Positions 1 to 64,000 of a DNA stretch of 64,000 bases are shown here, piece by piece. This stretch comes from Salinisphaera hydrothermalis C41B8 (GTDB lineage Bacteria; Pseudomonadota; Gammaproteobacteria; Nevskiales; Salinisphaeraceae), in assembly GCF_000732535.1 (NCBI RefSeq), contig NZ_APNK01000007.1, positions 62,001-126,000 on the forward strand. The letters run 5' to 3'. The first letter of the stretch is position 1, and each line of letters begins with the position of its first letter. Both the position numbers and the translations under genes were made by a program. The notes beneath the pieces were generated by a model. That model searched no databases. It had not been told where the DNA came from and saw only the letters and a list, made by a program, of their open reading frames with translations.

Positions 1-205
1 GTACGAGGGCGCGGACCTGGGTATTCTCGTCACTCGAGGCCGTCTGATGACCGACGATTTCGAGTTGAATGAGCGCGCCCGCGCCTGGATCGACGGCATC
101 ACCGCGCATTTCCGGGCTTCGGCGCCCACCGCCGAGAACGTGGGGCATCTGGCTCCCGGCGCGCTGCAGGCCCATCCGGCCCCGGGATCGTTCAAGCTGC
201 TGTAA
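1..205 (+). CDS. C-terminal fragment of an unidentified protein
   Basis: An open frame runs in from the left edge and stops with TAA at 203-205, giving about 67 residues that end in FKLL. The start lies outside the window. The fragment has no membrane segment and no motif I recognise, so I give no function. It is followed by about 255 bases of noncoding sequence before the next likely start at 461. The frame is coding by composition and by lying on the same strand as the next genes, but it could be a chance open frame. Confidence 0.45.
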   Translation, partial: YEGADLGILVTRGRLMTDDFELNERARAWIDGITAHFRASAPTAENVGHLAPGALQAHPAPGSFKLL

Positions 206-460
206 TACAAGGCACTGGAGTCGACCGCGAGCGGGAGTGCGATGCGCAGCGCTTGCGGCCGACTCGGCTCTGGCGGCTGCAGAAAACGCGCCGTCGGCCG
301 ATACGAAACCGCGAACGGGCTTTTATCTGTTCGTGATGCCCTCATACTGGGGGCTGTGGCGCTTGGCCGGCACCTCGTGTCATCGAGGTATTCACGCCTG
401 TATTCGGCCCTTCTTCAAGCCAGGCGCCTCCCCGAGCACGCCAGACCAGAGGTTAACGGG

Positions 461-1477
461 ATGAGCGGTCCAACTTCATCAACGCTGCACGCGCCCGGCG
501 CGTACCGCCTGGCCTCGATCGCAGAGGACGCGCCCGGCCCCAAGTGGCGAGCCCTGTTCAACGCGCATTGGCCCCAGTATCAGACCTGGTTTCTGTCCGA
601 AGGCGAACTCGCGCGCCCGGGATACATGACGTCGGTACGCCATCTGCGCCAGGCGATGCCCGAGCTCATGCCGGTTTACGAGCAATTGGTCGAACTGGCC
701 GGCGGCGGCGATCTGGCCGCGCGCTTCCTGAGTTTCTATCGGCCACCGCCCTATCTGCTGGGTTGCTCGCAAGCCGTATGGCGCGGCCCACATCCGCTGC
801 TGGTGCGCAACTACGACTACAGTCCGATCCTGTTCGAATGGGCGTTGCTCAAGACATGCTGGCTGCGCCCCGTGATTGCCATCAGCGACTGCCTCTGGGG
901 CGTGCTGGACGGTATCAACGACGCCGGTCTGGCCATATCGCTGGCCTTTGGCGGGCGTAAAACCACGGGTGATGGTTTCGGCGTGCCGTTGATCGTGCGC
1001 TATCTGCTGGAAGTGTGCGACGACGTTCGGCAAGCCTGCCTGGTGTTGCGGCGCATCCAGGTGCACATGGCGTACAACCTGACGTTGCTGGATCGATCCG
1101 GCGTTTTCGTCACCGCTTATCTGGCCCCCGATCGTAAGCCACGCTTCGTGCGCTCGCCCGTCAGCACGAACCACCAGGATCGTGTCGAATGGCCGGCCTA
1201 CGCGCGCATGAGCGCCAGCATCGAGCGCCGAACCTTCCTCGAAGACCGGCTGGCCGATCGTCACGAGACCGCGACGCGTTTCGTGAATCGGTTTCTGCAG
1301 CCGCCGATCCATCGTGTCCGCTACGATCGCGCATTCGGCACGCTCTACACGGCCATCTATCACCCGACCGAGGGACGGGTGGAATATCGCTGGCCCGGCG
1401 GCCTGCGCTTGCAACAGTCCTTTGCCTCCTTCCACGAAGGACAAACGCCCGTGCATCTGACGCAATCGGCAGCCTAG
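461..1477 (+). CDS. C45-family autoproteolytic acyltransferase/hydrolase-like protein
   Basis: This 338-residue protein resembles the acyl-CoA:6-aminopenicillanic acid acyltransferase (peptidase C45) family of Ntn hydrolases. In that family a Cys in a G-C-S/T context becomes the N-terminal nucleophile after self-cleavage. Here Gly101-Cys102-Ser103 is followed about 13 residues later by RNYDYSP (116-122), the usual strand after the nucleophile, and then by GINDAGLA (151-158). The frame is open from 242, but the ATG at 461 is preferred because the upstream segment is compositionally unlike protein. The natural substrate cannot be read from sequence; members hydrolyse or transfer acyl groups on amides. 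The gene stands alone, with panE 100 bases downstream. Confidence 0.72.
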   Translation: MSGPTSSTLHAPGAYRLASIAEDAPGPKWRALFNAHWPQYQTWFLSEGELARPGYMTSVRHLRQAMPELMPVYEQLVELAGGGDLAARFLSFYRPPPYLLGCSQAVWRGPHPLLVRNYDYSPILFEWALLKTCWLRPVIAISDCLWGVLDGINDAGLAISLAFGGRKTTGDGFGVPLIVRYLLEVCDDVRQACLVLRRIQVHMAYNLTLLDRSGVFVTAYLAPDRKPRFVRSPVSTNHQDRVEWPAYARMSASIERRTFLEDRLADRHETATRFVNRFLQPPIHRVRYDRAFGTLYTAIYHPTEGRVEYRWPGGLRLQQSFASFHEGQTPVHLTQSAA

Positions 1478-1577
1478 GTCGTGTCGTCACGAGATACGCC
1501 CTAGCGCACGATCCGGCCATCGCTCGCACCCAAAGCCACCGAGTGAACATCCCGCCCACCACGTCGGGACGCAGTGT

Positions 1578-2492
1578 ATGCAGACCTCCGGCGATACCAG
1601 TCGCCACGACCTAACCGCCCGCCCCTGGCATATCGTCGGCGCGGGCCGCATCGGCGCGTTGGCCGCCTTTTATCTCCAACGTGCCGGCGCCCAAACGATT
1701 GGGGTCCGCCCCGGGTCGGCGCATACACGACGCTTGTCGATCGGCTTCGACCAGCACGAGGACGGTGCGGGCTCACACCTTGCCCTTCGGGTCATTCCAC
1801 CGAGCGAATGCGCATCGGTCTCTCGACTGATCGTGGCCTGCAAGACACCCTATACCGACGCCGCGCTGGCCCGGGTATCGCTGACCGACGACGCGACCGT
1901 CGTGCGGCTGCAGAACGGGATGGGCAGTCTCGACGGCCGGATCACCGGACATCAGCGGATGATTGGTGCCGTGACCGCCAGTGCCGTGATGAGCGAAACG
2001 CACGATAGGCTGCGCGTGGTGGCCGAAAACGCGACCATCTTCGGCGGCGGGGAGCGCCCGGCCTGGTTCGACGCTCTGGCCGCGCATTGGCCCCAATTGA
2101 GCTGGGCGCGCGATATCCGACCGCCGCAATGGCGAAAACTGGTCGTCAACGCCGCGCTCAACCCGCTGACCGCGATCCACGACGTCCCCAACGGCGCCCT
2201 GCTGGAACGGGCCGATCTGTACGCCGACATGACGGCGCTGATCGACGAAGCCGACACCGTGTTGGCTCGCCTGGACCCTGCATGGCCGGCCGATTCGCAT
2301 GCCGACGTCGCCGCCGTGGTGCGCGCGACTGCGGCCAATACCTCCTCGATGCGCGCCGATATCCAGGCCGGCGCGATCACCGAGATCGACGCCATCAACG
2401 GCTGGCTGCTGCGCCAAGCTGAAACACTCGATCTGGACTTGCCGACGCATCGACGCGTCGTGGCACAGATCCGCCAGCTCGAGTCGACCTGA
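1578..2492 (+). CDS. panE: 2-dehydropantoate 2-reductase (ApbA/PanE family)
   Basis: This 304-residue NADPH-dependent reductase would convert ketopantoate to pantoate in pantothenate and CoA synthesis in the cytoplasm. The N-terminal Rossmann motif is G21-A-G23-R-I-G26. CKTPYT (88-93) and QNG (112-114) match the family's cofactor and substrate loops. The C-terminal helical domain has the signature WRKLVVNAALNPLTA (185-199), with the conserved Lys187 and Asn residues. Length fits the family (about 300). The DUF4186 gene begins 2 bases after the stop, so the two are probably co-transcribed. Several ApbA/PanE paralogues act on other 2-oxoacids, so the exact substrate is inferred. Confidence 0.85.
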   Translation: MQTSGDTSRHDLTARPWHIVGAGRIGALAAFYLQRAGAQTIGVRPGSAHTRRLSIGFDQHEDGAGSHLALRVIPPSECASVSRLIVACKTPYTDAALARVSLTDDATVVRLQNGMGSLDGRITGHQRMIGAVTASAVMSETHDRLRVVAENATIFGGGERPAWFDALAAHWPQLSWARDIRPPQWRKLVVNAALNPLTAIHDVPNGALLERADLYADMTALIDEADTVLARLDPAWPADSHADVAAVVRATAANTSSMRADIQAGAITEIDAINGWLLRQAETLDLDLPTHRRVVAQIRQLEST

Positions 2493-2494
2493 GC

Positions 2495-2887
2495 ATGCGT
2501 TCGCTGGAGGCTGCGTTCGAAGACCTGTCGAAATCGCGTTTTCGCTCGCGCTTCAAGCTCCGTGCGCGCGAACAGGCCGACCTCGATCGGCACGGCCTCG
2601 AGGTCATTCGCGGGCACGCCGCGCGCTTCGTCAGCGAGCGGCTGGCGCCGGCCGAGCCCGCCAACGACGGTCAGCAGACGCCGATGCGCAATCATCCAGT
2701 GTTCGTCGCCCAGCATGCGACCGCCACCTGCTGCCGCAGCTGTCTGGCGAAATGGCACGGCATCGCGCCGCATCGTGCGCTGACCGAAGCCGAGCAGCGG
2801 TATATCTGCGACGTGATCGTGGCCTGGCTCGAACCGCGGCACGACTCGTCGAAGGTCGAGCTGCCGCGTCAGAGAGCGTTGTTCTAG
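2495..2887 (+). CDS. DUF4186 family protein
   Basis: This 130-residue protein matches my memory of the small DUF4186 family: an SRFRSRF block near the N terminus (14-20), RLAPA..ND..QTPM in the middle (49-64), and a Cys/His-rich core, H74-A-T-A-T-C79-C80-R-S-C83...W87-H88. The C79/C80/C83/H88 cluster looks like a metal site, possibly zinc, though this is inference. No signal peptide or membrane segment is visible. It starts 2 bases after panE, with which it is probably translationally coupled. Its function is unknown. The gene ends just before the 1.2 kb repeat block. Confidence 0.75.
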   Translation: MRSLEAAFEDLSKSRFRSRFKLRAREQADLDRHGLEVIRGHAARFVSERLAPAEPANDGQQTPMRNHPVFVAQHATATCCRSCLAKWHGIAPHRALTEAEQRYICDVIVAWLEPRHDSSKVELPRQRALF

Positions 2888-2954
2888 TGCGTTTTCACCC
2901 TTCGTCCAAGTTGGGCGGTTCTCTTCGTTCCCCAAGGCATTTGACGGTTTCAGT

Positions 2955-2990
2955 CCGCCAATGAACGCCCAAAAGCGCAAATGGCGGACT
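2955..2990. repeat. Inverted repeat (cagtccgcca / tggcggactg)
   Basis: A perfect 10-bp inverted repeat, CAGTCCGCCA and TGGCGGACTG, is separated by a short A-rich loop just downstream of the DUF4186 gene. Related, less perfect GTCCGCCA...GCGGACT pairs recur near 3693 and 4063, so this is a component of the surrounding array. It could also serve as the 3' end of the panE-DUF4186 transcript, but no T-run follows. Confidence 0.55.
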
Positions 2991-3276
2991 GGGTTTGCGA
3001 CATCCCCGGTTTCCGGGCGCCACGTGACTGATCTCTTCGTTCTTTAAGGCATTTATCCGCAGATTACGCAGATCACACAGATGGCGGTTAATCGCTGGAG
3101 ACGCCGGCTCGATCAGGGCGCGAATAGCCCAATGCGCTTCGTTTCCTGACGACTCCATTCGAGTGACAAGCATCGTTCGCCCCCCTCACCGGTGAGCGGC
3201 TCATACCTACGACGCCGCGAAATTACGGCCGCATCTCGTCAACTGCGGATCGGTTTCTCCGGTGATTGAAGCAGAG

Positions 3277-3374
3277 GTAGGTCGGCTTAGGCCACAGGCC
3301 GTAAGCCGACATGGTCGACCGACCGCAGCATTACTCCCGATGTACCGCCCATGTCGGATGACGCTCCGACCTAC
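3277..3374. repeat. REP/BIME-like doublet embedded in the repeat array
   Basis: GTAGGTCGGCTTAGGCC...GGCCGTAAGCCGAC begins at 3277. A partner in inverted orientation, ATGTCGGATGACGCTCCGACCTAC, ends at 3374. The outer ends GTAGGTCGG and CCGACCTAC are inverted repeats of each other. This GTAGGTCGGxTTAG...GCCGTAAxCCGAC pattern is a familiar gammaproteobacterial repetitive extragenic palindrome type. It occurs only in the first-to-second unit interval and so looks inserted into the array. Confidence 0.6.
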
Positions 3375-3420
3375 ATCGATTCGACCGCGTCGAGCGGTTC
3401 TCGTCGTTCCTCAAGGCCTT

Positions 3421-3622
3421 GATCCGCAGATCGACACAGATCACGCAGATGGCGGTTAGCCATCGGGGGCATAAGTTCGTTCAGGGCGCGAATTGCGGTA
3501 TGCCCTTCGTTCGAAAGCGAATCATTCGAGCTTCACAAGCCTCGTTCGACTCCGCCGCCCGTTAGCGCCGCCTCGGACCCGCGACGTCGCGAAAGCCGAA
3601 CCGCATCTGTGTAAATCTGCGG
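3421..3622. repeat. Array unit 2: inverted CGCAGAT arms around a ~150-nt core
   Basis: The forward arm 3421-3450 carries three CGCAGAT-like words at 9-11 base spacing. The reverse arm near 3605-3622 carries the complementary ATCTGTGTAAATCTGCGGA. The core between them, with GTTCGACTCCGCCGCCCGTTAGCGCC near 3544, is nearly identical to that of unit 3. Compared with unit 3, the reverse arm lacks one 10-base word, so word number varies between copies. Confidence 0.7.
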
Positions 3623-3782
3623 ACAGTATTTCTCCAGGGAACGAAGCCATAAAAGCACAGCAGCGCCCCGCATCATCCGGGTCCAAATACCAGTCCGCCA
3701 TTAGCGTTCATTTGCGGACTCGAATCACCAACTCTTGGTTTCGGGGCGCCACGCGACCTGTCTCTTCGTTCCTTAAGGCATT

Positions 3783-3993
3783 GATCCGCAGATCGACGCA
3801 GATCACGCAGATAGCGGTTAGCCATCGGGGACATAAGTTCGTTCAGGGCGTGAATTGCGGTATGCCCTTCGTTCCCGCACGAATCAATTGAGTGAGAAGC
3901 CTCGTTCGACTCCGCCGCCCGTTAGCGCCGCCTCGGACCCGTTACCTCGCGAAAGCCGAACCGCATCTGTGTAAATCTGCGTTGATCTGCGGA
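3783..3993. repeat. Array unit 3: inverted CGCAGAT arms around a ~150-nt core
   Basis: The forward arm 3783-3812 contains GATCCGCAGATCGACGCAGA and one more word. The reverse arm 3965-3993 reads ATCTGTGTAAATCTGCG followed by TTGATCTGCGGA, the complement with few mismatches. The two arms could pair over almost 30 bases around a 152-nt loop. This is the best preserved of the three units. Confidence 0.7.
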
Positions 3994-4133
3994 CAGTCTT
4001 TCTCTGGAACGAAGCCCTAAAAGCACAGCAGCGCCCCGCATCATCCGGGTCGAAATACCAACCCGCCATTCGCGTCATTCGCGTTTATTTGCGGACTGGA
4101 TTTCGCGACACCCCGGGGGTCAGGGCGCCACGG

Positions 4134-4931
4134 TCATGATCTTGCGCCGCCCACCGGCGGCACCGAACGCCGCAACGCCAGATAATCGGGGCGTATCTCG
4201 GTCTCGACATGCAGCGATACGTCGGCGATCGCGATGTCATCGGCATGAGGCGGGCAGGCGATGCGTACCCGTCCCGCGGTATCCGCATGGCAGCTTTCGC
4301 CGTTGAACAAGAACGTCTCGCCCTGGCCAACCTGATTGACATAGACATGCGGGCGCCGATTCTCCAACGCGCGCGCCTGAACGCACAGGCGATGGTCCGG
4401 GCCGAACGGGCGCATGTTGGCCGATATGCTAATCAGCAATTCGGCACCGCCCACGGCCAGCGCGCGGCCGATTTCCGGGAATTCGATGTCGAAGCAGATC
4501 ATTAGGCCGACACGCACGCCGGCCAGTTCGACAATTTCCAGCGTCTCGCCGGGTACAAAGGCCTCGGACTCGTCGCCGAACAATTGGATCTTGCGATAGC
4601 ATCCGGCGATACGCCCGTCACGATCGATGGCTAGTGCGCTGTTGGCTACGCCGCCATCGGCCCGCTGCTCGGCCAACCCGATCACGAGGGCGGTATCGTG
4701 ACGTTGCGCCGCCGCGCGCAAGCGTTCGACCCGTGGGCCGTCGAGCGACTCGGCCAACGATGCAAGGCTGGTGGTGGTGTAGCCGGGCAAAAACAATTCC
4801 GGCCATACCATCAGGTCAACGTCGGGGTGATCGGCCAGCGCGGTCTCGACCACGGCCAGATTCGAATCGGGTTCGCCCACACTCGGACGAACCTGAGCGA
4901 GTGCGATACGGGGACAATCGGTACTGTGCAT
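4134..4931 (-). CDS. Carbon-nitrogen hydrolase (nitrilase superfamily amidase)
   Basis: This 265-residue protein carries the complete nitrilase-superfamily catalytic set: Glu45 in WPELFLPGY, Lys114 in YRKIQLF and Cys146 in ICFDIEFPE. Enzymes of this fold hydrolyse or condense C-N bonds of amides. This length and the absence of a second domain fit the small omega-amidase / N-carbamoyl / aliphatic amidase groups. The exact substrate is not evident. The frame is open to 5039, but the Met at 4931 is chosen because the conserved first strand (RIALAQV) starts a few residues later, and the upstream extension is Arg-rich and unlike the family. The stop abuts the repeat array. Confidence 0.85.
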   Translation of the reverse strand: MHSTDCPRIALAQVRPSVGEPDSNLAVVETALADHPDVDLMVWPELFLPGYTTTSLASLAESLDGPRVERLRAAAQRHDTALVIGLAEQRADGGVANSALAIDRDGRIAGCYRKIQLFGDESEAFVPGETLEIVELAGVRVGLMICFDIEFPEIGRALAVGGAELLISISANMRPFGPDHRLCVQARALENRRPHVYVNQVGQGETFLFNGESCHADTAGRVRIACPPHADDIAIADVSLHVETEIRPDYLALRRSVPPVGGARS

Positions 4932-5295
4932 GGCGGACAATCCGTTTTCGATAAAGCCGATTCGCGCAACGCTCCGATGCGCATCGTCGCGGCGCGGTCG
5001 CCCGACCTTACCGCTATCGGCAACCGCCCGCATGCCCACAATAGACGACCCCGATCGTCCATGCGGCTCAACGCGGCGGAAAAGGGTTTGGCCTGATGCG
5101 ATGCATGGCCGACGAATTCTCGGCCAGTAGCAAGTTACCGCGTCCCGACCGCGCCCTACACCGATGCGTTATCGGCGCCTGCCGGAGCGTCCGCCCATCC
5201 GGCCACGAGCCAATGGCCGTCGCGCGCCTGGGCGTGTTGCGGTTTGACACGATTTCGAGCTCTGCGCCTCCCGGCGCATGATGATGCCCAGCCTT
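4932..5295. other. Intergenic region without recognisable gene
   Basis: These 364 bases lie between the XRE-cupin gene (upstream, minus strand) and the amidase gene. They should hold the amidase promoter, but I see no clear -35/-10 pair. A TGGCCGA...TCGGCCA hairpin is at 5106-5126. Short frames on both strands have no support. A 16-base stretch near 5228, GGGCGTGTTGCGGTTT, resembles one end of the MITE described below but has no partner. Confidence 0.6.
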
Positions 5296-5916
5296 TCAGA
5301 ACGTGGGCGGGGTCGCGGCGCTAACCACCACGCATTCTTCGTCGAACGGGTTACGCATGCGATGAGGGCGACGGCTGTCGAAGTAATAGGCGTCGCCGGG
5401 CTCCAGAATGCTCACCTCGTCACCGACCGTCAGCTCGAGCCGGCCGGACACAACGACCCCGCCTTCTTCCGAGCTGCGTGTTTCCTGGCTCCCATGACTG
5501 AACAGCGATTCGCCCGTATCCGCGCCGGGCGCGTAGTGCTCGTGCAGGATCATCATCGCCGAGCCGGCGAGATTACGGCCCACCTGGCGATACGAGATCG
5601 AGCTACCGTCGGCCAGTTCCACCAGTTCGTCGGACCGATAAACCACCGGCGCCGACTCCGGTAGCGGGCCCGAGAAGAACGCGCTGAGCGTAGTTTCCAT
5701 GGCATCGAGCACGGCCTTGAGCGAACTGATGGACGGGCTGTGCCGCCCGCGTTCGATCAAGGAGATGGAGACATGACTGATGCCGCAGCGCCGTGCGAGC
5801 TCGCGAATCGACAGCCCACGGCTTTGGCGAAGCTGCCTCAGACGTTCGCCGGCCGTCAACTGAGACGGAATATCTGCCAACGTGTTCCCCCAAGTTGTAT
5901 CCCCTAGCGAAACCAT
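5296..5916 (-). CDS. XRE-family transcriptional regulator with C-terminal cupin domain
   Basis: This 206-residue regulator has an N-terminal helix-turn-helix of the Cro/C1 type at about 22-76 (LRQLRQSRGLSIRELARRCG onward, SLIERGRHSPS). A cupin sensor domain follows at about 125-200 (LEPGDAYYFDSRRPHRMRNP). This is the PuuR-like architecture, in which a small metabolite binds the cupin. Starts at 5958, 5946 and 5916 are all in frame. I choose 5916 because the longer versions would place a perfect 16-bp palindrome (5944-5959) inside the coding region instead of upstream of it. No start has a strong ribosome site. The gene follows aceA on the same strand after a terminator. It may control aceA, the puu-type genes or itself; none is proven. 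Confidence 0.85.
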   Translation of the reverse strand: MVSLGDTTWGNTLADIPSQLTAGERLRQLRQSRGLSIRELARRCGISHVSISLIERGRHSPSISSLKAVLDAMETTLSAFFSGPLPESAPVVYRSDELVELADGSSISYRQVGRNLAGSAMMILHEHYAPGADTGESLFSHGSQETRSSEEGGVVVSGRLELTVGDEVSILEPGDAYYFDSRRPHRMRNPFDEECVVVSAATPPTF

Positions 5917-5943
5917 ATCGTTGTATGTTGCAGAAATGAAGCC

Positions 5944-5959
5944 CATGCAACGTTGCATG
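5944..5959. promoter_or_regulatory. 16-bp perfect palindrome, candidate operator
   Basis: CATGCAACGTTGCATG is a perfect 16-bp palindrome 28 bases upstream of the preferred XRE-cupin start. HTH_3 regulators bind such dyads as dimers, so autoregulation is the simplest reading. The half-site TTGCATGA also occurs at 7802 in the aceA upstream region. Confidence 0.5.
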
Positions 5960-5990
5960 ACGCCAATAAGAGCCGATTCCGATAGGCTCC

Positions 5991-6018
5991 AAAGAAGACG
6001 GGGCCCGAAGACCCCGTC
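5991..6018 (-). terminator. Rho-independent terminator of aceA
   Basis: Read on the minus strand, GACGGGGTC-TTCG-GGCCCCGTC forms a 9-bp stem with a TTCG tetraloop and is followed by TTCTTT. It lies 48 bases after the aceA stop codon and separates aceA from the XRE-cupin gene. Confidence 0.85.
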
Positions 6019-6065
6019 TCAACCGCGACGGTCGAAGTCGCCGCGGACCCAACACCCTCGCCAGA

Positions 6066-7664
6066 CTAGCCAAACTGGTTCATGGTGTTGTGCGCTCCTC
6101 CCGCCTTGAGTGCATTCTCGCGGGAGAAGAACTCCTTATGATCGTCACCGATATTGGAACCGGCCATATCCTGGTGCTTCACGGTCGCGATGCCATCGCG
6201 GATCTCGACCCGCTGCACGTCGCGCACATAAGCCAGCATACCTTCGTCACCAAAGTAGTTGCGGGCCAACTGATCGGTCGACAGCGCCGTCGTGTGATAC
6301 GTGGGCAGCGTAATCAGGTGATGGAACACACCGGCATCCCGCGCGGCATCGCGCTGGAAGTTCTGCGTCCATTCGTCGGCGACCCGGGCAAGCTCCGTAC
6401 CGTCGTACTCCGCCGCCATCAGCTGGGCACGATCGTAGCCCGACACATCCTTGCCTTCCTTGGACCACGCATCGTAGACCTGCTGGCGGAAATTCAGCGT
6501 CCAGTTGAACGACGGACTGTTGTTGTAGACCAGCTTGGCATTGGGCACTTCCTCGCGGATGCGATTCACCATGCCACCGATATGCGCGACATTCGGCGTG
6601 GACGTTTCGATCCACAGCAGATCGGCCCCGTTCTTGAGGCTGGTGATGCAATCCAGCACCACGCGATCCTCGCCCGTGCCCTTCTTGAACTCGAACAGAC
6701 CGGACGCGAGGCGCTTGAGCCGCACCAGCTTGCCGTTCTGCTTGATCACGACATCACTGGCGTTGATCTCGGACGGATCAGTGATTTCCTCGCCGTCGAG
6801 ATAGCTGTTGTACAAATCGCCCAGATCGCCCGGCTCCTGCGACACCGCAATCTGCTGCGTCAGGCCCGCGCCCAGCGAATCGGTACGGGCGACGATCACG
6901 CCATCGTCCACACCGAGCTCGAGGAAGGCGTAGCGCACGGCATTGATCTTAGCCAGGAACGAGGCATGCGGCACCGTGACCTTGCCATCCTGATGGCCGC
7001 ACTGCTTGACGTCCGAGACCTGGTTTTCGATCTGGATCGCGCAGGCGCCGGCCTCGATCATTTTCTTGGCCAACAGATAGGTGGCTTCCTCGTTGCCAAA
7101 GCCGGCATCGATATCGGCAATGATCGGGATGACGTGCGTCTCGAAATTGTCGATCTTGCTCTGGGCTTTCTTCGCGGCTACCTCGTCGCCAGCCTCACGG
7201 GCCGCTTCGAGATCGCGAAAATAGTGATTGAGCTCCCAGGCATCGGCCTGTTTGAGGAAGGTATAAAGCTCCTCGATCAGGGCCGGCACGGCGGTCTTTT
7301 CGTGCATCGACTGGTCCGGCAACGGGCCAAACTCGCTGCGCAGCGCCGCGACCATCCAGCCGGACAGGTAAAGATATTTGCCCTTCAGGCTGCCGAAATG
7401 CTTCTTGATGGAAATGGCTTTCTGTTGACCGACAAAACCGTGCCAACACCCCAGCGACTGAGTGTATTGAGACGAGTCGGCGTCATAGGCCGCCATGTCC
7501 TCTCGCATGATCTTCGCCGTGTAGCGCGCGATGTCCAGCCCCGTCAGGAAACGGTTCTGCGCGCGCAGACGAGCGGCATGCTCGGGATTAATGGCACTCC
7601 AGGACTCGCCGAAGCGTTCCCGCAGCGAGGTGATTTCGCTGATGTCGTTCCTGTAGTCGGACAT
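6066..7664 (-). CDS. aceA: Isocitrate lyase
   Basis: This 532-residue isocitrate lyase cleaves isocitrate to glyoxylate and succinate, the first step of the glyoxylate shunt in the cytoplasm. The active-site loop K220-Q-C222-G-H224 is intact. The Mg-binding DIDAGFG is at 184-190, and the C-terminal substrate loop is present. The length matches the long (about 530 residue) isocitrate lyase subfamily of Pseudomonas-type bacteria rather than the 430-residue E. coli type. No malate synthase or aceK gene lies nearby. The gene is monocistronic: a terminator follows, and it is preceded by a 250-base AT-richer regulatory region. Confidence 0.97.
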   Translation of the reverse strand: MSDYRNDISEITSLRERFGESWSAINPEHAARLRAQNRFLTGLDIARYTAKIMREDMAAYDADSSQYTQSLGCWHGFVGQQKAISIKKHFGSLKGKYLYLSGWMVAALRSEFGPLPDQSMHEKTAVPALIEELYTFLKQADAWELNHYFRDLEAAREAGDEVAAKKAQSKIDNFETHVIPIIADIDAGFGNEEATYLLAKKMIEAGACAIQIENQVSDVKQCGHQDGKVTVPHASFLAKINAVRYAFLELGVDDGVIVARTDSLGAGLTQQIAVSQEPGDLGDLYNSYLDGEEITDPSEINASDVVIKQNGKLVRLKRLASGLFEFKKGTGEDRVVLDCITSLKNGADLLWIETSTPNVAHIGGMVNRIREEVPNAKLVYNNSPSFNWTLNFRQQVYDAWSKEGKDVSGYDRAQLMAAEYDGTELARVADEWTQNFQRDAARDAGVFHHLITLPTYHTTALSTDQLARNYFGDEGMLAYVRDVQRVEIRDGIATVKHQDMAGSNIGDDHKEFFSRENALKAGGAHNTMNQFG

Positions 7665-7914
7665 AACCAGACTTCCTCTTGAAAACTAGCATCGCACAAC
7701 GGTCGACTTTTCGGAAAGGGTTCTTTTCCTCAGCCGATGAACGGCAGTCTAGGAGGTCGGACGGGATATGAATAGAAAATGCAATCTATTCCCAACATTC
7801 ATTGCATGAATGAAGGAGCAATAGCTCTTGCCTGGATCGATTGCGTAGCCGGCTCACTTTGAATCGAGCGGAATGCGTCCGTCTTCCGGCGTGGGTCGCT
7901 CGAAACGTCGCACG
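7665..7914 (-). promoter_or_regulatory. aceA upstream region with inverted ATGCAAT/ATTGCAT elements
   Basis: The region is AT-richer than its surroundings. At 7779-7785 and 7801-7807 there is a perfect 7-bp inverted pair, ATGCAAT ... ATTGCAT, separated by 15 bases. CATTCA...TGAATG overlaps it at 7796-7812. TTGCATGA at 7802 matches a half of the palindrome upstream of the XRE-cupin gene. The placement suits an operator or activator site for aceA. No unambiguous -35/-10 pair could be assigned. Confidence 0.45.
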
Positions 7915-8227
7915 CTAGGGCCTGTTGCCGTTTCGTGCGAGTCCGCGCCAAGCGCTCCCTGAAAATTAACTAGGGGCGGCAAGACGAGGTGTAGCGAGCG
8001 TGGCGCAGCGGGCCTACGCGAGAAAGCTACAACGCTGGATTGCCGTCGTGTCGTTAATTGTTGTGCGCTTGCCCCTTCGGGTTGGGCCGCCCAAAAAATT
8101 AACCAGGGGCGCCCGGCGGCGTTGCGAATCTGGGTCGTGGTACGCCCAGAGCCGGCGACTCGCGCCTTGCCGGACACGATTTGCGGACGCCAACGCGGCG
8201 CTCGCACGAAACCTCAACAGATCCTAG
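7915..8227. mobile_element. MITE-like element, copy 1 (inverted relative to copy 2)
   Basis: This 313-bp noncoding element is flanked by CTAG on both sides (7915-7918 and 8224-8227). Its ends are imperfect inverted repeats: CTGTTGCCGTTTCGTGCGAG on the left against the complement of CTCGCACGAAACCTCAACAG on the right. The interior matches the reverse complement of 31241-31556 closely over its whole length, including GCGCTCCCTGAAAATTAACT and TCGGGTTGGGCCGCCC. No transposase is encoded, so it would need one in trans. It lies between aceA and ald without disrupting a gene. Confidence 0.82.
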
Positions 8228-8350
8228 CCATCCAGAGGCCTTCGGTCCGGAACGCCATTGTCGCCGTGTATGCGCCGTTTCCGTCTGCGCATCGAGCGAA
8301 GCGGCCGCGACATACGCGGCCGGCTTCACCTCATCGTTTCCGGAATCCCC

Positions 8351-9466
<1,116 letters not shown>

Positions 9467-9572
9467 GCTCGCTCCTGTGTCTGCGGCGCATGAGACCCAT
9501 AATAACCGGCACAACATGTCCGGCTGGCAACGGTAAGCACGGACGATGCCAACCGTCGCGTTGACCCCGGGT

Positions 9573-9590
9573 TATAATTTGTGATCACAA
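9573..9590 (+). promoter_or_regulatory. Promoter -10 with overlapping GntR-type operator for the puuD-like gene
   Basis: A TATAAT box (9573-9578) is followed immediately by the perfect 12-bp palindrome TTGTGATCACAA (9579-9590), where the transcription start would lie. Occupancy there would block initiation. A near-identical sequence, AATTTGTGATCACA, is present upstream of the puuA-like gene. The GntR gene between them is the obvious candidate repressor. Confidence 0.65.
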
Positions 9591-9618
9591 TTTGAAAGTT
9601 TCGTTCTCAGGACTGCTC

Positions 9619-10404
9619 ATGTCATCCAACCGCCCCCGAATCGGCGTCCCGGTCGATTGCAAGCTCATCGGCACCGATCCCAGCCATGTAGTCGGCGAAA
9701 AATATCTGGCGGCCGTTGCCCATGCGGCCGATTCGATCCCGCTGGTGCTGCCGGCGCGGGCCGCCGGCGCCGAGCTGGCATCATTGGAAACCCAGATCAG
9801 CGCCGATGACCAGCTCGCCGATCTCGACGGCCTGTTCCTGACCGGCAGCCCATCGAATATGGAACCCTGGCGTTATGGCAGCGACGCCCCGGGTGTCGGC
9901 CCGTTCGATCCGCAACGCGACGCCAACAATCTGGCCCTGCTAGGCGCGGCCATGGCGCGCGACATGCCCGTATTCACGGTATGTCGTGGTTTTCAGGAAC
10001 TGAATGTCGCCTGTGGCGGAACACTTTATACGGCGGTTCAGGACGTGCCGGGGCTATCCGATCACCGCGACGACCACGACGCGCCCCGCGAGTCGCGCTA
10101 TGCCCCGGTTCACCCGGTGGCACTCACCGAAGGCGGATGGATGGCCAATCTGCTGGGCACCCGGGAAATCACCGTCAATTCGTTGCACGGCCAGGGCATC
10201 GACCGGCTCGGCGACACTTTGGTCGCGGAGGCCCGCGCCCCGGATGGGCTGGTCGAGGCAGTACGGCATCGGGATCTGACATTCGTGGCCGGGGTGCAGT
10301 GGCACCCGGAATGGCGCTACGACGACAACCCGGTATCCAAGGCTCTTTTCCACGCTTTTGGCGATGCCGCGCGCGCGTATCGGCACCGGCGGCTGACGGG
10401 CTGA
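9619..10404 (+). CDS. puuD: Class-I glutamine amidotransferase-like gamma-glutamyl-GABA hydrolase
   Basis: This 261-residue protein is of the PuuD/peptidase C26 type. PuuD hydrolyses gamma-glutamyl-GABA to glutamate and GABA in the gamma-glutamylated putrescine pathway. The triad is visible: Cys122 in VCRGFQEL, His229 and Glu231 in QWHPEW. LTGSPSNMEP (74-83) is typical of this family. I choose the ATG at 9619, which has a CAGGA ribosome site, over a TTG at 9592. It forms one arm of a regulon with the GntR gene and the puuAB-like pair. The actual substrate may be another gamma-glutamyl amine. Confidence 0.82.
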   Translation: MSSNRPRIGVPVDCKLIGTDPSHVVGEKYLAAVAHAADSIPLVLPARAAGAELASLETQISADDQLADLDGLFLTGSPSNMEPWRYGSDAPGVGPFDPQRDANNLALLGAAMARDMPVFTVCRGFQELNVACGGTLYTAVQDVPGLSDHRDDHDAPRESRYAPVHPVALTEGGWMANLLGTREITVNSLHGQGIDRLGDTLVAEARAPDGLVEAVRHRDLTFVAGVQWHPEWRYDDNPVSKALFHAFGDAARAYRHRRLTG

Positions 10405-10540
10405 CGGGCCATTCAACCGCCGCCTCGCACCGGCCTTCGCGCTCGGGCGGCGCGGCGGCGTACCCCCGGTTATAGCGGCCTGATGCGCTGGATCAGGAGC
10501 TGCCGACAGGCGGCGCGTGAACCGAATCCGGCGGGCCGCG

Positions 10541-11287
10541 TCAGCCGGCGGCTTCCAGCTCGCGCCAGTCCTGCTCGGTCAGTGAACCGAGGCCTTCACG
10601 TACGTCGGCCTCGATCGCGAAACGCAACGCCTGCGCGTCGCGTGCGCTCACGGCGTGCAGCGCCTCGACGTGCCGGTCGACGATGTAATCGCTGCCGATG
10701 TGGTGAATCGCCAGGCGCAGGAACGGGGAGAACTGTAGCCATACCGATTCGATCAAGGGCATGACGGCCGAAGCGTCGCCCACGTCGTAGAGCGTGAAAT
10801 GGAAAGCCCGATGACGCTGTAGATAACCGCGGATATCGCCGGCCTCGATCGCGGCATCCACCTCGGCGTCAAGCTCCCACAGGCGCTCCAGGTGTGCGTC
10901 GTCGATCAGCGGCATGGCGCGTTCGGCGGCGAAGGCCTCCAGATTCGCGCGCACCGCGCACAGATCGGAGAGCTTCGCCGGCGTCATGCGCGGCACGCTG
11001 ACCCGGCGATTGCCGTGCGCTTCGAGCGCGCGCTCGGCCACCAGACGACGCAATGCTTCGCGTACCGGCGTCGGGCTCGTGCCCAGCATCTGCGCGATAC
11101 CGCGCAGGGTCACGCTACGCCCGGGCACGAACTGGCCCGTCAGCACGGCTTCCTTGAGCTGGAGATAAACCCACTCCTGGCGCGTGATCCCGGCGTCGCC
11201 GAGCTCCACGGGGGCAATCTGAGTGTCGTCGATGGATGCCTGGGAGTGTGCCAAACCAATACCGGAAAGACCCTGCCGAGGGCTCAA
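10541..11287 (-). CDS. GntR-family (FadR/FCD) transcriptional regulator
   Basis: This protein of up to 248 residues has a winged helix-turn-helix at about 38-100 (LRGIAQMLGTSPTPVREALR) and an all-helical FCD ligand-binding domain at about 110-235. That makes it a FadR-subgroup GntR regulator. The start is uncertain: a TTG at 11287 and another in-frame TTG or GTG within the first 27 codons are possible, with no ATG before the DNA-binding domain. It lies between the puuD-like gene and the divergent puuA-like gene. The palindrome TTGTGATCACA found before both is a plausible operator, so it probably represses this amine-catabolism set and is relieved by a pathway intermediate. Confidence 0.87.
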   Translation of the reverse strand: MSPRQGLSGIGLAHSQASIDDTQIAPVELGDAGITRQEWVYLQLKEAVLTGQFVPGRSVTLRGIAQMLGTSPTPVREALRRLVAERALEAHGNRRVSVPRMTPAKLSDLCAVRANLEAFAAERAMPLIDDAHLERLWELDAEVDAAIEAGDIRGYLQRHRAFHFTLYDVGDASAVMPLIESVWLQFSPFLRLAIHHIGSDYIVDRHVEALHAVSARDAQALRFAIEADVREGLGSLTEQDWRELEAAG

Positions 11288-11339
11288 CTTTAGCAGAGCG
11301 CTCAGACCGGCGTTGCAGCCAAGCCAGCCGGTTGCTAAT

Positions 11340-11350
11340 TTGTGATCACA
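11340..11350. promoter_or_regulatory. GntR-type operator upstream of the puuA-like gene
   Basis: TTGTGATCACA, inside AATTTGTGATCACATTTTCAAA, repeats the palindrome at 9579-9590 with its flanks. It lies 22 bases before the puuA-like start codon and 53 bases before the divergent GntR start, so one dimer could control both directions. Confidence 0.62.
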
Positions 11351-11371
11351 TTTTCAAATGTAGCCACTGCC

Positions 11372-12733
11372 ATGTCGCAAGCCGCCCTGCCGGCCGACGC
11401 ACGCGCCGTGATCGACGCGATGCCGAAACTGGAATTCATCGAAGCCTATATCGTGGATATCAACGGCATCGCCCGCGGCAAGCGGCTGCCCGCCGCCAGC
11501 CTCGAGCGCGTATACAGCAAGGGGCTCAACCTGCCGGTATCGACACCGTTGCTCGATATCTGGGGTCACGAAGTCGAAGATACCGGACTGGCGATCGCCT
11601 CCGGCGACGCGGACCGCCCGTGCCTGCCGGTGGCCGGGAGCCTGCGGCCCATGCCCTGGAGCACGCGCGGCTCGGCCCAGATGCTGCTGATGATGCACGA
11701 ACCGGACGGCAGCCGCTTCGCCGGCGATCCGCGCGCGATTCTGGCCGCCGTGCTGGATCGGCTCGCGGCCCGCGGCCTGACGCCGGTGGTGGCCACCGAG
11801 CTCGAATTCCGCCTGTTCGAGGCCGAACCGGACGCCACCGGGCGCCCCGTCCCCGCGCATCTGTCGACTCGGCCCGGCCGGCGCTCGCAGCTTTACGGCA
11901 TCGAGGAACTGGATAACCTCGATGATCTGTTCGGCGATATCGAGACAGCCTGTCTAGCCCAGGGGTTGCCGATGGATACGCTGATCTCGGAACAGGGCGA
12001 GGCGCAGTACGAAATCAACCTCGAACACGTGGGCGATGCTTTGCTGGCCGCCGACCAAACGATCCTGCTCAAGCGCACGATCAAGGCCTGCGCCCGTCGC
12101 CACGGGCTGGCCGCGAGCTTCATGGCCAAGCCGTTCGGCGACTCTTCCGGCAACGGCATGCACGTACATATCAGCCTGCTCGATGCGGATGGGCACAATG
12201 TGTTCGCCGATGACCAAAGCGAAACCAGCGCGCTGATGCAGTGCGTAGCAGGCCTGCTGGAGACCATGGCCGAGTCGACCGCGATCTTCGCGCCACACGA
12301 CAATTCGTTCCGGCGTTTTCAGGCCGCCAGCCATGCCCCGCTCGCGCCCGCCTGGGGCGTGGACAACCGGACCACCGCGATCCGTCTGCCGCTGGCCGAG
12401 CCGAACGCATCGCGCATCGAACATCGCGTGGCCGGCGCCGACGCCAATCCGTATCTGGTGCTGGCCGCGGTGCTGGCCGGCATGGAACACGGTATGGCGA
12501 AACAGCTCACGCCGCCCCCGGAAACCGTGGGCGATGCCTATAGCCAGCACGATCCCTCGCTGCCCGATGCCTGGGGAACAGCGATCGAGGCGTTCGAGGA
12601 ATCGAGTTTCATCGCCGAGTATCTCGGCGCCGACTACCAGCGCTGGTATGCCGCCGCCAAGCGCCAGGAGCGCGAGCGCCTGCGGGCGATCGTGCCGGCC
12701 GCCGAATACGACGCCTACCTGCGCACCGTCTAG
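11372..12733 (+). CDS. puuA: Glutamine synthetase family protein, probable gamma-glutamylputrescine synthetase
   Basis: This 453-residue protein is of the glutamine synthetase fold and would join glutamate to the amino group of putrescine or another amine with ATP. The N-terminal beta-grasp part contains DINGIARGKRLP. The catalytic domain has the Mg/ATP signatures around ELEFRLFE, GEAQYEINLEH and FMAKPFGDSSGNGMHVHISL. The C-terminal NRTTAIRLP and ASRIEHRVAGADANPYL motifs are conserved in PuuA-type members. It lacks the adenylylation-site tail of GlnA, and its neighbours (FAD oxidase, PuuD-like hydrolase) support amine catabolism over ammonia assimilation. The ATG at 11372 is preferred to a GTG at 11342 that would sit inside the operator. 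Confidence 0.85.
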   Translation: MSQAALPADARAVIDAMPKLEFIEAYIVDINGIARGKRLPAASLERVYSKGLNLPVSTPLLDIWGHEVEDTGLAIASGDADRPCLPVAGSLRPMPWSTRGSAQMLLMMHEPDGSRFAGDPRAILAAVLDRLAARGLTPVVATELEFRLFEAEPDATGRPVPAHLSTRPGRRSQLYGIEELDNLDDLFGDIETACLAQGLPMDTLISEQGEAQYEINLEHVGDALLAADQTILLKRTIKACARRHGLAASFMAKPFGDSSGNGMHVHISLLDADGHNVFADDQSETSALMQCVAGLLETMAESTAIFAPHDNSFRRFQAASHAPLAPAWGVDNRTTAIRLPLAEPNASRIEHRVAGADANPYLVLAAVLAGMEHGMAKQLTPPPETVGDAYSQHDPSLPDAWGTAIEAFEESSFIAEYLGADYQRWYAAAKRQERERLRAIVPAAEYDAYLRTV

Positions 12734-12759
12734 CCCCACCGCGATTCGAGACCGAGCCC

Positions 12760-14067
12760 ATGAGCCGAAACCCGAACAACCAGACTTTCCCGGCGCCCCA
12801 TGCGCCGTCCTATTACGCCGCAACCGCGCACACCGCGCCGGAACGCCCGCCGCTGGCCGGCGCCGTCAACACCCAGGTTTGCGTGGTCGGCGCCGGCTTT
12901 TCCGGGCTGGCGACCGCCGTGTCACTGGCCGAACGCGGTTATCAGGTGGTTGTGGTCGAAGCGAGCCACGTCGGCTGGGGCGCGTCCGGCCGCAACGGCG
13001 GCCAGCTGGTCAACGGTTATTCGCGCGACCTGGACGTCGTGGAGAGCCGCTACGGCGCCCAGGCCGCCCAGGCGCTTGGCTCAATGGCGTTCGAAGGCGC
13101 CGCCATCATCCGCGAGCGCGTGGCGCGTTACGGCATCGATTGCGATCTGCGCGACGGCGGCGTGTTCGCCGCCCTCAACGACAACCAGCTCGATGAGCTC
13201 AAGACCCGGGTGAAGAGCTGGCAGTCGTACGGCAACGACGAGCTGCAGATGCTCGACGAACGGGCGATTCGCGAGCACAGCAATACCGATCTCTATGTCG
13301 GCGGGCTGCTCGACAAGCGCGGCGGGCATCTGCATCCGCTGAATCTGGCGCTGGGCGAAGCGGCGGCGCTCGAGTCGCTGGGCGGGGTGATTTACGAGCG
13401 CTCGCCGGTCACGAGCGTCCAGTCGGGCAGCAAGCCCATGGTCCATACGGCCGGTGGCCAGGTTCGTGCCGATACGGTCGTGGTCTGCGGCAACGCCTAT
13501 CTCGGCAAGGCCGTGCCGGCGCTGCGCGACCGGGTGATGCCGGTGGCGACACAGGTCATGGCTACCGAACCGCTCGGCGCCGAAACCGCCAATCGCCTGA
13601 TGCCGGCCGGCAGCTGCGTCGAGGACTGCAACTACATGCTCGACTACTACCGCATGAGTGCGGATCACCGGCTGCTGTTCGGCGGCGGCACGGTTTATGG
13701 CGGCACCACGCCGGCCGACATCGAAGCCAAGCTGCGCCCGCATCTGGCCCGCACCTTTCCCGAACTGGCCAAGGCGCGTATCGACTATGCCTGGTCGGGC
13801 AACTTCGCACTCACGCTCACCCGTATTCCGCATATGGGCGAGCTGGAAGACAACGTGTACTTCACCCACGGTTATTCCGGCCACGGCGTGACCACGACGC
13901 ACCTGGCCGGGCGCCTCTTGGCCGAAGCGATCGACGGCGAACACGAGCGCTTCGAGGCGTTCGCCGCGCTGCGTAATTACCCGTTCCCGGGCGGGCGCTT
14001 GTTCCGCGTGCCGCTATCGGTACTGGGCTCCTGGTATTACCAGGCACGAGAGAAGATGGGGCTGTAA
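12760..14067 (+). CDS. puuB: FAD-dependent oxidoreductase, probable gamma-glutamylputrescine oxidase
   Basis: This 435-residue D-amino-acid-oxidase-fold flavoprotein has the FAD Rossmann motif GAGFSG (44-49) followed by a conserved acidic residue in VVVVEA. The GWGASGRNGGQ loop is characteristic of the PuuB/OrdL group. PuuB oxidises gamma-glutamylputrescine to the aldehyde, releasing ammonia and H2O2. It starts 26 bases after the puuA-like stop, so the two form an operon in pathway order. No aldehyde dehydrogenase (puuC) or transaminase (puuE) is present here. Confidence 0.85.
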   Translation: MSRNPNNQTFPAPHAPSYYAATAHTAPERPPLAGAVNTQVCVVGAGFSGLATAVSLAERGYQVVVVEASHVGWGASGRNGGQLVNGYSRDLDVVESRYGAQAAQALGSMAFEGAAIIRERVARYGIDCDLRDGGVFAALNDNQLDELKTRVKSWQSYGNDELQMLDERAIREHSNTDLYVGGLLDKRGGHLHPLNLALGEAAALESLGGVIYERSPVTSVQSGSKPMVHTAGGQVRADTVVVCGNAYLGKAVPALRDRVMPVATQVMATEPLGAETANRLMPAGSCVEDCNYMLDYYRMSADHRLLFGGGTVYGGTTPADIEAKLRPHLARTFPELAKARIDYAWSGNFALTLTRIPHMGELEDNVYFTHGYSGHGVTTTHLAGRLLAEAIDGEHERFEAFAALRNYPFPGGRLFRVPLSVLGSWYYQAREKMGL

Positions 14068-14230
14068 GACGCGCCATGCGCGACCGCCCGTTCGAAGAGC
14101 CGGGCATGGCACCCCGGCCATGCGACGTTGTCGGGCGTACACAAGACAGCGCCGCCTCGCGCCCGCCATTCGCGCTCGCCGCCGCGTGGCCATCCGATCG
14201 GCGGCACGTCCGACGTCGACGCGCCGGGCT

Positions 14231-15559
14231 TCAGGCGCGCGGCAATGCCTCCGTCTCGGCCCGGGAGGCGGTCGCCGAGTCGAGCACGATCTCGATCCGC
14301 GTGCCCACACCCGGCTCGCTATCGGCATGGATCGACCAGCCCTGACGGTCGCAGATGCGCGACACGAGATAAAGTCCGATACCCAGCCCGGGGCTGTCGG
14401 CCGTGCGGTACTGCCGCTCGAAGATATGGGTGAGCGCCTCCGCCGGCAGGCCACTGCCGGTGTCGGTCACGCAGATGCGTTCGGGCGTGACCTCGACCCA
14501 TAGCCGACCGTTTTCGGTATGGCGCACGGCGTTGTCGATCAGATTGTGCAACACGCTGTAGATCACGCCATCGGGTAGCGGCAGCGGTGTCGAGCGCGCT
14601 TCGACCGACAACTCGACGCCGTTGGCCTCCATCGCATCGCGCTGGTATACGAGCACGTCATCCAGCACCACCGCGGCATCGCTGAGTGTTTCGTTTTCCC
14701 GCTGCTGGTCGCGAGCCAGATACAGCAGTGCCGTGACCAGGCGCTGCATGCGTTCACAGGCATGGCGCACCCGGGCGACCCGGTTGCGGGCCCGCTCGTC
14801 CAGGTCGGGCATGCCATCGAGCAATTCACTGGCATTGAGCGCAACAGCCAACGGCGTACGCAGCTCATGGCTGGCGTCCTCGGTGAAGGCTTTCTCGCGG
14901 GCGATGGCCGCATCGAAACGCCCAATGAGCTCGTCGAAACTCTCGGCGATATCGCGCATATCGCGATCACCGTAATCCGCGGCGATGGGCGGGTTCGATT
15001 GCCCCGGCCGATAGCTCGACAGACGCTCGGCGAGGCGCCGCACCGGACGCAGGATCAGATAGGAAAAGCCGATGCCGATCAGCAGCGCCAGCACGATCAC
15101 GACGCTCAGGGTGGCCCAGCCAAGCGTGGCCAATCGATCCTCGAACTCTTTGACGTCCTGGACGTTGACCATCATGTAGATAGCGGCGTTGTCCACGTCG
15201 CGTCGCGCCGCGTAATACTGGCGGCCGTGATAGCGCACCACGTCGTACTGATTATTGGCGATGCGCTGCAACACGGCGGGCAACGACTGGTCATGGGCCG
15301 GCGAGTGGCTCACGTAAACCCAGCCGGTCGAGCCGCGCCGACCGCTGATGGGCACGCCATGCTTGTAATCGAGAACCAGGCTGGCGAGCTCCCGGTCGAT
15401 GGTATCGAACTGAAGCTCGTCCTGGAGAATGCTGACGAACGCATAGATCGCCAGCGCGAAGCCGATACAGGCCGCGAACGCGACCGACAACATGCCGATC
15501 GAGACGCGCGTGCGGAGTCCGACCGCCGCGGACAGCGTCCGGCGCAGACGAGCGATCAC
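14231..15559 (-). CDS. Two-component sensor histidine kinase
   Basis: This 442-residue inner-membrane kinase has a first membrane segment at about 20-45, a periplasmic sensor of about 100 residues, a second segment at about 147-170 and a HAMP-like linker. The dimerisation domain has the phospho-accepting His231 in DASHELRTPL. The ATP-binding domain has N-box NLIDNAVRH, DTGSGLP and GLGIGLYLV. The overall plan is like PmrB/QseC, with a short N-terminal tail. The start is GTG, overlapping the stop of the response regulator gene by 3 bases, so the pair is translationally coupled. The signal sensed is unknown. Confidence 0.92.
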   Translation of the reverse strand: MIARLRRTLSAAVGLRTRVSIGMLSVAFAACIGFALAIYAFVSILQDELQFDTIDRELASLVLDYKHGVPISGRRGSTGWVYVSHSPAHDQSLPAVLQRIANNQYDVVRYHGRQYYAARRDVDNAAIYMMVNVQDVKEFEDRLATLGWATLSVVIVLALLIGIGFSYLILRPVRRLAERLSSYRPGQSNPPIAADYGDRDMRDIAESFDELIGRFDAAIAREKAFTEDASHELRTPLAVALNASELLDGMPDLDERARNRVARVRHACERMQRLVTALLYLARDQQRENETLSDAAVVLDDVLVYQRDAMEANGVELSVEARSTPLPLPDGVIYSVLHNLIDNAVRHTENGRLWVEVTPERICVTDTGSGLPAEALTHIFERQYRTADSPGLGIGLYLVSRICDRQGWSIHADSEPGVGTRIEIVLDSATASRAETEALPRA

Positions 15560-16233
15560 GTCGTTTCGAGCAGCCGGTAGCCCACGCCATGCACGGTATG
15601 GATGACGGGCTGCTCCGCTGCGGCCTCGAGCAGCTCACGCAGCCGGTGTACATGCCCGCGCAGCGCGGCATCCGATTCCGGCGGCTCGCCGTTCCAGATC
15701 TTGGCTTCGAAATCGGCCCGCGACACCAGCCCCGGAGACGCCCGCATCAGCATCTCGAGCATGGCGAAACCGATGGGGGTCAGCTCGATCGGCCGGTCGC
15801 GATAGCGCACCACGTGGCTATCGACGTCCAGACTCAGCGCCCCCACGGTCAACGGGCCGGCGCCCACTGGCTGGTGGCGGCGCACGATCGCGCTCAGGCG
15901 CAGATACAGCTCGCGCAGCGAAAAGGGTTTGACCAGATAATCATCGGTGCCGGCCTCGAAGCCCTCGATCCGATCCTCGACCGTGTCACGCGCGGTGAGC
16001 ATCAGGATGGGCGTATTCACGCCCTGCTCCTGGCGCAGGCGACGACACAGCGAAATCCCGTCCAGCCGCGGCAGGCGCAGATCGAGAATCAACGCATCGT
16101 AGGATTCGGTGGCGCACAGCTGCAGGCCAATTCGCCCGTCGCTGGCATAGTCCGGCTCGTCGCCCTGCTCTTCCAGATACTCGCCGAGATTGGCGGCAAG
16201 CGTCGGGTCGTCTTCGACGATCAATACGCGCAT
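15556..16233 (-). CDS. OmpR-family response regulator
   Basis: This 225-residue DNA-binding regulator partners the kinase just downstream. The receiver domain has the acidic pair in VEDD (7-9), phospho-acceptor Asp51 in LILDLRLP and the conserved Lys in VKPFSLREL. A winged-helix OmpR effector domain follows (about 125-225, ending HTVHGVGYRLLET). The Met at 16233 is chosen because the receiver's first strand (RVLIVEDD) begins at residue 2; the frame stays open upstream to 16392 without support. Target genes cannot be inferred. Confidence 0.93.
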   Translation of the reverse strand: MRVLIVEDDPTLAANLGEYLEEQGDEPDYASDGRIGLQLCATESYDALILDLRLPRLDGISLCRRLRQEQGVNTPILMLTARDTVEDRIEGFEAGTDDYLVKPFSLRELYLRLSAIVRRHQPVGAGPLTVGALSLDVDSHVVRYRDRPIELTPIGFAMLEMLMRASPGLVSRADFEAKIWNGEPPESDAALRGHVHRLRELLEAAAEQPVIHTVHGVGYRLLETT

Positions 16234-16304
16234 CGATGCCTCACATCCGTGGTCTGACGCCGCTGCGCGCAGGCGCTGCAACGGGACCGGACTGTCCAGA
16301 TGCA

Positions 16305-17057
16305 TCAATCCCGACGGGGATCGCCCTTCACCGCAACCAGCGACTCGAAGTTGTACCACCGGAAGAATGAATCCACGCTCGCAAATCCGCAATGGCGAAG
16401 CAGGTCGTGATTCTCGTCGCTGCGATATGGCACGAGGACGTTTTCCAAGGCCTCGCGTTTATTACGAATTTCCGTGTCCGAATAACCGCGATTGCGCTTG
16501 TAATCGTAGTAGAACTCGATATAAAGCCGGTTGAGCAACGAATCGCCCACCAGGATCTTTTCGGACAGAAACAGCACACCGCCCGGGCGCAGCGCCGCCG
16601 CAATCGCGCGCACCAGCGCTTCGCGCGCGACCGGGCGCACGAACTGCAGCGTCCAGTTCATGATCACCATATCGCAGCTCGACAGCGCCAGCGAGCCGTT
16701 CAGTTCGCCGTGAATCAGGTCGATCCGATCGGACAATCCGCGCTCGGCGATCTTCTCGCCAGCGCGGTCGAGCATGTCGGGCGCGTTGTCGATGCCGACA
16801 AAACGGGCCCCGGCCGGGCAGCCCCGGTGCCCGGCGATCGCCGCCAGCGTGGTCGCCGTTGAACATCCCAGGTCGTAGACCAGGCTGTCGCCATCCGGCA
16901 GCAACGACACGGCCAGCTCGGTCTGCATGCGCTGGACTTCGTCATAGAACGGCACGCTTCGCGACACCATGTCGTCGAACACGCCGGCGACGTGCGCATC
17001 GAACGCGAAATCCGAGGGCCGCCATTCCTCGTCGAATACTCGATCGGTCGGAGTCAT
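16305..17057 (-). CDS. cmoA: Carboxy-S-adenosyl-L-methionine synthase-like methyltransferase
   Basis: This 250-residue class-I SAM-fold protein aligns along its length with CmoA. CmoA makes carboxy-SAM from SAM and prephenate for the cmo5U34 modification of tRNA wobble uridines. Seen motifs are VFDDMVSRSVP near the N terminus, SAM motif VYDLGCSTA (60-68), VGIDNAPDML, NWTLQFV and LFLSEKI, the order found in CmoA. The usual partner cmoB is not adjacent, so assignment rests on sequence alone. An ICMT-like gene ends 15 bases before its start on the same strand. Confidence 0.82.
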   Translation of the reverse strand: MTPTDRVFDEEWRPSDFAFDAHVAGVFDDMVSRSVPFYDEVQRMQTELAVSLLPDGDSLVYDLGCSTATTLAAIAGHRGCPAGARFVGIDNAPDMLDRAGEKIAERGLSDRIDLIHGELNGSLALSSCDMVIMNWTLQFVRPVAREALVRAIAAALRPGGVLFLSEKILVGDSLLNRLYIEFYYDYKRNRGYSDTEIRNKREALENVLVPYRSDENHDLLRHCGFASVDSFFRWYNFESLVAVKGDPRRD

Positions 17058-17072
17058 CAGCTTGGCCTCGAG

Positions 17073-17801
17073 CTAACTGGCATTCCACGGCCGCAGGCGC
17101 CGGGTCTTCTTGAGAAAACGCGCCACGCCCCAGCCGATCGCCGTGAGCACGGCGATCCCAACCAGCCACGGCGCCCAGGCGCCCAGCGCGTCCGCACGAG
17201 CCGCCTTGATGCCCAGCAGAATCAACACGATAAGCATGGTCGTCATCAAGGTGCCGTATTCGCGCAGCACCACGGCCGCCCAGTCGAAACGGTGCCCGGA
17301 AGCCACGCGCAGCAGGGCGGGCGGCGACGGCAGCCAGCGCGGGACGCGGCGACAGTACTCGCGATACTCCTCGCCGAACTCCGCCACCAGAAACGATTCC
17401 TCGGCCGCAATGATGGCGCGATAGACAAACCACCCGATCGCACTGCCGATGATCAGCCCCCACGGATTGCCCGCCAAGGCAAAAAAACCGACCACCATCG
17501 TGACGTTGCCGGTATACATCGGGTTACGGCAGATTGCGAAGACGCCGCCGGTTACCAGCCGATCCGCATGAATACGACCGTCACGGCCACCGCGACGAAT
17601 ATAGTCCAGCCCGATGGTGAGAATCCGAAGGCCCTGGCCCAACGCCAGCACGATCAGGCCGGCCAGAACGACCCAGCCTTCACCCGGCGCGCCGATCGAT
17701 ACCGGCGGCAGCAGCGCGCACACGATAATCAGCAGCAACGGGAAAACCACGTTGCGCGTACGAAAGAGGGTATGCCCCAGCGATGTCAGCAACTCAAACA
17801 A
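17073..17801 (-). CDS. Isoprenylcysteine carboxylmethyltransferase-like membrane protein
   Basis: This 242-residue integral membrane protein has about five or six hydrophobic segments. It carries the bacterial ICMT/PEMT-family signature CRNPMYTGN (91-99), followed by AAEESFLVAEFGEEYREYC (132-150). These residues form the SAM and lipophilic-substrate site in this family. Bacteria lack prenylated CaaX proteins, so the real methyl acceptor is unknown. The only available start is TTG at 17801, just after an in-frame stop, so the N terminus is slightly uncertain. It reads into cmoA 15 bases downstream. Confidence 0.72.
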   Translation of the reverse strand: MFELLTSLGHTLFRTRNVVFPLLLIIVCALLPPVSIGAPGEGWVVLAGLIVLALGQGLRILTIGLDYIRRGGRDGRIHADRLVTGGVFAICRNPMYTGNVTMVVGFFALAGNPWGLIIGSAIGWFVYRAIIAAEESFLVAEFGEEYREYCRRVPRWLPSPPALLRVASGHRFDWAAVVLREYGTLMTTMLIVLILLGIKAARADALGAWAPWLVGIAVLTAIGWGVARFLKKTRRLRPWNAS

Positions 17802-17984
17802 ACCGGTGACGCGCAGTTCAACCTAGCAGCATAGTTTCCGATTCGTTATCACTTCGTAACAAGGGCCCTCGTCGTCCCTCTCGGGCCGGCGCCCGGCACC
17901 AGGCCTCCTCATATGCCGGGAATGAACAATAGTCGCGTGTCCGATTGCGCGGCGATCGAACCATCCACTGCGATACAGCGGCCT

Positions 17985-18190
17985 GCCGCCCCAGCCAGCA
18001 TGGTTTCGCGCGGATCCATGCCAGCGCTTCCTGGAAAATGAGGATGGGCGGCAACACGGGGCAGCGCGATGTGGTCGACCCGGCCATCCATGAACCGCCT
18101 ACCCTGCGGCATTGCGATTCTGGTGTATGGCGCGAGGTGCCCGTGCCCGCCCGGAGCCGAATCTGCGGCCTCCAGCACGAGATCCTGCCG
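17985..18190 (+). mobile_element. Degenerate remnant of the MITE-like element (copy 3)
   Basis: Two blocks of this 400-base gene-free interval resemble copy 1 in the same orientation. TTTCGCGCGG...AGCGCTTCCTGGAAAAT...GGGCGGCAACACG (18004-18058) matches its left third. GCGGCATTGCGATTCTGG...AATCTGCGGCCTCCA...CACGAGATCCT (18110-18188) matches its right third. The middle is deleted and no CTAG flanks remain, so it is an old decayed copy. The rest of 17802-18204 shows nothing else I can name. Confidence 0.5.
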
Positions 18191-18204
18191 CCGGGGAGAC
18201 CGGC

Positions 18205-18957
18205 TCAACGATAGGCCGGCAAGGCCTTGCGCAGGCGCGCTACGGCCTGGCTATGCAACTGGCAAACGCGCGACTCGGTCACCCCGAGCACGGCGCCGAT
18301 CTCCTTGAGATTGAGATCTTCCTGATAGTACAAGCCCAGCAGCATTCGCTCGCGCTCCGGCAGCTCATCGATGGCCGCCATCAGATCCTCTCGGCGCGCG
18401 TCGGCGAACGTCGCAACAAACGGATCGCCCCCGATCTCGACGGAATCCGCCAATCGGCTGGGCTCGGTCTCCGGCGTTCCATGCTCCTGATAACTCAGGA
18501 TCAGCCCGTTGTTCACATCGTTGAGCAACGCATGATAGTCATCCAGCGATATATCCAGTTCGTCGGCGATCTCGCGCTCGCGCGGCGCGCGCCCGAGTCG
18601 GTGTTCGAGTCGCTCGATCGCCGCCGATAGCTCACGGGCACCACGACGCACACTGCGGGGCAACCAGTCCCGGCTACGCAGTTCGTCGATCATCGCGCCG
18701 CGCACGCGCTGGGACGCATAGGTAGCAAACGTCGCCCCCTGCCCGGCCTCGAACCGGTCCAATGCGTCGAGCAATCCCACCATGCCGGCCTGAATCAGAT
18801 CATCCAGCTCGACGCTCGGCGGCAAACGCACCTGCAGAGCCAGCGCATGCCGCCGGATCAGCGGCATGTAGCTTTCCACAGTCTGCGAACGGTCGAGTTG
18901 GCCGGAAGCGGTATACATAGACGTGCGTCGACGAATGCGGGCGGGTTCGCCCGACAT
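18205..18957 (-). CDS. fliA: Flagellar sigma factor sigma-28 (FliA)
   Basis: This roughly 250-residue sigma factor directs RNA polymerase to late flagellar and chemotaxis promoters. Region 2 includes LPPSVELDDLIQAGMVGLLDAL and YASQRVRGAMIDELRSRDWLPRSVR. Region 4 ends in YYQEDLNLKEIGAVLGVTESRVCQLHSQA, almost the enterobacterial FliA sequence. Starts at 18957 (GGGGA upstream) and 18918 (aligning with the E. coli start) are both possible; I give the longer. It is divergent from fliC, with the sigma-28 promoter in between. Its activity should be restrained by the FlgM encoded at 44546. Confidence 0.95.
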   Translation of the reverse strand: MSGEPARIRRRTSMYTASGQLDRSQTVESYMPLIRRHALALQVRLPPSVELDDLIQAGMVGLLDALDRFEAGQGATFATYASQRVRGAMIDELRSRDWLPRSVRRGARELSAAIERLEHRLGRAPREREIADELDISLDDYHALLNDVNNGLILSYQEHGTPETEPSRLADSVEIGGDPFVATFADARREDLMAAIDELPERERMLLGLYYQEDLNLKEIGAVLGVTESRVCQLHSQAVARLRKALPAYR

Positions 18958-19094
18958 AAAAACAGTCCCCAGCACGAAGTCTGCGACAGCCGCCCCACCT
19001 CGGATGGCTCGAATAAACCTCGTTTTCGTCGACTAATCGCGGGATCGGAACATACGCCCACTCCGCTCGTCACGATTCTCCCGACATCCGCCCC

Positions 19095-19121
19095 TAAAGT
19101 TCCGTCGCAAGCCGACGATAA
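19095..19121 (+). promoter_or_regulatory. Sigma-28 promoter of fliC
   Basis: TAAAGTTC (-35, 19095-19102), an 11-base spacer, then GACGATAA (-10, 19114-19121). The sigma-28 consensus is TAAAGTTT-N11-GCCGATAA, so each box has one mismatch and the spacing is exact. It is about 80 bases upstream of the fliC start codon. Confidence 0.88.
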
Positions 19122-19202
19122 AACGTCAGCGGCGGGCAATAACGGCCGCGACAACGGGTCAAGATCCCGTCACTACCACTACGCATTGAGAGGAATCTCG
19201 AC

Positions 19203-20321
19203 ATGGCTTTCACCGTCAACACCAATACGCTGTCGCTGACCGCACAGAACAATCTGCGTCAGTCGCAGAACCAACTCAACACCGCAATCACCCGCTTGTC
19301 CTCGGGCAGCAAGATCAACTCGGCCAAGGACGATGCTGCTGGCGAAGCGATCGCCAACCGCATGAGTTCGCAGATCAACGGTCTCAACCAAGCCTCGGCG
19401 AATGCCAACGACGGCATCTCTTTGGCCCAAACGGCCGAGGGCGCCCTCGATCAGGTTAATTCAAACCTGCAGCGCATTCGCTCACTGACTGTTCAGGCCC
19501 AGAACGGGACGAACAGTAGCTCCGACCTGAAATCGATTCAAGACGAAATCGGTGCTCGCATGGACGAGATCGATCGTATCTCCGGGCAAACTGAATTCAA
19601 CGGAAAAAAAATTCTAAATAGTAGTCAGACAGTGTCGCTACAAGTCGGCGCTAACGACGGACAAACCATCTCTCTGTCGCTGCAAAACGTCGATACAACG
19701 ACGCTCGGCTTGAGCGGGTTCAGTGTCACTGGCAATGCAACGGCTACCACAAGCGACGCTCTTGCTCGTGCAAGCGACGGCGACACCGTTACAGTGGGTG
19801 ATTCCGGGACGCAATACACCTACAGTGCGGCGAATAACAACTGGGATGATGGATCTGGCACTACGTTAAGTGCCTCCGACCTTGCTTCACAGGTGGATGC
19901 CTCGAGTACTGACTCTACAGGCAATCTCGCCGCCGCCAGCGGTGCCGTGACCTTTGCTGCTGGCAACGGGCAAGTCAAAGATAGCGCTAACAACGTTCTA
20001 TCGGTCGCCTCCAACGGCACGCTCACCACGTCAGCGAACCCCTCCACCGCAAATCCGCTGGATACACTCGACAACGCTATCAGCAAAATCGATAGTTTCC
20101 GATCGGCGCTAGGTGCCTCTCAAAATCGCCTCGACTCAGCTATCAACAACATCAGCTCTACCACCACCAACCTGAGCTCGGCGCGTTCGCGCATTGAAGA
20201 CACGGACTACGCTAGTGAAGTGTCTGCCATGTCCAAGGCGCAGATCCTTCAGCAAGCCGGCACTTCTGTGCTCGCGCAGGCCAACCGTTCCAATCAGGGC
20301 GTGCTGTCGCTGCTGCAGTAA
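19203..20321 (+). CDS. fliC: Flagellin
   Basis: This 372-residue flagellin is the filament subunit exported by the flagellar type III system and polymerised under the FliD cap. The conserved N-terminal D0/D1 ([37 protein letters not shown]) and the C-terminal D1/D0 ([20 protein letters not shown], ending VLSLLQ) are intact. The central variable domain (about 140-285) is short and Ser/Thr/Asp-rich, with visibly lower GC and less biased codons than the neighbouring genes. A strong GAGAGGAA ribosome site precedes the ATG. Only one flagellin gene lies in this window. The chaperone FliS is encoded at 60727. Confidence 0.97.
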
Positions 20322-20346
20322 ACTATCTTTACATTCACCGAAATCG

Positions 20347-20376
20347 GAGGGCATCGCATCGCGATGCCCTCTTTTT
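20347..20376 (+). terminator. Rho-independent terminator of fliC
   Basis: GAGGGCATCGC-ATC-GCGATGCCCTC forms a perfect 11-bp stem with a 3-base loop, followed by TTTTT. It starts 25 bases after the fliC stop codon and isolates the highly expressed flagellin transcript. Confidence 0.93.
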
Positions 20377-20474
20377 GCTTGGGCCACTCCAAATAGCGTC
20401 AAGATATTTCAATTCTTTTATTTCTTGCCCGTCTCCGCATATCGCCTGACGTTCGAATTCATTTGGCGACTCTT

Positions 20475-20804
20475 TTATACCTGCATATTCATAATCTCGC
20501 GGTACGCACTCACGACCCTATTGCGCACCTGGATCCCCATATTGGTCGCCACATCGGCTTTCGCCATGTCGACCATCACGTTGTTCAAGCTGACGCCCGG
20601 CGCACCACTTTCATAGGCCTTGCCGGCATCCATCGCGTCGCTCTTGAGTGCGTTGATCTTGTCGATCGAATGCACGAGCGCGTCGGCGAAATTCGGCTGG
20701 CCCGTGTTCGCGGCCGCCTTGTCGTTGCCGGCGTCGCCGGCCTGGGCGGCGGCCGCCTGCATTTGCTGAAGCAGCGGCCCCATGCCGCCTGCACTGATAC
20801 TCAT
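20475..20804 (-). CDS. fliE: Flagellar hook-basal body complex protein FliE
   Basis: This 109-residue FliE links the MS ring to the proximal rod and is one of the first export substrates. The C-terminal half, GVSLNNVMVDMAKADVATNM followed by VRNRVVSAYREIMNMQV, is the conserved family block; the N terminus is Gly/Ala/Gln-rich. A GAGGGGG ribosome site precedes the ATG. It is divergent from fliF across a 276-base intergenic region, exactly the fliE/fliF arrangement of enterobacteria. That interval contains an AATAGC...GCTATT hairpin at 20907-20931 but no clear sigma-28 or sigma-54 promoter. Confidence 0.95.
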   Translation of the reverse strand: MSISAGGMGPLLQQMQAAAAQAGDAGNDKAAANTGQPNFADALVHSIDKINALKSDAMDAGKAYESGAPGVSLNNVMVDMAKADVATNMGIQVRNRVVSAYREIMNMQV

Positions 20805-21080
20805 ATATCCCCCTCTCGTTGCCTGAAGCCGAACTCGGAACTCGCAAAAAGTCCAGCTTGAGTACGCGCGAGGCTAGCGCAGCACCCGGCTTGGGCATGC
20901 GATCAAATAGCGCCCGAATCGCGGGCTATTCGGCGCTTAGAAATTGGACGTCTACGGAATAATCGTCCACCGGCGCCATTGCGACACTGCTCGCGGGCCG
21001 CGACTGCGTGTCGCGCACGGCGCCACGAGGCATCAGGCGACCTTTGATATGCAAAGCGGTCGCATCACGGGGGGACATGG

Positions 21081-22826
21081 ATGAGCAGCGCCGAAGCCCA
21101 AGCTTCGACGAGCGGCGGACTGGCCGATGTCATGGCCCGTCTGCGCGCGTCGCCGCGCATTGCGCTGATAATCGGCGTGGCGGCCGCGGTGGCCGTGCTC
21201 GTCGCGCTCCTGCTCTGGACCCGTTCGCCCGATTACGCCGTACTCTATTCCGGTTTGTCGAACCGTGACGGCGGTGAGGTGACCGCACGCCTCGACCAGA
21301 TGCAGGTGCCATATAAGCTGTCCGGCGGCGGCAGCACGATCATGGTGCCGCGTTCCAGAGTCGACCGCATTCGCTTGCAGATGGCCAGCGACGGGCTGCC
21401 CAAGGGCGGCGGGGTCGGCTTCGAGCTGATGGACAACGAACCCTTCGGCATCAGCGAGTTCGCGGAGAAAGTGAATTATCAGCGCGCGCTCGAAGGCGAA
21501 CTGGAGCGCTCGATCGAGACTATCGACGAAGTCTCGAGCGCCCGGGTACAGCTCGCCATGCCGAAATCAAGCGTCTTCGTGCGTGACCAGAAGCAGCCCA
21601 AGGCTTCAGTCGTGCTCGAACTGTATTCCGGTCGCGCGCTGGCCAAGGGCCAGGTCACGGCGATACAGAATCTCGTGGCCAGCGCGGTGCCCGGTCTTCC
21701 GATCGACGCCGTGACCATCGTGGACAGCCGCGGGCATCTGCTATCCGGCAGCGACGCCGGGGATGGCGGCGTGGACGGCACGCGGCTGGCATACGCGGCC
21801 CGCGTCGAAAAGACGTACCAGCAACGCATCCAGAACCTGCTGGCACCTATCGTTGGCGCCGACAATGTGCGCACCCAAGTGGTCGCCGATCTGGATTTCG
21901 CCAAGCGCGAGCGCACCAGCGAGAACTACAGCCCCAACAACGGCAACAAGCCGGCCGCGATTCGCAGCCAACAGACCAGCCAGAAAGTCGACAAAAACGG
22001 CAACCAGGGCGGCGTCCCGGGAGCGCTGAGCAACCAGCCGACACCGAATCAGCCATCGCCGATCAACAACCCGAAAAAGGCCGGCGGCAACAATCAGAAT
22101 ACGCGCGGCGCGAACAACAATAACAACGGCAACAGCAATAACGGCAACGGCTCGCTGCAGACCAATGGCGCGCTTGGCCTGGATAACTCGGGGCAGATCT
22201 CGACCTCGAAGAGCGACACGACCAACTACGAACTCGACCACACCATTGCCCATGTCACCGATCCGGTCGGCCAGGTGCAACGCGTGTCGGTGGCCGTTGT
22301 GATCAACCAGAAAGCGCTGGCGGCCGGCAGCGGCAAAAACGCCACCGCCGGGCTGTCGAAACAACAGATGGACCAGATCCGCAGCCTTGTCCGTGGCGCG
22401 ATCGGCTACTCGGCGACCCGTGGCGATTCCGTGGAAGTCATGCAGATGCCGTTCACGGCCGCATCGGGCGATCAGGCCCCGGCCACGCCGTCGTGGTGGC
22501 AAAACCCGACCCTGCAGTCGATGGCGATCAAGGCGCTGAAATATCTGGTGCTCGCCTTGGTCGCGTGGCTGCTGTGGCGCCGTCTGGTTCGTCCGCTGGC
22601 AGAGCGCAGCGGGCTATTCGGCGAGGTGGTGACGTCGCGCCGTACGGCCTCGAATGCACCGCCCGCCGCAGAAGCCGATTCGGAGGAAGACGCGACCGAA
22701 CAGGCACTGCGGAGCCAGCGGCGCAAGCGTCATACGGATGCGATCCGCAATGCCCAGGAGGCCGCCCGCGAGGACCCGCGCATGGTCGCCATGATCGTCA
22801 AAGGCTGGATGAAAGAAGATGTCTAG
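21081..22826 (+). CDS. fliF: Flagellar MS-ring protein FliF
   Basis: This 581-residue inner-membrane ring protein anchors the basal body and houses the export gate. A first membrane segment (about 28-48) is followed by the periplasmic ring-building motifs with RVQLAMPKSSVFVRDQKQPKASV. A long Asn/Gly/Gln-rich low-complexity stretch (about 300-365, with runs of Asn) interrupts the second periplasmic half. A second membrane segment (about 480-497) leads to the cytoplasmic FliG-binding tail ending MIVKGWMKED. GGGGG precedes the ATG. It is first in the 11.6-kb fliF-fliR operon, and its end overlaps fliG by 8 bases. Confidence 0.96.
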   Translation: MSSAEAQASTSGGLADVMARLRASPRIALIIGVAAAVAVLVALLLWTRSPDYAVLYSGLSNRDGGEVTARLDQMQVPYKLSGGGSTIMVPRSRVDRIRLQMASDGLPKGGGVGFELMDNEPFGISEFAEKVNYQRALEGELERSIETIDEVSSARVQLAMPKSSVFVRDQKQPKASVVLELYSGRALAKGQVTAIQNLVASAVPGLPIDAVTIVDSRGHLLSGSDAGDGGVDGTRLAYAARVEKTYQQRIQNLLAPIVGADNVRTQVVADLDFAKRERTSENYSPNNGNKPAAIRSQQTSQKVDKNGNQGGVPGALSNQPTPNQPSPINNPKKAGGNNQNTRGANNNNNGNSNNGNGSLQTNGALGLDNSGQISTSKSDTTNYELDHTIAHVTDPVGQVQRVSVAVVINQKALAAGSGKNATAGLSKQQMDQIRSLVRGAIGYSATRGDSVEVMQMPFTAASGDQAPATPSWWQNPTLQSMAIKALKYLVLALVAWLLWRRLVRPLAERSGLFGEVVTSRRTASNAPPAAEADSEEDATEQALRSQRRKRHTDAIRNAQEAAREDPRMVAMIVKGWMKEDV

Positions 22827-23823
22827 CACGAGCAGCAGCCGCAGTGGCCTCGATCGCAGCGCCATCCTGATGATGGCGATGGACGACGACACCGCCGCCG
22901 AGGTGTTCAAGCACCTGTCCAGTCGTGATGCGCAACAACTCGGCATGCGCATGGCCGCCTTGCGTAATGTGTCTTCGGAGCAGATCGAGGAAGTGCTGCG
23001 CGAGTTCAGCGACGAGCTCGACCAGTACGGCGCGATCAACATCAACTCCAGCGAGCACATCCGCTCGGTGCTGATCAAAGCCATGGGCGAAGAACGCGCC
23101 GCCAGCCTGCTCGAGGACATCTTCGAGAACAACGAAGGCTCCGGCATCGATGCGCTCAACATGATGGAAGCGAACGTCGTGGCCGAGATGATCCGCGATG
23201 AGCATCCGCAGATCATCGCGACCATCATCGTCCATTTGGAGCGCAATCAGGCCGCGGACGTGCTGCTGTGCTTCGAGGAACGCCTGCGTAACGACGTGAT
23301 CCTGCGTGTGGCCACCTTCTCCGGCGTACAACCGGCCGCGCTGGCCGAGCTCACCGAAGTGCTCGGCAGCCTGCTTGACGGTCAGAATCTCAAGCGCAGC
23401 AAGATGGGCGGGGTGAGCACGGCGGCCGAGATTCTCAACCTGCTGAATTCATCGCACGAGGAAGCCGCGCTGGCCAGTGTGCGCGAGCACGATGAAAACC
23501 TCGCTCAGCGCATCATCGACGAAATGTTCGTGTTCGAGGATCTCGAAAAAGCCGACAACCGGACGATGCAGCGCATCCTCATCGAGCTCGACAACGATAC
23601 CCTTGCCGTCGCGCTCAAGGGCACCAGCGAAGCCCTGTTCACCCGCTTCACTGCCAACATGGCCTCGCGCGCTGCCGATCTGCTGCGTGAGGACATGGAA
23701 ATGCGCGGGCCGGTGCGTCTGTCGCAGGTCGAATCCGAGCGCAAACGCATTCTGGATACGGTCCGTCGTCTGGCCGACGCGGGTGAAATTACCCTGAGCG
23801 GCGACGACGATGAATATGTCTAG
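22819..23823 (+). CDS. fliG: Flagellar motor switch protein FliG
   Basis: This 334-residue FliG forms the upper part of the cytoplasmic C-ring and interacts with MotA to generate torque. The three armadillo-like domains are all present. The N-terminal MS-ring-binding part starts DRSAILMMAMDDDTAAEVFKH. The middle domain contains EHPQIIATIIVHL and the EHPQ motif that contacts FliM. The C-terminal torque domain includes MFVFEDLEKADNRTMQRIL, with the alternating charged residues used for MotA contact. Its start lies inside fliF and its end overlaps fliH. Confidence 0.97.
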   Translation: MSSTSSSRSGLDRSAILMMAMDDDTAAEVFKHLSSRDAQQLGMRMAALRNVSSEQIEEVLREFSDELDQYGAININSSEHIRSVLIKAMGEERAASLLEDIFENNEGSGIDALNMMEANVVAEMIRDEHPQIIATIIVHLERNQAADVLLCFEERLRNDVILRVATFSGVQPAALAELTEVLGSLLDGQNLKRSKMGGVSTAAEILNLLNSSHEEAALASVREHDENLAQRIIDEMFVFEDLEKADNRTMQRILIELDNDTLAVALKGTSEALFTRFTANMASRAADLLREDMEMRGPVRLSQVESERKRILDTVRRLADAGEITLSGDDDEYV

Positions 23824-24520
23824 CGCGTCGCACGACAACGACTGGCAGCGTTGGCGGATGGATCCGCTGGAACGCCGCACCGCGCCGCGCGAACGCGACC
23901 GAACCGCGCCCGAAGCCGCGGCCGCGCCTACCCCGCCCCGCCGGCGCCGCGAGGACCAGATCAGCATGACGCTGTTCGAACTCGCCAAGGAAGAAGCCGA
24001 AAAGAAAGGCTACGAGGCCGGCCGTGAACAGGGCTATGCCGACGGCTACGCCGAAGGCGAAGCCAAGGCGCGTGCCGAACAACAGGCACGTCTGGACGCC
24101 GAGATCGCCGAACGGCTGGCCCCGATCGATCGCCTCGTGACGCAATTCGCCGAGGCGGCGGATGCGCTGGATGAGCGCATTGGTCGCCAGCTCGTGGAGC
24201 TGGCGATCGAGACCGGGCGGCAACTGGCCGGACGCGCCCTCGAGATTCGCCCCGAGCATATCCTCGACGATGTACAGGAACTGCTGGAGAACCACCCGGG
24301 CCTGACCGGCTCGCCCACGCTCTACGTCGCAGCCGAGGAGCTGTCGCGCATCGAGCATCATCTCGGCCAGAGCCTGGCCGGTGCCGGCTGGCGGCTGCGC
24401 GCCGATGCCTCGCTCGCCCCCGGCGATTGCCGCATCGAGGACGACGAGCGCGAGATCGACAGCACGGACGCCGATCGCTGGGCCCGCCTGCTCCAGGCCG
24501 TCGGCCACGAGAAGCACTGA
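23810..24520 (+). CDS. fliH: Flagellar export ATPase regulator FliH
   Basis: This 236-residue FliH is the peripheral stalk that binds FliI and FliN and delivers the ATPase to the export gate. The N-terminal third is charged and Ala/Pro/Arg-rich. A coiled-coil segment (about 45-110, [23 protein letters not shown]) has the Gly-spaced repeats typical of FliH. The C-terminal FliI-binding domain contains [15 protein letters not shown] and the final [11 protein letters not shown]. The ATG overlaps the fliG end by 14 bases; a second Met two codons later is an alternative. The stop overlaps the fliI start (TGATG). Confidence 0.94.
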
Positions 24521-25911
24521 TGCAGCCCTCGGCGGATGATCTGCTGTCGGGCTGGGAACAGCGTTTGGCGACTATGCGCTCGCGGATCGCGGCCACCCCG
24601 CGCGTGCGCGAACGCGGCAAACTCGTACGGGCCAGCGGCCTGGTACTGGAAGTGGTCGGGCTGCGCCTCCCGCTCGGGGCCCACTGCTGGATCGAACAGA
24701 TCGACGGGCGCGAGCACGCCGAAGCCGAGGTGGTCGGCTTCTCTGGCCGGTCGCTGTTGCTGATGCCGTTCGCCGAAACCACCGGCCTGATCCCCGGTGC
24801 GCGCGTGTGGCCGGTGCTCGGCCCGCCGGGCAGCGCGCCGGGCGCCGCCAAATCCATACCGGTCGGCCCGGCCCTGCTGGGGCGCGTGCTCGACGCGCGC
24901 GGCCGGCCGCTGGATGGCGAGCCGCTGCCCTCGGACGCCGATTACGCAGCGCTGGCGTCGCGCTCTATCAACCCGCTCGAGCGCGCTCCAATTAGCGACG
25001 TACTGGATACCGGCATTCGTGCGATCAACGCCCTGCTGACAGTCGGCCGCGGCCAGCGGCTCGGCCTGTTCGCCGGTTCCGGCGTCGGCAAGAGTGTGCT
25101 GCTCGGCATGATGGCGCGCTTCACCGCGGCCGACGTGATCGTGGTCGGCCTGATCGGCGAACGCGGCCGTGAGGTCAAGGATTTTATCGACAACATCCTC
25201 GGCGATGCCGGCCTGGCGCGGGCCGTCGTGGTGGCCGCGCCGGCCGATACCTCGCCGCTGCTGCGTCTGCAGGGCGCCGATTACGCCACGCGTATCGCGG
25301 AGGATTTCCGCGATCGCGGCTTCAACGTATTGCTGATCATGGATTCGCTCACGCGCTATGCCATGGCCCAGCGCGAAATCGCACTCGCTATCGGCGAACC
25401 GCCCGCCACCAAGGGCTACCCGCCGTCGGTGTTCGCGCGCCTGCCCACGCTGGTCGAGCGCGCCGGTAACGCCCGCGCCGGCAGCGGCTCGATCACGGCG
25501 TTCTATACCGTGCTGACCGAAGGCGACGACCAGCAGGACCCGATCGCGGATTCGGCGCGCGCCATTCTGGACGGGCATTTCGTGCTCTCGCGCCAGCTCG
25601 CCGAGGCCGGTCACTACCCGGCGATCGATATCGAAGCGTCAATAAGCCGCGCAATGACAGCGCTTATCGACGAAACGCAGCTCGCGCGCGTGCAGTACTT
25701 TAAGCGTATGTTCTCGCGCTACGAGCGCAGCCGGGATCTGATCGCCGTGGGGGCCTATGCGGCAGGCAGCGATCCGACCCTGGACCAGGCCATCGCGTTG
25801 CATCCGCGCATGGAAGAGTTTCTCCAGCAGGGCATGGGCGAACGCAGCGACCACGGCGACGCCACGGCCCGGCTGGCCGATCTCGTCACCGGCAACGACG
25901 CTTCGTCATGA
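24520..25911 (+). CDS. fliI: Flagellum-specific ATPase FliI
   Basis: This 463-residue F1-beta-like ATPase energises flagellar protein export. Walker A AGSGVGKS is at 185-192. Walker B ends at Asp275 in [11 protein letters not shown], and the catalytic GERGREV is at 213-219. The C-terminal region [13 protein letters not shown] is that expected of FliI. I choose the ATG at 24520, overlapping the fliH stop, because the frame upstream to 24427 lies inside fliH and is Arg-rich. It works with FliH and FliJ, encoded on either side. Confidence 0.97.
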
Positions 25912-26348
25912 ATCAATCCTCGCTGAACGCACTGATCGAACTGGCTACCGAAAAACGCGACGCCGCGGCTGCCCAACTGGGCGCCCTGCACGGCGAGCGC
26001 GCCCGCAGCCAGGCGCAACTCGACGCCCTGATCGCCTACCGCGCCGAATATGGCGAACGGCTGGCGCGGGCGATGGCAGACGGGCTGTCGATGCATCGGC
26101 TGGATAACGATCAGCGTTTCCTGGCATCGCTCGACGAAGCGATCGCCCAGCAGGAGCAGATCGTCGCCCAAAGCGAACATCGTCTGGCCGACGGCAAGAG
26201 CCAGTGGCAGGACCGCCAGCGACGGCTGAAATCGTTCGACGCGCTGGCCGAGCGCCGCCGAGCGAGCGAGGCGCGCCGCGAAGCGCGTCGGGAACAACAA
26301 GACAACGACGAAGCCGCCGGGCGCTCATCGCGCCGGGCCAATGGCTGA
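25908..26348 (+). CDS. fliJ: Flagellar export protein FliJ
   Basis: This 146-residue protein is predicted to be two long antiparallel helices with heptad character throughout and many Gln, Arg, Glu and Ala residues. FliJ is the coiled-coil central stalk that links the FliI hexamer to FlhA. Sequence conservation in the family is low; identification rests on length, coiled coil and position between fliI (4-base overlap, ATGA) and fliK. The Arg-rich C terminus ([15 protein letters not shown]) is typical. Confidence 0.9.
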
Positions 26349-26369
26349 TCGGTTCGAACGGGGGGAACC

Positions 26370-27899
26370 ATGACGATCGATCTGGGGGCACTGAGCGCGG
26401 GCGCGGCCAAGACCGCGGCGCCGAAAAACACGACGACGCCGAACGCGTCGAACAACAACACGTCCGATTTCTCGCGCACGCTCGCGGCGTCGCAGGCGTC
26501 CCGCGACTCGCGGTCGGGTCAGGCGTCGTCATCCAACGGCCAGCAGCAAACGTCGGGCAGCCAGGCCCCGGCTCAGGATGCGTCCTCGCGCCAGGCTTCG
26601 CACGTGGCGCAGGCGGAGCATTCAGGCGATGGCCACTCGGCCGATGCCCAGTCGAAGCCGGCCTCCGCCGACCCGAAAACCGCCGCGGCCGAAGATCATC
26701 AGAACACGGATGTCGTGCGTCGTCGGCTGAGCACGGAGTCCAAGCTGGCAAGCCGCGCCGAGACCGACAAGAACGCCGCCGATCGCGTGATCGCCGAGAC
26801 CTCGGCTCGCGACGCACGAAACGTCGCGGATAGCGCCAATCGCGCCGCCGCCGAAGCCGCCACTCAGACGCAAACGGCTGCCCAGGGGGCCGCCGCGCGC
26901 TCCGGGTCGGCGACCACGCATCCTCATAAGATCGCGTCGTCGAGCAAGACAACGACGGACAAGACGCACGACACCCAATCGCAGAAAGGCGCGGACGCAG
27001 CCGACAGTACCGGGCCGATTGCCGCCCTGGTCCAGGCGCCGTTGATCGTCACGCAGACGATCAAACCGGGCAACGGTTCGCAGACCGGCGTCTCCGATGC
27101 GACCCACGGTCATTCGCACTCGGCCGCGGCGTCATTGCGCGCGTCCTGGCAACAGCTGTTCACGCAGTTGGGCGGCCACGGCGGCCAGGGGTCGTCAAAC
27201 GGGGACGCCAGCGGCCAGACGCGCGGCGATAATCCGGCCCAGCTTCTGGCCGCGCTGACTACAGACGGCAAGAACAGCCCGGATGCGCGCAGCGGCCAAC
27301 GCTTCAGCCTGACGCAGACCACCGATTCCTCGGCCAGTGCCACGAACGGCAGCGCTTTGACGGCCGCCACGGCGTCGGCACTTCACTCGACGTCGGCAAC
27401 CCACGGGCAAGCCGCCAGCGCGCCAGCGACCGCCTCGACGCAGACCACGCTGAGTGCGCCGTTGGCCAGCAGCGACTGGAACCAGGCCCTGGGCCAACAC
27501 ACGATGCGGCTGGTCGGCTCCGGCCAACAGCTGGCCCAGATTCAGTTACACCCGCGCGAGCTGGGCCAGATCAATATCTCGGTCACGGTCAACGATCATA
27601 ATCAGGCCCAGATCCATTTCGCGGCGGCCCATGCCCATGTCCGTGATGCGGTCGAAGCGGCATTGCCTCAACTGCGCCAGTCGCTGGCCGCCGGCGGGCT
27701 GTCGCTCGGCCAGGCCTCGGTGGGCGACCAGAACAGCCAGGCCGCATTCGCCGGCCGGGACGATCAATCGGGCCAGCGTAGCGGGCGGCCGTCCGCCGAA
27801 ATCGCCGCGGTAACCGAGACGTCGCTCGATGACACGAGCGCTGTGTCGCCTGTTTCGCGCCGCGCCGGGCCCATCAGCGGCATCGACATCTTTGCTTGA
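26370..27899 (+). CDS. fliK: Flagellar hook-length control protein FliK
   Basis: This 509-residue FliK is the secreted molecular ruler that sets hook length and switches export specificity through FlhB. Residues 1 to about 370 are a disordered Ser/Thr/Ala/Gln-rich ruler with low sequence complexity. The C-terminal Flg_hook domain (about 370-450) has LAQIQLHPRELGQINISVTV followed by a predicted helix-rich tail. GGGGGAA precedes the ATG. It is longer than E. coli FliK (375), which could mean a longer hook. A second, shorter FliK-like protein is encoded at 59346. Confidence 0.92.
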   Translation: MTIDLGALSAGAAKTAAPKNTTTPNASNNNTSDFSRTLAASQASRDSRSGQASSSNGQQQTSGSQAPAQDASSRQASHVAQAEHSGDGHSADAQSKPASADPKTAAAEDHQNTDVVRRRLSTESKLASRAETDKNAADRVIAETSARDARNVADSANRAAAEAATQTQTAAQGAAARSGSATTHPHKIASSSKTTTDKTHDTQSQKGADAADSTGPIAALVQAPLIVTQTIKPGNGSQTGVSDATHGHSHSAAASLRASWQQLFTQLGGHGGQGSSNGDASGQTRGDNPAQLLAALTTDGKNSPDARSGQRFSLTQTTDSSASATNGSALTAATASALHSTSATHGQAASAPATASTQTTLSAPLASSDWNQALGQHTMRLVGSGQQLAQIQLHPRELGQINISVTVNDHNQAQIHFAAAHAHVRDAVEAALPQLRQSLAAGGLSLGQASVGDQNSQAAFAGRDDQSGQRSGRPSAEIAAVTETSLDDTSAVSPVSRRAGPISGIDIFA

Positions 27900-27951
27900 G
27901 CGCCAATCGGCCGATAAAGCCAGACGGTTTGCCCACTCTGATATTTTCTCA

Positions 27952-28434
27952 ATGACTCACTCTGATTCGTTTTCATCCCGCCGACGTCAACAAGGCGCGG
28001 CCCGTACGCTGCTGCTGATCGGCGTGGTCGTGCTCGTCGCCGTACTCGCCGCGGGCGCCGGTGGCTATTTCTATTTCATGAAGGGCCATAGCGGCAGCGC
28101 TCAGGCGGCGGAACAACCGCCGCCCAAGCCGACGTTCGTCAAGGTCGATCCGATGACGGTGAATCTGTCCGGCGATTCGCGCGTGCTCTATATCGGGCTG
28201 TCGCTCGCGGTTGCCAATCAGGCCACCGCCGATACGCTCACCGCGCATATGCCGGAAGTGCGTAATCGCATGCTGATCACGCTAAGCGATCAGTCGGCCG
28301 ACGCGCTGACCAGCGCCAGCGGCAAGCGCGAGATCGCGAAAACATTGCGAGAGACCCTGCGCAAACCGTATGAGAAGGACGGCAAGCCGGTCGCGATCAA
28401 GAATGTGTTGTTCACCGATTTTATCGTTCAGTAG
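27952..28434 (+). CDS. fliL: Flagellar basal body-associated protein FliL
   Basis: This 160-residue single-pass inner-membrane protein associates with the stators and basal body. A basic N terminus (SSRRRQQ) precedes one membrane helix (about 19-43). The periplasmic domain, with YIGLSLAVANQ and LRETLRKPYEKDG, ends in VLFTDFIVQ, the family's typical last residues. The ATG at 27952 is chosen because the open frame before it overlaps fliK. fliM follows after 2 bases. Confidence 0.94.
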   Translation: MTHSDSFSSRRRQQGAARTLLLIGVVVLVAVLAAGAGGYFYFMKGHSGSAQAAEQPPPKPTFVKVDPMTVNLSGDSRVLYIGLSLAVANQATADTLTAHMPEVRNRMLITLSDQSADALTSASGKREIAKTLRETLRKPYEKDGKPVAIKNVLFTDFIVQ

Positions 28435-28436
28435 CC

Positions 28437-29450
28437 ATGGCCGACGACGATATGCTCTCGCAGGCCGAGATCGACTCGCTGCTCAAGGGGGTGAGCGGCG
28501 AGGACGAACCGGCCGAAGCTGAACAAACCGCCACCGGCAAACGCATCCGGCCGTTCGATCCGGCCACGCAGCAGCGCGTGGTGCGGGGTCGGCTGCATAC
28601 GCTCGACATCATCAACGAGCGTTTTGCCCGCGATTTCCGCATGTCGTTGTTCAATCTGATTCGGCGCAGCGCCGACATCACGGTCGACTCGGTCAAGATC
28701 CAGGCGTACAGCGAATTCACGCGCAATCTCCCAGTGCCGGCCAACATCAACCTGTTCGGGATGAAACCGCTGCGTGGCAATGCGTTGATGGTGTTCCCGC
28801 CGAACATGGTGTTCCTGGTCGTCGACAGCCTGTTCGGCGGTGATGGCCGCTTCCTCACCAAGTCGGAGGGGCGAGAGTTCACGCATACCGAGCAACGCAT
28901 CATCGGCCGCCTGCTGACCCTCGCGCTCGAAAGCTACGACCAGGGCTGGCGTAACGTCTATCCGCTGGAAATGGAATTCCAGCGCGCCGAGATGCAGGTG
29001 CGTTTCGCGAATATCACGAGCTCGCCCAATGAGCTGGTGGTCAACACGACGTTTCATCTCGAGGTCGGCGCGTTCGGGGCGGATTTCAATATCTGTATTC
29101 CCTACGCGATGATCGAACCGATTCGCGAGGTTCTAACCAATACGGCGCTGCAGAAAGCCGATCCGGAGGAACAGGAAGCCCGGGCTCAGCGCCTGGCCGG
29201 CGAGGTCAAGCGCAGCCATGTGCCGCTGACCGCCGACTTCACCACGATCGAATCCACCATTGGCCGGGTCAGCCGGCTCGCCGTCGGTGACGTGCTGCCG
29301 ATCGAGCTGCCCGGCGAAGTCACCGCGCGCGTCGACGACGTGCCGGTATTCGCCGCCGCCTATGGCCGCCTCAACGGCCGCAAGGCGCTGCGCGTGACGC
29401 GCATGATCGACCACGGCACCCAAGACTCGCCCAGGACGCGTAAGCCATGA
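28437..29450 (+). CDS. fliM: Flagellar motor switch protein FliM
   Basis: This 337-residue FliM is the middle part of the C-ring and the docking site for phosphorylated CheY. The N-terminal peptide DDMLSQAEIDSLLKGV is the CheY-P-binding element. The middle CheC-like domain contains DIINERFARDFRMSLFNLIR and NMVFLVVDSLFGGDGR. The C-terminal SpoA domain (about 255-325) binds FliN. It sits 2 bases after fliL and overlaps fliN by 4 bases. Confidence 0.97.
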   Translation: MADDDMLSQAEIDSLLKGVSGEDEPAEAEQTATGKRIRPFDPATQQRVVRGRLHTLDIINERFARDFRMSLFNLIRRSADITVDSVKIQAYSEFTRNLPVPANINLFGMKPLRGNALMVFPPNMVFLVVDSLFGGDGRFLTKSEGREFTHTEQRIIGRLLTLALESYDQGWRNVYPLEMEFQRAEMQVRFANITSSPNELVVNTTFHLEVGAFGADFNICIPYAMIEPIREVLTNTALQKADPEEQEARAQRLAGEVKRSHVPLTADFTTIESTIGRVSRLAVGDVLPIELPGEVTARVDDVPVFAAAYGRLNGRKALRVTRMIDHGTQDSPRTRKP

Positions 29451-29962
29451 CCGACTCGCCCAAAGACCAGGATACCGAACAGAATCAGACCGGCACCGAC
29501 GACGCCTGGGCCGAGGCCCTGGCCGAACAGGCCGCCGCGGAGCAGGATACGGCCGCCGAATCCACGGCCGACGACGATGCGAGCGCCGCCTGGGCCGAAG
29601 CCATGGCCGAACAAGCGGAGGCCGAAACCGCGGCAGAGCCCCGGGCGGCCGACGATACGGTGTTTCGTCCGTTCGCGGATGAATCCGCCCGAGGCACGCC
29701 GCGCGATCTCGACATGATCATGGAAATTCCGGTGACGCTGTCGGTCGAGCTGGGCTCGACGCGCCTGTCGATCCGCGAACTGCTGGATCTGGCCAAGGGA
29801 TCGATCGTGGAGCTGGATGGTCTCGCCGGCGAGCCGATGGATATCCTGATTAACGGCTATCTGGTCGCCCAGGGCGAGGTCGTCGTGGTCGAAGACAAAT
29901 ACGGCATTCGCATCACCGACATCGTCGATCGCGCCGAACGTATCGGCAAACTCAATCGATGA
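29447..29962 (+). CDS. fliN: Flagellar motor switch protein FliN
   Basis: This 171-residue FliN is the base of the C-ring and a FliH-binding site for export. The C-terminal SpoA domain (about 88-168) is standard, with IPVTLSVELGSTRLSIRELL, then GSIVELDGLAGEPMDILING and the final [19 protein letters not shown]. The N-terminal 80 residues are an acidic, Ala-rich extension containing a duplicated block, AWAEALAEQAAAE and AWAEAMAEQAEAE. It is longer than E. coli FliN (137). Overlaps with fliM and fliO support coupling. Confidence 0.95.
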   Translation: MTDSPKDQDTEQNQTGTDDAWAEALAEQAAAEQDTAAESTADDDASAAWAEAMAEQAEAETAAEPRAADDTVFRPFADESARGTPRDLDMIMEIPVTLSVELGSTRLSIRELLDLAKGSIVELDGLAGEPMDILINGYLVAQGEVVVVEDKYGIRITDIVDRAERIGKLNR

Positions 29963-30498
29963 GCGACGCAGGAGCGAACGCCCGCCCGGCTTCGCAGCCG
30001 CCGGGCGGTATCGCGCCCTCATGGTTCGACCACCCGGACCCGGGCCAAGCGTCACAGCAGAACGTCGCCCCGACGACGCCTGACGTTACCCACGCGACCA
30101 CACAGGCCGGCACGACGCCGAGCAGCGGCGCGGACCTGCCGGGCAACCTGATCGGGCGCACCTCGATCGCGCTCATCGCCGTGATCGGCGTCATCCTGGT
30201 GTGTGCCTGGACACTCAAACGCCTCGGCTTTCAGCGTGATCGCGCCAGTCAGTCGCTCCCGATCGTGGCTTCGCGAAGCCTCGGTCAGCGTGAGCGCGTC
30301 GTGGTCATCGAGGTCGAAGACGAATGGCTGGTGCTCGGCGTGACGCCGCAGAACATCACTGCCCTGCACCGTCGTCCCGCACCTGCCGATCGAGACTCGC
30401 CCGACACGCCCCACGCAGCGCCGACCGGGGCCCGGCCGACCTTCGGCCAAGCGCTGGCCGAAAACCTGACACGCCTGACCGGGCGAGGCCGCTCGTGA
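29959..30498 (+). CDS. fliO: Flagellar biosynthetic protein FliO
   Basis: This 179-residue FliO is the assembly factor for the FliP pore. A Pro/Ala-rich N-terminal region (1-60) precedes one membrane helix (about 67-85, [15 protein letters not shown]). The cytoplasmic domain has [20 protein letters not shown] followed by [14 protein letters not shown], the conserved FliO core. The long N-terminal part before the membrane segment is unusual. The start overlaps fliN by 4 bases and the stop overlaps the fliP start. Confidence 0.9.
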
Positions 30499-31244
30499 TG
30501 ATGCGCCTGCTCGCATTCGTCTTTGGATTGTTCCTGGCCGGTACGGCCGCGGCCCAGACGACCGGCGGCTCAGGCCTGCCCGGCGTGATCAGTCAGCCGC
30601 TGTCGAGCGGCGGCACGGAATGGACCGTTTCGGTCCAGACGCTGGTGCTGTTTACCGCGCTGGCCTTCCTGCCGGCCGTCCTGCTGCTGATGACCGGCTT
30701 CACGCGCATCATCATCGTGCTCAGCCTGTTGCGCAGCGCACTCGGTACGCCGACCGCCCCGCCGAATCAGGTGCTGCTCGGACTGGCGTTGTTTCTGACT
30801 TTCTTCGTGATGTCGCCGGTGTTCCACAAGGTGTACAACGTCGCCTATCAACCGCTGTCGAACAACGACATCACCTTCCAGCAGGCCCTGGTGCGCGGCG
30901 CCGGCCCGATGCGCAACTTCATGCTGCGCCAGACCCGCGAACCCGACATCGCGATGTTCGCCAAACTCGGCAACGTTGGCCCGATTCAGACGCCACAGGA
31001 CACCCCCATGCGGGTGCTGCTGCCGGCGTTCGTCACCAGCGAGCTGAAAACCGCGTTCCAGATCGGCTTCACGATCTTCATCCCATTTCTGGTGATCGAT
31101 CTGGTGGTGGCCAGCGTGTTGATGTCGCTGGGCATGATGATGGTGCCGCCAGCGACCATCTCGCTGCCGTTCAAGCTGATGCTGTTCGTGCTGGTCGACG
31201 GCTGGACGCTGTTGATCGGTTCGTTAGCTAAGAGCTTTCACTAG
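30498..31244 (+). CDS. fliP: Flagellar biosynthetic protein FliP
   Basis: This 248-residue export-gate pore protein has a cleavable signal ([20 protein letters not shown]) and about four membrane helices. The conserved [20 protein letters not shown] and [19 protein letters not shown] are present. The C terminus [15 protein letters not shown] is where the family normally ends. The stop TAG (31242-31244) is part of the CTAG at the left edge of the MITE-like insertion. Removing the insertion plus one CTAG restores the same stop, followed by a 15-base gap to fliQ, so the protein is unaltered. Expression of fliQR downstream may be altered. Confidence 0.96.
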
Positions 31245-31556
31245 GGCGTGTTGAGGTTTCGTGCGAGCGCCGCGTTGGAGACCGCAAATCGTGTCCGGCA
31301 AGGCGCGAGTCGCCGCGTCGTGGCGTGCCACGACCCAGACTCGCAACGCCGCCGGGCGCCCCTGGCTAATTTTTTTATGGGCGGCCCAACCCGAAGGGAC
31401 AGGCGCCCACAAATTAACGACACGACGGCAATACAGCGTTATAGCTCTCTCGCGTAGAACGACTACGCCACGTTCGCTACGCCTCGTCTTGCCGCCCCTA
31501 GTTAATTTTCAGGGAGCGCTTGGCGCGGACTCGAACGAAACCTCAACACGCCCTAG
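31241..31556. mobile_element. MITE-like element, copy 2, inserted between fliP and fliQ
   Basis: The element proper spans 31245-31552 (308 bp) and is flanked by a direct CTAG repeat (31241-31244 and 31553-31556), the apparent target duplication. Its 23-bp terminal inverted repeats differ at one position: GGCGTGTTGAGGTTTCGTGC on the left and the complement of GAACGAAACCTCAACACGCC on the right. It encodes no transposase. CTAG (YTAR-type) duplication recalls IS5-group elements, an inference. On the operon strand it contains GCCGGG-CGCC-CCTGGC (31351-31366) followed closely by seven T residues, a possible weak terminator. Confidence 0.88.
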
Positions 31557-31571
31557 CGCAGGAGAGATCCG

Positions 31572-31841
31572 ATGACACCGCATACCGTAATGGATCTGGC
31601 CTATCAGGGCATGAAGCTGACGCTGATGATGGCCGCGCCCATGCTCGGCACGGCGCTGCTTTTTGGCTTGCTGATCAGCCTCTTTCAGGCCGCCACCCAG
31701 ATCAACGAAATGACGCTGTCGTTCATTCCCAAGATCCTGGCGGTATTCGTGGTGCTGATCATCGCCGGTCCCTGGCTGATCGGCGAGATCATGGACTTCA
31801 CCCGGCACCTGTTCCTGAATATTCCCAACCTGGTGCAATGA
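31572..31841 (+). CDS. fliQ: Flagellar biosynthetic protein FliQ
   Basis: This 89-residue two-helix membrane protein is part of the FliPQR export gate. QGMKLTLMMAAPMLGTALLF and ISLFQAATQINEMTLSFIPK are the conserved FliQ helices. AGGAGA lies 6 bases before the ATG and survives immediately right of the MITE insertion. Translation can therefore start normally even though the transcript now carries an extra 312 bases between fliP and fliQ. The stop overlaps fliR (ATGA). Confidence 0.96.
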   Translation: MTPHTVMDLAYQGMKLTLMMAAPMLGTALLFGLLISLFQAATQINEMTLSFIPKILAVFVVLIIAGPWLIGEIMDFTRHLFLNIPNLVQ

Positions 31842-32635
31842 TCCATTTCACCAGCGGCCAGCTCACCGGCTGGGTCATGCTCGTGTTCTGGCCGTTCGTG
31901 CGGCTGCTGGCCTTCGTGGCGACCGCCCCGTTATTCGGCGAGAACATGGTGCCGCGCCGGGTGCAGATCGGGCTGGCCGGGCTTCTGGCCTTCGTCATTG
32001 CCCCGACGCTGGGCCCGATTCCCGACGTGCCGCCGGTATCGATCGCCGGCGTGTGGCTGATCATCCAACAGGTGATGATCGGCGCCGCGCTGGGGTTGGT
32101 GATGCGGCTCGCCTTTGGCGTGGTGCAGGCCGCCGGCGAATTCATTGGCATGCAGATGGGGCTGGGGTTCGCATCTTTTTATTCGGCTGCGATGGGCACC
32201 AATACGATGGTGCTCGGCCAGATCCTCAATACGATCGCGATGCTGCTTTTCCTGGCCTTCAACGGCCATCTCGTGCTGATCGATATTCTCACGCGCAGCT
32301 TCACCCTGCTGCCGATCGGCGCCAGCGAATTCGACGGCAACGGCTGGATGCTTGCCGCGCGCACCGGCGCTATTCTGTTTACCGCCGGCGTCAGTCTGGC
32401 GCTGCCGCTGATCGCCACGCTGCTGACCATTAATATGGCGATGGGCATTCTCAACCGCGCATCGCCCCAGCTGTCGATCTTCTCGATCGGCTTTCCGATG
32501 ACGCTGATGACCGGCCTGGCCGTGCTTACCTTCCTGATGCCGGATCTGGGCGGCTTCATGCACCGGCTGTTCGACACCCTGTTCGAGCGCATGTTGGAAG
32601 TCACGGCCGCACTGGCCGGATCGCCGACCACTTGA
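31838..32635 (+). CDS. fliR: Flagellar biosynthetic protein FliR
   Basis: This 265-residue polytopic export-gate protein has about six hydrophobic segments. VRLLAFVATAPLFGENMVPR, then GEFIGMQMGLGFASFY and NRASPQLSIFSIGFPMTL, are characteristic. The ATG at 31838 overlaps the fliQ stop; the open frame upstream runs through the MITE and is not coding. fliR ends the fliF-fliR operon and converges on flgL, 113 bases away. flhB, which often follows or fuses with fliR elsewhere, is at 47837. Confidence 0.96.
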   Translation: MIHFTSGQLTGWVMLVFWPFVRLLAFVATAPLFGENMVPRRVQIGLAGLLAFVIAPTLGPIPDVPPVSIAGVWLIIQQVMIGAALGLVMRLAFGVVQAAGEFIGMQMGLGFASFYSAAMGTNTMVLGQILNTIAMLLFLAFNGHLVLIDILTRSFTLLPIGASEFDGNGWMLAARTGAILFTAGVSLALPLIATLLTINMAMGILNRASPQLSIFSIGFPMTLMTGLAVLTFLMPDLGGFMHRLFDTLFERMLEVTAALAGSPTT

Positions 32636-32748
32636 ACCCGGCACGCGACCATCGGCGCATTCTCCTACGCGCGGCGCCGGCAATCGCGGGCCGCAGTCAA
32701 CACGGCGCGGCTCATTGACGGCTCTCTCGATCGCGAGTCCGGGGCCGG

Positions 32749-33966
32749 TTAGCCCTGACTAAAAAGCGACATCTTCTGCACGCTGGAGAAGGTCTGCTGC
32801 GCGGCCTGTAGCGCGACCTTGGCCAGCGAGAAGTCGGAAATGGCCGAGACCATATCCACATCCCGAATCTTCGAGATGTTCTGCTTGTCGGTCACGCTCT
32901 GGGTATCGCCGATGTTGTCGAGGCTATCCAGCGCGCTGAGTTTCGTGCCCAGGTTCGAGCGTACCGACAACACGTTGTCGAGCGAATTATCGACCTGGCG
33001 GTTGGCGCGGTTGATCGTATTGGTCAGTTTGGCCTGGGCCGCCGGACTGTCGACCGGCTGGCGCAGGGTGGCGACGGTATTGGCCAACGCGTTCAGGATA
33101 TTGCTGTCGGAACTCGCACCCTTGGCGAAGGTGTAGCTGTCGCCGTTGGTCGGATCGCCCTTGATCGTGGTCTGCAGGCCACTGCCTAGCGCGATCTGCT
33201 GGCCCGACTGATAGGCCGCATTCGAAACCAGCGTATTGCCGGTCGTCTGGTCAACCACGCTGTAGGTGGCGCTGCTGCCGCTGCCGGAAAAGCTCAGCTT
33301 GAAGGTATCGCCGAAATCGCTGGCGTTGGATGCGACCACGTCCAGCGACGCATAGGTCGTGCTGCCGCTGTTGCTACCGTCGGCGGTCGCCACATACTTG
33401 GCGTTCGCCGTCGTCGCCGCAAACACGCTCGAGCCCGGGTCGTTGACCGTTATGCGACGAGAGCCATCGACCTGAAGTTCGCGCTGGCCCTGGTCACCAC
33501 TGTAGACCAGATTGCCCGGGCTGCCGGTGAAGGCGGTGGCACTCGAGCTATAGCCGGCGAAGATGGCGTCGCCGTTGCCGTCCTTGGCGTTGGCCGCCGA
33601 CAACAACTGCTGATACACGCCGTCGAGCTTGTTGGCCAGCGAATCGCGATCGGCGTTGCTCAAGGTGCCATTACTGGCTTGCACCAGCGCCTGCTTGGCG
33701 GAATCCAGGGCGGTGGTCACCTGGTTGAGCTGGTTTTCCTCGGTGGACAACTGGGTTTCAGCGGTCGACCGGGTACTCGCGTACTGATCGTTGATCTGGC
33801 TGGCCTGCTGCATATCCAGCAGTTGCGCGGCGCCGCGCGGATCGTCCGATGGCTTGTTGATCCGCTTGCCGGTGGCCAGCTTTTCGCCGATCTGCGACAC
33901 ACGGGTCTGCTGGTCCAGGATCGACTGGGTGCCCTGGGCATAGATGGTATTGGTGCTGAGACGCAT
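32749..33966 (-). CDS. flgL: Flagellar hook-filament junction protein FlgL
   Basis: This 405-residue HAP3 forms the second junction layer between hook and filament. The N terminus, RLSTNTIYAQGTQSILDQQ followed by LATGKRINKPSDDP, and the C-terminal helical block, NISKIRDVDMVSAISDFSLA...FSSVQKMSLF, are flagellin-like as expected. It is larger than E. coli FlgL (317) because of a bigger Gly/Ser/Thr-rich outer domain (about 150-280). It begins 16 bases after flgK and shares its promoter. Confidence 0.95.
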   Translation of the reverse strand: MRLSTNTIYAQGTQSILDQQTRVSQIGEKLATGKRINKPSDDPRGAAQLLDMQQASQINDQYASTRSTAETQLSTEENQLNQVTTALDSAKQALVQASNGTLSNADRDSLANKLDGVYQQLLSAANAKDGNGDAIFAGYSSSATAFTGSPGNLVYSGDQGQRELQVDGSRRITVNDPGSSVFAATTANAKYVATADGSNSGSTTYASLDVVASNASDFGDTFKLSFSGSGSSATYSVVDQTTGNTLVSNAAYQSGQQIALGSGLQTTIKGDPTNGDSYTFAKGASSDSNILNALANTVATLRQPVDSPAAQAKLTNTINRANRQVDNSLDNVLSVRSNLGTKLSALDSLDNIGDTQSVTDKQNISKIRDVDMVSAISDFSLAKVALQAAQQTFSSVQKMSLFSQG

Positions 33967-33982
33967 GGCTTAGCCTCGAAGG

Positions 33983-35608
33983 TTATCGGCCCAGCCCCAG
34001 AACCGTGTCGAACACGGTCGAGGCGGTCTGGATGACGCGGGCGTTGGCCTGGTACATCTGCTGGTAGTACATAAGGTTGACGTTTTCCTCGTCGAGGTTG
34101 ACGCCGGCAACCGATTGCTGGGCCTGGCTCAGTTCCTTCGTCAGCGCGCTTTCCGAATCGGAATTCACCTGCAACGACTGGGTCTGGTTGCCGATATTGC
34201 CGACCAGCTGGGAGTAGTTATCGGAAAAACTGCGATTGCCTTCCACCACATTGGCTTGTTGCAGGGCGGCCAGAGCATTGGCGTTTTTGTTATCGCCGAC
34301 GCCGCCCCCCTGTGCCGCCGCCAGTTTGGCCGGATCGGAAATCGCGACCGAGAACGACGAGGCGGCGTTATCCAACGGCCGCACGGCAAACGTATCGCCC
34401 TGGGCCGGGTTGCCCGATACCGAGACATTCAGGCCACCGAAGGACAGCGTGTTCGAGGCGCTGTCGAAGTTGGCGTTCACGCTCGCGCCGTCGCTGGCCC
34501 GCGTGACCTGGTAACCGCTGCCGGTGTATTTCACACGATAGTTATCGGCGGTGACGGCATCGGTCTGGCCGGCGGCAAACGACGCGGAGAGCGTCGCGCT
34601 GCCGGTATTGTTCTGACTGGCATACACCGACGGCTGGCTGGTGGTGAACAGCGCCTGTCCGGGGTTTCCGTTGAGATCGGTGCCTTGTTCGTGCTGTGCG
34701 TTGACCGCGGTCGCCAGGTCGTGCGCGGTCTGATTGAGCTTGGCCTGTGCCGGCGCCAGCGAATCGGCGGCAAACGACAAAAGGCCGCCGATCTCGCCGC
34801 CGGTGACACGGGCGTTGGGGATCTCACGCGTGCCGCCATCGGCACTGACATACCCTAGCCGCTGCTGCGTCGGATCGTTGGCGGAGGCCACCGTTGTCAG
34901 CTTGTGACTACCGTTGGCATCCACCAGCGACTGACCGCCGACGGTGAGGTTGTAGCTGCCGTCGTCGTTCTTGGTGACATCGACATTGATCAGCTTTGAT
35001 GTCTTGGCCACCAACTCGTCGCGCTGGTCGAGCAGCTTGTTGGGCGGCTGACCGGTGCGGGCCTGGGTCACCGTGATCTGCTTGTTGAGGGCGGCGATCT
35101 GCGAGGCGTTGTTGTTCACCTCGCTGACGGCGCTTTTGACCTGCTTGTCGACGGCATCGCCCATATCCGACAGCGTGGAAGCAAACGAGCGGAACCGGCT
35201 GGCCATATCCTGCGCATCGCCGAGCACCGCGTTGCGCGCCGAAGAGTCCTGAGGCGAACCGGCCAACGTCGACAGGCTGTCGAAGAAACTCTGCATGCGC
35301 GGCGCCAACCCCGACGTACTGTCGGACAGCAGGTTATCGATCTGGGAGACCTGATCGAGATGACTGGTGGTCGCCGATGCCTTCGATTGCGCGGCGTTGA
35401 GCTGCGCCGTGAGGAACTGGGCGTACTGACGCTGGACCCCGGTCACCTGGACGCCGCCGGCTTCTTGCGATCCGGCAACTTCCGACAGCTGCGTCTTGCG
35501 CCGCGTATAGCCGGGCGTGTTGACGTTGCTGATGTTGTTGCTGGTGGTATTCAGCCCGGCCTGGGCTGCACTCAGACCCGACAGGCCGATTCCGAACAGA
35601 TTGGACAT
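33983..35608 (-). CDS. flgK: Flagellar hook-associated protein FlgK
   Basis: This 541-residue HAP1 is the first hook-filament junction protein. The N-terminal LFGIGLSGLSAAQAGLNTTS block, the NINTPGYTR-type motif (NVNTPGYTRR), and the C-terminal DEENVNLMYYQQMYQANARV and VIQTASTVFDTVLGL are all conserved. Length matches the family. Transcription is probably by sigma-28 from the promoter at 35660-35686, as expected for a late gene. The chaperone FlgN is encoded at 44853. Confidence 0.96.
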   Translation of the reverse strand: MSNLFGIGLSGLSAAQAGLNTTSNNISNVNTPGYTRRKTQLSEVAGSQEAGGVQVTGVQRQYAQFLTAQLNAAQSKASATTSHLDQVSQIDNLLSDSTSGLAPRMQSFFDSLSTLAGSPQDSSARNAVLGDAQDMASRFRSFASTLSDMGDAVDKQVKSAVSEVNNNASQIAALNKQITVTQARTGQPPNKLLDQRDELVAKTSKLINVDVTKNDDGSYNLTVGGQSLVDANGSHKLTTVASANDPTQQRLGYVSADGGTREIPNARVTGGEIGGLLSFAADSLAPAQAKLNQTAHDLATAVNAQHEQGTDLNGNPGQALFTTSQPSVYASQNNTGSATLSASFAAGQTDAVTADNYRVKYTGSGYQVTRASDGASVNANFDSASNTLSFGGLNVSVSGNPAQGDTFAVRPLDNAASSFSVAISDPAKLAAAQGGGVGDNKNANALAALQQANVVEGNRSFSDNYSQLVGNIGNQTQSLQVNSDSESALTKELSQAQQSVAGVNLDEENVNLMYYQQMYQANARVIQTASTVFDTVLGLGR

Positions 35609-35659
35609 GACGGCGGTGTTCCTCTTCTCGGCGCGCGGTCTTTGGCCGCTACTTAAACT

Positions 35660-35686
35660 TCAACGGCCGACGACGACGAAACTTGA
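35660..35686 (-). promoter_or_regulatory. Sigma-28 promoter of flgKL
   Basis: On the minus strand, TCAAGTTT (-35), an exact 11-base spacer and GCCGTTGA (-10) stand 52 bases upstream of the flgK start. -35 matches 7 of 8 and -10 matches 6 of 8 of the consensus. It lies in the 189-base gap after flgJ, which fits flgKL having its own class-III promoter. Confidence 0.72.
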
Positions 35687-35797
35687 GCCGTGCCGGCCAT
35701 ATTTCCGTTCGGCGATCGGAGATCCCCCTATCGCCGCCGGCGCTGCCCCGCGCCTCCTCCGATATCACAACAGCCAAGCCGTGGCTCGACGCGATGT

Positions 35798-36883
35798 CTA
35801 GACCAGCGGTCCGCTGTTCGAGGTCATATCGACCACCGGCGTGCCGCCCTCGGCGAACAGGCCGCCCGGCTGGCTGGCGGGGATCGAGTTCATCACCGCC
35901 ACCAGCTTGTCGGCATAGCCCGGATCGGTGGCATAACCGCCGTTCTGCAAGGCACGCGCGGCGGCCTCCGGCGTGGCGGCCTGGCGCGCCGCGGCATAGC
36001 GCGGCGAAGAATCGATCAGCCGGGCGTAGTCGGAGAACGCCTGGTTATACGAGTCGTACACCCGAAAACCGGCCTTCGTGGATTGCATGGCGCCGTCGGC
36101 ATATTCATGCGTGGTGACATCGGTGGACGGCCCGTTCCAGCCATCCGCCTTGATATTGAACACGTTGAAGCTTTGTGCGCCGCTATCGGTCGTGATCTCG
36201 TGGCGTCCCCAGCCGGTTTCGAGTGCGGCCTGGGCGAGAATCAGTCGCGGCGACAACCCCGTACGGCGGGCCGCCAGCTGGGCCGGCGCTTCCAGGCGCT
36301 GGACGAAATCGCGGACGTGGCCGGGCGTCACCGGGTCTGAGTCGGTCGGCGTATCGGCGAGCGCCAGCAACGGGGCTCCGGCATTCGGTGGTTCCGCGAT
36401 CAGGGGCGCGGAATCGCTGTTGGCCGTCGCCGCCGCGCTCTTGGCCGCCTGTGCGGCCGCCTCGCGCTGCGCCTTGATCGAGGCCAGCGACTCCGAGGGC
36501 GCCAACGCGCGTGGCGTCGCCTGCGCAATTTTGGGCGCTGCCGCCGCGGCCTGACTGTCAATACGCGCGCCGGACGGCGCGGCATGTCCGGTCAGCTGCT
36601 TGTCGAGCATCTTGGCCAGCCCCATGCCGCGCTGGGCCATGGTCTGCGACCACTGCGCGTCCATCATGTCCTGATACTGCTTGTCGGCCGACGAGTCGCC
36701 CAGCAGATGCGATTTGGGAATCGCCTTGCGCATTGCCGACAGCATCTGCTTGATGAACATGGCCTCGAATTGCTTCGATGCCTCGTGCACCCCGCCGTCC
36801 GCCTGCTTCTTGGCGGTGTACTTGAGCTTGTCGATCGCGGATACGTCGTAGGCGAACGCGCCACTTGCGGCATCAGGCGTCAT
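35798..36883 (-). CDS. flgJ: Flagellar rod-assembly protein and peptidoglycan hydrolase FlgJ
   Basis: This 361-residue dual-domain FlgJ caps and assembles the rod and cuts the peptidoglycan layer. The N-terminal rod-binding domain (about 20-105) has EASKQFEAMFIKQMLSAMRK. A long Ala/Pro-rich linker (about 110-190) follows. The C-terminal glucosaminidase domain has LAQAALETGWGRHE with the catalytic Glu, then SFNVFNIKADGWNG and YAADPGYADK-like motifs. E. coli FlgJ is 313 residues; the longer linker explains the difference. The start overlaps the flgI stop (TGATG). Confidence 0.95.
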   Translation of the reverse strand: MTPDAASGAFAYDVSAIDKLKYTAKKQADGGVHEASKQFEAMFIKQMLSAMRKAIPKSHLLGDSSADKQYQDMMDAQWSQTMAQRGMGLAKMLDKQLTGHAAPSGARIDSQAAAAAPKIAQATPRALAPSESLASIKAQREAAAQAAKSAAATANSDSAPLIAEPPNAGAPLLALADTPTDSDPVTPGHVRDFVQRLEAPAQLAARRTGLSPRLILAQAALETGWGRHEITTDSGAQSFNVFNIKADGWNGPSTDVTTHEYADGAMQSTKAGFRVYDSYNQAFSDYARLIDSSPRYAAARQAATPEAAARALQNGGYATDPGYADKLVAVMNSIPASQPGGLFAEGGTPVVDMTSNSGPLV

Positions 36884-38004
36884 CAGATCACTTCCAGATC
36901 AGCATTGAGTGCACCCGCGGCCTTGAGGGCCTCGAGAATGGCCATCAGATCCACCGGCGTCGCACCCAATCGGTTGAGCGCATCGATGACCTGGCGCAGT
37001 GACGTACTGCGCGGCACGTAATTCAGCGAGCCATCGCCCTGCTGAACATTGATATTGGCATTCGGTACCACGGCGGTCTGGCCGCCCGACAAGGCATTGG
37101 GCTGCGAGACGATCGGGTTGGACTGGATCGTCACTGACAGGCTGCCGTGGGCGACCGCCGCCGGATCGAGCGTGACCTGGCCGTTCATGACCACCGAGCC
37201 GGTCCGTGAATTGAGGATCACGCGCGGTTTGGGCGTGCCGGGCTGGACCTGGATGTTCTGGATCGCGGCCATGAACGCGACCGTCGACCCGATATTCGGT
37301 GGCACCTCGATCGAGATCAGGCGCGGGTTCTTGGCGGTCGCGATCGAACGACCGAAGCGATTGTTCACAGCCTCCATCGCGCGCGTTGCAGTCGCGAAAT
37401 CGGCGTTCTTGAGTTCCAGATCAATGGTGCCGTGCGTGGCCAGCTTGGACTCGACGGTACGCTCGACTACCGCACCTTCGGGAATACGGCCGGCCGCGGT
37501 CTGGTTGACCTGTACGCTCGACCCGGCCGCCTTCACGCTCAGCCCCGGCGCCAACACGCTGCCCTGGGCCAACGCATAGATCTTGCCATCGGCACCCTTG
37601 AGCGGGGTCATCAACAGCGTGCCGCCGGTCAGCGAATTGGCGTTGCCGATCGAGGATACGGTCACGTCGATGTTCTGCCCGGTGGCGGCGAACGCCGGCA
37701 GATCGGCCGTGACCATCACGGCGGCCACGTTCTTCAACTGCATATTCGTGCCGCCGGCCACGGTCACCCCGAGCTGAGTGAGCATGTTGCGCACGGCCTG
37801 ACCGGTAAACGGCGTCTGCGTGGTCTGGTCACCGGTATTGTTCAACCCTACAACCAGCCCGTAGCCCACCAGCGGGTTCGAGCGCACGCCGTCGAACGTC
37901 GCGATATCGCCCAGGCGCTGTGCGCTGGCCGGCAGCGACGCGGCCAGCCCGATCATCAAAGTGATCGCGGCCCACACTACGCTGCGAATCATGCCCCCTT
38001 TCAT
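36883..38004 (-). CDS. flgI: Flagellar P-ring protein FlgI
   Basis: This 373-residue periplasmic P-ring protein forms the rod bushing in the peptidoglycan layer. The signal peptide is at 1-28 (MIRSVVWAAITLMIGLAASLP, ending ASA). The conserved LVGYGLVVGLNNTGDQT, FTGQAVRNMLTQLGV and the C-terminal VIDALNRLGATPVDLMAILE are present. I choose the ATG at 38004 with a GAGGGA ribosome site; the frame upstream lies in flgH and is not protein-like. It lies between flgH and flgJ in the flgBCDEFGHIJ operon. Confidence 0.96.
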   Translation of the reverse strand: MKGGMIRSVVWAAITLMIGLAASLPASAQRLGDIATFDGVRSNPLVGYGLVVGLNNTGDQTTQTPFTGQAVRNMLTQLGVTVAGGTNMQLKNVAAVMVTADLPAFAATGQNIDVTVSSIGNANSLTGGTLLMTPLKGADGKIYALAQGSVLAPGLSVKAAGSSVQVNQTAAGRIPEGAVVERTVESKLATHGTIDLELKNADFATATRAMEAVNNRFGRSIATAKNPRLISIEVPPNIGSTVAFMAAIQNIQVQPGTPKPRVILNSRTGSVVMNGQVTLDPAAVAHGSLSVTIQSNPIVSQPNALSGGQTAVVPNANINVQQGDGSLNYVPRSTSLRQVIDALNRLGATPVDLMAILEALKAAGALNADLEVI

Positions 38005-38029
38005 TGCATCCCTCGGCTGACGCGATTGG

Positions 38030-38737
38030 TCAGAGCGGTGAAATATTGAGCAGCGCGCGCTGCAGCCAGCCCATATGCTCGGCTTCGTTGATATAGCCGT
38101 CGCCGTAGTACTCGAGCCGTTCGTTGGCCACCTGGGTCGACGTGATCGTGCTGTCGGCATCGATCATGCGCGGATTGACCACCCCCGAGAACAAGACGTA
38201 CTCGGTGCCCTGGTTGATCCCGATCCGCTTCTCGCCGGCCACCTTGAGATTGCCGTTGGGCAGCACCTGCATCACCGTGACCGTGATCTTGCCGGTGAAC
38301 GTATTCGATGCATTGGCGTTGCCCGAGCCCTGGAAATCGTTCGATCCCGACAGATCGGTCTTCTGCTTGGTCAGCCACTTGCCCAGTGCCTCGGGCACCG
38401 ATGCCGGGTTGAACCCGATCGAGCCCTTGCGGTTCGCCTTGGCGGCCGACGATTTCGTGGCCGACAGGTTCTCGTTGAACACCACGGTCAGGATGTCTCC
38501 CACCCGCCGCGGGCGCCGATCCTCGAACAACGGCTTGTTGTAGGACGATTCAAAGATCGATCCGTTGCTCGCCGGCTTGGGTGGCGGCTGGGGCTGGGCC
38601 GTGGTCGGCCCGGTCACGATGTTATGCCGCGGCAGCTGGGCGCAGCCCGCGAGCACCGCGATCATGACCATCCCCAGCACCGGGCGCACCATGGCGGCGC
38701 GGCCCGGCGCGGAATAAGAAAACGAGCGACGCATCAT
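38030..38737 (-). CDS. flgH: Flagellar L-ring lipoprotein FlgH
   Basis: This 235-residue outer-membrane lipoprotein forms the L ring. The lipobox L-A-G-C follows a hydrophobic signal; Cys is residue 32 from the start given. An internal Met at residue 16 (38692) would give a more ordinary signal peptide and is a real alternative. The body has LFEDRRPRRVGDILTVVFNE, GNLKVAGEKRIGINQGTE and the final GYINEAEHMGWLQRALLNI, typical FlgH. It starts 3 bases after flgG. Confidence 0.95.
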   Translation of the reverse strand: MMRRSFSYSAPGRAAMVRPVLGMVMIAVLAGCAQLPRHNIVTGPTTAQPQPPPKPASNGSIFESSYNKPLFEDRRPRRVGDILTVVFNENLSATKSSAAKANRKGSIGFNPASVPEALGKWLTKQKTDLSGSNDFQGSGNANASNTFTGKITVTVMQVLPNGNLKVAGEKRIGINQGTEYVLFSGVVNPRMIDADSTITSTQVANERLEYYGDGYINEAEHMGWLQRALLNISPL

Positions 38738-38740
38738 CGA

Positions 38741-39523
38741 TCAGAGCTGGGACAGACGCTGAAGCATCTGGTCGGAGGTCTGAACCGCCTTGGAGTTGAT
38801 CTCGTAGGCGCGCTGGGTGGCGATCATGTTCACCATTTCCTCGACCACGTTGACGTTCGAGGTTTCGACATATTTCTGTCGCAGCAGCCCCGCGCCGTTC
38901 ACGCCCGGCGGGTTGTCGTTACGCGGCCCGGACGAGGTGGTTTCCTTGTACAGATTGTTACCGATGCTCTCGAGGCCGGCCGGATTGATGAAGGTCGACA
39001 ACTGCATCTGGCCGATCTGGTTGGAGCCGGTGCTGCCCGGCTGCGTTACCGACACCGTGCCGTCTTGCGCGATCGTGATCGACAGCGCGTTCTGCGGAAT
39101 GGTGATGCCGGGCTCGACCGGAAAACCGGACGCCGTGACCAGCTGACCGTTCTGGTCGAGCTGAAAACCGCCGTCTCGGGTATAAGCCGTGCTGCCGTCG
39201 GGCATCTGGATGGCAAAGAAGCCCTTGCCTTCGATCGCGACGTCCTTGGAGTTGCCGGTCTGCTCCAGGCTACCCTGGGTATGCAGACGCTCGGTGGCCA
39301 CGGCCTGTACGCCGGAACCGATCTGAAGACCGGACGGCAGATTGGTCTGCACCGAGGACGACGCTCCCGGCTGACGCACGTCCTGATACAGCAGATCCTG
39401 AAACACCGGCCGCGAGCGCTTGAAGCCGTTCGTCGACACGTTGGCCAGGTTATTGGAGATCGTGTCGAGCTTGGTCTGCTGACTTTCCAGACCGGTCTTC
39501 GCGATCCAGAGTGATCGGATCAT
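38741..39523 (-). CDS. flgG: Flagellar distal-rod protein FlgG
   Basis: This 260-residue distal-rod protein has the conserved N terminus [20 protein letters not shown], then [15 protein letters not shown]. The C-terminal block is [20 protein letters not shown] ending QMLQRLSQL. Length equals that of E. coli FlgG (260), as expected because rod length is fixed. A GAGGGGA ribosome site precedes the ATG. A perfect 10-bp hairpin lies 18 bases upstream, in the 155-base gap after flgF. Confidence 0.97.
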
Positions 39524-39540
39524 GAGTTTTCCCCTCGTTA

Positions 39541-39563
39541 GCGGCTGCCCGGCGGGCAGCCGC
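39541..39563 (-). other. Perfect 10-bp hairpin upstream of flgG
   Basis: GCGGCTGCCC-GGC-GGGCAGCCGC can form a 10-bp GC-rich stem with a 3-base loop immediately before the flgG ribosome site, inside the flg operon. No T-run follows, so it is unlikely to be an intrinsic terminator. It could protect the processed 3' end of upstream mRNA or modulate flgG translation. Confidence 0.6.
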
Positions 39564-39678
39564 GATCGTTACGTCGATGCGTTACGCGTTGTGGCGACAC
39601 CCGACCCGCGAGATCGCGCGAATCCGTGCCGATGCGGCAAACCGTGACCGGCTTGCCCGATGCAATAGCGCGCTAGCG

Positions 39679-40434
39679 CTATGTCACATCCAGCAGCTTG
39701 TTGGCGGAACGCGCGTTGTCGTCGGCCGAGGACAGCATCTTCATCTGCATCCCGAACTGACGGGCATCGCTGATCATCCCGACCATGGCCTCGGTGGGCG
39801 ACACATTGCTGTCTTCCAGCGAGCCGGACTCCACCCGCACCGTATTGTCCTGCTGCAACGGGCCGGCCGTCCCGCCGTCCGGCGAGGTCGCCCGGAACAG
39901 CCCGTCGCCGCCGCGGGTCATGCCATCGTCGGGCTGGCCGACCAGCTTGAGCTGGCCGACCTGGGCGATGGTGTTCGGTTGCTGCCCCGCGCCGAGCGCC
40001 GAGATCGTGCCGTCGTCGGCAATCGTGACCTTGGCATTCAGCGGCAGCACGATCGGCTGGCCGTTGTTCGACAGCACCGGATGCCCACCGCTACGCAGCA
40101 GGCCGGTGGAATCGATCTGCAGGTTGCCGTCGCGGGTATAGGCCTCGCTGCCATCGTCGGCTTGCACGGCCAGCCAGCCCGGGCCGTTGACCGCGACATC
40201 CAGCGCGCGACCGGTATGCTCGATCGGCCCCTGCGAAAAATCGGCCTGGGGCGTCGTCTCGGCCGTGATCGCCCGCGTGGCCAGCCCCGAGCCGTTCACC
40301 GGCACCGCCCGATAAGCCGACAACGCGGCCTTGAAGCCGGTCGTCGAGGCGTTGGCCAGATTGTTGGCGACCACCGCCTGGCGATCCAGAATCTGGCTCG
40401 CGCCGGACAGCGCCGTATAGATCAATCGATCCAT
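39679..40434 (-). CDS. flgF: Flagellar proximal-rod protein FlgF
   Basis: This 251-residue rod protein begins MDRLIYTALSGASQILDRQA followed by NNLANASTTGFKAA. It ends with VSPTEAMVGMISDARQFGMQ and MKMLSSADDNARSANKLLDV. This is the FlgF pattern, and the length matches the family. It starts 27 bases after flgE. The gap to flgG downstream is unusually long for this operon and contains the hairpin. Confidence 0.95.
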   Translation of the reverse strand: MDRLIYTALSGASQILDRQAVVANNLANASTTGFKAALSAYRAVPVNGSGLATRAITAETTPQADFSQGPIEHTGRALDVAVNGPGWLAVQADDGSEAYTRDGNLQIDSTGLLRSGGHPVLSNNGQPIVLPLNAKVTIADDGTISALGAGQQPNTIAQVGQLKLVGQPDDGMTRGGDGLFRATSPDGGTAGPLQQDNTVRVESGSLEDSNVSPTEAMVGMISDARQFGMQMKMLSSADDNARSANKLLDVT

Positions 40435-40460
40435 GGTGAGGTCCTATACCGCGACGCCGA

Positions 40461-41909
40461 TCAGCCCAGCTGGACCGCGGTCTGCAGAATCTGACTCTGC
40501 GCCTTGATGGTCTGCGCGTTGGCCTGGTAGTTACGCTGCGACACGATCATGTCGACGAGCTGCTTCGACAGATCGACATTGGACGCTTCCAGCGTGCCGC
40601 CGCGCAGATCGCCGAACTGGCCGGTGCCGGCCGTACCCAGCGACGGCTGGCCGGAATCGGCGGTCTCGGTCCAGGCGTTGCCGGATACTGGCTGCAGGCC
40701 GTTTTCGTTCCGGAAACCGGCCAATGCGATCTGGGCCAGGTTCACCGACTGCCCGTTGTCGTAGCTGCCGGTCACCATGCCGTTGTTCTGAATGGTGATC
40801 CCGGTCAGCGCGCCGGAGGCATAACCGTCCTGCGACGGGTTGCCGGCCGAAAACGACTGCGCGGTCTGGGTCGAGCCGGCGAAATCGAAGTTGAAATCGA
40901 TCGGCGACGAACCGTTCTGCGGGTCGAGCGCGTAGGCCACCTGCGAATTGCCGAGGCTACCGGGCTTGGTGCCGCTCACCGGCGTGGCGCTGGCCAGGTT
41001 ACCGGACGGGTCGAAGCTCAGCTGGGTGGCCGGCAGGCTCTGGGTGTACGTCACCGTGCCGCCGGAGTAGCTGCCGGCGCTCCCGGTGGCGCCGGTCACC
41101 TTGGCGGTGTAGCCGTTGAATTGATACGTGCCGTTGCCGTCCTGCGACGGCGTATTACCGGCCGCATTGGTAAAGCTGGACAGATTCATCGCGAAACCAC
41201 CGTTCGGCGGTGTCTGTCCGACCGACGTCGCCAGATTGGCTTCGGAGCCCAGCGGCATTTGACCGTTGACCTGCCACTGGTTGGAGCCGGTCTTGGTGAA
41301 ATACATGTTGACGCTGTGGGCGTTGCCGAGCGAGTCGTAGACCGTATTCGGGGTCGACCAGTCGTAGGTATTGGCATCATTCGCATTGAACGACGCGCCC
41401 GACTTGATCGAGGAGCCGGCATCCAGCGCCGCGGCCAGCGAGGCCTGCGTCGTGGCACGGGCGTTGAGCCCCTGCGAAGGCAGCTGGATCACCTGCGGCG
41501 TGCCGCCCGCGTTTACCGAGGCCGACGCGTTGGGGTTATTGAAGTTGGAGACGTTGTAACCGGTCAGCAACGCACCACTGCTGTTGGCAAGATTGCCGTC
41601 CTTGGTCTGCTGGAACTGGCCGTCACGCGAGTATTCGGTGGTGCCGTTATGGGCCAACCGGAAGAAGCCGCCGCCGTCGATCGCGACATCCAGATTGCGA
41701 TCGGTGGTGTTCAGCGAACCGGCCGAGAAATCCTGGGCCGTACCCGCGACCGCCACGCCGAGGCCGGTACGCGCGCCGGCGTAGATATCGGCGAACTGCG
41801 TGCTCGACGACTTATAGCCGGTCGTCTGCGAGTTGGCGATGTTGTTGCCGATGTTGTTGAGATCGGCCGATGCGGCCTGAAGACCGCTGACACCCTGCGT
41901 AAACCCCAT
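40461..41909 (-). CDS. flgE: Flagellar hook protein FlgE
   Basis: This 482-residue hook subunit has N-terminal GFTQGVSGLQAASADLNNIG plus NNIANSQTTGYKSSST. The C-terminal EASNVDLSKQLVDMIVSQRN block is followed by the NAQTIKAQSQILQTAVQLG end. It is longer than E. coli FlgE (402). The extra residues lie in the surface-exposed, Gly/Ser/Asn-rich D1/D2 region. Hook length would be set by the fliK product. flgD lies 105 bases upstream on the same strand. Confidence 0.96.
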   Translation of the reverse strand: MGFTQGVSGLQAASADLNNIGNNIANSQTTGYKSSSTQFADIYAGARTGLGVAVAGTAQDFSAGSLNTTDRNLDVAIDGGGFFRLAHNGTTEYSRDGQFQQTKDGNLANSSGALLTGYNVSNFNNPNASASVNAGGTPQVIQLPSQGLNARATTQASLAAALDAGSSIKSGASFNANDANTYDWSTPNTVYDSLGNAHSVNMYFTKTGSNQWQVNGQMPLGSEANLATSVGQTPPNGGFAMNLSSFTNAAGNTPSQDGNGTYQFNGYTAKVTGATGSAGSYSGGTVTYTQSLPATQLSFDPSGNLASATPVSGTKPGSLGNSQVAYALDPQNGSSPIDFNFDFAGSTQTAQSFSAGNPSQDGYASGALTGITIQNNGMVTGSYDNGQSVNLAQIALAGFRNENGLQPVSGNAWTETADSGQPSLGTAGTGQFGDLRGGTLEASNVDLSKQLVDMIVSQRNYQANAQTIKAQSQILQTAVQLG

Positions 41910-42014
41910 TGCTCCACCCCTCGTGGTGTGATTTGGACGGCGTTAGTATCGAGCGCGTCCGTGATTTTCGATGGCGCGAACAACGATCGTTTCGGACCGC
42001 TATTCGCACCGAAT

Positions 42015-42737
42015 TCATAGAATCTGGTAAACGTTGTTCAGATCGACCAGACCGCCCGGCCCCAGGTCGAGCTTCGGCCCGGACCCGCTGGAAACCACAC
42101 CGTCGACATAACCGGTATCCAGGCCCTGCGCCTTGATGTCGTCACCCTGGCTGTCCTGCGCCGAGATGTTGATGGTGTACTTGCCGGGATCGACCTGGGC
42201 GCCGCTGGCATCCTTGCCGTCCCACTGGAACGACTGCACGCCCGCTGCCTGGTCGGTGTATTCCGATTTGTGCACCACGTTGCCGGCGTTGTCGGTGATG
42301 GTGATGCTCATCTTCTTGGCATCGGCCGGCAGATCGACGCCGAAGGCCGTGGCCGTGCCATCGCTGCCGACCTTTACTTCGTTGCCGGGCACCAGCACCT
42401 TGTGACCGATCAACGAACTCGCCTGAAGCTGCTGCGAGGTATCGATCTGACCGGTGATCTTGCCCAGCGTGTCGTTGAGATTATTGATGCCGGTAACGGT
42501 ATTGATCTGCGCGATCTGCGACGTCACCTGCGAATTATCGGTCGGATTGAGCGGGTCCTGGTTCTTCATCTGCGCGACCAGCAGCGTCAGGAAGCGATTG
42601 CTCAGATCCTGGGTATTGCTGGTCGCTGCCGTCGTACCGCTCGTGCTGGCAGAGCCGGACGCCGAGCTCGCGTTCGCCGCGGCAGCGGCCTTGGAGCTCG
42701 CGTTTGCGTACAAAGAGGTCAGGGGACTTGTCGCCAT
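42015..42737 (-). CDS. flgD: Flagellar hook-capping scaffold protein FlgD
   Basis: This 240-residue hook cap protein is needed for FlgE polymerisation and later discarded. The N-terminal region is Ser/Ala-rich. The conserved export and cap motif FLTLLVAQMKNQDPLNPTDN is at about 50-70. The C-terminal FlgD Ig-like and TUDOR-like domains contain FQWDGKDASGAQVDPGKYTI. Length is close to E. coli (231). It starts 12 bases after flgC. Confidence 0.95.
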   Translation of the reverse strand: MATSPLTSLYANASSKAAAAANASSASGSASTSGTTAATSNTQDLSNRFLTLLVAQMKNQDPLNPTDNSQVTSQIAQINTVTGINNLNDTLGKITGQIDTSQQLQASSLIGHKVLVPGNEVKVGSDGTATAFGVDLPADAKKMSITITDNAGNVVHKSEYTDQAAGVQSFQWDGKDASGAQVDPGKYTINISAQDSQGDDIKAQGLDTGYVDGVVSSGSGPKLDLGPGGLVDLNNVYQIL

Positions 42738-42749
42738 GATCTAAACCTT

Positions 42750-43154
42750 TTATTCGCCCAGCTTGAGCGTCTGCAGCGCCAGATTCTTGCCCGTGTTGAG
42801 CACGTTGACGTTGGCTTCGTAGGAGCGGGCCGCCGAAATCATGTTGACCATTTCGTCGGTTGGATTGACGTTGGGCATCTTCACGTAGCCCTGGTCGTCG
42901 GCCAGCGGGCTATCCGGACGATATTCCTGGCGAAACGGCGCCGGATTCTCAGTCACACCGGACACCGCGACGCCGCCGATCTCCGAGCCCGGAGCCGCGG
43001 CGACCTGAAACTGGACTTCCTTGCCGCGATAGGGCTGGCCGTTCGGCCCGGCCACGCTGTCGGCGTTGGCCATGTTGCTGGCCGCGACGTTCATGCGCTC
43101 GGACTGCGCGGTCAGCGCCGAACCGGCGATCCCGAAGATACTGCTCACTGTCAT
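42750..43154 (-). CDS. flgC: Flagellar proximal-rod protein FlgC
   Basis: This 134-residue rod protein has the N-terminal [20 protein letters not shown] and [20 protein letters not shown]. The C-terminal [20 protein letters not shown] block ends [16 protein letters not shown]. All are standard for FlgC, and the length equals that of E. coli (134). It is the second gene of the flgB-flgJ operon. Confidence 0.97.
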
Positions 43155-43185
43155 GTTGTCCCCCGTTGCGTCGTGCCGGCCGCGA

Positions 43186-43614
43186 TCAGCTGGCCGGCTC
43201 CATCGCCGATTTCAGCCCCTTGATCTGGCTGCCGAGAATCTGCAGGTCGGCGCGGTAGTGCACCGAGTTGTCCATGAACTGGACGCGCTCGTTGTTCATG
43301 TCGACCGTATTGCCGTCCAGACTCGGCTGGGTCGGATTCCGATACTCCAGATCCACACCGCCCATGCCGGACGCGGACGGCCCTTGCCCGGGGATATGCC
43401 CAGGCTCGGTCGTCGCCAGTGCCAGCCCGCCTTCGGTGGCGGGCTGCTGCCCGTCGACCGCGGCATGCAGCGCTGAGGCGAAATCGAAGTCCCGTGCCTT
43501 GTAACCCGGCGTATCGCTGTTGGCGATATTCGAGGCGAGCACCTTCTGGCGCTCCGCGCGCAGGTTGAGCGCCTGACTATAGAAATTCAGCGACTGGCTC
43601 AGTCGGTCCATCAT
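43186..43614 (-). CDS. flgB: Flagellar proximal-rod protein FlgB
   Basis: This 142-residue rod protein begins [20 protein letters not shown] followed by [15 protein letters not shown]. It ends with [21 protein letters not shown] choose the Met at 43614 because GAGGGG lies 6 bases upstream; the frame extends to 43632. It is the first gene of the flgBCDEFGHIJ operon and is divergent from flgA, as in E. coli. The 132-base intergenic region should hold both early (FlhDC-dependent) promoters, but I cannot locate them confidently. Confidence 0.95.
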
Positions 43615-43746
43615 CGCGTGCCCCTCATGCATTCGACGCCGGCCACTTTAATCGTCGCCGCCGCGTGTCAATCGCGCGAAAAGCCCCCCGCTTTGTGCGC
43701 TAATCCGGCAATGGACGCCCACGGCATCGGCCCTAGACTTCCTGCC

Positions 43747-44448
43747 ATGTCGATTCATCGAACCATCGCGCGCGCGTGCGCAAGCTCGGCGCTCGCCGGC
43801 CTGATTTTGGGAATTTCACTGGCCGCCCAGGCCGGCGACGATGCCCTGTCGGCCCGCGTTACCGGTTTTCTGCGCTCGGAAAATGCCGGCATCGGCGACC
43901 ACATCAGCGTCACGGTGAACACGCCGACCGCGCGCATGCCGGCCTGTCAGGACCCGCAGCCCTTCCTGCCAGGACAGGCGGCACGCACCACGGGCCGGAT
44001 CACGGTCGGCGTACGCTGTCCCGGCGATTCACCGGAAACCCGTTACGTGCAGGCCGATGTCCGCGTTTACGGGCGTTACTATGTCGCCAGCCACGAGATC
44101 AACTCCGGCGACACCCTCACCGCGGGCGATCTGGAGTCGCGCGAAGGCGACATCACCCGTGATCTGAACCGCCTGCCCGATAGCGAAAGCGCCATCGTCG
44201 GGCAGCAAGCCCGTCGGCGCATCGCCGAGTCGCAAACCATCGTGTCGAATATGCTCGAAGCGCCCGACGTGATCTCGCGCGGCGATAGCGTCAAGGTCGT
44301 GTCGAAGGGGCCCGGCTTTTCGATCACCACGCACGGCAAGGCGCTGGACAACGCCACCGCCGGGGCTAATGTGCGCGTGCGCACATCCAATGGTACGGTC
44401 GTTTCGGGCAAGCCGGACGGCCCGGGCGTGGTCGTCGTATCACCCTGA
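43747..44448 (+). CDS. flgA: Flagella basal body P-ring formation protein FlgA
   Basis: This 233-residue periplasmic chaperone for P-ring (FlgI) assembly has an N-terminal signal peptide (about 1-29, ending LAAQA). The body contains YYVASHEINSGDTLTAGDLE and the C-terminal SAF domain, with DVISRGDSVKVVSKGPGFSI then VRVRTSNGTVVSGKPDGPGV. I choose the ATG at 43747 so that the signal is at the start; a Met at 43711 is possible. It is divergent from flgB and upstream of flgMN. Confidence 0.94.
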   Translation: MSIHRTIARACASSALAGLILGISLAAQAGDDALSARVTGFLRSENAGIGDHISVTVNTPTARMPACQDPQPFLPGQAARTTGRITVGVRCPGDSPETRYVQADVRVYGRYYVASHEINSGDTLTAGDLESREGDITRDLNRLPDSESAIVGQQARRRIAESQTIVSNMLEAPDVISRGDSVKVVSKGPGFSITTHGKALDNATAGANVRVRTSNGTVVSGKPDGPGVVVVSP

Positions 44449-44472
44449 AGCATCGCCCCATGACTAACGGAT

Positions 44473-44499
44473 TAAAGTCTCGTTCCACACCGCCGTTAT
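44473..44499 (+). promoter_or_regulatory. Sigma-28 promoter of flgMN
   Basis: TAAAGTCT (-35, 44473-44480), an 11-base spacer and GCCGTTAT (-10, 44492-44499), with 7 of 8 and 6 of 8 consensus matches. The position, 47 bases before flgM, matches the known class-III flgM promoter by which sigma-28 raises its own inhibitor. Confidence 0.75.
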
Positions 44500-44545
44500 C
44501 ATCAACAGTCACACGCCGACTGGCCTTGCGGCCGAGGAAAATCCC

Positions 44546-44842
44546 GTGCCCATAGATCCGACGAATAACCGCATCAATCGCGTCAGCACCGGTCCGAGCA
44601 CCGAGGCGCCCCAGAATACCCGCCGCACGGACACCGCGCGGCCCGAGTCATCGGCTTCGAACGCGGGCTCGACCCGCCTGAGCCGGCTCGATACGAGCGA
44701 TTCCAGCCACGATATCGATGCCGCGCGCGTGGCCGAAATCCGCCAGGGCATCGCCGACGGCACGCTGACCTTCGACACCGGACGCATCGCCGACGGCATC
44801 ATTGCCAGCGCGCGCGAGTTGACCGGCAACGGCCAAGGCTAA
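44546..44842 (+). CDS. flgM: Anti-sigma-28 factor FlgM
   Basis: This 98-residue FlgM binds FliA until the hook is complete and is then exported through the finished hook. The N-terminal half is polar and disordered (Asn, Arg, Thr, Ser). The C-terminal sigma-binding helices are DIDAARVAEIRQGIADGTLT and DTGRIADGIIASARELTG, a classic FlgM match. The start is GTG with GAGGAAA upstream. It is followed by flgN after 10 bases. Confidence 0.95.
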   Translation: MPIDPTNNRINRVSTGPSTEAPQNTRRTDTARPESSASNAGSTRLSRLDTSDSSHDIDAARVAEIRQGIADGTLTFDTGRIADGIIASARELTGNGQG

Positions 44843-44852
44843 CGGGCGCACC

Positions 44853-45323
44853 ATGAATCCGGCCGCCGATTATGCCGACCTGCTCGCCCGCCAGGATGCG
44901 GCCGTACAGGCGTTCGTGGATGTGCTCGAACGAGAACGGGACGCGCTGGCCGCGCGCCCCGTGGCCCATGCAGCGCTCAACGCCGCAACCGAGGCCAAGA
45001 CCCGTCAGGCCGAGAGTCTGGAGGCGCTCGAGCGCGAACGACAACGTCTGGCCGAGGCGGCGCGCGCCGGCGCCGGTACCGACCTCAGCGATGCCGAACT
45101 CGCGCAGGCGCTGGGCTGCGGCGAGCGCTGGGCCGAGCTGTGCGCCCGGGTGGCGCATGCGCGCAATCAGAACGCGATCAATGGCATGGCGATCCAGACG
45201 CGGCTGGAACACACCGAGGAACGCCTGAACTTCCTGCGCCGTCATACCTCCAGCGCGCTTTATGCGCCCGATGGTCGACGCAGCCCGTCGGCCGGGGCCG
45301 GGCGACTGCGCGGCGGCGCCTGA
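44853..45323 (+). CDS. flgN: Flagellar export chaperone FlgN
   Basis: This 156-residue helical protein is rich in Ala, Glu, Arg and Leu and chaperones FlgK and FlgL. Residues 1-110 are predicted antiparallel helices. The conserved region near NQNAINGMAIQTRLEHTEER, followed by LNFLRR and LYAPDG, is typical of FlgN. Its place after flgM matches E. coli. It converges on flhE with a 19-base gap. Confidence 0.93.
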   Translation: MNPAADYADLLARQDAAVQAFVDVLERERDALAARPVAHAALNAATEAKTRQAESLEALERERQRLAEAARAGAGTDLSDAELAQALGCGERWAELCARVAHARNQNAINGMAIQTRLEHTEERLNFLRRHTSSALYAPDGRRSPSAGAGRLRGGA

Positions 45324-45342
45324 GCGCCGCCCGACCGGGCGA

Positions 45343-45756
45343 CTACTCGAAGTTCACGACCAGTTGGACTCGCCCCACGCGCATGGCGGGCGCCACGCGG
45401 CCGCTGCCCGGCACTTTCAGCATCAGATGAAACGGCGTCACCACCGGCAGTCCGGCAAAGGCTTTCGAGCCGCCGCGCGGATTCGAGGCGTCGACACAAC
45501 GCCCGGCGGCACAAAGCCTTGCCACCATACGGGGATCGCCCACGCGGTCGTAGCCATAACGCCACTGCACCCGGCCGATACCATGGCCGGTGACGGGGGT
45601 GGTCGGCCGCGGGGCGAGCCTCGGCGAGACATAGACACGCCCGCGCTGACCAATCGCCGGCAGCGCCGCTTCCGCGATCCAGGAACCTGCTGCGCTCGCC
45701 GTGCCAGCGCATGCCGCCAGCGCCAGACTCACGGCAAACGCGACCCGACGTTTCAT
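45343..45756 (-). CDS. flhE: Flagellar protein FlhE
   Basis: This 137-residue secreted protein has a signal peptide (1-22, ending ASA). It resembles enterobacterial FlhE: W+Y motif VQWRYGYD, R-L-C-x(5)-C-V (RLCAAGRCVD) with a probable disulfide, FAGLPVVTPFHLML and the VPGSGRVAPAMRVGRVQLVV end. FlhE is a periplasmic factor that in E. coli/Salmonella limits proton leakage through the export gate. It overlaps the flhA stop, reproducing the flhBAE order of enterobacteria, and is the last gene of the 13.5-kb flhD-flhE run. Confidence 0.88.
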   Translation of the reverse strand: MKRRVAFAVSLALAACAGTASAAGSWIAEAALPAIGQRGRVYVSPRLAPRPTTPVTGHGIGRVQWRYGYDRVGDPRMVARLCAAGRCVDASNPRGGSKAFAGLPVVTPFHLMLKVPGSGRVAPAMRVGRVQLVVNFE

Positions 45757-47840
45757 TGCTGCTGACCGATCACCCGCGATACACGCAGCTGGCGATCGTC
45801 GGGAATTTCGCTCTGCGACAACACCACCAGCGCGTCGATACTGCGTCGCAGGAAGCGGGCCAGCAACGGGCGCAGATCATGTCGGACCACCAGCACCGGC
45901 GGCAGACCGCGATCGGCCTGGGCGCGCGCCGCGGCCTCGGCCTGATCGATCAGCGTTTGGGCCAACCCGGGCTCCATGCCGCCGCCGTTGGACAGCGCCT
46001 GCGTGAGCATCTGTTCGAGCCGCCCGTCCAGGCCGATCACGTCGATCTGCTTGTCCGCCCCGAACCAGGATTCCACGATGGCCGCGCCGAGCGCCACGCG
46101 CACCGCGGCGGTCAGCTCTTCGCTGTCGGTGGTATGCGCGCCGTGTACGGCCAGCGTATCCAGAATCCGGCGCATGTCCCGGATCGAGACCTGCTCGGAC
46201 AGCAGATTGCCGAGAATCGCGGTCAGTGTGGCCAGCGTAATCGGCTTGGGTACGACCTCGTCGACGAGATCCGGATAATCCTTTTTCACGCGCTCCAGCA
46301 ACTGCCCGACCTCGGTCCGGCCGAGCATCGCGGCGGCATGCGTGGTCAACAGATGATTGATGTGGGTGGCGATCACGGTCGCCGCATCGACCACGGTAAA
46401 ACCCTGGGCTTCGGCGTTGTCGCGCTTGTTGGCCTCGATCCAGGTGGCGGGCAGACCGAACGCCGGATCCTGCCCGGCCCGGCCTTCCAGTTCGCCGACC
46501 GCGCCGCCGGGATCGATGGCCAGGAACTGCCCGACGAATGCCTCGCCGCGCCCGATCTCGACGCCGTTGAGCGTCACTCGATAATCGTGCGGCGAAAACT
46601 CCAGATTGTCGCGGATGTGTACGACTGGCGGCAGGAAGCCGACCTCGCCCGCGAATTTCTTGCGTACGCCCTTGATCCGGCGCAGCAACTCGCCGTCCTG
46701 GGCGGCATCCACCAGACTGATCAGCCGATAGCCGACCTCGAGGCCGAGCGGGTCGACCAGTTGAACGTCGTCCCAGCTGGCTTCCTCGGCCTCGGCGCTC
46801 ACGGCGGCCGCCGGCACGGCTTCGGCCGTTTCCGCCTCGCGCGCCCGGCCTTCGCGCACCAGCCACCATCCCAGACCGGCAAGCAGGCCGGTGAACAGCA
46901 AAAACACGGTGTTCGGCATGCCCGGCACCAGGCCCAGCAGCCCCAACACGCCGGCAGCCAGAAACATGACCTTGGGATTGTCGAACAACTGCCCGATGAG
47001 CTGCTGACCGACATCCTGCTCGCTGGCCACGCGGGACACGGTCACGCCCGCCGCGGTCGAGATCACCAGCGCCGGCACCTGGGCAACTAGACCGTCGCCA
47101 ATGGTCAAGATGGTATAGGTCTTGGCCGCGCCCGAGACGCTCATGCCGTGCTGAGCGATACCAACGATCAGCCCACCGATCAGGTTGATGCCCATGATCA
47201 GGATGCCGGCGATGGCGTCACCGCGCACGAACTTGCTGGCGCCGTCCATGGAGCCGTAGAAGTCGGCCTCCATCGCGGTTTCCTCGCGCCGGGCCTTGGC
47301 CGTTTTTTCGTCGATCAGCCCGGCATTGAGATCGGCGTCGATCGCCATCTGCTTACCCGGCAGCGCGTCCAGTGTGAAGCGCGCGCCGACCTCGGCGATA
47401 CGTCCGGCGCCCTTGGTGATCACCATGAAGTTGATCACGATCAGGATCAGGAACACGATCAGGCCGACCGCGAGATTGCCGCCAACCAGAAACTCGCCGA
47501 ACGACTCGATCACCTGGCCGGCCGCTCCCGCGCCCTCGTGGCCGTTCATCAACACGACGCGGGTCGAAGCGACGTTGAGCGAAAGCCGCAGCAGCGTGGC
47601 GAACAGCAGCACCGCCGGGAACGCCGCGAAATCGAGCGGCTTGGTGGTGAACATCGACACCAGCAACACCATCACCGACAGCGCGATATTGAACGTGAAC
47701 AGGATGTCCAGCACGAACGGCGGCAACGGCAGGATCATCATCGCCATGATCATGATGATCAGCAGCGGACCGGCCAGCATCTTGTAATGGCCGGGCTGAT
47801 CCAGACCGGTGCGGCCGAGCCAGGCGGTAAGCGTGTTCAT
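45753..47840 (-). CDS. flhA: Flagellar export gate protein FlhA
   Basis: This 695-residue FlhA forms the nonameric export-gate ring and proton-driven exporter. Eight hydrophobic helices fill residues 1 to about 320. The FHIPEP-family signature is present between helices 4 and 5: MEADFYGSMDGASKFVRGDA. The C-terminal cytoplasmic domain (about 360-695) binds late chaperones. Length is close to E. coli (692). The ATG overlaps the flhB stop. Confidence 0.97.
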   Translation of the reverse strand: MNTLTAWLGRTGLDQPGHYKMLAGPLLIIMIMAMMILPLPPFVLDILFTFNIALSVMVLLVSMFTTKPLDFAAFPAVLLFATLLRLSLNVASTRVVLMNGHEGAGAAGQVIESFGEFLVGGNLAVGLIVFLILIVINFMVITKGAGRIAEVGARFTLDALPGKQMAIDADLNAGLIDEKTAKARREETAMEADFYGSMDGASKFVRGDAIAGILIMGINLIGGLIVGIAQHGMSVSGAAKTYTILTIGDGLVAQVPALVISTAAGVTVSRVASEQDVGQQLIGQLFDNPKVMFLAAGVLGLLGLVPGMPNTVFLLFTGLLAGLGWWLVREGRAREAETAEAVPAAAVSAEAEEASWDDVQLVDPLGLEVGYRLISLVDAAQDGELLRRIKGVRKKFAGEVGFLPPVVHIRDNLEFSPHDYRVTLNGVEIGRGEAFVGQFLAIDPGGAVGELEGRAGQDPAFGLPATWIEANKRDNAEAQGFTVVDAATVIATHINHLLTTHAAAMLGRTEVGQLLERVKKDYPDLVDEVVPKPITLATLTAILGNLLSEQVSIRDMRRILDTLAVHGAHTTDSEELTAAVRVALGAAIVESWFGADKQIDVIGLDGRLEQMLTQALSNGGGMEPGLAQTLIDQAEAAARAQADRGLPPVLVVRHDLRPLLARFLRRSIDALVVLSQSEIPDDRQLRVSRVIGQQQ

Positions 47841-48988
47841 GATGTCGCGTCCTGTGCCGCGGGGACCGCCAGCTCGGGCGGTATTTCAATGTCGCGCGGC
47901 GTATCGGGCGCCGGGCCGCCATCACGGCGCGCCCGGTCGAGTTGATAGACCCAGGCGAGAACCTCGGCCACGGCGGTGTACAGCGCCGCCGGTATTTCGG
48001 CATCCAGATCCGCGTGCCGATACAGCGCGCGCGCCAGGGGCGGCGCGGCCAGCCGCGGAATACGATGCTCGGCGGCCAGTTCGCGAATACGCGCCGCGAC
48101 CTCGTCGGCCCCCTTGGCCACTACGCGTGGCGCGCCCATGCGTTCGCCGTCGTAGGCCAGTGCCACCGCATAGTGGCTGGGGTTGGTCACAACCACGTCG
48201 GCATCGGGTACGGCGGCCATCATACGGCTGCGCGCCATGCGCTGTTGTTGTTCACGAATCCGTGCCTTGATCTGCGGATCGCCCTCGTTTTCCTTGTGTT
48301 CGTCCTTGATGTCCTTGAGGCTCATGCGCAGCTTTTTATGATGGCTCCAGATCTGGAACGGCACGTCGATGGCGACCACCACCACGAACGCCAGCACCAT
48401 CAGCGCGCAGCAGAAGATCACCAGACGCAGGGCATGCACGATGGCCGTGGCCGGATCCTGGCCCGCGAGCCCGATCATCTCGCCCAGATGGGCATAAATG
48501 AACCCGGCGGCCACCGAGCCGATCAGCACCGATTTCGCCACCGCCTTGCCCAGTTCGGCCGCGGCATTCGCGGAGAACACCCGCCCCAATCCCTTGATTG
48601 GATTGAGCCGGTTGAAGTCGACTTTCAGCGACTTGGACGAAATCACCAGGCCGCCCAGCAAGTTGGGGGCGACCAGGGCCATGATCACGAGCAAGCCCAG
48701 CAACGGCGCGATGCCGCGGGCGATGGTGAACAGCTGTCCCACGATGTGCGACATCATCCGCGACGGATCGTCGGCCACCCCGGGGCCAAACCCGAAGCCA
48801 GTCCGACCCACGGTCAGCACCGCGTCGACGAACCAGCCCGACGTCATCCACAGGCCGGCGATGGCGGTCACGAGCATCAGAAACGTGGTCAATTCGCGCG
48901 AACGCGCAACCTGGCCCTCTTCGCGCGCCTTTTCCAGGCGCTGCGGAGTCGGGTCTTCTGTTTTTTCCTCGTCGCTGTCCTCGGCCAT
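47837..48988 (-). CDS. flhB: Flagellar export switch protein FlhB
   Basis: This 383-residue FlhB has an N-terminal EEKTEDPTPQRLEKAREEGQ signature, four membrane helices and a cytoplasmic domain with the autocleavage site at N269-P270. In nearly all homologues the site reads N-P-T-H; here the codons give N-P-S-H (269-272). The numbering is the same as in E. coli. Cleavage between Asn and Pro flips export from rod/hook to filament substrates on contact with FliK. The C-terminal half after cleavage is about 113 residues, and a free-standing homologue (FlhX) is at 59032. It lies 144 bases after cheZ. Confidence 0.96.
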   Translation of the reverse strand: MAEDSDEEKTEDPTPQRLEKAREEGQVARSRELTTFLMLVTAIAGLWMTSGWFVDAVLTVGRTGFGFGPGVADDPSRMMSHIVGQLFTIARGIAPLLGLLVIMALVAPNLLGGLVISSKSLKVDFNRLNPIKGLGRVFSANAAAELGKAVAKSVLIGSVAAGFIYAHLGEMIGLAGQDPATAIVHALRLVIFCCALMVLAFVVVVAIDVPFQIWSHHKKLRMSLKDIKDEHKENEGDPQIKARIREQQQRMARSRMMAAVPDADVVVTNPSHYAVALAYDGERMGAPRVVAKGADEVAARIRELAAEHRIPRLAAPPLARALYRHADLDAEIPAALYTAVAEVLAWVYQLDRARRDGGPAPDTPRDIEIPPELAVPAAQDATS

Positions 48989-49101
48989 CGCACACGCCCA
49001 CCCTGCCCGCAGGGATTATGCGGAGCCGGCGTCGGCTGGCAGGCAGTGAATTGCGCGCGCTAATGCCCGCTTATCGGCCGATGCAACGGACGTGCGACCT
49101 A

Positions 49102-49122
49102 CGCGGACGTCGATCGTCCGCG
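49102..49122 (-). other. Hairpin after cheZ, possible transcript end or processing site
   Basis: CGCGGACG-TCGAT-CGTCCGCG is a perfect 8-bp stem with a 5-base loop, 10 bases beyond the cheZ stop on the minus strand. It is not followed by a T-run. It might mark a partial transcript end between the mot-che genes and flhBAE, or an mRNA stability element. Confidence 0.4.
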
Positions 49123-49132
49123 CTGAGTCTGC

Positions 49133-49807
49133 TCAGAAACCGAGTTCCTCGAGCAGATCGTCGACCTGGGCCTGATCGGTCACCACATCGGATTTACCTG
49201 CAGCATTGACCTGCGGGCCATTGAGCAGACCGTCCCCGGAATCGCCGTCGATGTCGGCCTCGCGCCGTTCGCGATAGCTGGCCGCTTCGGGCATGTGCTC
49301 GACGAGCACCTCCACCAGCTGGCTCTCGATCCGACGGATCACGGTGATCAGCTTGCCGACCACTTGCCCGGTCAGGTCCTGAAAATCCTGCGCCATCATG
49401 ATTTCATGCAGCTGCGCGTTGGTCGCACGCGTCTGCTCCGGCAGATGGCGCAGATAACCGCGCGTATCGGCGACCAGCTCGCGCGCATCGGACAAGTCGA
49501 TCGGCGCATCGAACCAGGTATCCCAGCGGCTCGACAACGACTGCGCGTTCTCCGCCAGGCGCTCCTGCATCGGCTGGGCGACCTCGATGGCCGACAAGGC
49601 CCGCTCGGCCGCGGCTTCGGTGGTTTCGGCGATATACGCCAGACGGTCGCGGGCGTCCGGAATGGCTTCGGCAGCCTTTTCGACTTCCTTGTCCAGACCC
49701 AGTTCGCGCATGCTGTCGTGCAACGCGCGGGTGAGCTGGCCGATCCGATCGATCAGTTCGCTGTTGTTGTTCTCGTCGGCGGATGCCGCACTCTGATTAT
49801 GGCTCAT
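49133..49807 (-). CDS. cheZ: Protein phosphatase CheZ
   Basis: This 224-residue helical protein dephosphorylates CheY-P. The catalytic stretch MAQDFQDLTGQVVGK has Asp144 and Gln148, equivalent to E. coli Asp143 and Gln147. The C-terminal CheY-tethering peptide (QAQVDDLLEELGF) is preserved after an acidic linker. Long heptad helices fill 15-170. It follows cheY after 28 bases. CheZ is typical of beta/gammaproteobacterial chemotaxis. Confidence 0.96.
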   Translation of the reverse strand: MSHNQSAASADENNNSELIDRIGQLTRALHDSMRELGLDKEVEKAAEAIPDARDRLAYIAETTEAAAERALSAIEVAQPMQERLAENAQSLSSRWDTWFDAPIDLSDARELVADTRGYLRHLPEQTRATNAQLHEIMMAQDFQDLTGQVVGKLITVIRRIESQLVEVLVEHMPEAASYRERREADIDGDSGDGLLNGPQVNAAGKSDVVTDQAQVDDLLEELGF

Positions 49808-49835
49808 GGCTGCCCCCTGAGGCCGCGCGCAAATG

Positions 49836-50225
49836 TTACAGGCCGTGCTTTTCGAAGATCTTGTTCATCTTCTCTTCGAGCGTGGCCGCCGTGAACGGTT
49901 TGACCACATAGCCGCTGGCACCGGCCTGGGCGGCGGCGACGATGTTTTCCTTCTTGGCTTCCGCCGTGACCATCAGCACCGGCAGATGCTTGAGCCCGTC
50001 GTCCGCGCGGATTTTCTTGAGCATGTCCAGGCCGTTGAGATTGGGCATGTTCCAGTCCGAAATCACGAACTGGACATGGCCGCCGGCCAGCTTGCCGAGT
50101 GCTTCGGCGCCGTCCTCGGCTTCTTCGATGTTGTGATACCCAAGCTCTTTGAGCAGGTTGCGCACAATACGGCGCATGGTCGAGAAATCGTCGACCACGA
50201 GAAATTGCAGATCGGCATCGGCCAT
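49836..50225 (-). CDS. cheY: Chemotaxis response regulator CheY
   Basis: This 129-residue single-domain receiver binds FliM when phosphorylated and changes motor rotation. Acidic residues Asp12/Asp13 and phospho-acceptor Asp57 (VISDWNMP) are present. The TAEAKKEN loop, the switch Tyr and the Lys in [14 protein letters not shown] are also present. The sequence is very close to E. coli CheY throughout. It lies between cheB and cheZ. Confidence 0.98.
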
Positions 50226-50273
50226 TGAGGTCTCCTTCGAATAGCGGTTGTTCGTATATATCGGCGGCGCCGG

Positions 50274-51329
50274 TCAGATCCGTACCGCGCCGCCGGCCTC
50301 GGCGATCAACGCCAGGGCCTTTGCGCCGATATCGTCGAGCGGCAACTCGAAACTGGCACCGCCGCGGGCCACGGCCTCGGCCGGCATGCCATAGACCACC
50401 GAGGTGGCACTGTCCTGCGCGATGGTAGCGGCCCCGGCGGCGCGCATGGCAACCATGCCGTCCGCGCCGTCGGCGCCCATGCCGGTGAGCAACACGCCCA
50501 CGGCGTTGGCACCCGCAGAGGCGGCCACCGAATGAAACAGGACATCCACCGAAGGCCGGTGCCGATTGACCGGCTCGCTGGCCTCCAGCGCGATGGTGTA
50601 GTTGGCGCCGCTGCGTGCGAGCCGCATATGCATCTCGCCGCCCGGGGCGATATACGCATGGCCGGGCAGCACGCGTTCGCCGTGCCGGGCTTCGGCCACG
50701 GCCAACGCACATAGCGAGTCCAGGCGCTTGGCAAAGGACGCCGTGAACCCGGCCGGCATATGCTGGGTAATCAAAATCGCCGGCGCGTTGGCGGGCATCG
50801 GTTCGAGCAGATGCCGTAATGCTTCGGTTCCACCGGTCGAGGCGCCGACGGCGATCAATTTCTCGCTCGAGACGCTCGGCGCGCGCAGCCGGGCAGGCGG
50901 CGCGGCGTTGGCGCGCGCCGTGGGGCGCGCTCGCGCGGCGGCCCGCAGCTTGTAGACAATATCGGCCGCCGCACTCGCCAGGCCGTCCCGGATATTGACC
51001 TTGGGCTTGGCCACGAAATCGACCGCGCCGAGCTCCAGCGCCTGCATCGTGATTTGCGATCCGCGCTCGGTCAGCGACGACACCATCACGACCGGCATCG
51101 GACGCAGCCGCATGAGCTTTTCCAGAAAATCCAGACCATCCATGCGCGGCATTTCGACGTCCAGCGTCAACACGTCCGGATTGTGCTGCTTGATCAGCTC
51201 GCGCGCGACGTAAGGATCGGGCGCGGTGGCGACCATCTCCATGCCGGGCGCCTCGTCGACAATCGCGGTCAGCAACTGACGCATCAACGCCGAATCGTCG
51301 ACCGCCAACACTTTGATCGGGGCACTCAT
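50274..51329 (-). CDS. cheB: Chemotaxis protein-glutamate methylesterase CheB
   Basis: This 351-residue CheB demethylates receptor glutamates during adaptation. The N-terminal receiver has D11-D12 and phospho-acceptor Asp57 (LTLDVEMP). An Ala/Arg-rich linker (about 125-160) follows. The catalytic domain has Ser in GASTGGTEA, His in TQHMPAGFT and Asp in LLTGMGADG, the full triad. It overlaps cheD by 4 bases. Confidence 0.97.
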
Positions 51330-51907
51330 GCCGATGCTCCCGGCATGGCCGCCTGGCGTGCCAGGCCGCGTTCGCGCTCGGCCAGCGCGGACTCGACCAC
51401 GCGCAGCCGCCGGACGCGTGCTTCGCCGGTGGTGGCCCGATACTGCAATTGCCGCGGCCAGGCTCCGCCCAGATCCTCGGCCAGAATCGGAATACGAGCA
51501 CGTGCCAGGTAAGCGCGGACAAATTCGGCATTGGCATCGCCGACACGCGCGATACGCATGTCCGCGAGCACGTTGGCGCCGCCAAAGACCTTGGCCTCAA
51601 GCCGCTCGCGACGCGCCCCCAGCGCGATCAATTCGTCCACCAGGCGATTCATGGCGTGGCCGCCATAGATCATGCTGCGTATGCGTTCGCTCTCGGCATC
51701 CCCGTTGTCCGGCAGCATGAAATGGTTCATGCCGCCGACCCCGGCGGCCGCATCGCGCAGACACGCGGCTACGCAGGAGCCCAGTACCGTGGTCAGCAGG
51801 AACGGCTGATCGGTGACGTAGTACTCCTTGGGCAGGAGCTTGATATGAACCTCGCCATGGACGTCGACATAGCGCCGCGTCGCCAGGTCAGGCGCTGCCA
51901 CACTCAT
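51326..51907 (-). CDS. cheD: Chemoreceptor glutamine deamidase CheD
   Basis: This 193-residue CheD deamidates receptor glutamines to glutamates. The catalytic Cys45 in LGSCVAACL and His62 in GGMNHFMLP are present, together with the family's later VFGGANVL strand. E. coli lacks CheD, so this is a more complete adaptation set. It overlaps both cheR and cheB by 4 bases, indicating tight coupling. Confidence 0.95.
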
Positions 51908-52764
51908 CGCGCGCCCCCGCGTAGCCGATATACCGTCTGCCCCCGCAGCACGAACGGATTCTCGAAATAGCTGAAGTTTTCGGAGTGGCCGGCGAACAGC
52001 AGCCCATCGGGCTTCATCAGCCCGGCGAAACGCTTCAATACCCGCTGCTGGGTGTCCTTATCGAAATAGATCATAAGATTACGACAGAAAATCGCGTCGA
52101 ACGGCCCGTCGACAGGCCAGTCGCCGCTGGCAAGATTGAGCGGGGCGAAATGCACGCGCGAACGCAGGGCCGGCGCCACGCGTGCCAGGCCGGAACGTGC
52201 GCCTGTCCCCCGCAGGAAGAAGCGTTTGCGGCGTTCTTCGCTGAGTTTTTCCACCGCCGCCAACGGATAAATCCCGGCCCGCGCGTCGGCTAGCGCTCGG
52301 GTGTCGATATCGGTCGCCACGATCTCGGCCCGCTCCGCCGCCGAACCGAGCGTCTCGGCCAGGGTGATGGCGATGGACCACGGCTCTTCGCCGGTGGACG
52401 CCGCACAGCACCAGATCGAGATCGGCCCGCTGCGGCGGGCGACATGCTCGGCCAGCAAGGGAAAATGATGCGCTTCGCGAAAGAACGACGTGAGGTTGGT
52501 CGTCAGTGCGTTGGTGAAATGTTCCCACTCCGGATGCGAGGCGTCGGCCTCCAGCGGATCGAGATAATCGGCAAAACGACGCTGGCCGGCCAGCCGGACG
52601 CGGCGCGCGAGCCGGCTATAAGCCATCTCGCGTTTGCGTTCGGACAGGGCAATGCCCGCGCGCTCGCCGATCATGCGCCGCAGACGCGCGAAATCGGCGT
52701 CGGTGAAAACCAGATCACGCGTCGGGGTCGCCGCGGCCTCGCGGGAATCAATGACATCGGACAC
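51904..52764 (-). CDS. cheR: Chemotaxis protein methyltransferase CheR
   Basis: This 286-residue SAM-dependent enzyme methylates receptor glutamates. The N-terminal helical domain contains LTTNLTSFFREAHHF. The SAM domain contains WCCAASTGEEPWSIAITLAE, then FDAIFCRNLMIYFDKDTQQ. The start is GTG. It has no TPR or pentapeptide-binding extension beyond the ordinary enzyme. It lies between cheW and cheD. Confidence 0.96.
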   Translation of the reverse strand: MSDVIDSREAAATPTRDLVFTDADFARLRRMIGERAGIALSERKREMAYSRLARRVRLAGQRRFADYLDPLEADASHPEWEHFTNALTTNLTSFFREAHHFPLLAEHVARRSGPISIWCCAASTGEEPWSIAITLAETLGSAAERAEIVATDIDTRALADARAGIYPLAAVEKLSEERRKRFFLRGTGARSGLARVAPALRSRVHFAPLNLASGDWPVDGPFDAIFCRNLMIYFDKDTQQRVLKRFAGLMKPDGLLFAGHSENFSYFENPFVLRGQTVYRLRGGAR

Positions 52765-52793
52765 GTGGCTGATTTCTCCGGAATAGTGAAAGG

Positions 52794-53285
52794 CTAAGCG
52801 GTTTCGGCGTCGAGCGATTCGACCAGTGCCATTTCACGGCTGGTCATCATCGCTTCGGCATCGATCAGGATCAGCATGCGGTCATCGATGCTGGCCAATC
52901 CCTCCAGATACGCCGTGTCCATCTGACCGCCGAATTCAGGCGCAGGCTTGATCTGCTCGGCCGACAGACCGATCACGTCCGACACCGAGTCGACGACCAC
53001 GCCGACCACGCGCTCGCCGATGTTGAGCACGATCACGACCGTCTGTTCGGTATAGTCGGCCTCGCCGAGCGCGAACTTGAGCCGCAGGTCGACGATCGGC
53101 ACGATCGCGCCGCGCAGATTGGTCACGCCCTTGATGAAATCGGGCACGTTGGCGATCCGGGTCACGTTCGAATAACCGCGAATCTCCTGAACTTTCAGGA
53201 TATCCACGGCGTATTCCTCGCCTCCCAGGGTAAAGACCAGTACTTCGCGCTGGTCGGAATCGGTCGCGGCAATCATGTCAGTCAT
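52794..53285 (-). CDS. cheW: Chemotaxis coupling protein CheW
   Basis: This 163-residue SH3-like adaptor connects receptors to CheA. The conserved strands [40 protein letters not shown] and [20 protein letters not shown] are present. Start candidates are ATG at 53285 or 53276; the first overlaps the cheA end by 8 bases and is preferred. No receptor gene is present in this window, so its partners are encoded elsewhere. Confidence 0.96.
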
Positions 53286-55587
53286 TGGCAACGCTCTCTT
53301 CGGTCTCGGACGGGGTCAGGGGCGCGGTGGTTTTACGCGGTTTGCGGGGCGCGGCCGTCATCCGCGCCAACGCCGTGGCATCCAGGATGAGCGCCACACT
53401 GCCGTCGCCCAGAATGGTGGCCGCCGATACGCCAGCGACCTTGCGGAAATGGGTTTCGAGATTCTTGACCACGACCTGTTGCTGGCCAATCAGTTCGTCG
53501 ACAAACAGCGCAAAGCGGCGTGATTCGCTGGTCACGACCACGACAATGCCCCGGGCGAGATCGGTTTCGGCGTCGGCCACATCGAATACGCGATGGAGTT
53601 CGACCAGCGGCAGATATTCGCCGCGCACCTCGATGACCTGACTGCCGGCCGTCACCGTGCGCGCGGCCGACTGCTCCACGCGCATCGACTCGAGAATCGC
53701 GCCCAACGGCAGGATGAAGATTTCCTGGCCGGCGCGGACGGCCATACCGTCCATAATTGCCAGGGTCAGCGGCAGGATGACGCGCACGGTGGTCCCGGCT
53801 CCCTGCTTCGACCGCAGATCGACGTGACCGCCGAGCTGGGCGATGTTGCGCTTGACCACATCCATGCCGACGCCGCGTCCGGAAATATCGCTGACCTGGG
53901 CGGCGGTGGAAAAACCGGGCGCGAAAATGAGCTGCCAGACATCCTCGTCCGGCATGTCGTCGGATACCGCAAGGCCGCTACTTTTCGCCTTGGCCAGAAT
54001 GCGTTCACGCGACAGCCCGGCGCCGTCATCGCTGATTTCGATGACGATGTTCCCGCCTTCGTGGCGCGCGGACAGGGTGAGCTGTCCGGCCGCCGGCTTG
54101 CCGGCGGCCGTACGCGTGGCGACATCCTCGATCCCGTGATCGAGGCTGTTGCGCACCAGATGCGTCATCGGATCCATGATCCGCTCGATCAGCCCCTTGT
54201 CGAGCTCGGTCGCCCCGCCTCGGGTTTCGAGGTTGATTTCCTTGCCAAGCTTGGAGCTCAGATCGCGCACCAGACGCGGGAATCGATTGAAGGCGAAGTC
54301 CATCGGCACCATGCGTACCGACATCACTGCCTCTTGCAGATCGCGTGCGTTGCGGGCGAGCTGACTCATGCCCTCGGACAATGCTTCGTCATGCTCGTGA
54401 TCGATTTCGCCGACCGCTCGGTCGAGCATCGACTGGGTGATCACCAGCTCGCCAACGAGATTGATGATGTGATCGATCTTGTCGGTCGGCACGCGCACCG
54501 AGGTCGACTCCGAATGCGCGGCCTCTCGCCGGCGCTCGCCCGCACCGCCGCTTGACTCACTGGCGGCCTTGGCAGGCGGGACAGATTGCGGCTCGGCCGG
54601 CGCGGATGCTGCCGCCGGCGTGGTATCGGCCGTGGCCGATTTCGCCTCGGGCGCCGTCGCTGTCTTCGCGTCCGCCGGTTCGATCGTGACCCGGTCTAGA
54701 TCGATCTGGAAGCCGAGCACCGCGGCGATGTCCTCGATTGGCTGATCGCTGGCGAGTTCGACCGCCAGGGTATCGCCGTCGATCTGGCGAGCGCTGATCT
54801 CACCCATTAATTCCAGGTCAGCCAGTACGGCCGGGCGGGTGGTATCGTCCACGCCGCTGACGGTCACCCGCAGGCGTTGCGCGCCGGCCGCCGACTTTCC
54901 AGCCGCAGCAACGGGTTCGATCGCGATTTGATCGACATCGATGATGAAACACAGTACGGCAACGATGTCGTCGTCGTCCGCTTCCGTGGCCAAATCGAGT
55001 CTGAGGGTTCCGGATTCTTCGCTGCGATTCGACACCTCGCCGAATAGCGCCAGCTCGCCGGCGAGCGCCTCGGCCTCGCCGTCTTCCAACCCGCTGATCC
55101 GCACGGTGACCCGCCGCGCGCCCGTACCGACGGCCGCTGCATGGCTGGTTTGGCCGCCTGCTTCATCGGTGGCAGACGCTCGAGCTGCTGGACCGGGCAC
55201 TTTGTCGCCCTCGGCGATCTGTTGCAATACACGGCAGATACGATCGGCGGCCTCGGCATCCGGGGATTCGCCTTCACGATAGGATTCAACCTGACCTTTC
55301 AACACGTCGCCTGCCTCCAGCAGGATGTCGACCGTCGCCCGGTCGAGCACGAGCTCGCCGTTGCGTGCCAGGTCGAGCAGGTTTTCCATTCGATGCGTCG
55401 TGTTCTGGAGCGCCTCGAAACCGAAGGTGCCGGCACCACCCTTGATCGAATGCGCGGCACGGAAAATCGCATCCAGCGCCTCGCGATCGGGAGCTGCGGT
55501 ATCCAGCTCGATGAGCAAGCGCTCCATGTCCTCGAGCAACTCGGAGGCTTCTTCGAAGAAGGTGTCGTAAAAATCGGTGACATCCAT
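53278..55587 (-). CDS. cheA: Chemotaxis histidine kinase CheA with duplicated P2 domain
   Basis: This 769-residue CheA is longer than E. coli CheA (654). P1 has phospho-accepting His46 in [14 protein letters not shown]. Two successive P2-like modules follow, at about 158-226 (ending [19 protein letters not shown]) and 237-304 (ending [19 protein letters not shown]); P2 docks CheY and CheB. After an Ala/Pro linker come P3 dimerisation (from about 364), the P4 kinase domain ([25 protein letters not shown]) and the P5 CheW-like domain to the end. The duplication accounts for most of the extra length. Confidence 0.96.
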
Positions 55588-55640
55588 GCCGTTAGTTCTT
55601 CTGGTCGCGCTGGGCCGGGGCCGGCAGTGATGACGTCCGG

Positions 55641-56612
55641 CTACCCCGAAATATCGTCCGGCAGGCGCGGAACTTTAGGCCCGATCCAGCCCAGAAATGT
55701 CCCTAGATCGGCGGTGTCCGGCGACGACGACTGCGCCATTTGGCGGGGGGCGTTCAGAGGCACGGTGCGGGTTTCCACGCTCCGATCCGCCGACTCGATG
55801 CGTTGTTGCGCCCGGTCGTTGAGCAGCAAGATGCTGATCCGGCGGTTAAGCGGCGAATTCGGTTTGTCGCCCTCGACATGCTGCGTATCGGCGGCGCCGA
55901 TTACACGCAGCAACTTGCCTGGCGTCATCCCCCCGGACACCAGTGCACGCCGGGCCGCATTGGCGCGATCCGCCGACAGCTCCCAGTTGCTGTAGGCCTG
56001 CGCGCCCGCCGCATACGGCAGATCGTCGGTGTGGCCGGTGATGGTGATCTTGTTCTTGACCTTTGAAAGCGTCGGCGCGATTCGCTCAAGCAGCACGGCG
56101 ATATCGGGCTCAAGCCGGGCGCTGCCCAGCTTGAACATGGGCCGACGCTTGGAATCGAAGATCTGGATCCGCAGCCCGTCCGGTACCATCTGGATCTTGA
56201 GCTGAGACGACATGCGATTGAGCTTCGGATCCTGCTCGATCTGTGCTTGGAGCTGGGCCTTCAGACGCTCGAGCCGCCGATTGTCGGGATGATAATTCTT
56301 GGCCTGCGGCGTGGTGCGCTGGACCTCGCCGTCGGAATGCACCGGGTTGTCGCCGCCACCAGGAATCGCACTGTTGCTGGCCGAGGCCTTATCGCCGCCA
56401 ACCAGGGCGACCTTGAGCGGGGTCCGAAAATACTGACTGACGTTCTCGAGCTGAGGTTTACTCAAACCGGCCAACAACCACATGACCAGGAAGAACGCCA
56501 TCATGGCCGTCATGAAATCGGCGTAGGCGATCTTCCAGGTTCCGTGCGAAGTATGGCGCTGATGCCGTTTGCGCCGAATGACGATCGGGCGGCGCGAATT
56601 CTCGTCGCTCAC
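55641..56612 (-). CDS. motB: Flagellar motor stator protein MotB
   Basis: This 323-residue stator subunit is a single-pass membrane protein. The proton-binding Asp32 lies in YADFMTAMMAFFLVMWLL, the E. coli position. A periplasmic OmpA-like peptidoglycan-binding domain (about 165-285) has ITGHTDDLPYAAGAQAYSNW and LSADRANAARRAL. The Tyr-rather-than-Ser context and Asp32 suggest proton use, not sodium. The start is GTG overlapping the motA stop. Confidence 0.97.
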   Translation of the reverse strand: MSDENSRRPIVIRRKRHQRHTSHGTWKIAYADFMTAMMAFFLVMWLLAGLSKPQLENVSQYFRTPLKVALVGGDKASASNSAIPGGGDNPVHSDGEVQRTTPQAKNYHPDNRRLERLKAQLQAQIEQDPKLNRMSSQLKIQMVPDGLRIQIFDSKRRPMFKLGSARLEPDIAVLLERIAPTLSKVKNKITITGHTDDLPYAAGAQAYSNWELSADRANAARRALVSGGMTPGKLLRVIGAADTQHVEGDKPNSPLNRRISILLLNDRAQQRIESADRSVETRTVPLNAPRQMAQSSSPDTADLGTFLGWIGPKVPRLPDDISG

Positions 56613-57487
56613 GGGTTCTCTCGCGTGCCCCCGGCACGCACTTCACGCACGTGGTTCTCCAGCTCGGAGAACGCGGGGCGTTCGGCCGAAAACAGCGCCT
56701 TGCGACCGAATTCGATGGCCAACGGCGGCGCGTAGCCGTTGAGATGCGCGAGCAGCGTGACCTTGATCGCCTGCAGCACTTTCACTACATCGTCGATCTG
56801 AGTGCGGACGCGCGACGCCAGCGGCGAAACAAAACCATAGGCCAGCAGGATGCCAAGAAACGTGCCGACCATGGCGTGTGCGATCAGCGGACCGATCCCG
56901 GCCGGCTCGAGCGACGCCGAGCCCAGCGCATGTACCACGCCCATGACGGCCGCCACGATTCCGAATGCCGGCAGCCCGTCGCCCATGGCCGACAAGCCAT
57001 GGGCCGGCACTTCGGCCTCTTGCTGGAAGGTTTCGATCTCGTGGTCCATGAGGGCCTCGATTTCGAAGGCGTCCATGTTGCCGCTGATCATCAGACGCAG
57101 GTAATCGTTGATGAATTCCATGATCAACGTATCGCCGAGCAGCGTCGGGTAGCTCGAAAACAACGGGCTGTTGGCCGGATCTTCGATATCGGCCTCAAGC
57201 GCCATCATGCCCTGCTGACGCGCCTTGGCCATGAGCAGATAAAGCAGCGTCATCAGATCGAGACAGGTCGATTTGCTGTAACGATGGCCGCGCAACAGCT
57301 TCGGGAACACCCGAATCATGGCGGATACGCCCTTGCCGTTGGTCGAGGCTAGAAAGGCCCCGATGCCGGCGCCGAAGATGATCACGAACTCCGCCGGCTG
57401 ATAGAGCACGCCCATATGGCCGCCCACCAGGGCATATCCGCCGAGCACGGACACCATGACAACGATATAGCCGGCTACGACAAGCAC
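56609..57487 (-). CDS. motA: Flagellar motor stator protein MotA
   Basis: This 292-residue stator subunit has four membrane helices, two near the N terminus and two around 165-225. The large cytoplasmic loop contacts FliG. The segment LPAFGIVAAVMGVVHALGSA and the following LGILLAYGFVSPLASR carry the conserved proline and channel-lining residues. The start is GTG, with AGGGG upstream. It is preceded by a sigma-28 promoter in the 206-base gap after flhC and followed by motB with a 4-base overlap. Confidence 0.96.
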   Translation of the reverse strand: MLVVAGYIVVMVSVLGGYALVGGHMGVLYQPAEFVIIFGAGIGAFLASTNGKGVSAMIRVFPKLLRGHRYSKSTCLDLMTLLYLLMAKARQQGMMALEADIEDPANSPLFSSYPTLLGDTLIMEFINDYLRLMISGNMDAFEIEALMDHEIETFQQEAEVPAHGLSAMGDGLPAFGIVAAVMGVVHALGSASLEPAGIGPLIAHAMVGTFLGILLAYGFVSPLASRVRTQIDDVVKVLQAIKVTLLAHLNGYAPPLAIEFGRKALFSAERPAFSELENHVREVRAGGTRENP

Positions 57488-57544
57488 TGGAACCCCTGGC
57501 GATCAGACACGACCGCATTTGACGACGGTTTAGGCGTACAGCAC

Positions 57545-57571
57545 ATAACGGCCGGCGACATGGGAACTTGA
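57545..57571 (-). promoter_or_regulatory. Sigma-28 promoter of motAB-che
   Basis: On the minus strand, TCAAGTTC (-35), an exact 11-base spacer and GCCGTTAT (-10) lie about 58 bases before the motA start. -35 matches 6 of 8 and -10 matches 6 of 8. The -10 is identical to that of flgM and the -35 core TCAAGTT to that of flgK. The position between flhDC and motA agrees with the E. coli mocha operon. Confidence 0.72.
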
Positions 57572-57693
57572 ACGCTGGATGCCCATCGATTTTTGATTCG
57601 TCGATGCGGTCGCACTCAGACACCGGACGGCGAGACGCATGCGTAAGACGCCCGCCCCAAGGCAAGCCCCGGGCGCAGGCGTCATACGTTGCG

Positions 57694-58254
57694 CTAATGC
57701 ATCACTTCGACGCGCTCGGCGGCCTTACGCCGCGTTTTCTTGCGCGTCTTGCCGGCCCGGGATGGTGGCTGACAGATACCACAGACGAAGTCCTGATCGA
57801 GGCTCAATGCGTGATTGACGAAGCTGCCGTGGCAACGCTGGCACGTCGAGAGGGTCATCATGTCGCTTTCGAAAAAGCGGACCAGCATCCACGCGCGGGT
57901 CAGCCCCAGCACCGGCTTGCCGTCGTCGGACAGCGGCACTTGATCCAGATACAGCCGATACGCACTCACCACCGACTGCATCCGGTCACGATTGGGATGC
58001 GCCGACAACGACAGATAGATGTTATAGAACAGCGACGAATGAATATTGGGCAGCCAGGTCACGTACCAGTCGGTCGAGAACGGAAGCATGCCCTTGGGCG
58101 GCGATTCGCCGTGAATTTCCTTGTACAGATTGATCAGCCGACGCCGACTGATACCGGTTTCGGTCTGCAGCACTTGAAGCCGTGCGCCAAGCTGGATCAT
58201 CTCAATCGCCAGGCTGATCTGACGCCCCTCGTCGATAACGCTCTTCTCTACCAT
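57694..58254 (-). CDS. flhC: Flagellar master regulator subunit FlhC
   Basis: This 186-residue FlhC forms the FlhD4C2 activator of early flagellar promoters. The N-terminal helices include LAIEMIQLGARLQVLQTETG and ISRRRLINLYKEIHG. The four-Cys zinc site is intact: C138-x2-C141 and C158-x2-C161. The Lys/Arg-rich C terminus is usual. I choose the ATG at 58254, which has a GGGGGG site; the open frame upstream overlaps flhD and is not protein-like. It lies 31 bases after flhD. Confidence 0.95.
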   Translation of the reverse strand: MVEKSVIDEGRQISLAIEMIQLGARLQVLQTETGISRRRLINLYKEIHGESPPKGMLPFSTDWYVTWLPNIHSSLFYNIYLSLSAHPNRDRMQSVVSAYRLYLDQVPLSDDGKPVLGLTRAWMLVRFFESDMMTLSTCQRCHGSFVNHALSLDQDFVCGICQPPSRAGKTRKKTRRKAAERVEVMH

Positions 58255-58285
58255 CTTGCCCCCCAAGTAATCGGCAGCGGGCCGA

Positions 58286-58795
58286 TCAGCCGTTTGGTCC
58301 GTCGGCCTCCCGACGCTCGCGTGACACCCCATCATCGTCCGCTCGATCCTCGGCACGTCGTGCGCCCTGGCGACGATCGTGCGCGCCGCGTCGCTCGCCC
58401 TGACGGCGTTCGACGCCGGCAGGCGGCCCCATATCCTCAATCCGTCGATCGCCTTGACGTCGCTCCTCGCGGCGACGATCGTTCGCGGCCCGACGCTCGT
58501 TGCTGCCAAGCAGAATCGCGGCATGAACCTGACGCAAGCTGTCGTCTGCGGTCGCACGAACCAGCGAATGCAACTGGTCTGCGTCCTCGAGCGAAAAATG
58601 ACAGAGCAACTGATTGCAACGCGCCAAGCGAGCCAACTCCGACACGGGGATCCGACTGAGCAAGTCGGCCATTTCGTCGTCGATTTTGAGACGAAACATG
58701 GCGGCTTCGCGATCCGTGTTGATCAAACGCTGCATCAGCAACAGATACGACAGATTAACCTCGCGGATATCGTCGAGTAGATGATCGGTTTCCAA
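58286..58795 (-). CDS. flhD: Flagellar master regulator subunit FlhD with Arg-rich tail
   Basis: This 169-residue FlhD partners FlhC. Residues 1-97 follow E. coli FlhD closely: REVNLSYLLLMQRLINTDRE, AAMFRLKIDDEMADLLSRIP, NQLLCHF with Cys65 at the inter-subunit disulfide position, and LRQVHAAILL. E. coli FlhD ends near 116. Here about 70 further residues form a highly charged tail with ERR or DRR repeated at 5-6 residue steps (101, 107, 112, 117, then 130, 135, 141, 146, 161). The start is TTG at 58795, with GAGGTG 4 bases upstream. It heads the flhD-flhC-mot-che-flhBAE gene run. Confidence 0.93.
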   Translation of the reverse strand: METDHLLDDIREVNLSYLLLMQRLINTDREAAMFRLKIDDEMADLLSRIPVSELARLARCNQLLCHFSLEDADQLHSLVRATADDSLRQVHAAILLGSNERRAANDRRREERRQGDRRIEDMGPPAGVERRQGERRGAHDRRQGARRAEDRADDDGVSRERREADGPNG

Positions 58796-58960
58796 TTGGC
58801 ACCTCGTGCTTCGACGTCATGCCACCCATCGCCATCGACAGGTGCTCGAACGCCGCCCCCCTGTGTGACGAGATACACGCCCCGAGTTTCGAAAGCGTTA
58901 CAGCGCGTCACGGTGTACGAGCAAGCAGGCATGTCCTTATGCTGCTGTTCACGGACGATT

Positions 58961-58990
58961 AAGTTATGGGAATAAACTAAACGAGGTCAA
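58961..58990 (-). promoter_or_regulatory. Candidate flhD promoter and AT-rich upstream segment
   Basis: On the minus strand, TTGACC (58985-58990) is followed after 16-18 bases by CATAAC/TAACTT (58961-58968), a plausible sigma-70 promoter. Just upstream (59004-59036) is the most AT-rich stretch of the window, with AAATATTTATTTTC, such as might bind nucleoid proteins or act as an UP element. The untranslated leader would be about 155 bases. Confidence 0.42.
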
Positions 58991-59031
58991 AGCCGTTCAT
59001 CAGGAAATCCGAAAATAAATATTTTTTATAA

Positions 59032-59349
59032 TCAATTTCGTTCGCTGCCCGCCAGTGCCGCTTGTTCCAATTCATAAACCCACGCCAAAAGTTCCGCGAC
59101 CGCGACATACAACGAGGGCGGTATTTGGGCATCGAGATCTATTTGCGCCAAAAGTCGTACGAGCTCGGGCTCGCCGTGTACGGGGAGGTCGTGCGCCTTA
59201 GCGCGCGCAATAATCGCGTCTGCGATATCCCCATATCCCTTCGCCACCACCCGCGGCGCATCGTCATGGGTCTCGTAGCGCAGAGCCACGGCCTGACGGC
59301 GATCGATTGGTGCGCCGGGCGCATCGCCCTCCGGTGGTTCCCCGCTCAT
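59032..59349 (-). CDS. FlhB C-terminal-domain protein (FlhX-like)
   Basis: This 105-residue protein matches only the cytoplasmic C-terminal part of FlhB. RQAVALRYETHDDAPRVVAKG aligns with the FlhB segment after NPSH (YAVALAYDGERMGAPRVVAKG). Later LDAQIPPSLYVAVAELLAWVYELE aligns with FlhB's LDAEIPAALYTAVAEVLAWVYQLD. It lacks the NPTH cleavage motif and all membrane helices. Such stand-alone paralogues (FlhX/FhlB) can replace the cleaved FlhB C domain in some bacteria. The start overlaps the stop of a fliK-like gene by 4 bases, an informative pairing because FliK acts on FlhB. Confidence 0.88.
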   Translation of the reverse strand: MSGEPPEGDAPGAPIDRRQAVALRYETHDDAPRVVAKGYGDIADAIIARAKAHDLPVHGEPELVRLLAQIDLDAQIPPSLYVAVAELLAWVYELEQAALAGSERN

Positions 59350-60347
59350 GCCGCCGGCTCGGTGACCAGACGAACGGACGACGCATTCAAGCCAGCATCC
59401 CGCAAACGTCGGCGCAACGTCTCCAGATCGGCCGCGATCAGCGCGCGCCCGGCGCCGGGCTCTGCCCAGGCCGCAACGCTGATGCGATCGCCCGCCAATC
59501 GCAATTTGGCTTCAAACGCGCCGATACCCGGCAGATCCAACGATAGCGACGTGGTGACGGGCGCGCTCCGGTCGGTCTCCGTCGCGTCCTCCTCGCGACG
59601 TTCGACCGTCCAGCGCATGGGCGCATCGACCCAGGCCTCGCCCTGCCACTGAAACACACCGCTGGCCAGCAGCTCGATCTGTTGTCGTACCAGGGGCGCG
59701 AGTTTCGGGTCGATGGGCCCGGTCGCGGCGGTCGATGCGCCGGCTCCGTGGCTATTTTGGCCTGCCCCCTGATCGCTCGCACCGCGGGCGTGTACCAGTC
59801 GAACCTGCGGCTCATCACTCAGGCGCGCTCGCGGCAATTGGCCCCGCACCCAAGCTGCCAGATGTGATTCATAGAACAATCCGCTCTGGGTCACCTGCTG
59901 TGCCAGAACGCCTGCAAGCGTCGCGGGCCGAGGCACGCCGGCTGACAACGGCTGAGCCGCGGTCACCGCCGAGGATCCCCGTCCCGGGCCCAAATCGGCT
60001 AAAAGACGCGCCAGCGCCCCACCGGCACGCGATAGATGCAGCTCGGCCGAGCGTCCGCTGCTACCGGGCTCCGAGGTGATCGAGCGGGCGAATTCGCGAG
60101 CATTCGCGGCATCCGCTGCGGTCCCGCGTACGCTGGCTCCGCTCGCGGCACGGACCGAGCCGGCGCTACTTTCGCGCCCCGGGTAAGCAGGCGTTCCGCG
60201 CTGAGTCAGCGGCGACATTTCACCACTGACCGGCCGCAAGCCCGAAAGCGGCGCCTGGGCAGCGCGTGCGCCGACGCGCGCGACATCCCCGGCCCGCCCC
60301 AGCACCTGCGGCAGCAGGGTATCCAGAATCGGCGTAATGGTGCCCAA
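59346..60347 (-). CDS. Second FliK-like hook-length control protein
   Basis: This protein of up to 333 residues has a low-complexity Ala/Gly/Ser/Arg-rich first two thirds and a C-terminal domain of Flg_hook type (about 235-333: LPGIGAFEAKLRLAGDRISV, then LETLRRRLRDAGLNASSVRL). This is the domain by which FliK touches FlhB. The frame begins with TTG at 60347, only 12 bases after the fliT stop, and no ATG is available nearby, so the exact start is uncertain. It is coupled to the FlhX-like gene. It may be a FliK paralogue fine-tuning export specificity. Confidence 0.75.
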   Translation of the reverse strand: MGTITPILDTLLPQVLGRAGDVARVGARAAQAPLSGLRPVSGEMSPLTQRGTPAYPGRESSAGSVRAASGASVRGTAADAANAREFARSITSEPGSSGRSAELHLSRAGGALARLLADLGPGRGSSAVTAAQPLSAGVPRPATLAGVLAQQVTQSGLFYESHLAAWVRGQLPRARLSDEPQVRLVHARGASDQGAGQNSHGAGASTAATGPIDPKLAPLVRQQIELLASGVFQWQGEAWVDAPMRWTVERREEDATETDRSAPVTTSLSLDLPGIGAFEAKLRLAGDRISVAAWAEPGAGRALIAADLETLRRRLRDAGLNASSVRLVTEPAA

Positions 60348-60359
60348 ATGTGCGCCCGA

Positions 60360-60716
60360 TTAGGCCCGGCCCTGAGTCTCGTAAGCCTGCGCGACGTGCA
60401 GACGATGACGCGAATCAGCCATACGCCGACTGAGTTCAGACAGCCGGCGATCCAAGCATTCGCGTACTTCTGCTTCCGCGACGCGAATCTCGCCGATCAA
60501 GCCTAGTTTGCGGTCGTTGGCACCATCGGACAGGGTGACATCCAGTTCGACATCGGCCAGCGCTTCCATCGCGCTGACGTAGGCGGTCTGGAGCTCGAGC
60601 AGCCGGTCCCAGTCGGCCGCGCGCGCGTAGTGCTGCATCATCCGACTGTAGTCGCGAATCGCCTCGTAGCGATCGAGAATATCGTGGTCGGCAGGTGGTC
60701 CCCATTGCTCTCCCAT
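60360..60716 (-). CDS. fliT: Flagellar export chaperone FliT-like protein
   Basis: This 118-residue, almost entirely helical protein stands directly after fliS. FliT chaperones FliD and in enterobacteria also inhibits FlhDC. The sequence has four predicted helices with RYEAIRDYSRMMQHYARAAD near the N terminus and a C-terminal LDRRLSELSRRMADSRHRLH. Family conservation is weak, so position after fliD-fliS carries much of the argument. I choose the ATG at 60716 because GAGGTGG lies 6-7 bases upstream; an open extension reaches 60755. Confidence 0.78.
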   Translation of the reverse strand: MGEQWGPPADHDILDRYEAIRDYSRMMQHYARAADWDRLLELQTAYVSAMEALADVELDVTLSDGANDRKLGLIGEIRVAEAEVRECLDRRLSELSRRMADSRHRLHVAQAYETQGRA

Positions 60717-60726
60717 GTCGTCCACC

Positions 60727-61107
60727 TCAGCCGATCTGTTTCCAGGCCGACGCAATATCTTCCAGTAAACGCTCGACTTCCGCGATCGCCTCGCCGTCGC
60801 CCCGCAGATTGGCGTGGATCAGGCGGCGGATCATGTAGTCGTACAACGAATCGAGTCGCTCGGCGAGCTCGCCGCCACGCTCCATGTCCAGCGCGTCGCG
60901 CAAGCCGCGCTCGATGATATCGATCGCCTTGGACAGCGCCATGCCGCGCGCCGGCACATCGCCGGCCGCCAGAGCAAAGCCGGCTTTGCGCAGTGCCGCG
61001 AGCGCGCCATCGAACAGCATTACGATCAACTGGTGCGGCGACGCGCTCATCGCCTTGCTGGTCAGGCCCACGTCGGCGTATGCCCGCGCGGCTTGCTGGT
61101 TATTCAT
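60727..61107 (-). CDS. fliS: Flagellar export chaperone FliS
   Basis: This 126-residue four-helix chaperone of flagellin has the typical opening NQQAARAYADVGLTSKAMSA. SPHQLIVMLFDGALAALRKA and the DMERGGELAERLDSLYDYMI stretch, followed by a RRLIHANLRGD-type segment, complete the family pattern. Length is standard. It lies 38 bases after fliD and 10 bases before fliT. Its client fliC is 41 kb away in this window. Confidence 0.96.
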   Translation of the reverse strand: MNNQQAARAYADVGLTSKAMSASPHQLIVMLFDGALAALRKAGFALAAGDVPARGMALSKAIDIIERGLRDALDMERGGELAERLDSLYDYMIRRLIHANLRGDGEAIAEVERLLEDIASAWKQIG

Positions 61108-61145
61108 GAGGGTTTACTCGTACGGATCGGAAGCCTCGAAGAACA

Positions 61146-62582
61146 TCAGCCCTTCGAGGAAGAAGAGTTGTTGAGTTGTGACAGCTGAGTCGTCAGATAG
61201 GATTGCGTCGAATTCAGGCTCGACATCAAAGAGTCCAGCTGCACGAACTGCTGGCGATACCGCGCGACGGTATCGTCGATCGTGCTCTGCATGTCCTTGA
61301 TGCGCTTGTTGACGTCATCGATGCTGTTCTGGATACCGTTACTCGCGGTTTTCAGAACGCCGTTGTCGCCCGTCATGCGGTCAATCGTGGCTGACAGTGT
61401 GCCGGCGACGCCGTCGTTGGTCGCGCTCTTGCTCGGGTCACCCGAGAACAACTGGGCCACGCCGCGCGGGTCGGTGTTGAGCGCCGAATCGAGCTTGCTC
61501 TCATCCTCGATCTTGAGCGTGCCGTCGCTCTGCAGCGATATGCCGACATCGCTGAGCACCGCCAGGCTGTTGCCCGTTACCGGCGTATTGAGCGCCTGGG
61601 TCAGCTGCGAGGAGACCGACTGCGCGGTGGAATCGCCCAACAGAACGCCGTTGCTGGATGCACTTGAGCCGTTGTAGGCGGTCAGCGCGCTCTCACGCGA
61701 GTGATAGCTGTTGTACGCCGATACGAAATTCTTGATCGCGCTCTTGATGGTGTCGTTGTCGCGCGTGGTCGTGACCTGATTGGCGCTGGTCGTGGTCGCG
61801 TTGAGCGTCAACGTGACGCCCTGGATCGCGTTGTCGACCGTATTGCTGCTACGGGTGATGTTGATCCCGTTGACCGACAGCTTCGCGTCCTGGGCCGCGA
61901 CGGTTTGCGTCATGGTGCCCGAGCTGGTGCTGCTGTCGTAGCTGAGCAGATTCGCCAACGGCGTGCCGGAGGCCCCGCTCGCATCGGTCGCCGACACCGT
62001 GATCTGGTTGCTGGTGCCACTAGCGTCGGACGACAGCACGAGCCGATACGGCGTGGAACTGCCATCGTTGATAATTGAAGCCGAGACGCCGGCATCGGCA
62101 TTGTTGATGGCGTCGCGAATGTCCTCGAGCGAACTGCTGCCGTTGGCGAGATCGATCTTGACCGGGGCATTGCTACCCGTGGTAATCGAGATCGTGCCGC
62201 CAGCGCCGATATTGGACGTCTTGTCCGCGACCGGCGAGGCCACCAGCGATTGCGCCTGCGCCAACTGCGACACCGACACGTCATAGCCGCCGGGCACTGC
62301 ATCCGTGGTGCTGGTCGCCGTCACGGCGCTACCGGACACACTGACCTTGGTGGAGTTGTAAAGACTCGGATCGTTGAGCTTGTCCGCCGCCGACTGCAGG
62401 CTCTTCACCGAGCTGGTCAGCGTGCCATAGGCCGACAACTGGGCGCTAAAGCTGGATTTCTGCGTTTGCAGCGGCTGCAGCCGGCCCTCCTCGGACGACT
62501 TCAGACTATCCAGCAGCGAACTCAGATCCAGGCCTGAGCCGACACCGAGCGAAGAGATCGACGAAGTATAGGAACTGGACAT
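61146..62582 (-). CDS. fliD: Flagellar filament cap protein FliD
   Basis: This 478-residue HAP2 caps the filament and guides flagellin folding. The N-terminal SISSLGVGSGLDLSSLLDSL, the Ser/Thr/Asp-rich middle (about 70-320) and the C-terminal coiled coil, with IDRMTGDNGVLKTASNGIQN and the FVQLDSLMSSLNSTQSYLTT end, are characteristic. I choose the Met at 62582, with AAGGAG upstream; the frame extends to 62615. A sigma-28 promoter lies 61-87 bases upstream. It heads the fliD-fliS-fliT-fliK2-flhX gene string. Confidence 0.96.
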   Translation of the reverse strand: MSSSYTSSISSLGVGSGLDLSSLLDSLKSSEEGRLQPLQTQKSSFSAQLSAYGTLTSSVKSLQSAADKLNDPSLYNSTKVSVSGSAVTATSTTDAVPGGYDVSVSQLAQAQSLVASPVADKTSNIGAGGTISITTGSNAPVKIDLANGSSSLEDIRDAINNADAGVSASIINDGSSTPYRLVLSSDASGTSNQITVSATDASGASGTPLANLLSYDSSTSSGTMTQTVAAQDAKLSVNGINITRSSNTVDNAIQGVTLTLNATTTSANQVTTTRDNDTIKSAIKNFVSAYNSYHSRESALTAYNGSSASSNGVLLGDSTAQSVSSQLTQALNTPVTGNSLAVLSDVGISLQSDGTLKIEDESKLDSALNTDPRGVAQLFSGDPSKSATNDGVAGTLSATIDRMTGDNGVLKTASNGIQNSIDDVNKRIKDMQSTIDDTVARYRQQFVQLDSLMSSLNSTQSYLTTQLSQLNNSSSSKG

Positions 62583-62642
62583 GGGCGGCAACTCCTTATC
62601 GGCCGCGGCGGTCACGCCGGCATGATCTACTAACTGCCGGCT

Positions 62643-62669
62643 GTATCGGCGTTGCCACCGCGAACTTTA
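62643..62669 (-). promoter_or_regulatory. Sigma-28 promoter of fliDST
   Basis: On the minus strand, TAAAGTTC (-35), an exact 11-base spacer and GCCGATAC (-10), with 7 of 8 matches in each box. The -35 is identical to that of fliC. A second GCCGATAA nearer the gene (62596-62603) lacks a -35 partner and is not considered a promoter. Confidence 0.87.
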
Positions 62670-62708
62670 GGGGTTGTTGATCACGAAGTCCGGCCAGAAT
62701 GCCGGGAA

Positions 62709-63113
62709 TCAGGAACCGTCGGTCGATAGATAACGACCCTTTCTCGGCCGCTTTTCGCCGCGCGGGCACGCTGTACCTGCGCTGGACAACGTGCTCCCGT
62801 GCGCCCCGCGACAGATATGTTCACCGGGCGGCTTGCCGTCATATCCGGGCAACCGGTAGCCATCCGGGCGATAGTTACTGGGCCAGTGTTCCAGTTCCGG
62901 ACGGATATCGATTCCGATCTCGGGGTAATACGGGGTTTGCGGCGTCGCGCCGCCCGGCCATGGGCCGCGATGCGATCGCTCGTGACCAGCCGGCGGCGAT
63001 GCTGACGGCTCATGCGCGCTCGCGGCGAACGCGCACGCCGCGAAGGCGACCACCCAGGCGCCGCGGCAGGCGAGGCGAACGAGCGATATCTGGTGTGGCA
63101 GGCTCCGATACAT
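62709..63113 (-). CDS. Putative secreted proline-rich small protein, unidentified
   Basis: This 134-residue protein has an N-terminal signal peptide-like segment (basic start, hydrophobic core at about 15-31, AASAHE as likely cleavage context). A Pro/Gly/Tyr/His-rich mature part with two Cys (near CRGAHG and ACPRG) follows. I recognise no family. The Met at 63113 is preferred since it puts the signal first; a Met at 63164 inside the preceding gene is possible. GCCGATAA lies 9 bases upstream but with a poor -35. It is the last gene of a three-gene minus-strand group next to fliD. Confidence 0.5.
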   Translation of the reverse strand: MYRSLPHQISLVRLACRGAWVVAFAACAFAASAHEPSASPPAGHERSHRGPWPGGATPQTPYYPEIGIDIRPELEHWPSNYRPDGYRLPGYDGKPPGEHICRGAHGSTLSSAGTACPRGEKRPRKGRYLSTDGS

Positions 63114-63150
63114 GCTGCACTTTATCGGCCGAGCCGATGCCCGCTTGAGT

Positions 63151-63576
63151 TCAATCTTCGTCATGGTTCGACGTATCCCGGCGACCGGCACTCCAGTCAC
63201 GCAGCGATTCGCGCCGGCGCGACGCCGTGGCCGGCGCGAACAGGCCGGAGACACCACGCCCGATCGTCCGGTTCACGCCACGCAATCGCCGGTACAAATC
63301 CTCGCCCGCCGGCCAGCCGAATCGTCCTGCCAGCGAACGATGCGCCTGTTCCACACTGCGCGTACCGCTATCGACCGCCTGCTCTACACCGCGCTGACGG
63401 CGCCGGAAACGCCCGCGCGCCGTCTCTAGCACAGCGGCTTCGACCTGAAATGCACGCAAACGTCGTAGATCGGATTCGGCTCGACTCAGGCGCCGTTCGA
63501 GGCCGGCACCGCGCCGTACGAGCCAGGCCAGTGCCGCGGCCAACCCAAGCAAAAGAACGAAAACCAGGACTGCCAT
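63151..63576 (-). CDS. Putative single-pass membrane protein with coiled coil, unidentified
   Basis: This 141-residue protein has an N-terminal membrane helix (about 2-20, VLVFVLLLGLAAALAWLV). A charged Arg/Glu-rich helix with heptad spacing (about 24-75) follows, then a basic polar C terminus. I recognise no family. The ATG is 7 bases after the preceding gene, whose product has the same layout (membrane anchor plus coiled coil), so the two may act together at the inner membrane. Its distal end overlaps a possible alternative start of the secreted protein gene. Confidence 0.6.
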   Translation of the reverse strand: MAVLVFVLLLGLAAALAWLVRRGAGLERRLSRAESDLRRLRAFQVEAAVLETARGRFRRRQRGVEQAVDSGTRSVEQAHRSLAGRFGWPAGEDLYRRLRGVNRTIGRGVSGLFAPATASRRRESLRDWSAGRRDTSNHDED

Positions 63577-63583
63577 GACGCCG

Positions 63584-63967
63584 TCACGATCCGCTGGGAT
63601 GAAACACGTTGACTTCGGCGGCCACCGAACGCTCGGCCAGCACCTGTTTGACCTGAGTCGCCGCCTCGTCGTACACGCGCCGCCGGATCAGCCGCGGCGC
63701 CACGCCGCTCAGGGCACCAATCCAACGCGAGTGTTCGCGGGCCAGTGCCATCGGCTCAGTCAGCTCGATCACGATACGGCTGCCGCCGATTTCGGCCATG
63801 AGGCTTTCGAATTCGCGATCCTCGATCTGCAAATCGCGGCCGAGGCGCGCGACCTCGGCTTCGAGAATCGCCAAGCGCTGCTGCGCCTGACCGAGCCGCA
63901 CCGCCAGAAAACCAACCACGACAAAGGCGACGATCACCAGGGCCAGAAGCCAGATCATGTTGCTCAC
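63584..63967 (-). CDS. Putative single-pass membrane protein with coiled coil, unidentified
   Basis: This 127-residue protein has an N-terminal membrane helix (about 5-25) and a coiled coil (about 26-55, LGQAQQRLAILEAEVARLGR). A compact C-terminal domain contains IVIELTEPMALAREHSRWIG and LIRRRVYDEAATQVKQVLAE. I believe the ELTEP...GVAP.LIRRRVY pattern is conserved in other gammaproteobacteria but cannot name a family. The start is GTG at 63967 or ATG three codons later. It is the first visible gene of the group; upstream genes lie beyond the window edge. Confidence 0.62.
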   Translation of the reverse strand: MSNMIWLLALVIVAFVVVGFLAVRLGQAQQRLAILEAEVARLGRDLQIEDREFESLMAEIGGSRIVIELTEPMALAREHSRWIGALSGVAPRLIRRRVYDEAATQVKQVLAERSVAAEVNVFHPSGS

Positions 63968-64000
63968 CCGACCTTGTCAATGCACGATGTCAGTGTGCGT

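Follow-up and report, generated by a model that had tools for sequence, protein, structure and literature searches.

The fliP and fliQ genes of Salinisphaera hydrothermalis C41B8 lie within the window, the 64,000-nt stretch of DNA that we analysed, and are separated by a 310-bp MITE whose first base completes the fliP stop codon. The features of the junction, with positions counted from the first base of the window, are as follows.

30498..31244, + strand: fliP, start ATG at 30498 or 30501 (Pfam PF00813, E 1.6e-80 over 30504-31241)
31242-31244: fliP stop codon TAG, whose final G is base 1 of the MITE
31242..31243, no strand: left TA, presumed target duplication, inside the CTAG at 31241-31244
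31244..31553, + strand: MITE, 310 bp, internal module class LLL, terminal inverted repeat (TIR) type CG/AG, the same at both ends
31244..31261, + strand: left TIR, GGGCGTGTTGAGGTTTCG, common to an 860-bp IS
31290..31358, + strand: internal stem with nested hairpin, TCGTGGCGTGCCACGA (alignment columns 50-118)
31351..31376, + strand: terminator-like stem and T run inside the MITE, such sites being no more numerous than in shuffles
31536..31553, - strand: right TIR, inverted copy of the left end
31554..31555, no strand: right TA, presumed target duplication, inside the CTAG at 31553-31556
31560..31565, + strand: AGGAGA, probable fliQ ribosome-binding site, read directly and unaltered by the insertion
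31572..31841, + strand: fliQ, intact (Pfam PF01313, E 2.5e-31)

The original prediction for this DNA placed a 308-bp element between two CTAG copies, and its coordinates and length are confirmed, as are the inverted repeats: the arms (31241-31267 and 31530-31556) extend over 27 nt with 96% complementarity, and the 23 bp inside the CTAGs contain one mismatch. The register that fits most copies of the family, GGGCG...CGCCC, gives instead a span of 310 bp (31244-31553) with a TA on each side. The pre-insertion state can be read as had been proposed, in that without the element and one CTAG the junction reads CAC-TAG, then 15 bases including AGGAGA, then the fliQ ATG at 31572. Both proteins were said to be left intact, and FliP and FliQ are indeed each recognized by Pfam. 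The longest ORFs overlapping the MITE, at 60-104 aa, are mechanical frames, and none is a transposase.

Related genomes

Of the 14 genus genomes, 8 have a FliQ match, counting the one from which the window comes, and in all the other seven of these the fliP-fliQ junction is short and has no MITE. This, together with the many copies elsewhere in the genome, bears out the claim of a MITE-like element and a real insertion. The proposed comparison with empty sites succeeded in part: the element is missing from 7/7 relatives with fliQ, but none of them has this junction with just one CTAG. In G007, the closest genome by FliQ (92%), the junction reads CATTGA. A CTAG without an insertion does occur at the fliP stop in three of the seven relatives (G003, G005, and G006), whose fliP extends two codons further. 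Two further insertions of the family are likewise absent from relatives, the one at locus L028 from G007 (one 618-column alignment, 79%) and the one at locus L013 from G001 (630 columns, 72%). At none of these three loci did we find the exact single-CTAG precursor, the flanks being too diverged for the duplication to be read.

The fliPQR block had been called essential, which holds for motility, yet 6 of the 14 genus genomes (G008-G013) have no FliQ match, two of which (G009 and G010) are <90% complete. Flagella may have been lost several times in the genus.

Copies of the family

We searched the genome of the window (4.28 Mb in 91 contigs) for further copies. BLAST with the element gave at least 92 rows, at least 38 of which cover at least 290 of the 341 query bases; 40 of the 167 first-look candidates from this search were scored. 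The nearest copy to the fliP MITE among those scored is 95% identical, so that the insertion, which had been suggested to be a recent event, is recent only in a relative sense. A 21-nt end motif, allowing up to 3 mismatches, matches the genome 171 times, and its reversed control 0 times. Pairing of ends by script, in stretches fetched around them and with solo ends not counted, produced 68 elements, namely 65 of MITE size (173-312 bp) and 3 of 860 bp. The exact length of 268 bp recurs in 27 of the 65. The family thus consists of short elements (below ∼600 bp) with TIRs, dispersed copies, a target duplication, empty sites, and no transposase gene, which are the features of bacterial MITEs.

The size classes arise from three optional interior modules in a mostly nested order (SSS 30, LSS 9, LLS 13, LLL 8, and others 3, among 63 copies), and every common module class is found both with CG ends and with TC ends. 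The window holds a second copy of the family at 7918..8224 on the - strand (307 bp, locus L014, BLAST row C7:69913-70227), which has the unlike ends GGGCCTGTTGCCG and GGATCTGTTGAGG and is one of 4 mixed-end copies among the 63.

Matches to the element occur in 21 of 61 genomes: 14/14 in the genus, 2/3 in other genera of the family, and 5/44 elsewhere in the order. A genome from another family of the order (G040) has 12 matches; there, and in a small number of further genomes, bases of the MITE's 5' portion as far as about base 119 are found at 72-76% identity, partly without ends. The core of the MITE may therefore be older than the genus. No DNA matches to the MITE were found in plasmids and phages.

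Target site and duplication

In the GGGCG...CGCCC register, flanks are identical over 2 bp in 47 of the 68 copies, and over 3-6 bp in none. We compared three registers of duplication, finding that a 2-bp TA fits 47/68 copies, a 3-bp CTA 41/68, and a 4-bp CTAG 25/68. Since TA fits the most copies, and 11 copies read CTA-element-TAA, TA is the best-fitting duplication; we have dropped the 4-bp CTAG duplication that was originally put forward, though CTA is close behind TA (41 versus 47). The contexts of the copies with TA on both sides (n = 46) are CTAG 26, CTAA 11, CTAC 2, TTAG 2, CTAT 2, GTAG 1, TTAA 1, and TTAT 1. Copies from other genomes have TA on both sides in 14 of 26 cases, 11 in CTAG and 3 in TTAG. 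(This set of 26 includes one spurious pairing, the 222-bp L189.) The duplicated target is probably TA, with a preference for the CTAG context. For the fliP site itself the other copies suggest a TA duplication, no single-copy precursor having been seen in relatives.

TA is missing from one or both sides in 22 of the 68 copies; three of these (L003, L072, and L073) have an IS110-family element at the end without TA, and the remainder are unexplained or decayed. Four MITEs are separated from a neighbouring MITE end by no more than TA, CA, or A (L016:1798-1803, L029:1504-1507, L006:1499-1502, and L003:1500-1502). Each insertion leaves CTAG at both ends and so would create a new preferred target.

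The likely partner element

The original prediction expected an IS5-like element with the same terminal repeats, and the genome has one in three 860-bp copies. One copy (L043) has an intact ORF of 267 aa and the other two have broken frames. The L043 transposase matches NCBIfam NF033580 (IS5 family) with E 1.2e-76 and Pfam PF01609 with E 4.2e-17; its open frame has G beside the presumed catalytic E, where both broken copies have V. Plasmid-encoded proteins are about 61% identical to it, among them one from a Raoultella plasmid with the annotation ISPa67 (60.7%), and the best named match to the L043 transposase is from Salinisphaera sp. Q1T1-3. The partner is presumably an ISPa67-like member of the IS427 subgroup of the IS5 family, a subgroup that we take to use 2-bp TA targets.

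The MITE and the 860-bp IS have 17-18 identical terminal bases at each end, and elsewhere no match better than E 0.27. Because only the ends are in common, we rule out that the MITE is a plain deletion of this IS. Relatives of the IS in Pseudomonas, Nitrosomonas, Methylomonas, and others are 855-861 bp long, with ends GGGnnTGTTG.. and TA/CTAG targets. Among 26 full-length transposase relatives picked from 80 loci, 16 have such ends and TA on both sides in the register chosen by script, 6 more do after a shift by eye, and 4 do not; the script score favoured TA, so that this test was not blind. No transposase match was found in 6 of the 14 genus genomes, all of which have MITE matches, the one-contig G007 among them. 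The 860-bp IS5-family element is likely the autonomous partner of the MITE, and the shared ends suggest that the MITE is mobilized in trans by a transposase of the L043 type.

Insertion at stop codons

By the calls of our home-made gene caller, a simple codon-usage method trained on the window, the TA of 16 of the 68 elements falls in the stop codon of a flanking gene, with L058 a weak case. CTAG occurs 37 times in the window as compared to 75.4 in shuffles, about half as frequently, and 8 of the 37, the fliP site included, are at stops; several of the intergenic CTAGs are in or beside MITEs. A tally by hand of the orientations of the 16 stop-overlapping copies gave 9 versus 7, without bias. 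The element's first base, G, completes the TA, and TAG is therefore formed again from either a TAG or a TAA stop. Insertions in stop codons are tolerated because TAG is re-created in this way, and insertions at gene ends survive because CTAG is scarce and often at stops. The idea of fliP as a special, selected site does not hold up against these counts (16/68 elements and 8/37 window CTAGs at stops). On sequence grounds, the hit in the fliP stop, which has done no visible harm, is explained by target chemistry, without special selection for the site.

Matched ends and weakly linked interiors

For counts of end matching and linkage we used 63 of the 68 elements, leaving out the 3 IS and the 173-/174-bp pairings. 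In 59 of the 63, left and right end agree in TIR type, as defined by bases 4-5 and 11-12, against a mean of 30.7 and a maximum of 43 in shuffles. Although the left and right ends lie ∼300 bp apart, r2 between them is up to 0.86, a value reached by 0 of 5000 permutations. Within the interior, linkage drops from 0.29 for sites less than 25 bp apart to 0.12 at 25-50 bp and to 0.03-0.05 at greater distances, and linkage between TIR and interior is 0.02. A tree built from the interiors shows no clustering by TIR type: the 13 TC/AG copies need 13 changes (shuffled mean 11.9), and all three TIR groups together need 16 (shuffled 14.7), of which strongly supported branches make at least 7 unavoidable. 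Agreement of the two ends is less frequent in copies from other genomes (19/26) than in the copies of this genome. We infer from these patterns that copies have exchanged their interiors, through recombination or gene conversion that rarely extended to the outermost bases, at the limit of homology.

The two ends of a copy could instead be alike through arm-to-arm correction, by palindrome-templated repair or template switching at the hairpin base, rather than as inherited TIR lineages with a shuffled interior. The excess of same-type ends and the scatter of TIR types over the interior tree would both be expected from such correction, and there are individual copies that carry a rare TIR variant at both of their ends (L061_1762, L168, and L156), the TIRs having 4 rare double changes, in these 3 copies, and 15 single. 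At L004:1502-1808, moreover, CTGGG replaces the usual CGCCGCG and makes an imperfect interior hairpin perfect, which looks like a template-switch correction. Yet the interior pairs have 0 rare double changes and 58 single, and we have discarded correction of the whole palindrome as unsupported there. The arm-to-arm r2 also decays inward, from 0.83-0.86 at bases 4-5 through 0.69 at base 12 to about 0 at bases 17-20, as protection of the edges would also produce, and the rare end GGGCCTGTTGATG of L168 recurs at one end of the L074 IS, so that it may be an inherited lineage. We regard correction of the ends as possible but rather unlikely, and favour inherited TIR lineages around an exchanging interior.

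Fold and possible effect on the transcript

Folded as single-stranded RNA, the 316 bases that include both CTAGs reach -165.3 kcal/mol, whereas shuffled versions average -116.5 (z -8.55). Among 35 aligned copies (30 of the 63, plus 5 from other genomes), 14 of the 89 pairs of the consensus structure have changed on both sides, and the interior pairs have 21 double changes versus 0-1 in slid controls. Because a palindromic element keeps its pairs by descent of variants too, we do not claim an RNA function for the MITE. We found no promoter-like sites in the element, and its one terminator-like site is not significant (0.6 in shuffles, sd 0.7). Rfam covariance models gave 0 matches on 31150-31650 up to E 1. 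The insertion would likely come at the cost of a highly stable hairpin of 310 nt within the fliP-fliQ transcript.

It is conceivable that the insertion was kept as useful, with its hairpin controlling the amount of FliP relative to FliQ/FliR through mRNA processing, stability, or attenuation, as proposed for ERIC in Yersinia mRNAs. The position of the MITE within a co-directional gene block, the strong fold, the double changes that keep its stems, and the terminator-like stem with its T run would fit such a role, and ERIC is reported to affect upstream transcripts in Yersinia (PMC2229807). We nevertheless think it quite improbable: the empty junction in 7/7 relatives gives no sign of a conserved insertion, the terminator-like site is at shuffle level and no promoter-like site was found, and the stop-overlapping copies are without the orientation bias attributed to ERIC. 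The remaining proposal, in which nothing was inserted and this stretch would be an ancestral spacer between the genes or a structured RNA belonging to the flagellar operon, could draw on the strong fold but has practically no probability, being refuted by the relatives that lack it and the many genomic copies, and having no Rfam match.

An IS110-family element at MITE ends

An IS110-family element of about 1207 bp (PF01548) lies directly at a MITE end, following CGCCC, in 3/3 copies found: L239:313-1519 (G000:C15), L240:3330-4536 (G000:C14), and L073:1-484 (G000:C40), where G000 is the genome of the window and the third copy is cut by a contig end. TAG follows the far end of the element in both copies where that end was read. 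The genome has one further PF01548 match, its fourth (C1), which belongs to a different element with no MITE end in its locus. The 190-nt leader of the IS110-family element contains ACACGCCCT, a 9-base identity with the MITE end that crosses the insertion point; a 9-base leader match spanning the junction arose in 84 of 20000 shuffles, and any 9-base match in 347 of 20000. IS110 elements are reported to have a guide RNA (PMC11187229, PMC11208160). The leader match is what a guide RNA of that type would need.

Comparison with known systems

The partner resembles ISPa67-like IS of the IS5 family in its transposase family, its length (855-861 bp), its GGGnnTGTTG.. ends, and its TA/CTAG targets, whereas the MITE has no notable ORF and shares only the terminal 17-18 bp. 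ERIC (RU-1/IRU) is a short palindromic element with TA termini and TA duplication, intergenic and often co-transcribed (PMC2229807 and PMC2759123), RUP of pneumococcus is a 107-bp element that an IS with matching TIRs mobilizes in trans into TA targets (PMC2229807), and the Correia elements (CREE/NEMIS) of Neisseria have a 24-bp TIR, TA termini, and many copies (PMC2229807).

The Salinisphaera MITE is also short and palindromic, with TA ends and TA duplication, but it is set apart from ERIC by its length, about 268-312 bp as compared to 127 bp, and by its other ends. A further difference is that its partner transposase can be recognized by the ends, and its copies at stops have no orientation bias. 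De Gregorio et al. 2005 are said to have described ERIC copies in Yersinia that overlap stop codons, with orientation effects. The logic of mobilization is that of RUP, with an IS5-family partner here in place of IS630-Spn1. The Correia elements, which we liken to the family by description only, have TIRs, TA termini, and many copies in common with it and differ in size and host.

Discussion

What we observe, at this locus and across the genome, is a numerous family with matched ends and, in most copies, flanking TA, an IS that has these ends too, and a fliP-fliQ junction that is empty in seven relatives. We consider it very probable (about 0.92) that the element is a non-autonomous Salinisphaera MITE, moved by an IS5-family DDE transposase that would recognize ends of the GGGCGTGTTGAGGTTTCG kind and join them to TA, preferably in CTAG, duplicating the TA on insertion. 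When the TA is that of a TAG or TAA stop, TA plus the G of the element would make TAG upstream, and the gene would keep its stop; in the fliP case both proteins and the fliQ ribosome-binding site were spared. The same target rule covers 16 of the 68 copies, and would account for an operon hit exactly at a stop without visible harm.

The family appears to be undescribed in Salinisphaera, as we found no published description of it in the open-access literature that we searched. In kind it is an ordinary MITE, paired with a likely partner of the IS5 family. Being old, the family would consist of copies whose ends stay matched as TIR lineages and whose interiors are exchanged among copies. Ends that are tied around a shuffled middle offer a testable picture of MITEs that keep working ends while their bodies are exchanged.

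We tentatively suggest a wider reading, which may well prove wrong, in which a stop-codon-safe transposon colonizes gene ends, its own ends forming one inherited or mutually corrected unit and its middle recombining freely, with an IS110-family element seemingly aimed at those ends by its leader RNA. If this were true, the mobile elements of the genome would make up a small, layered ecosystem, with the unit of selection lying in the ends of the MITE and not in its body.
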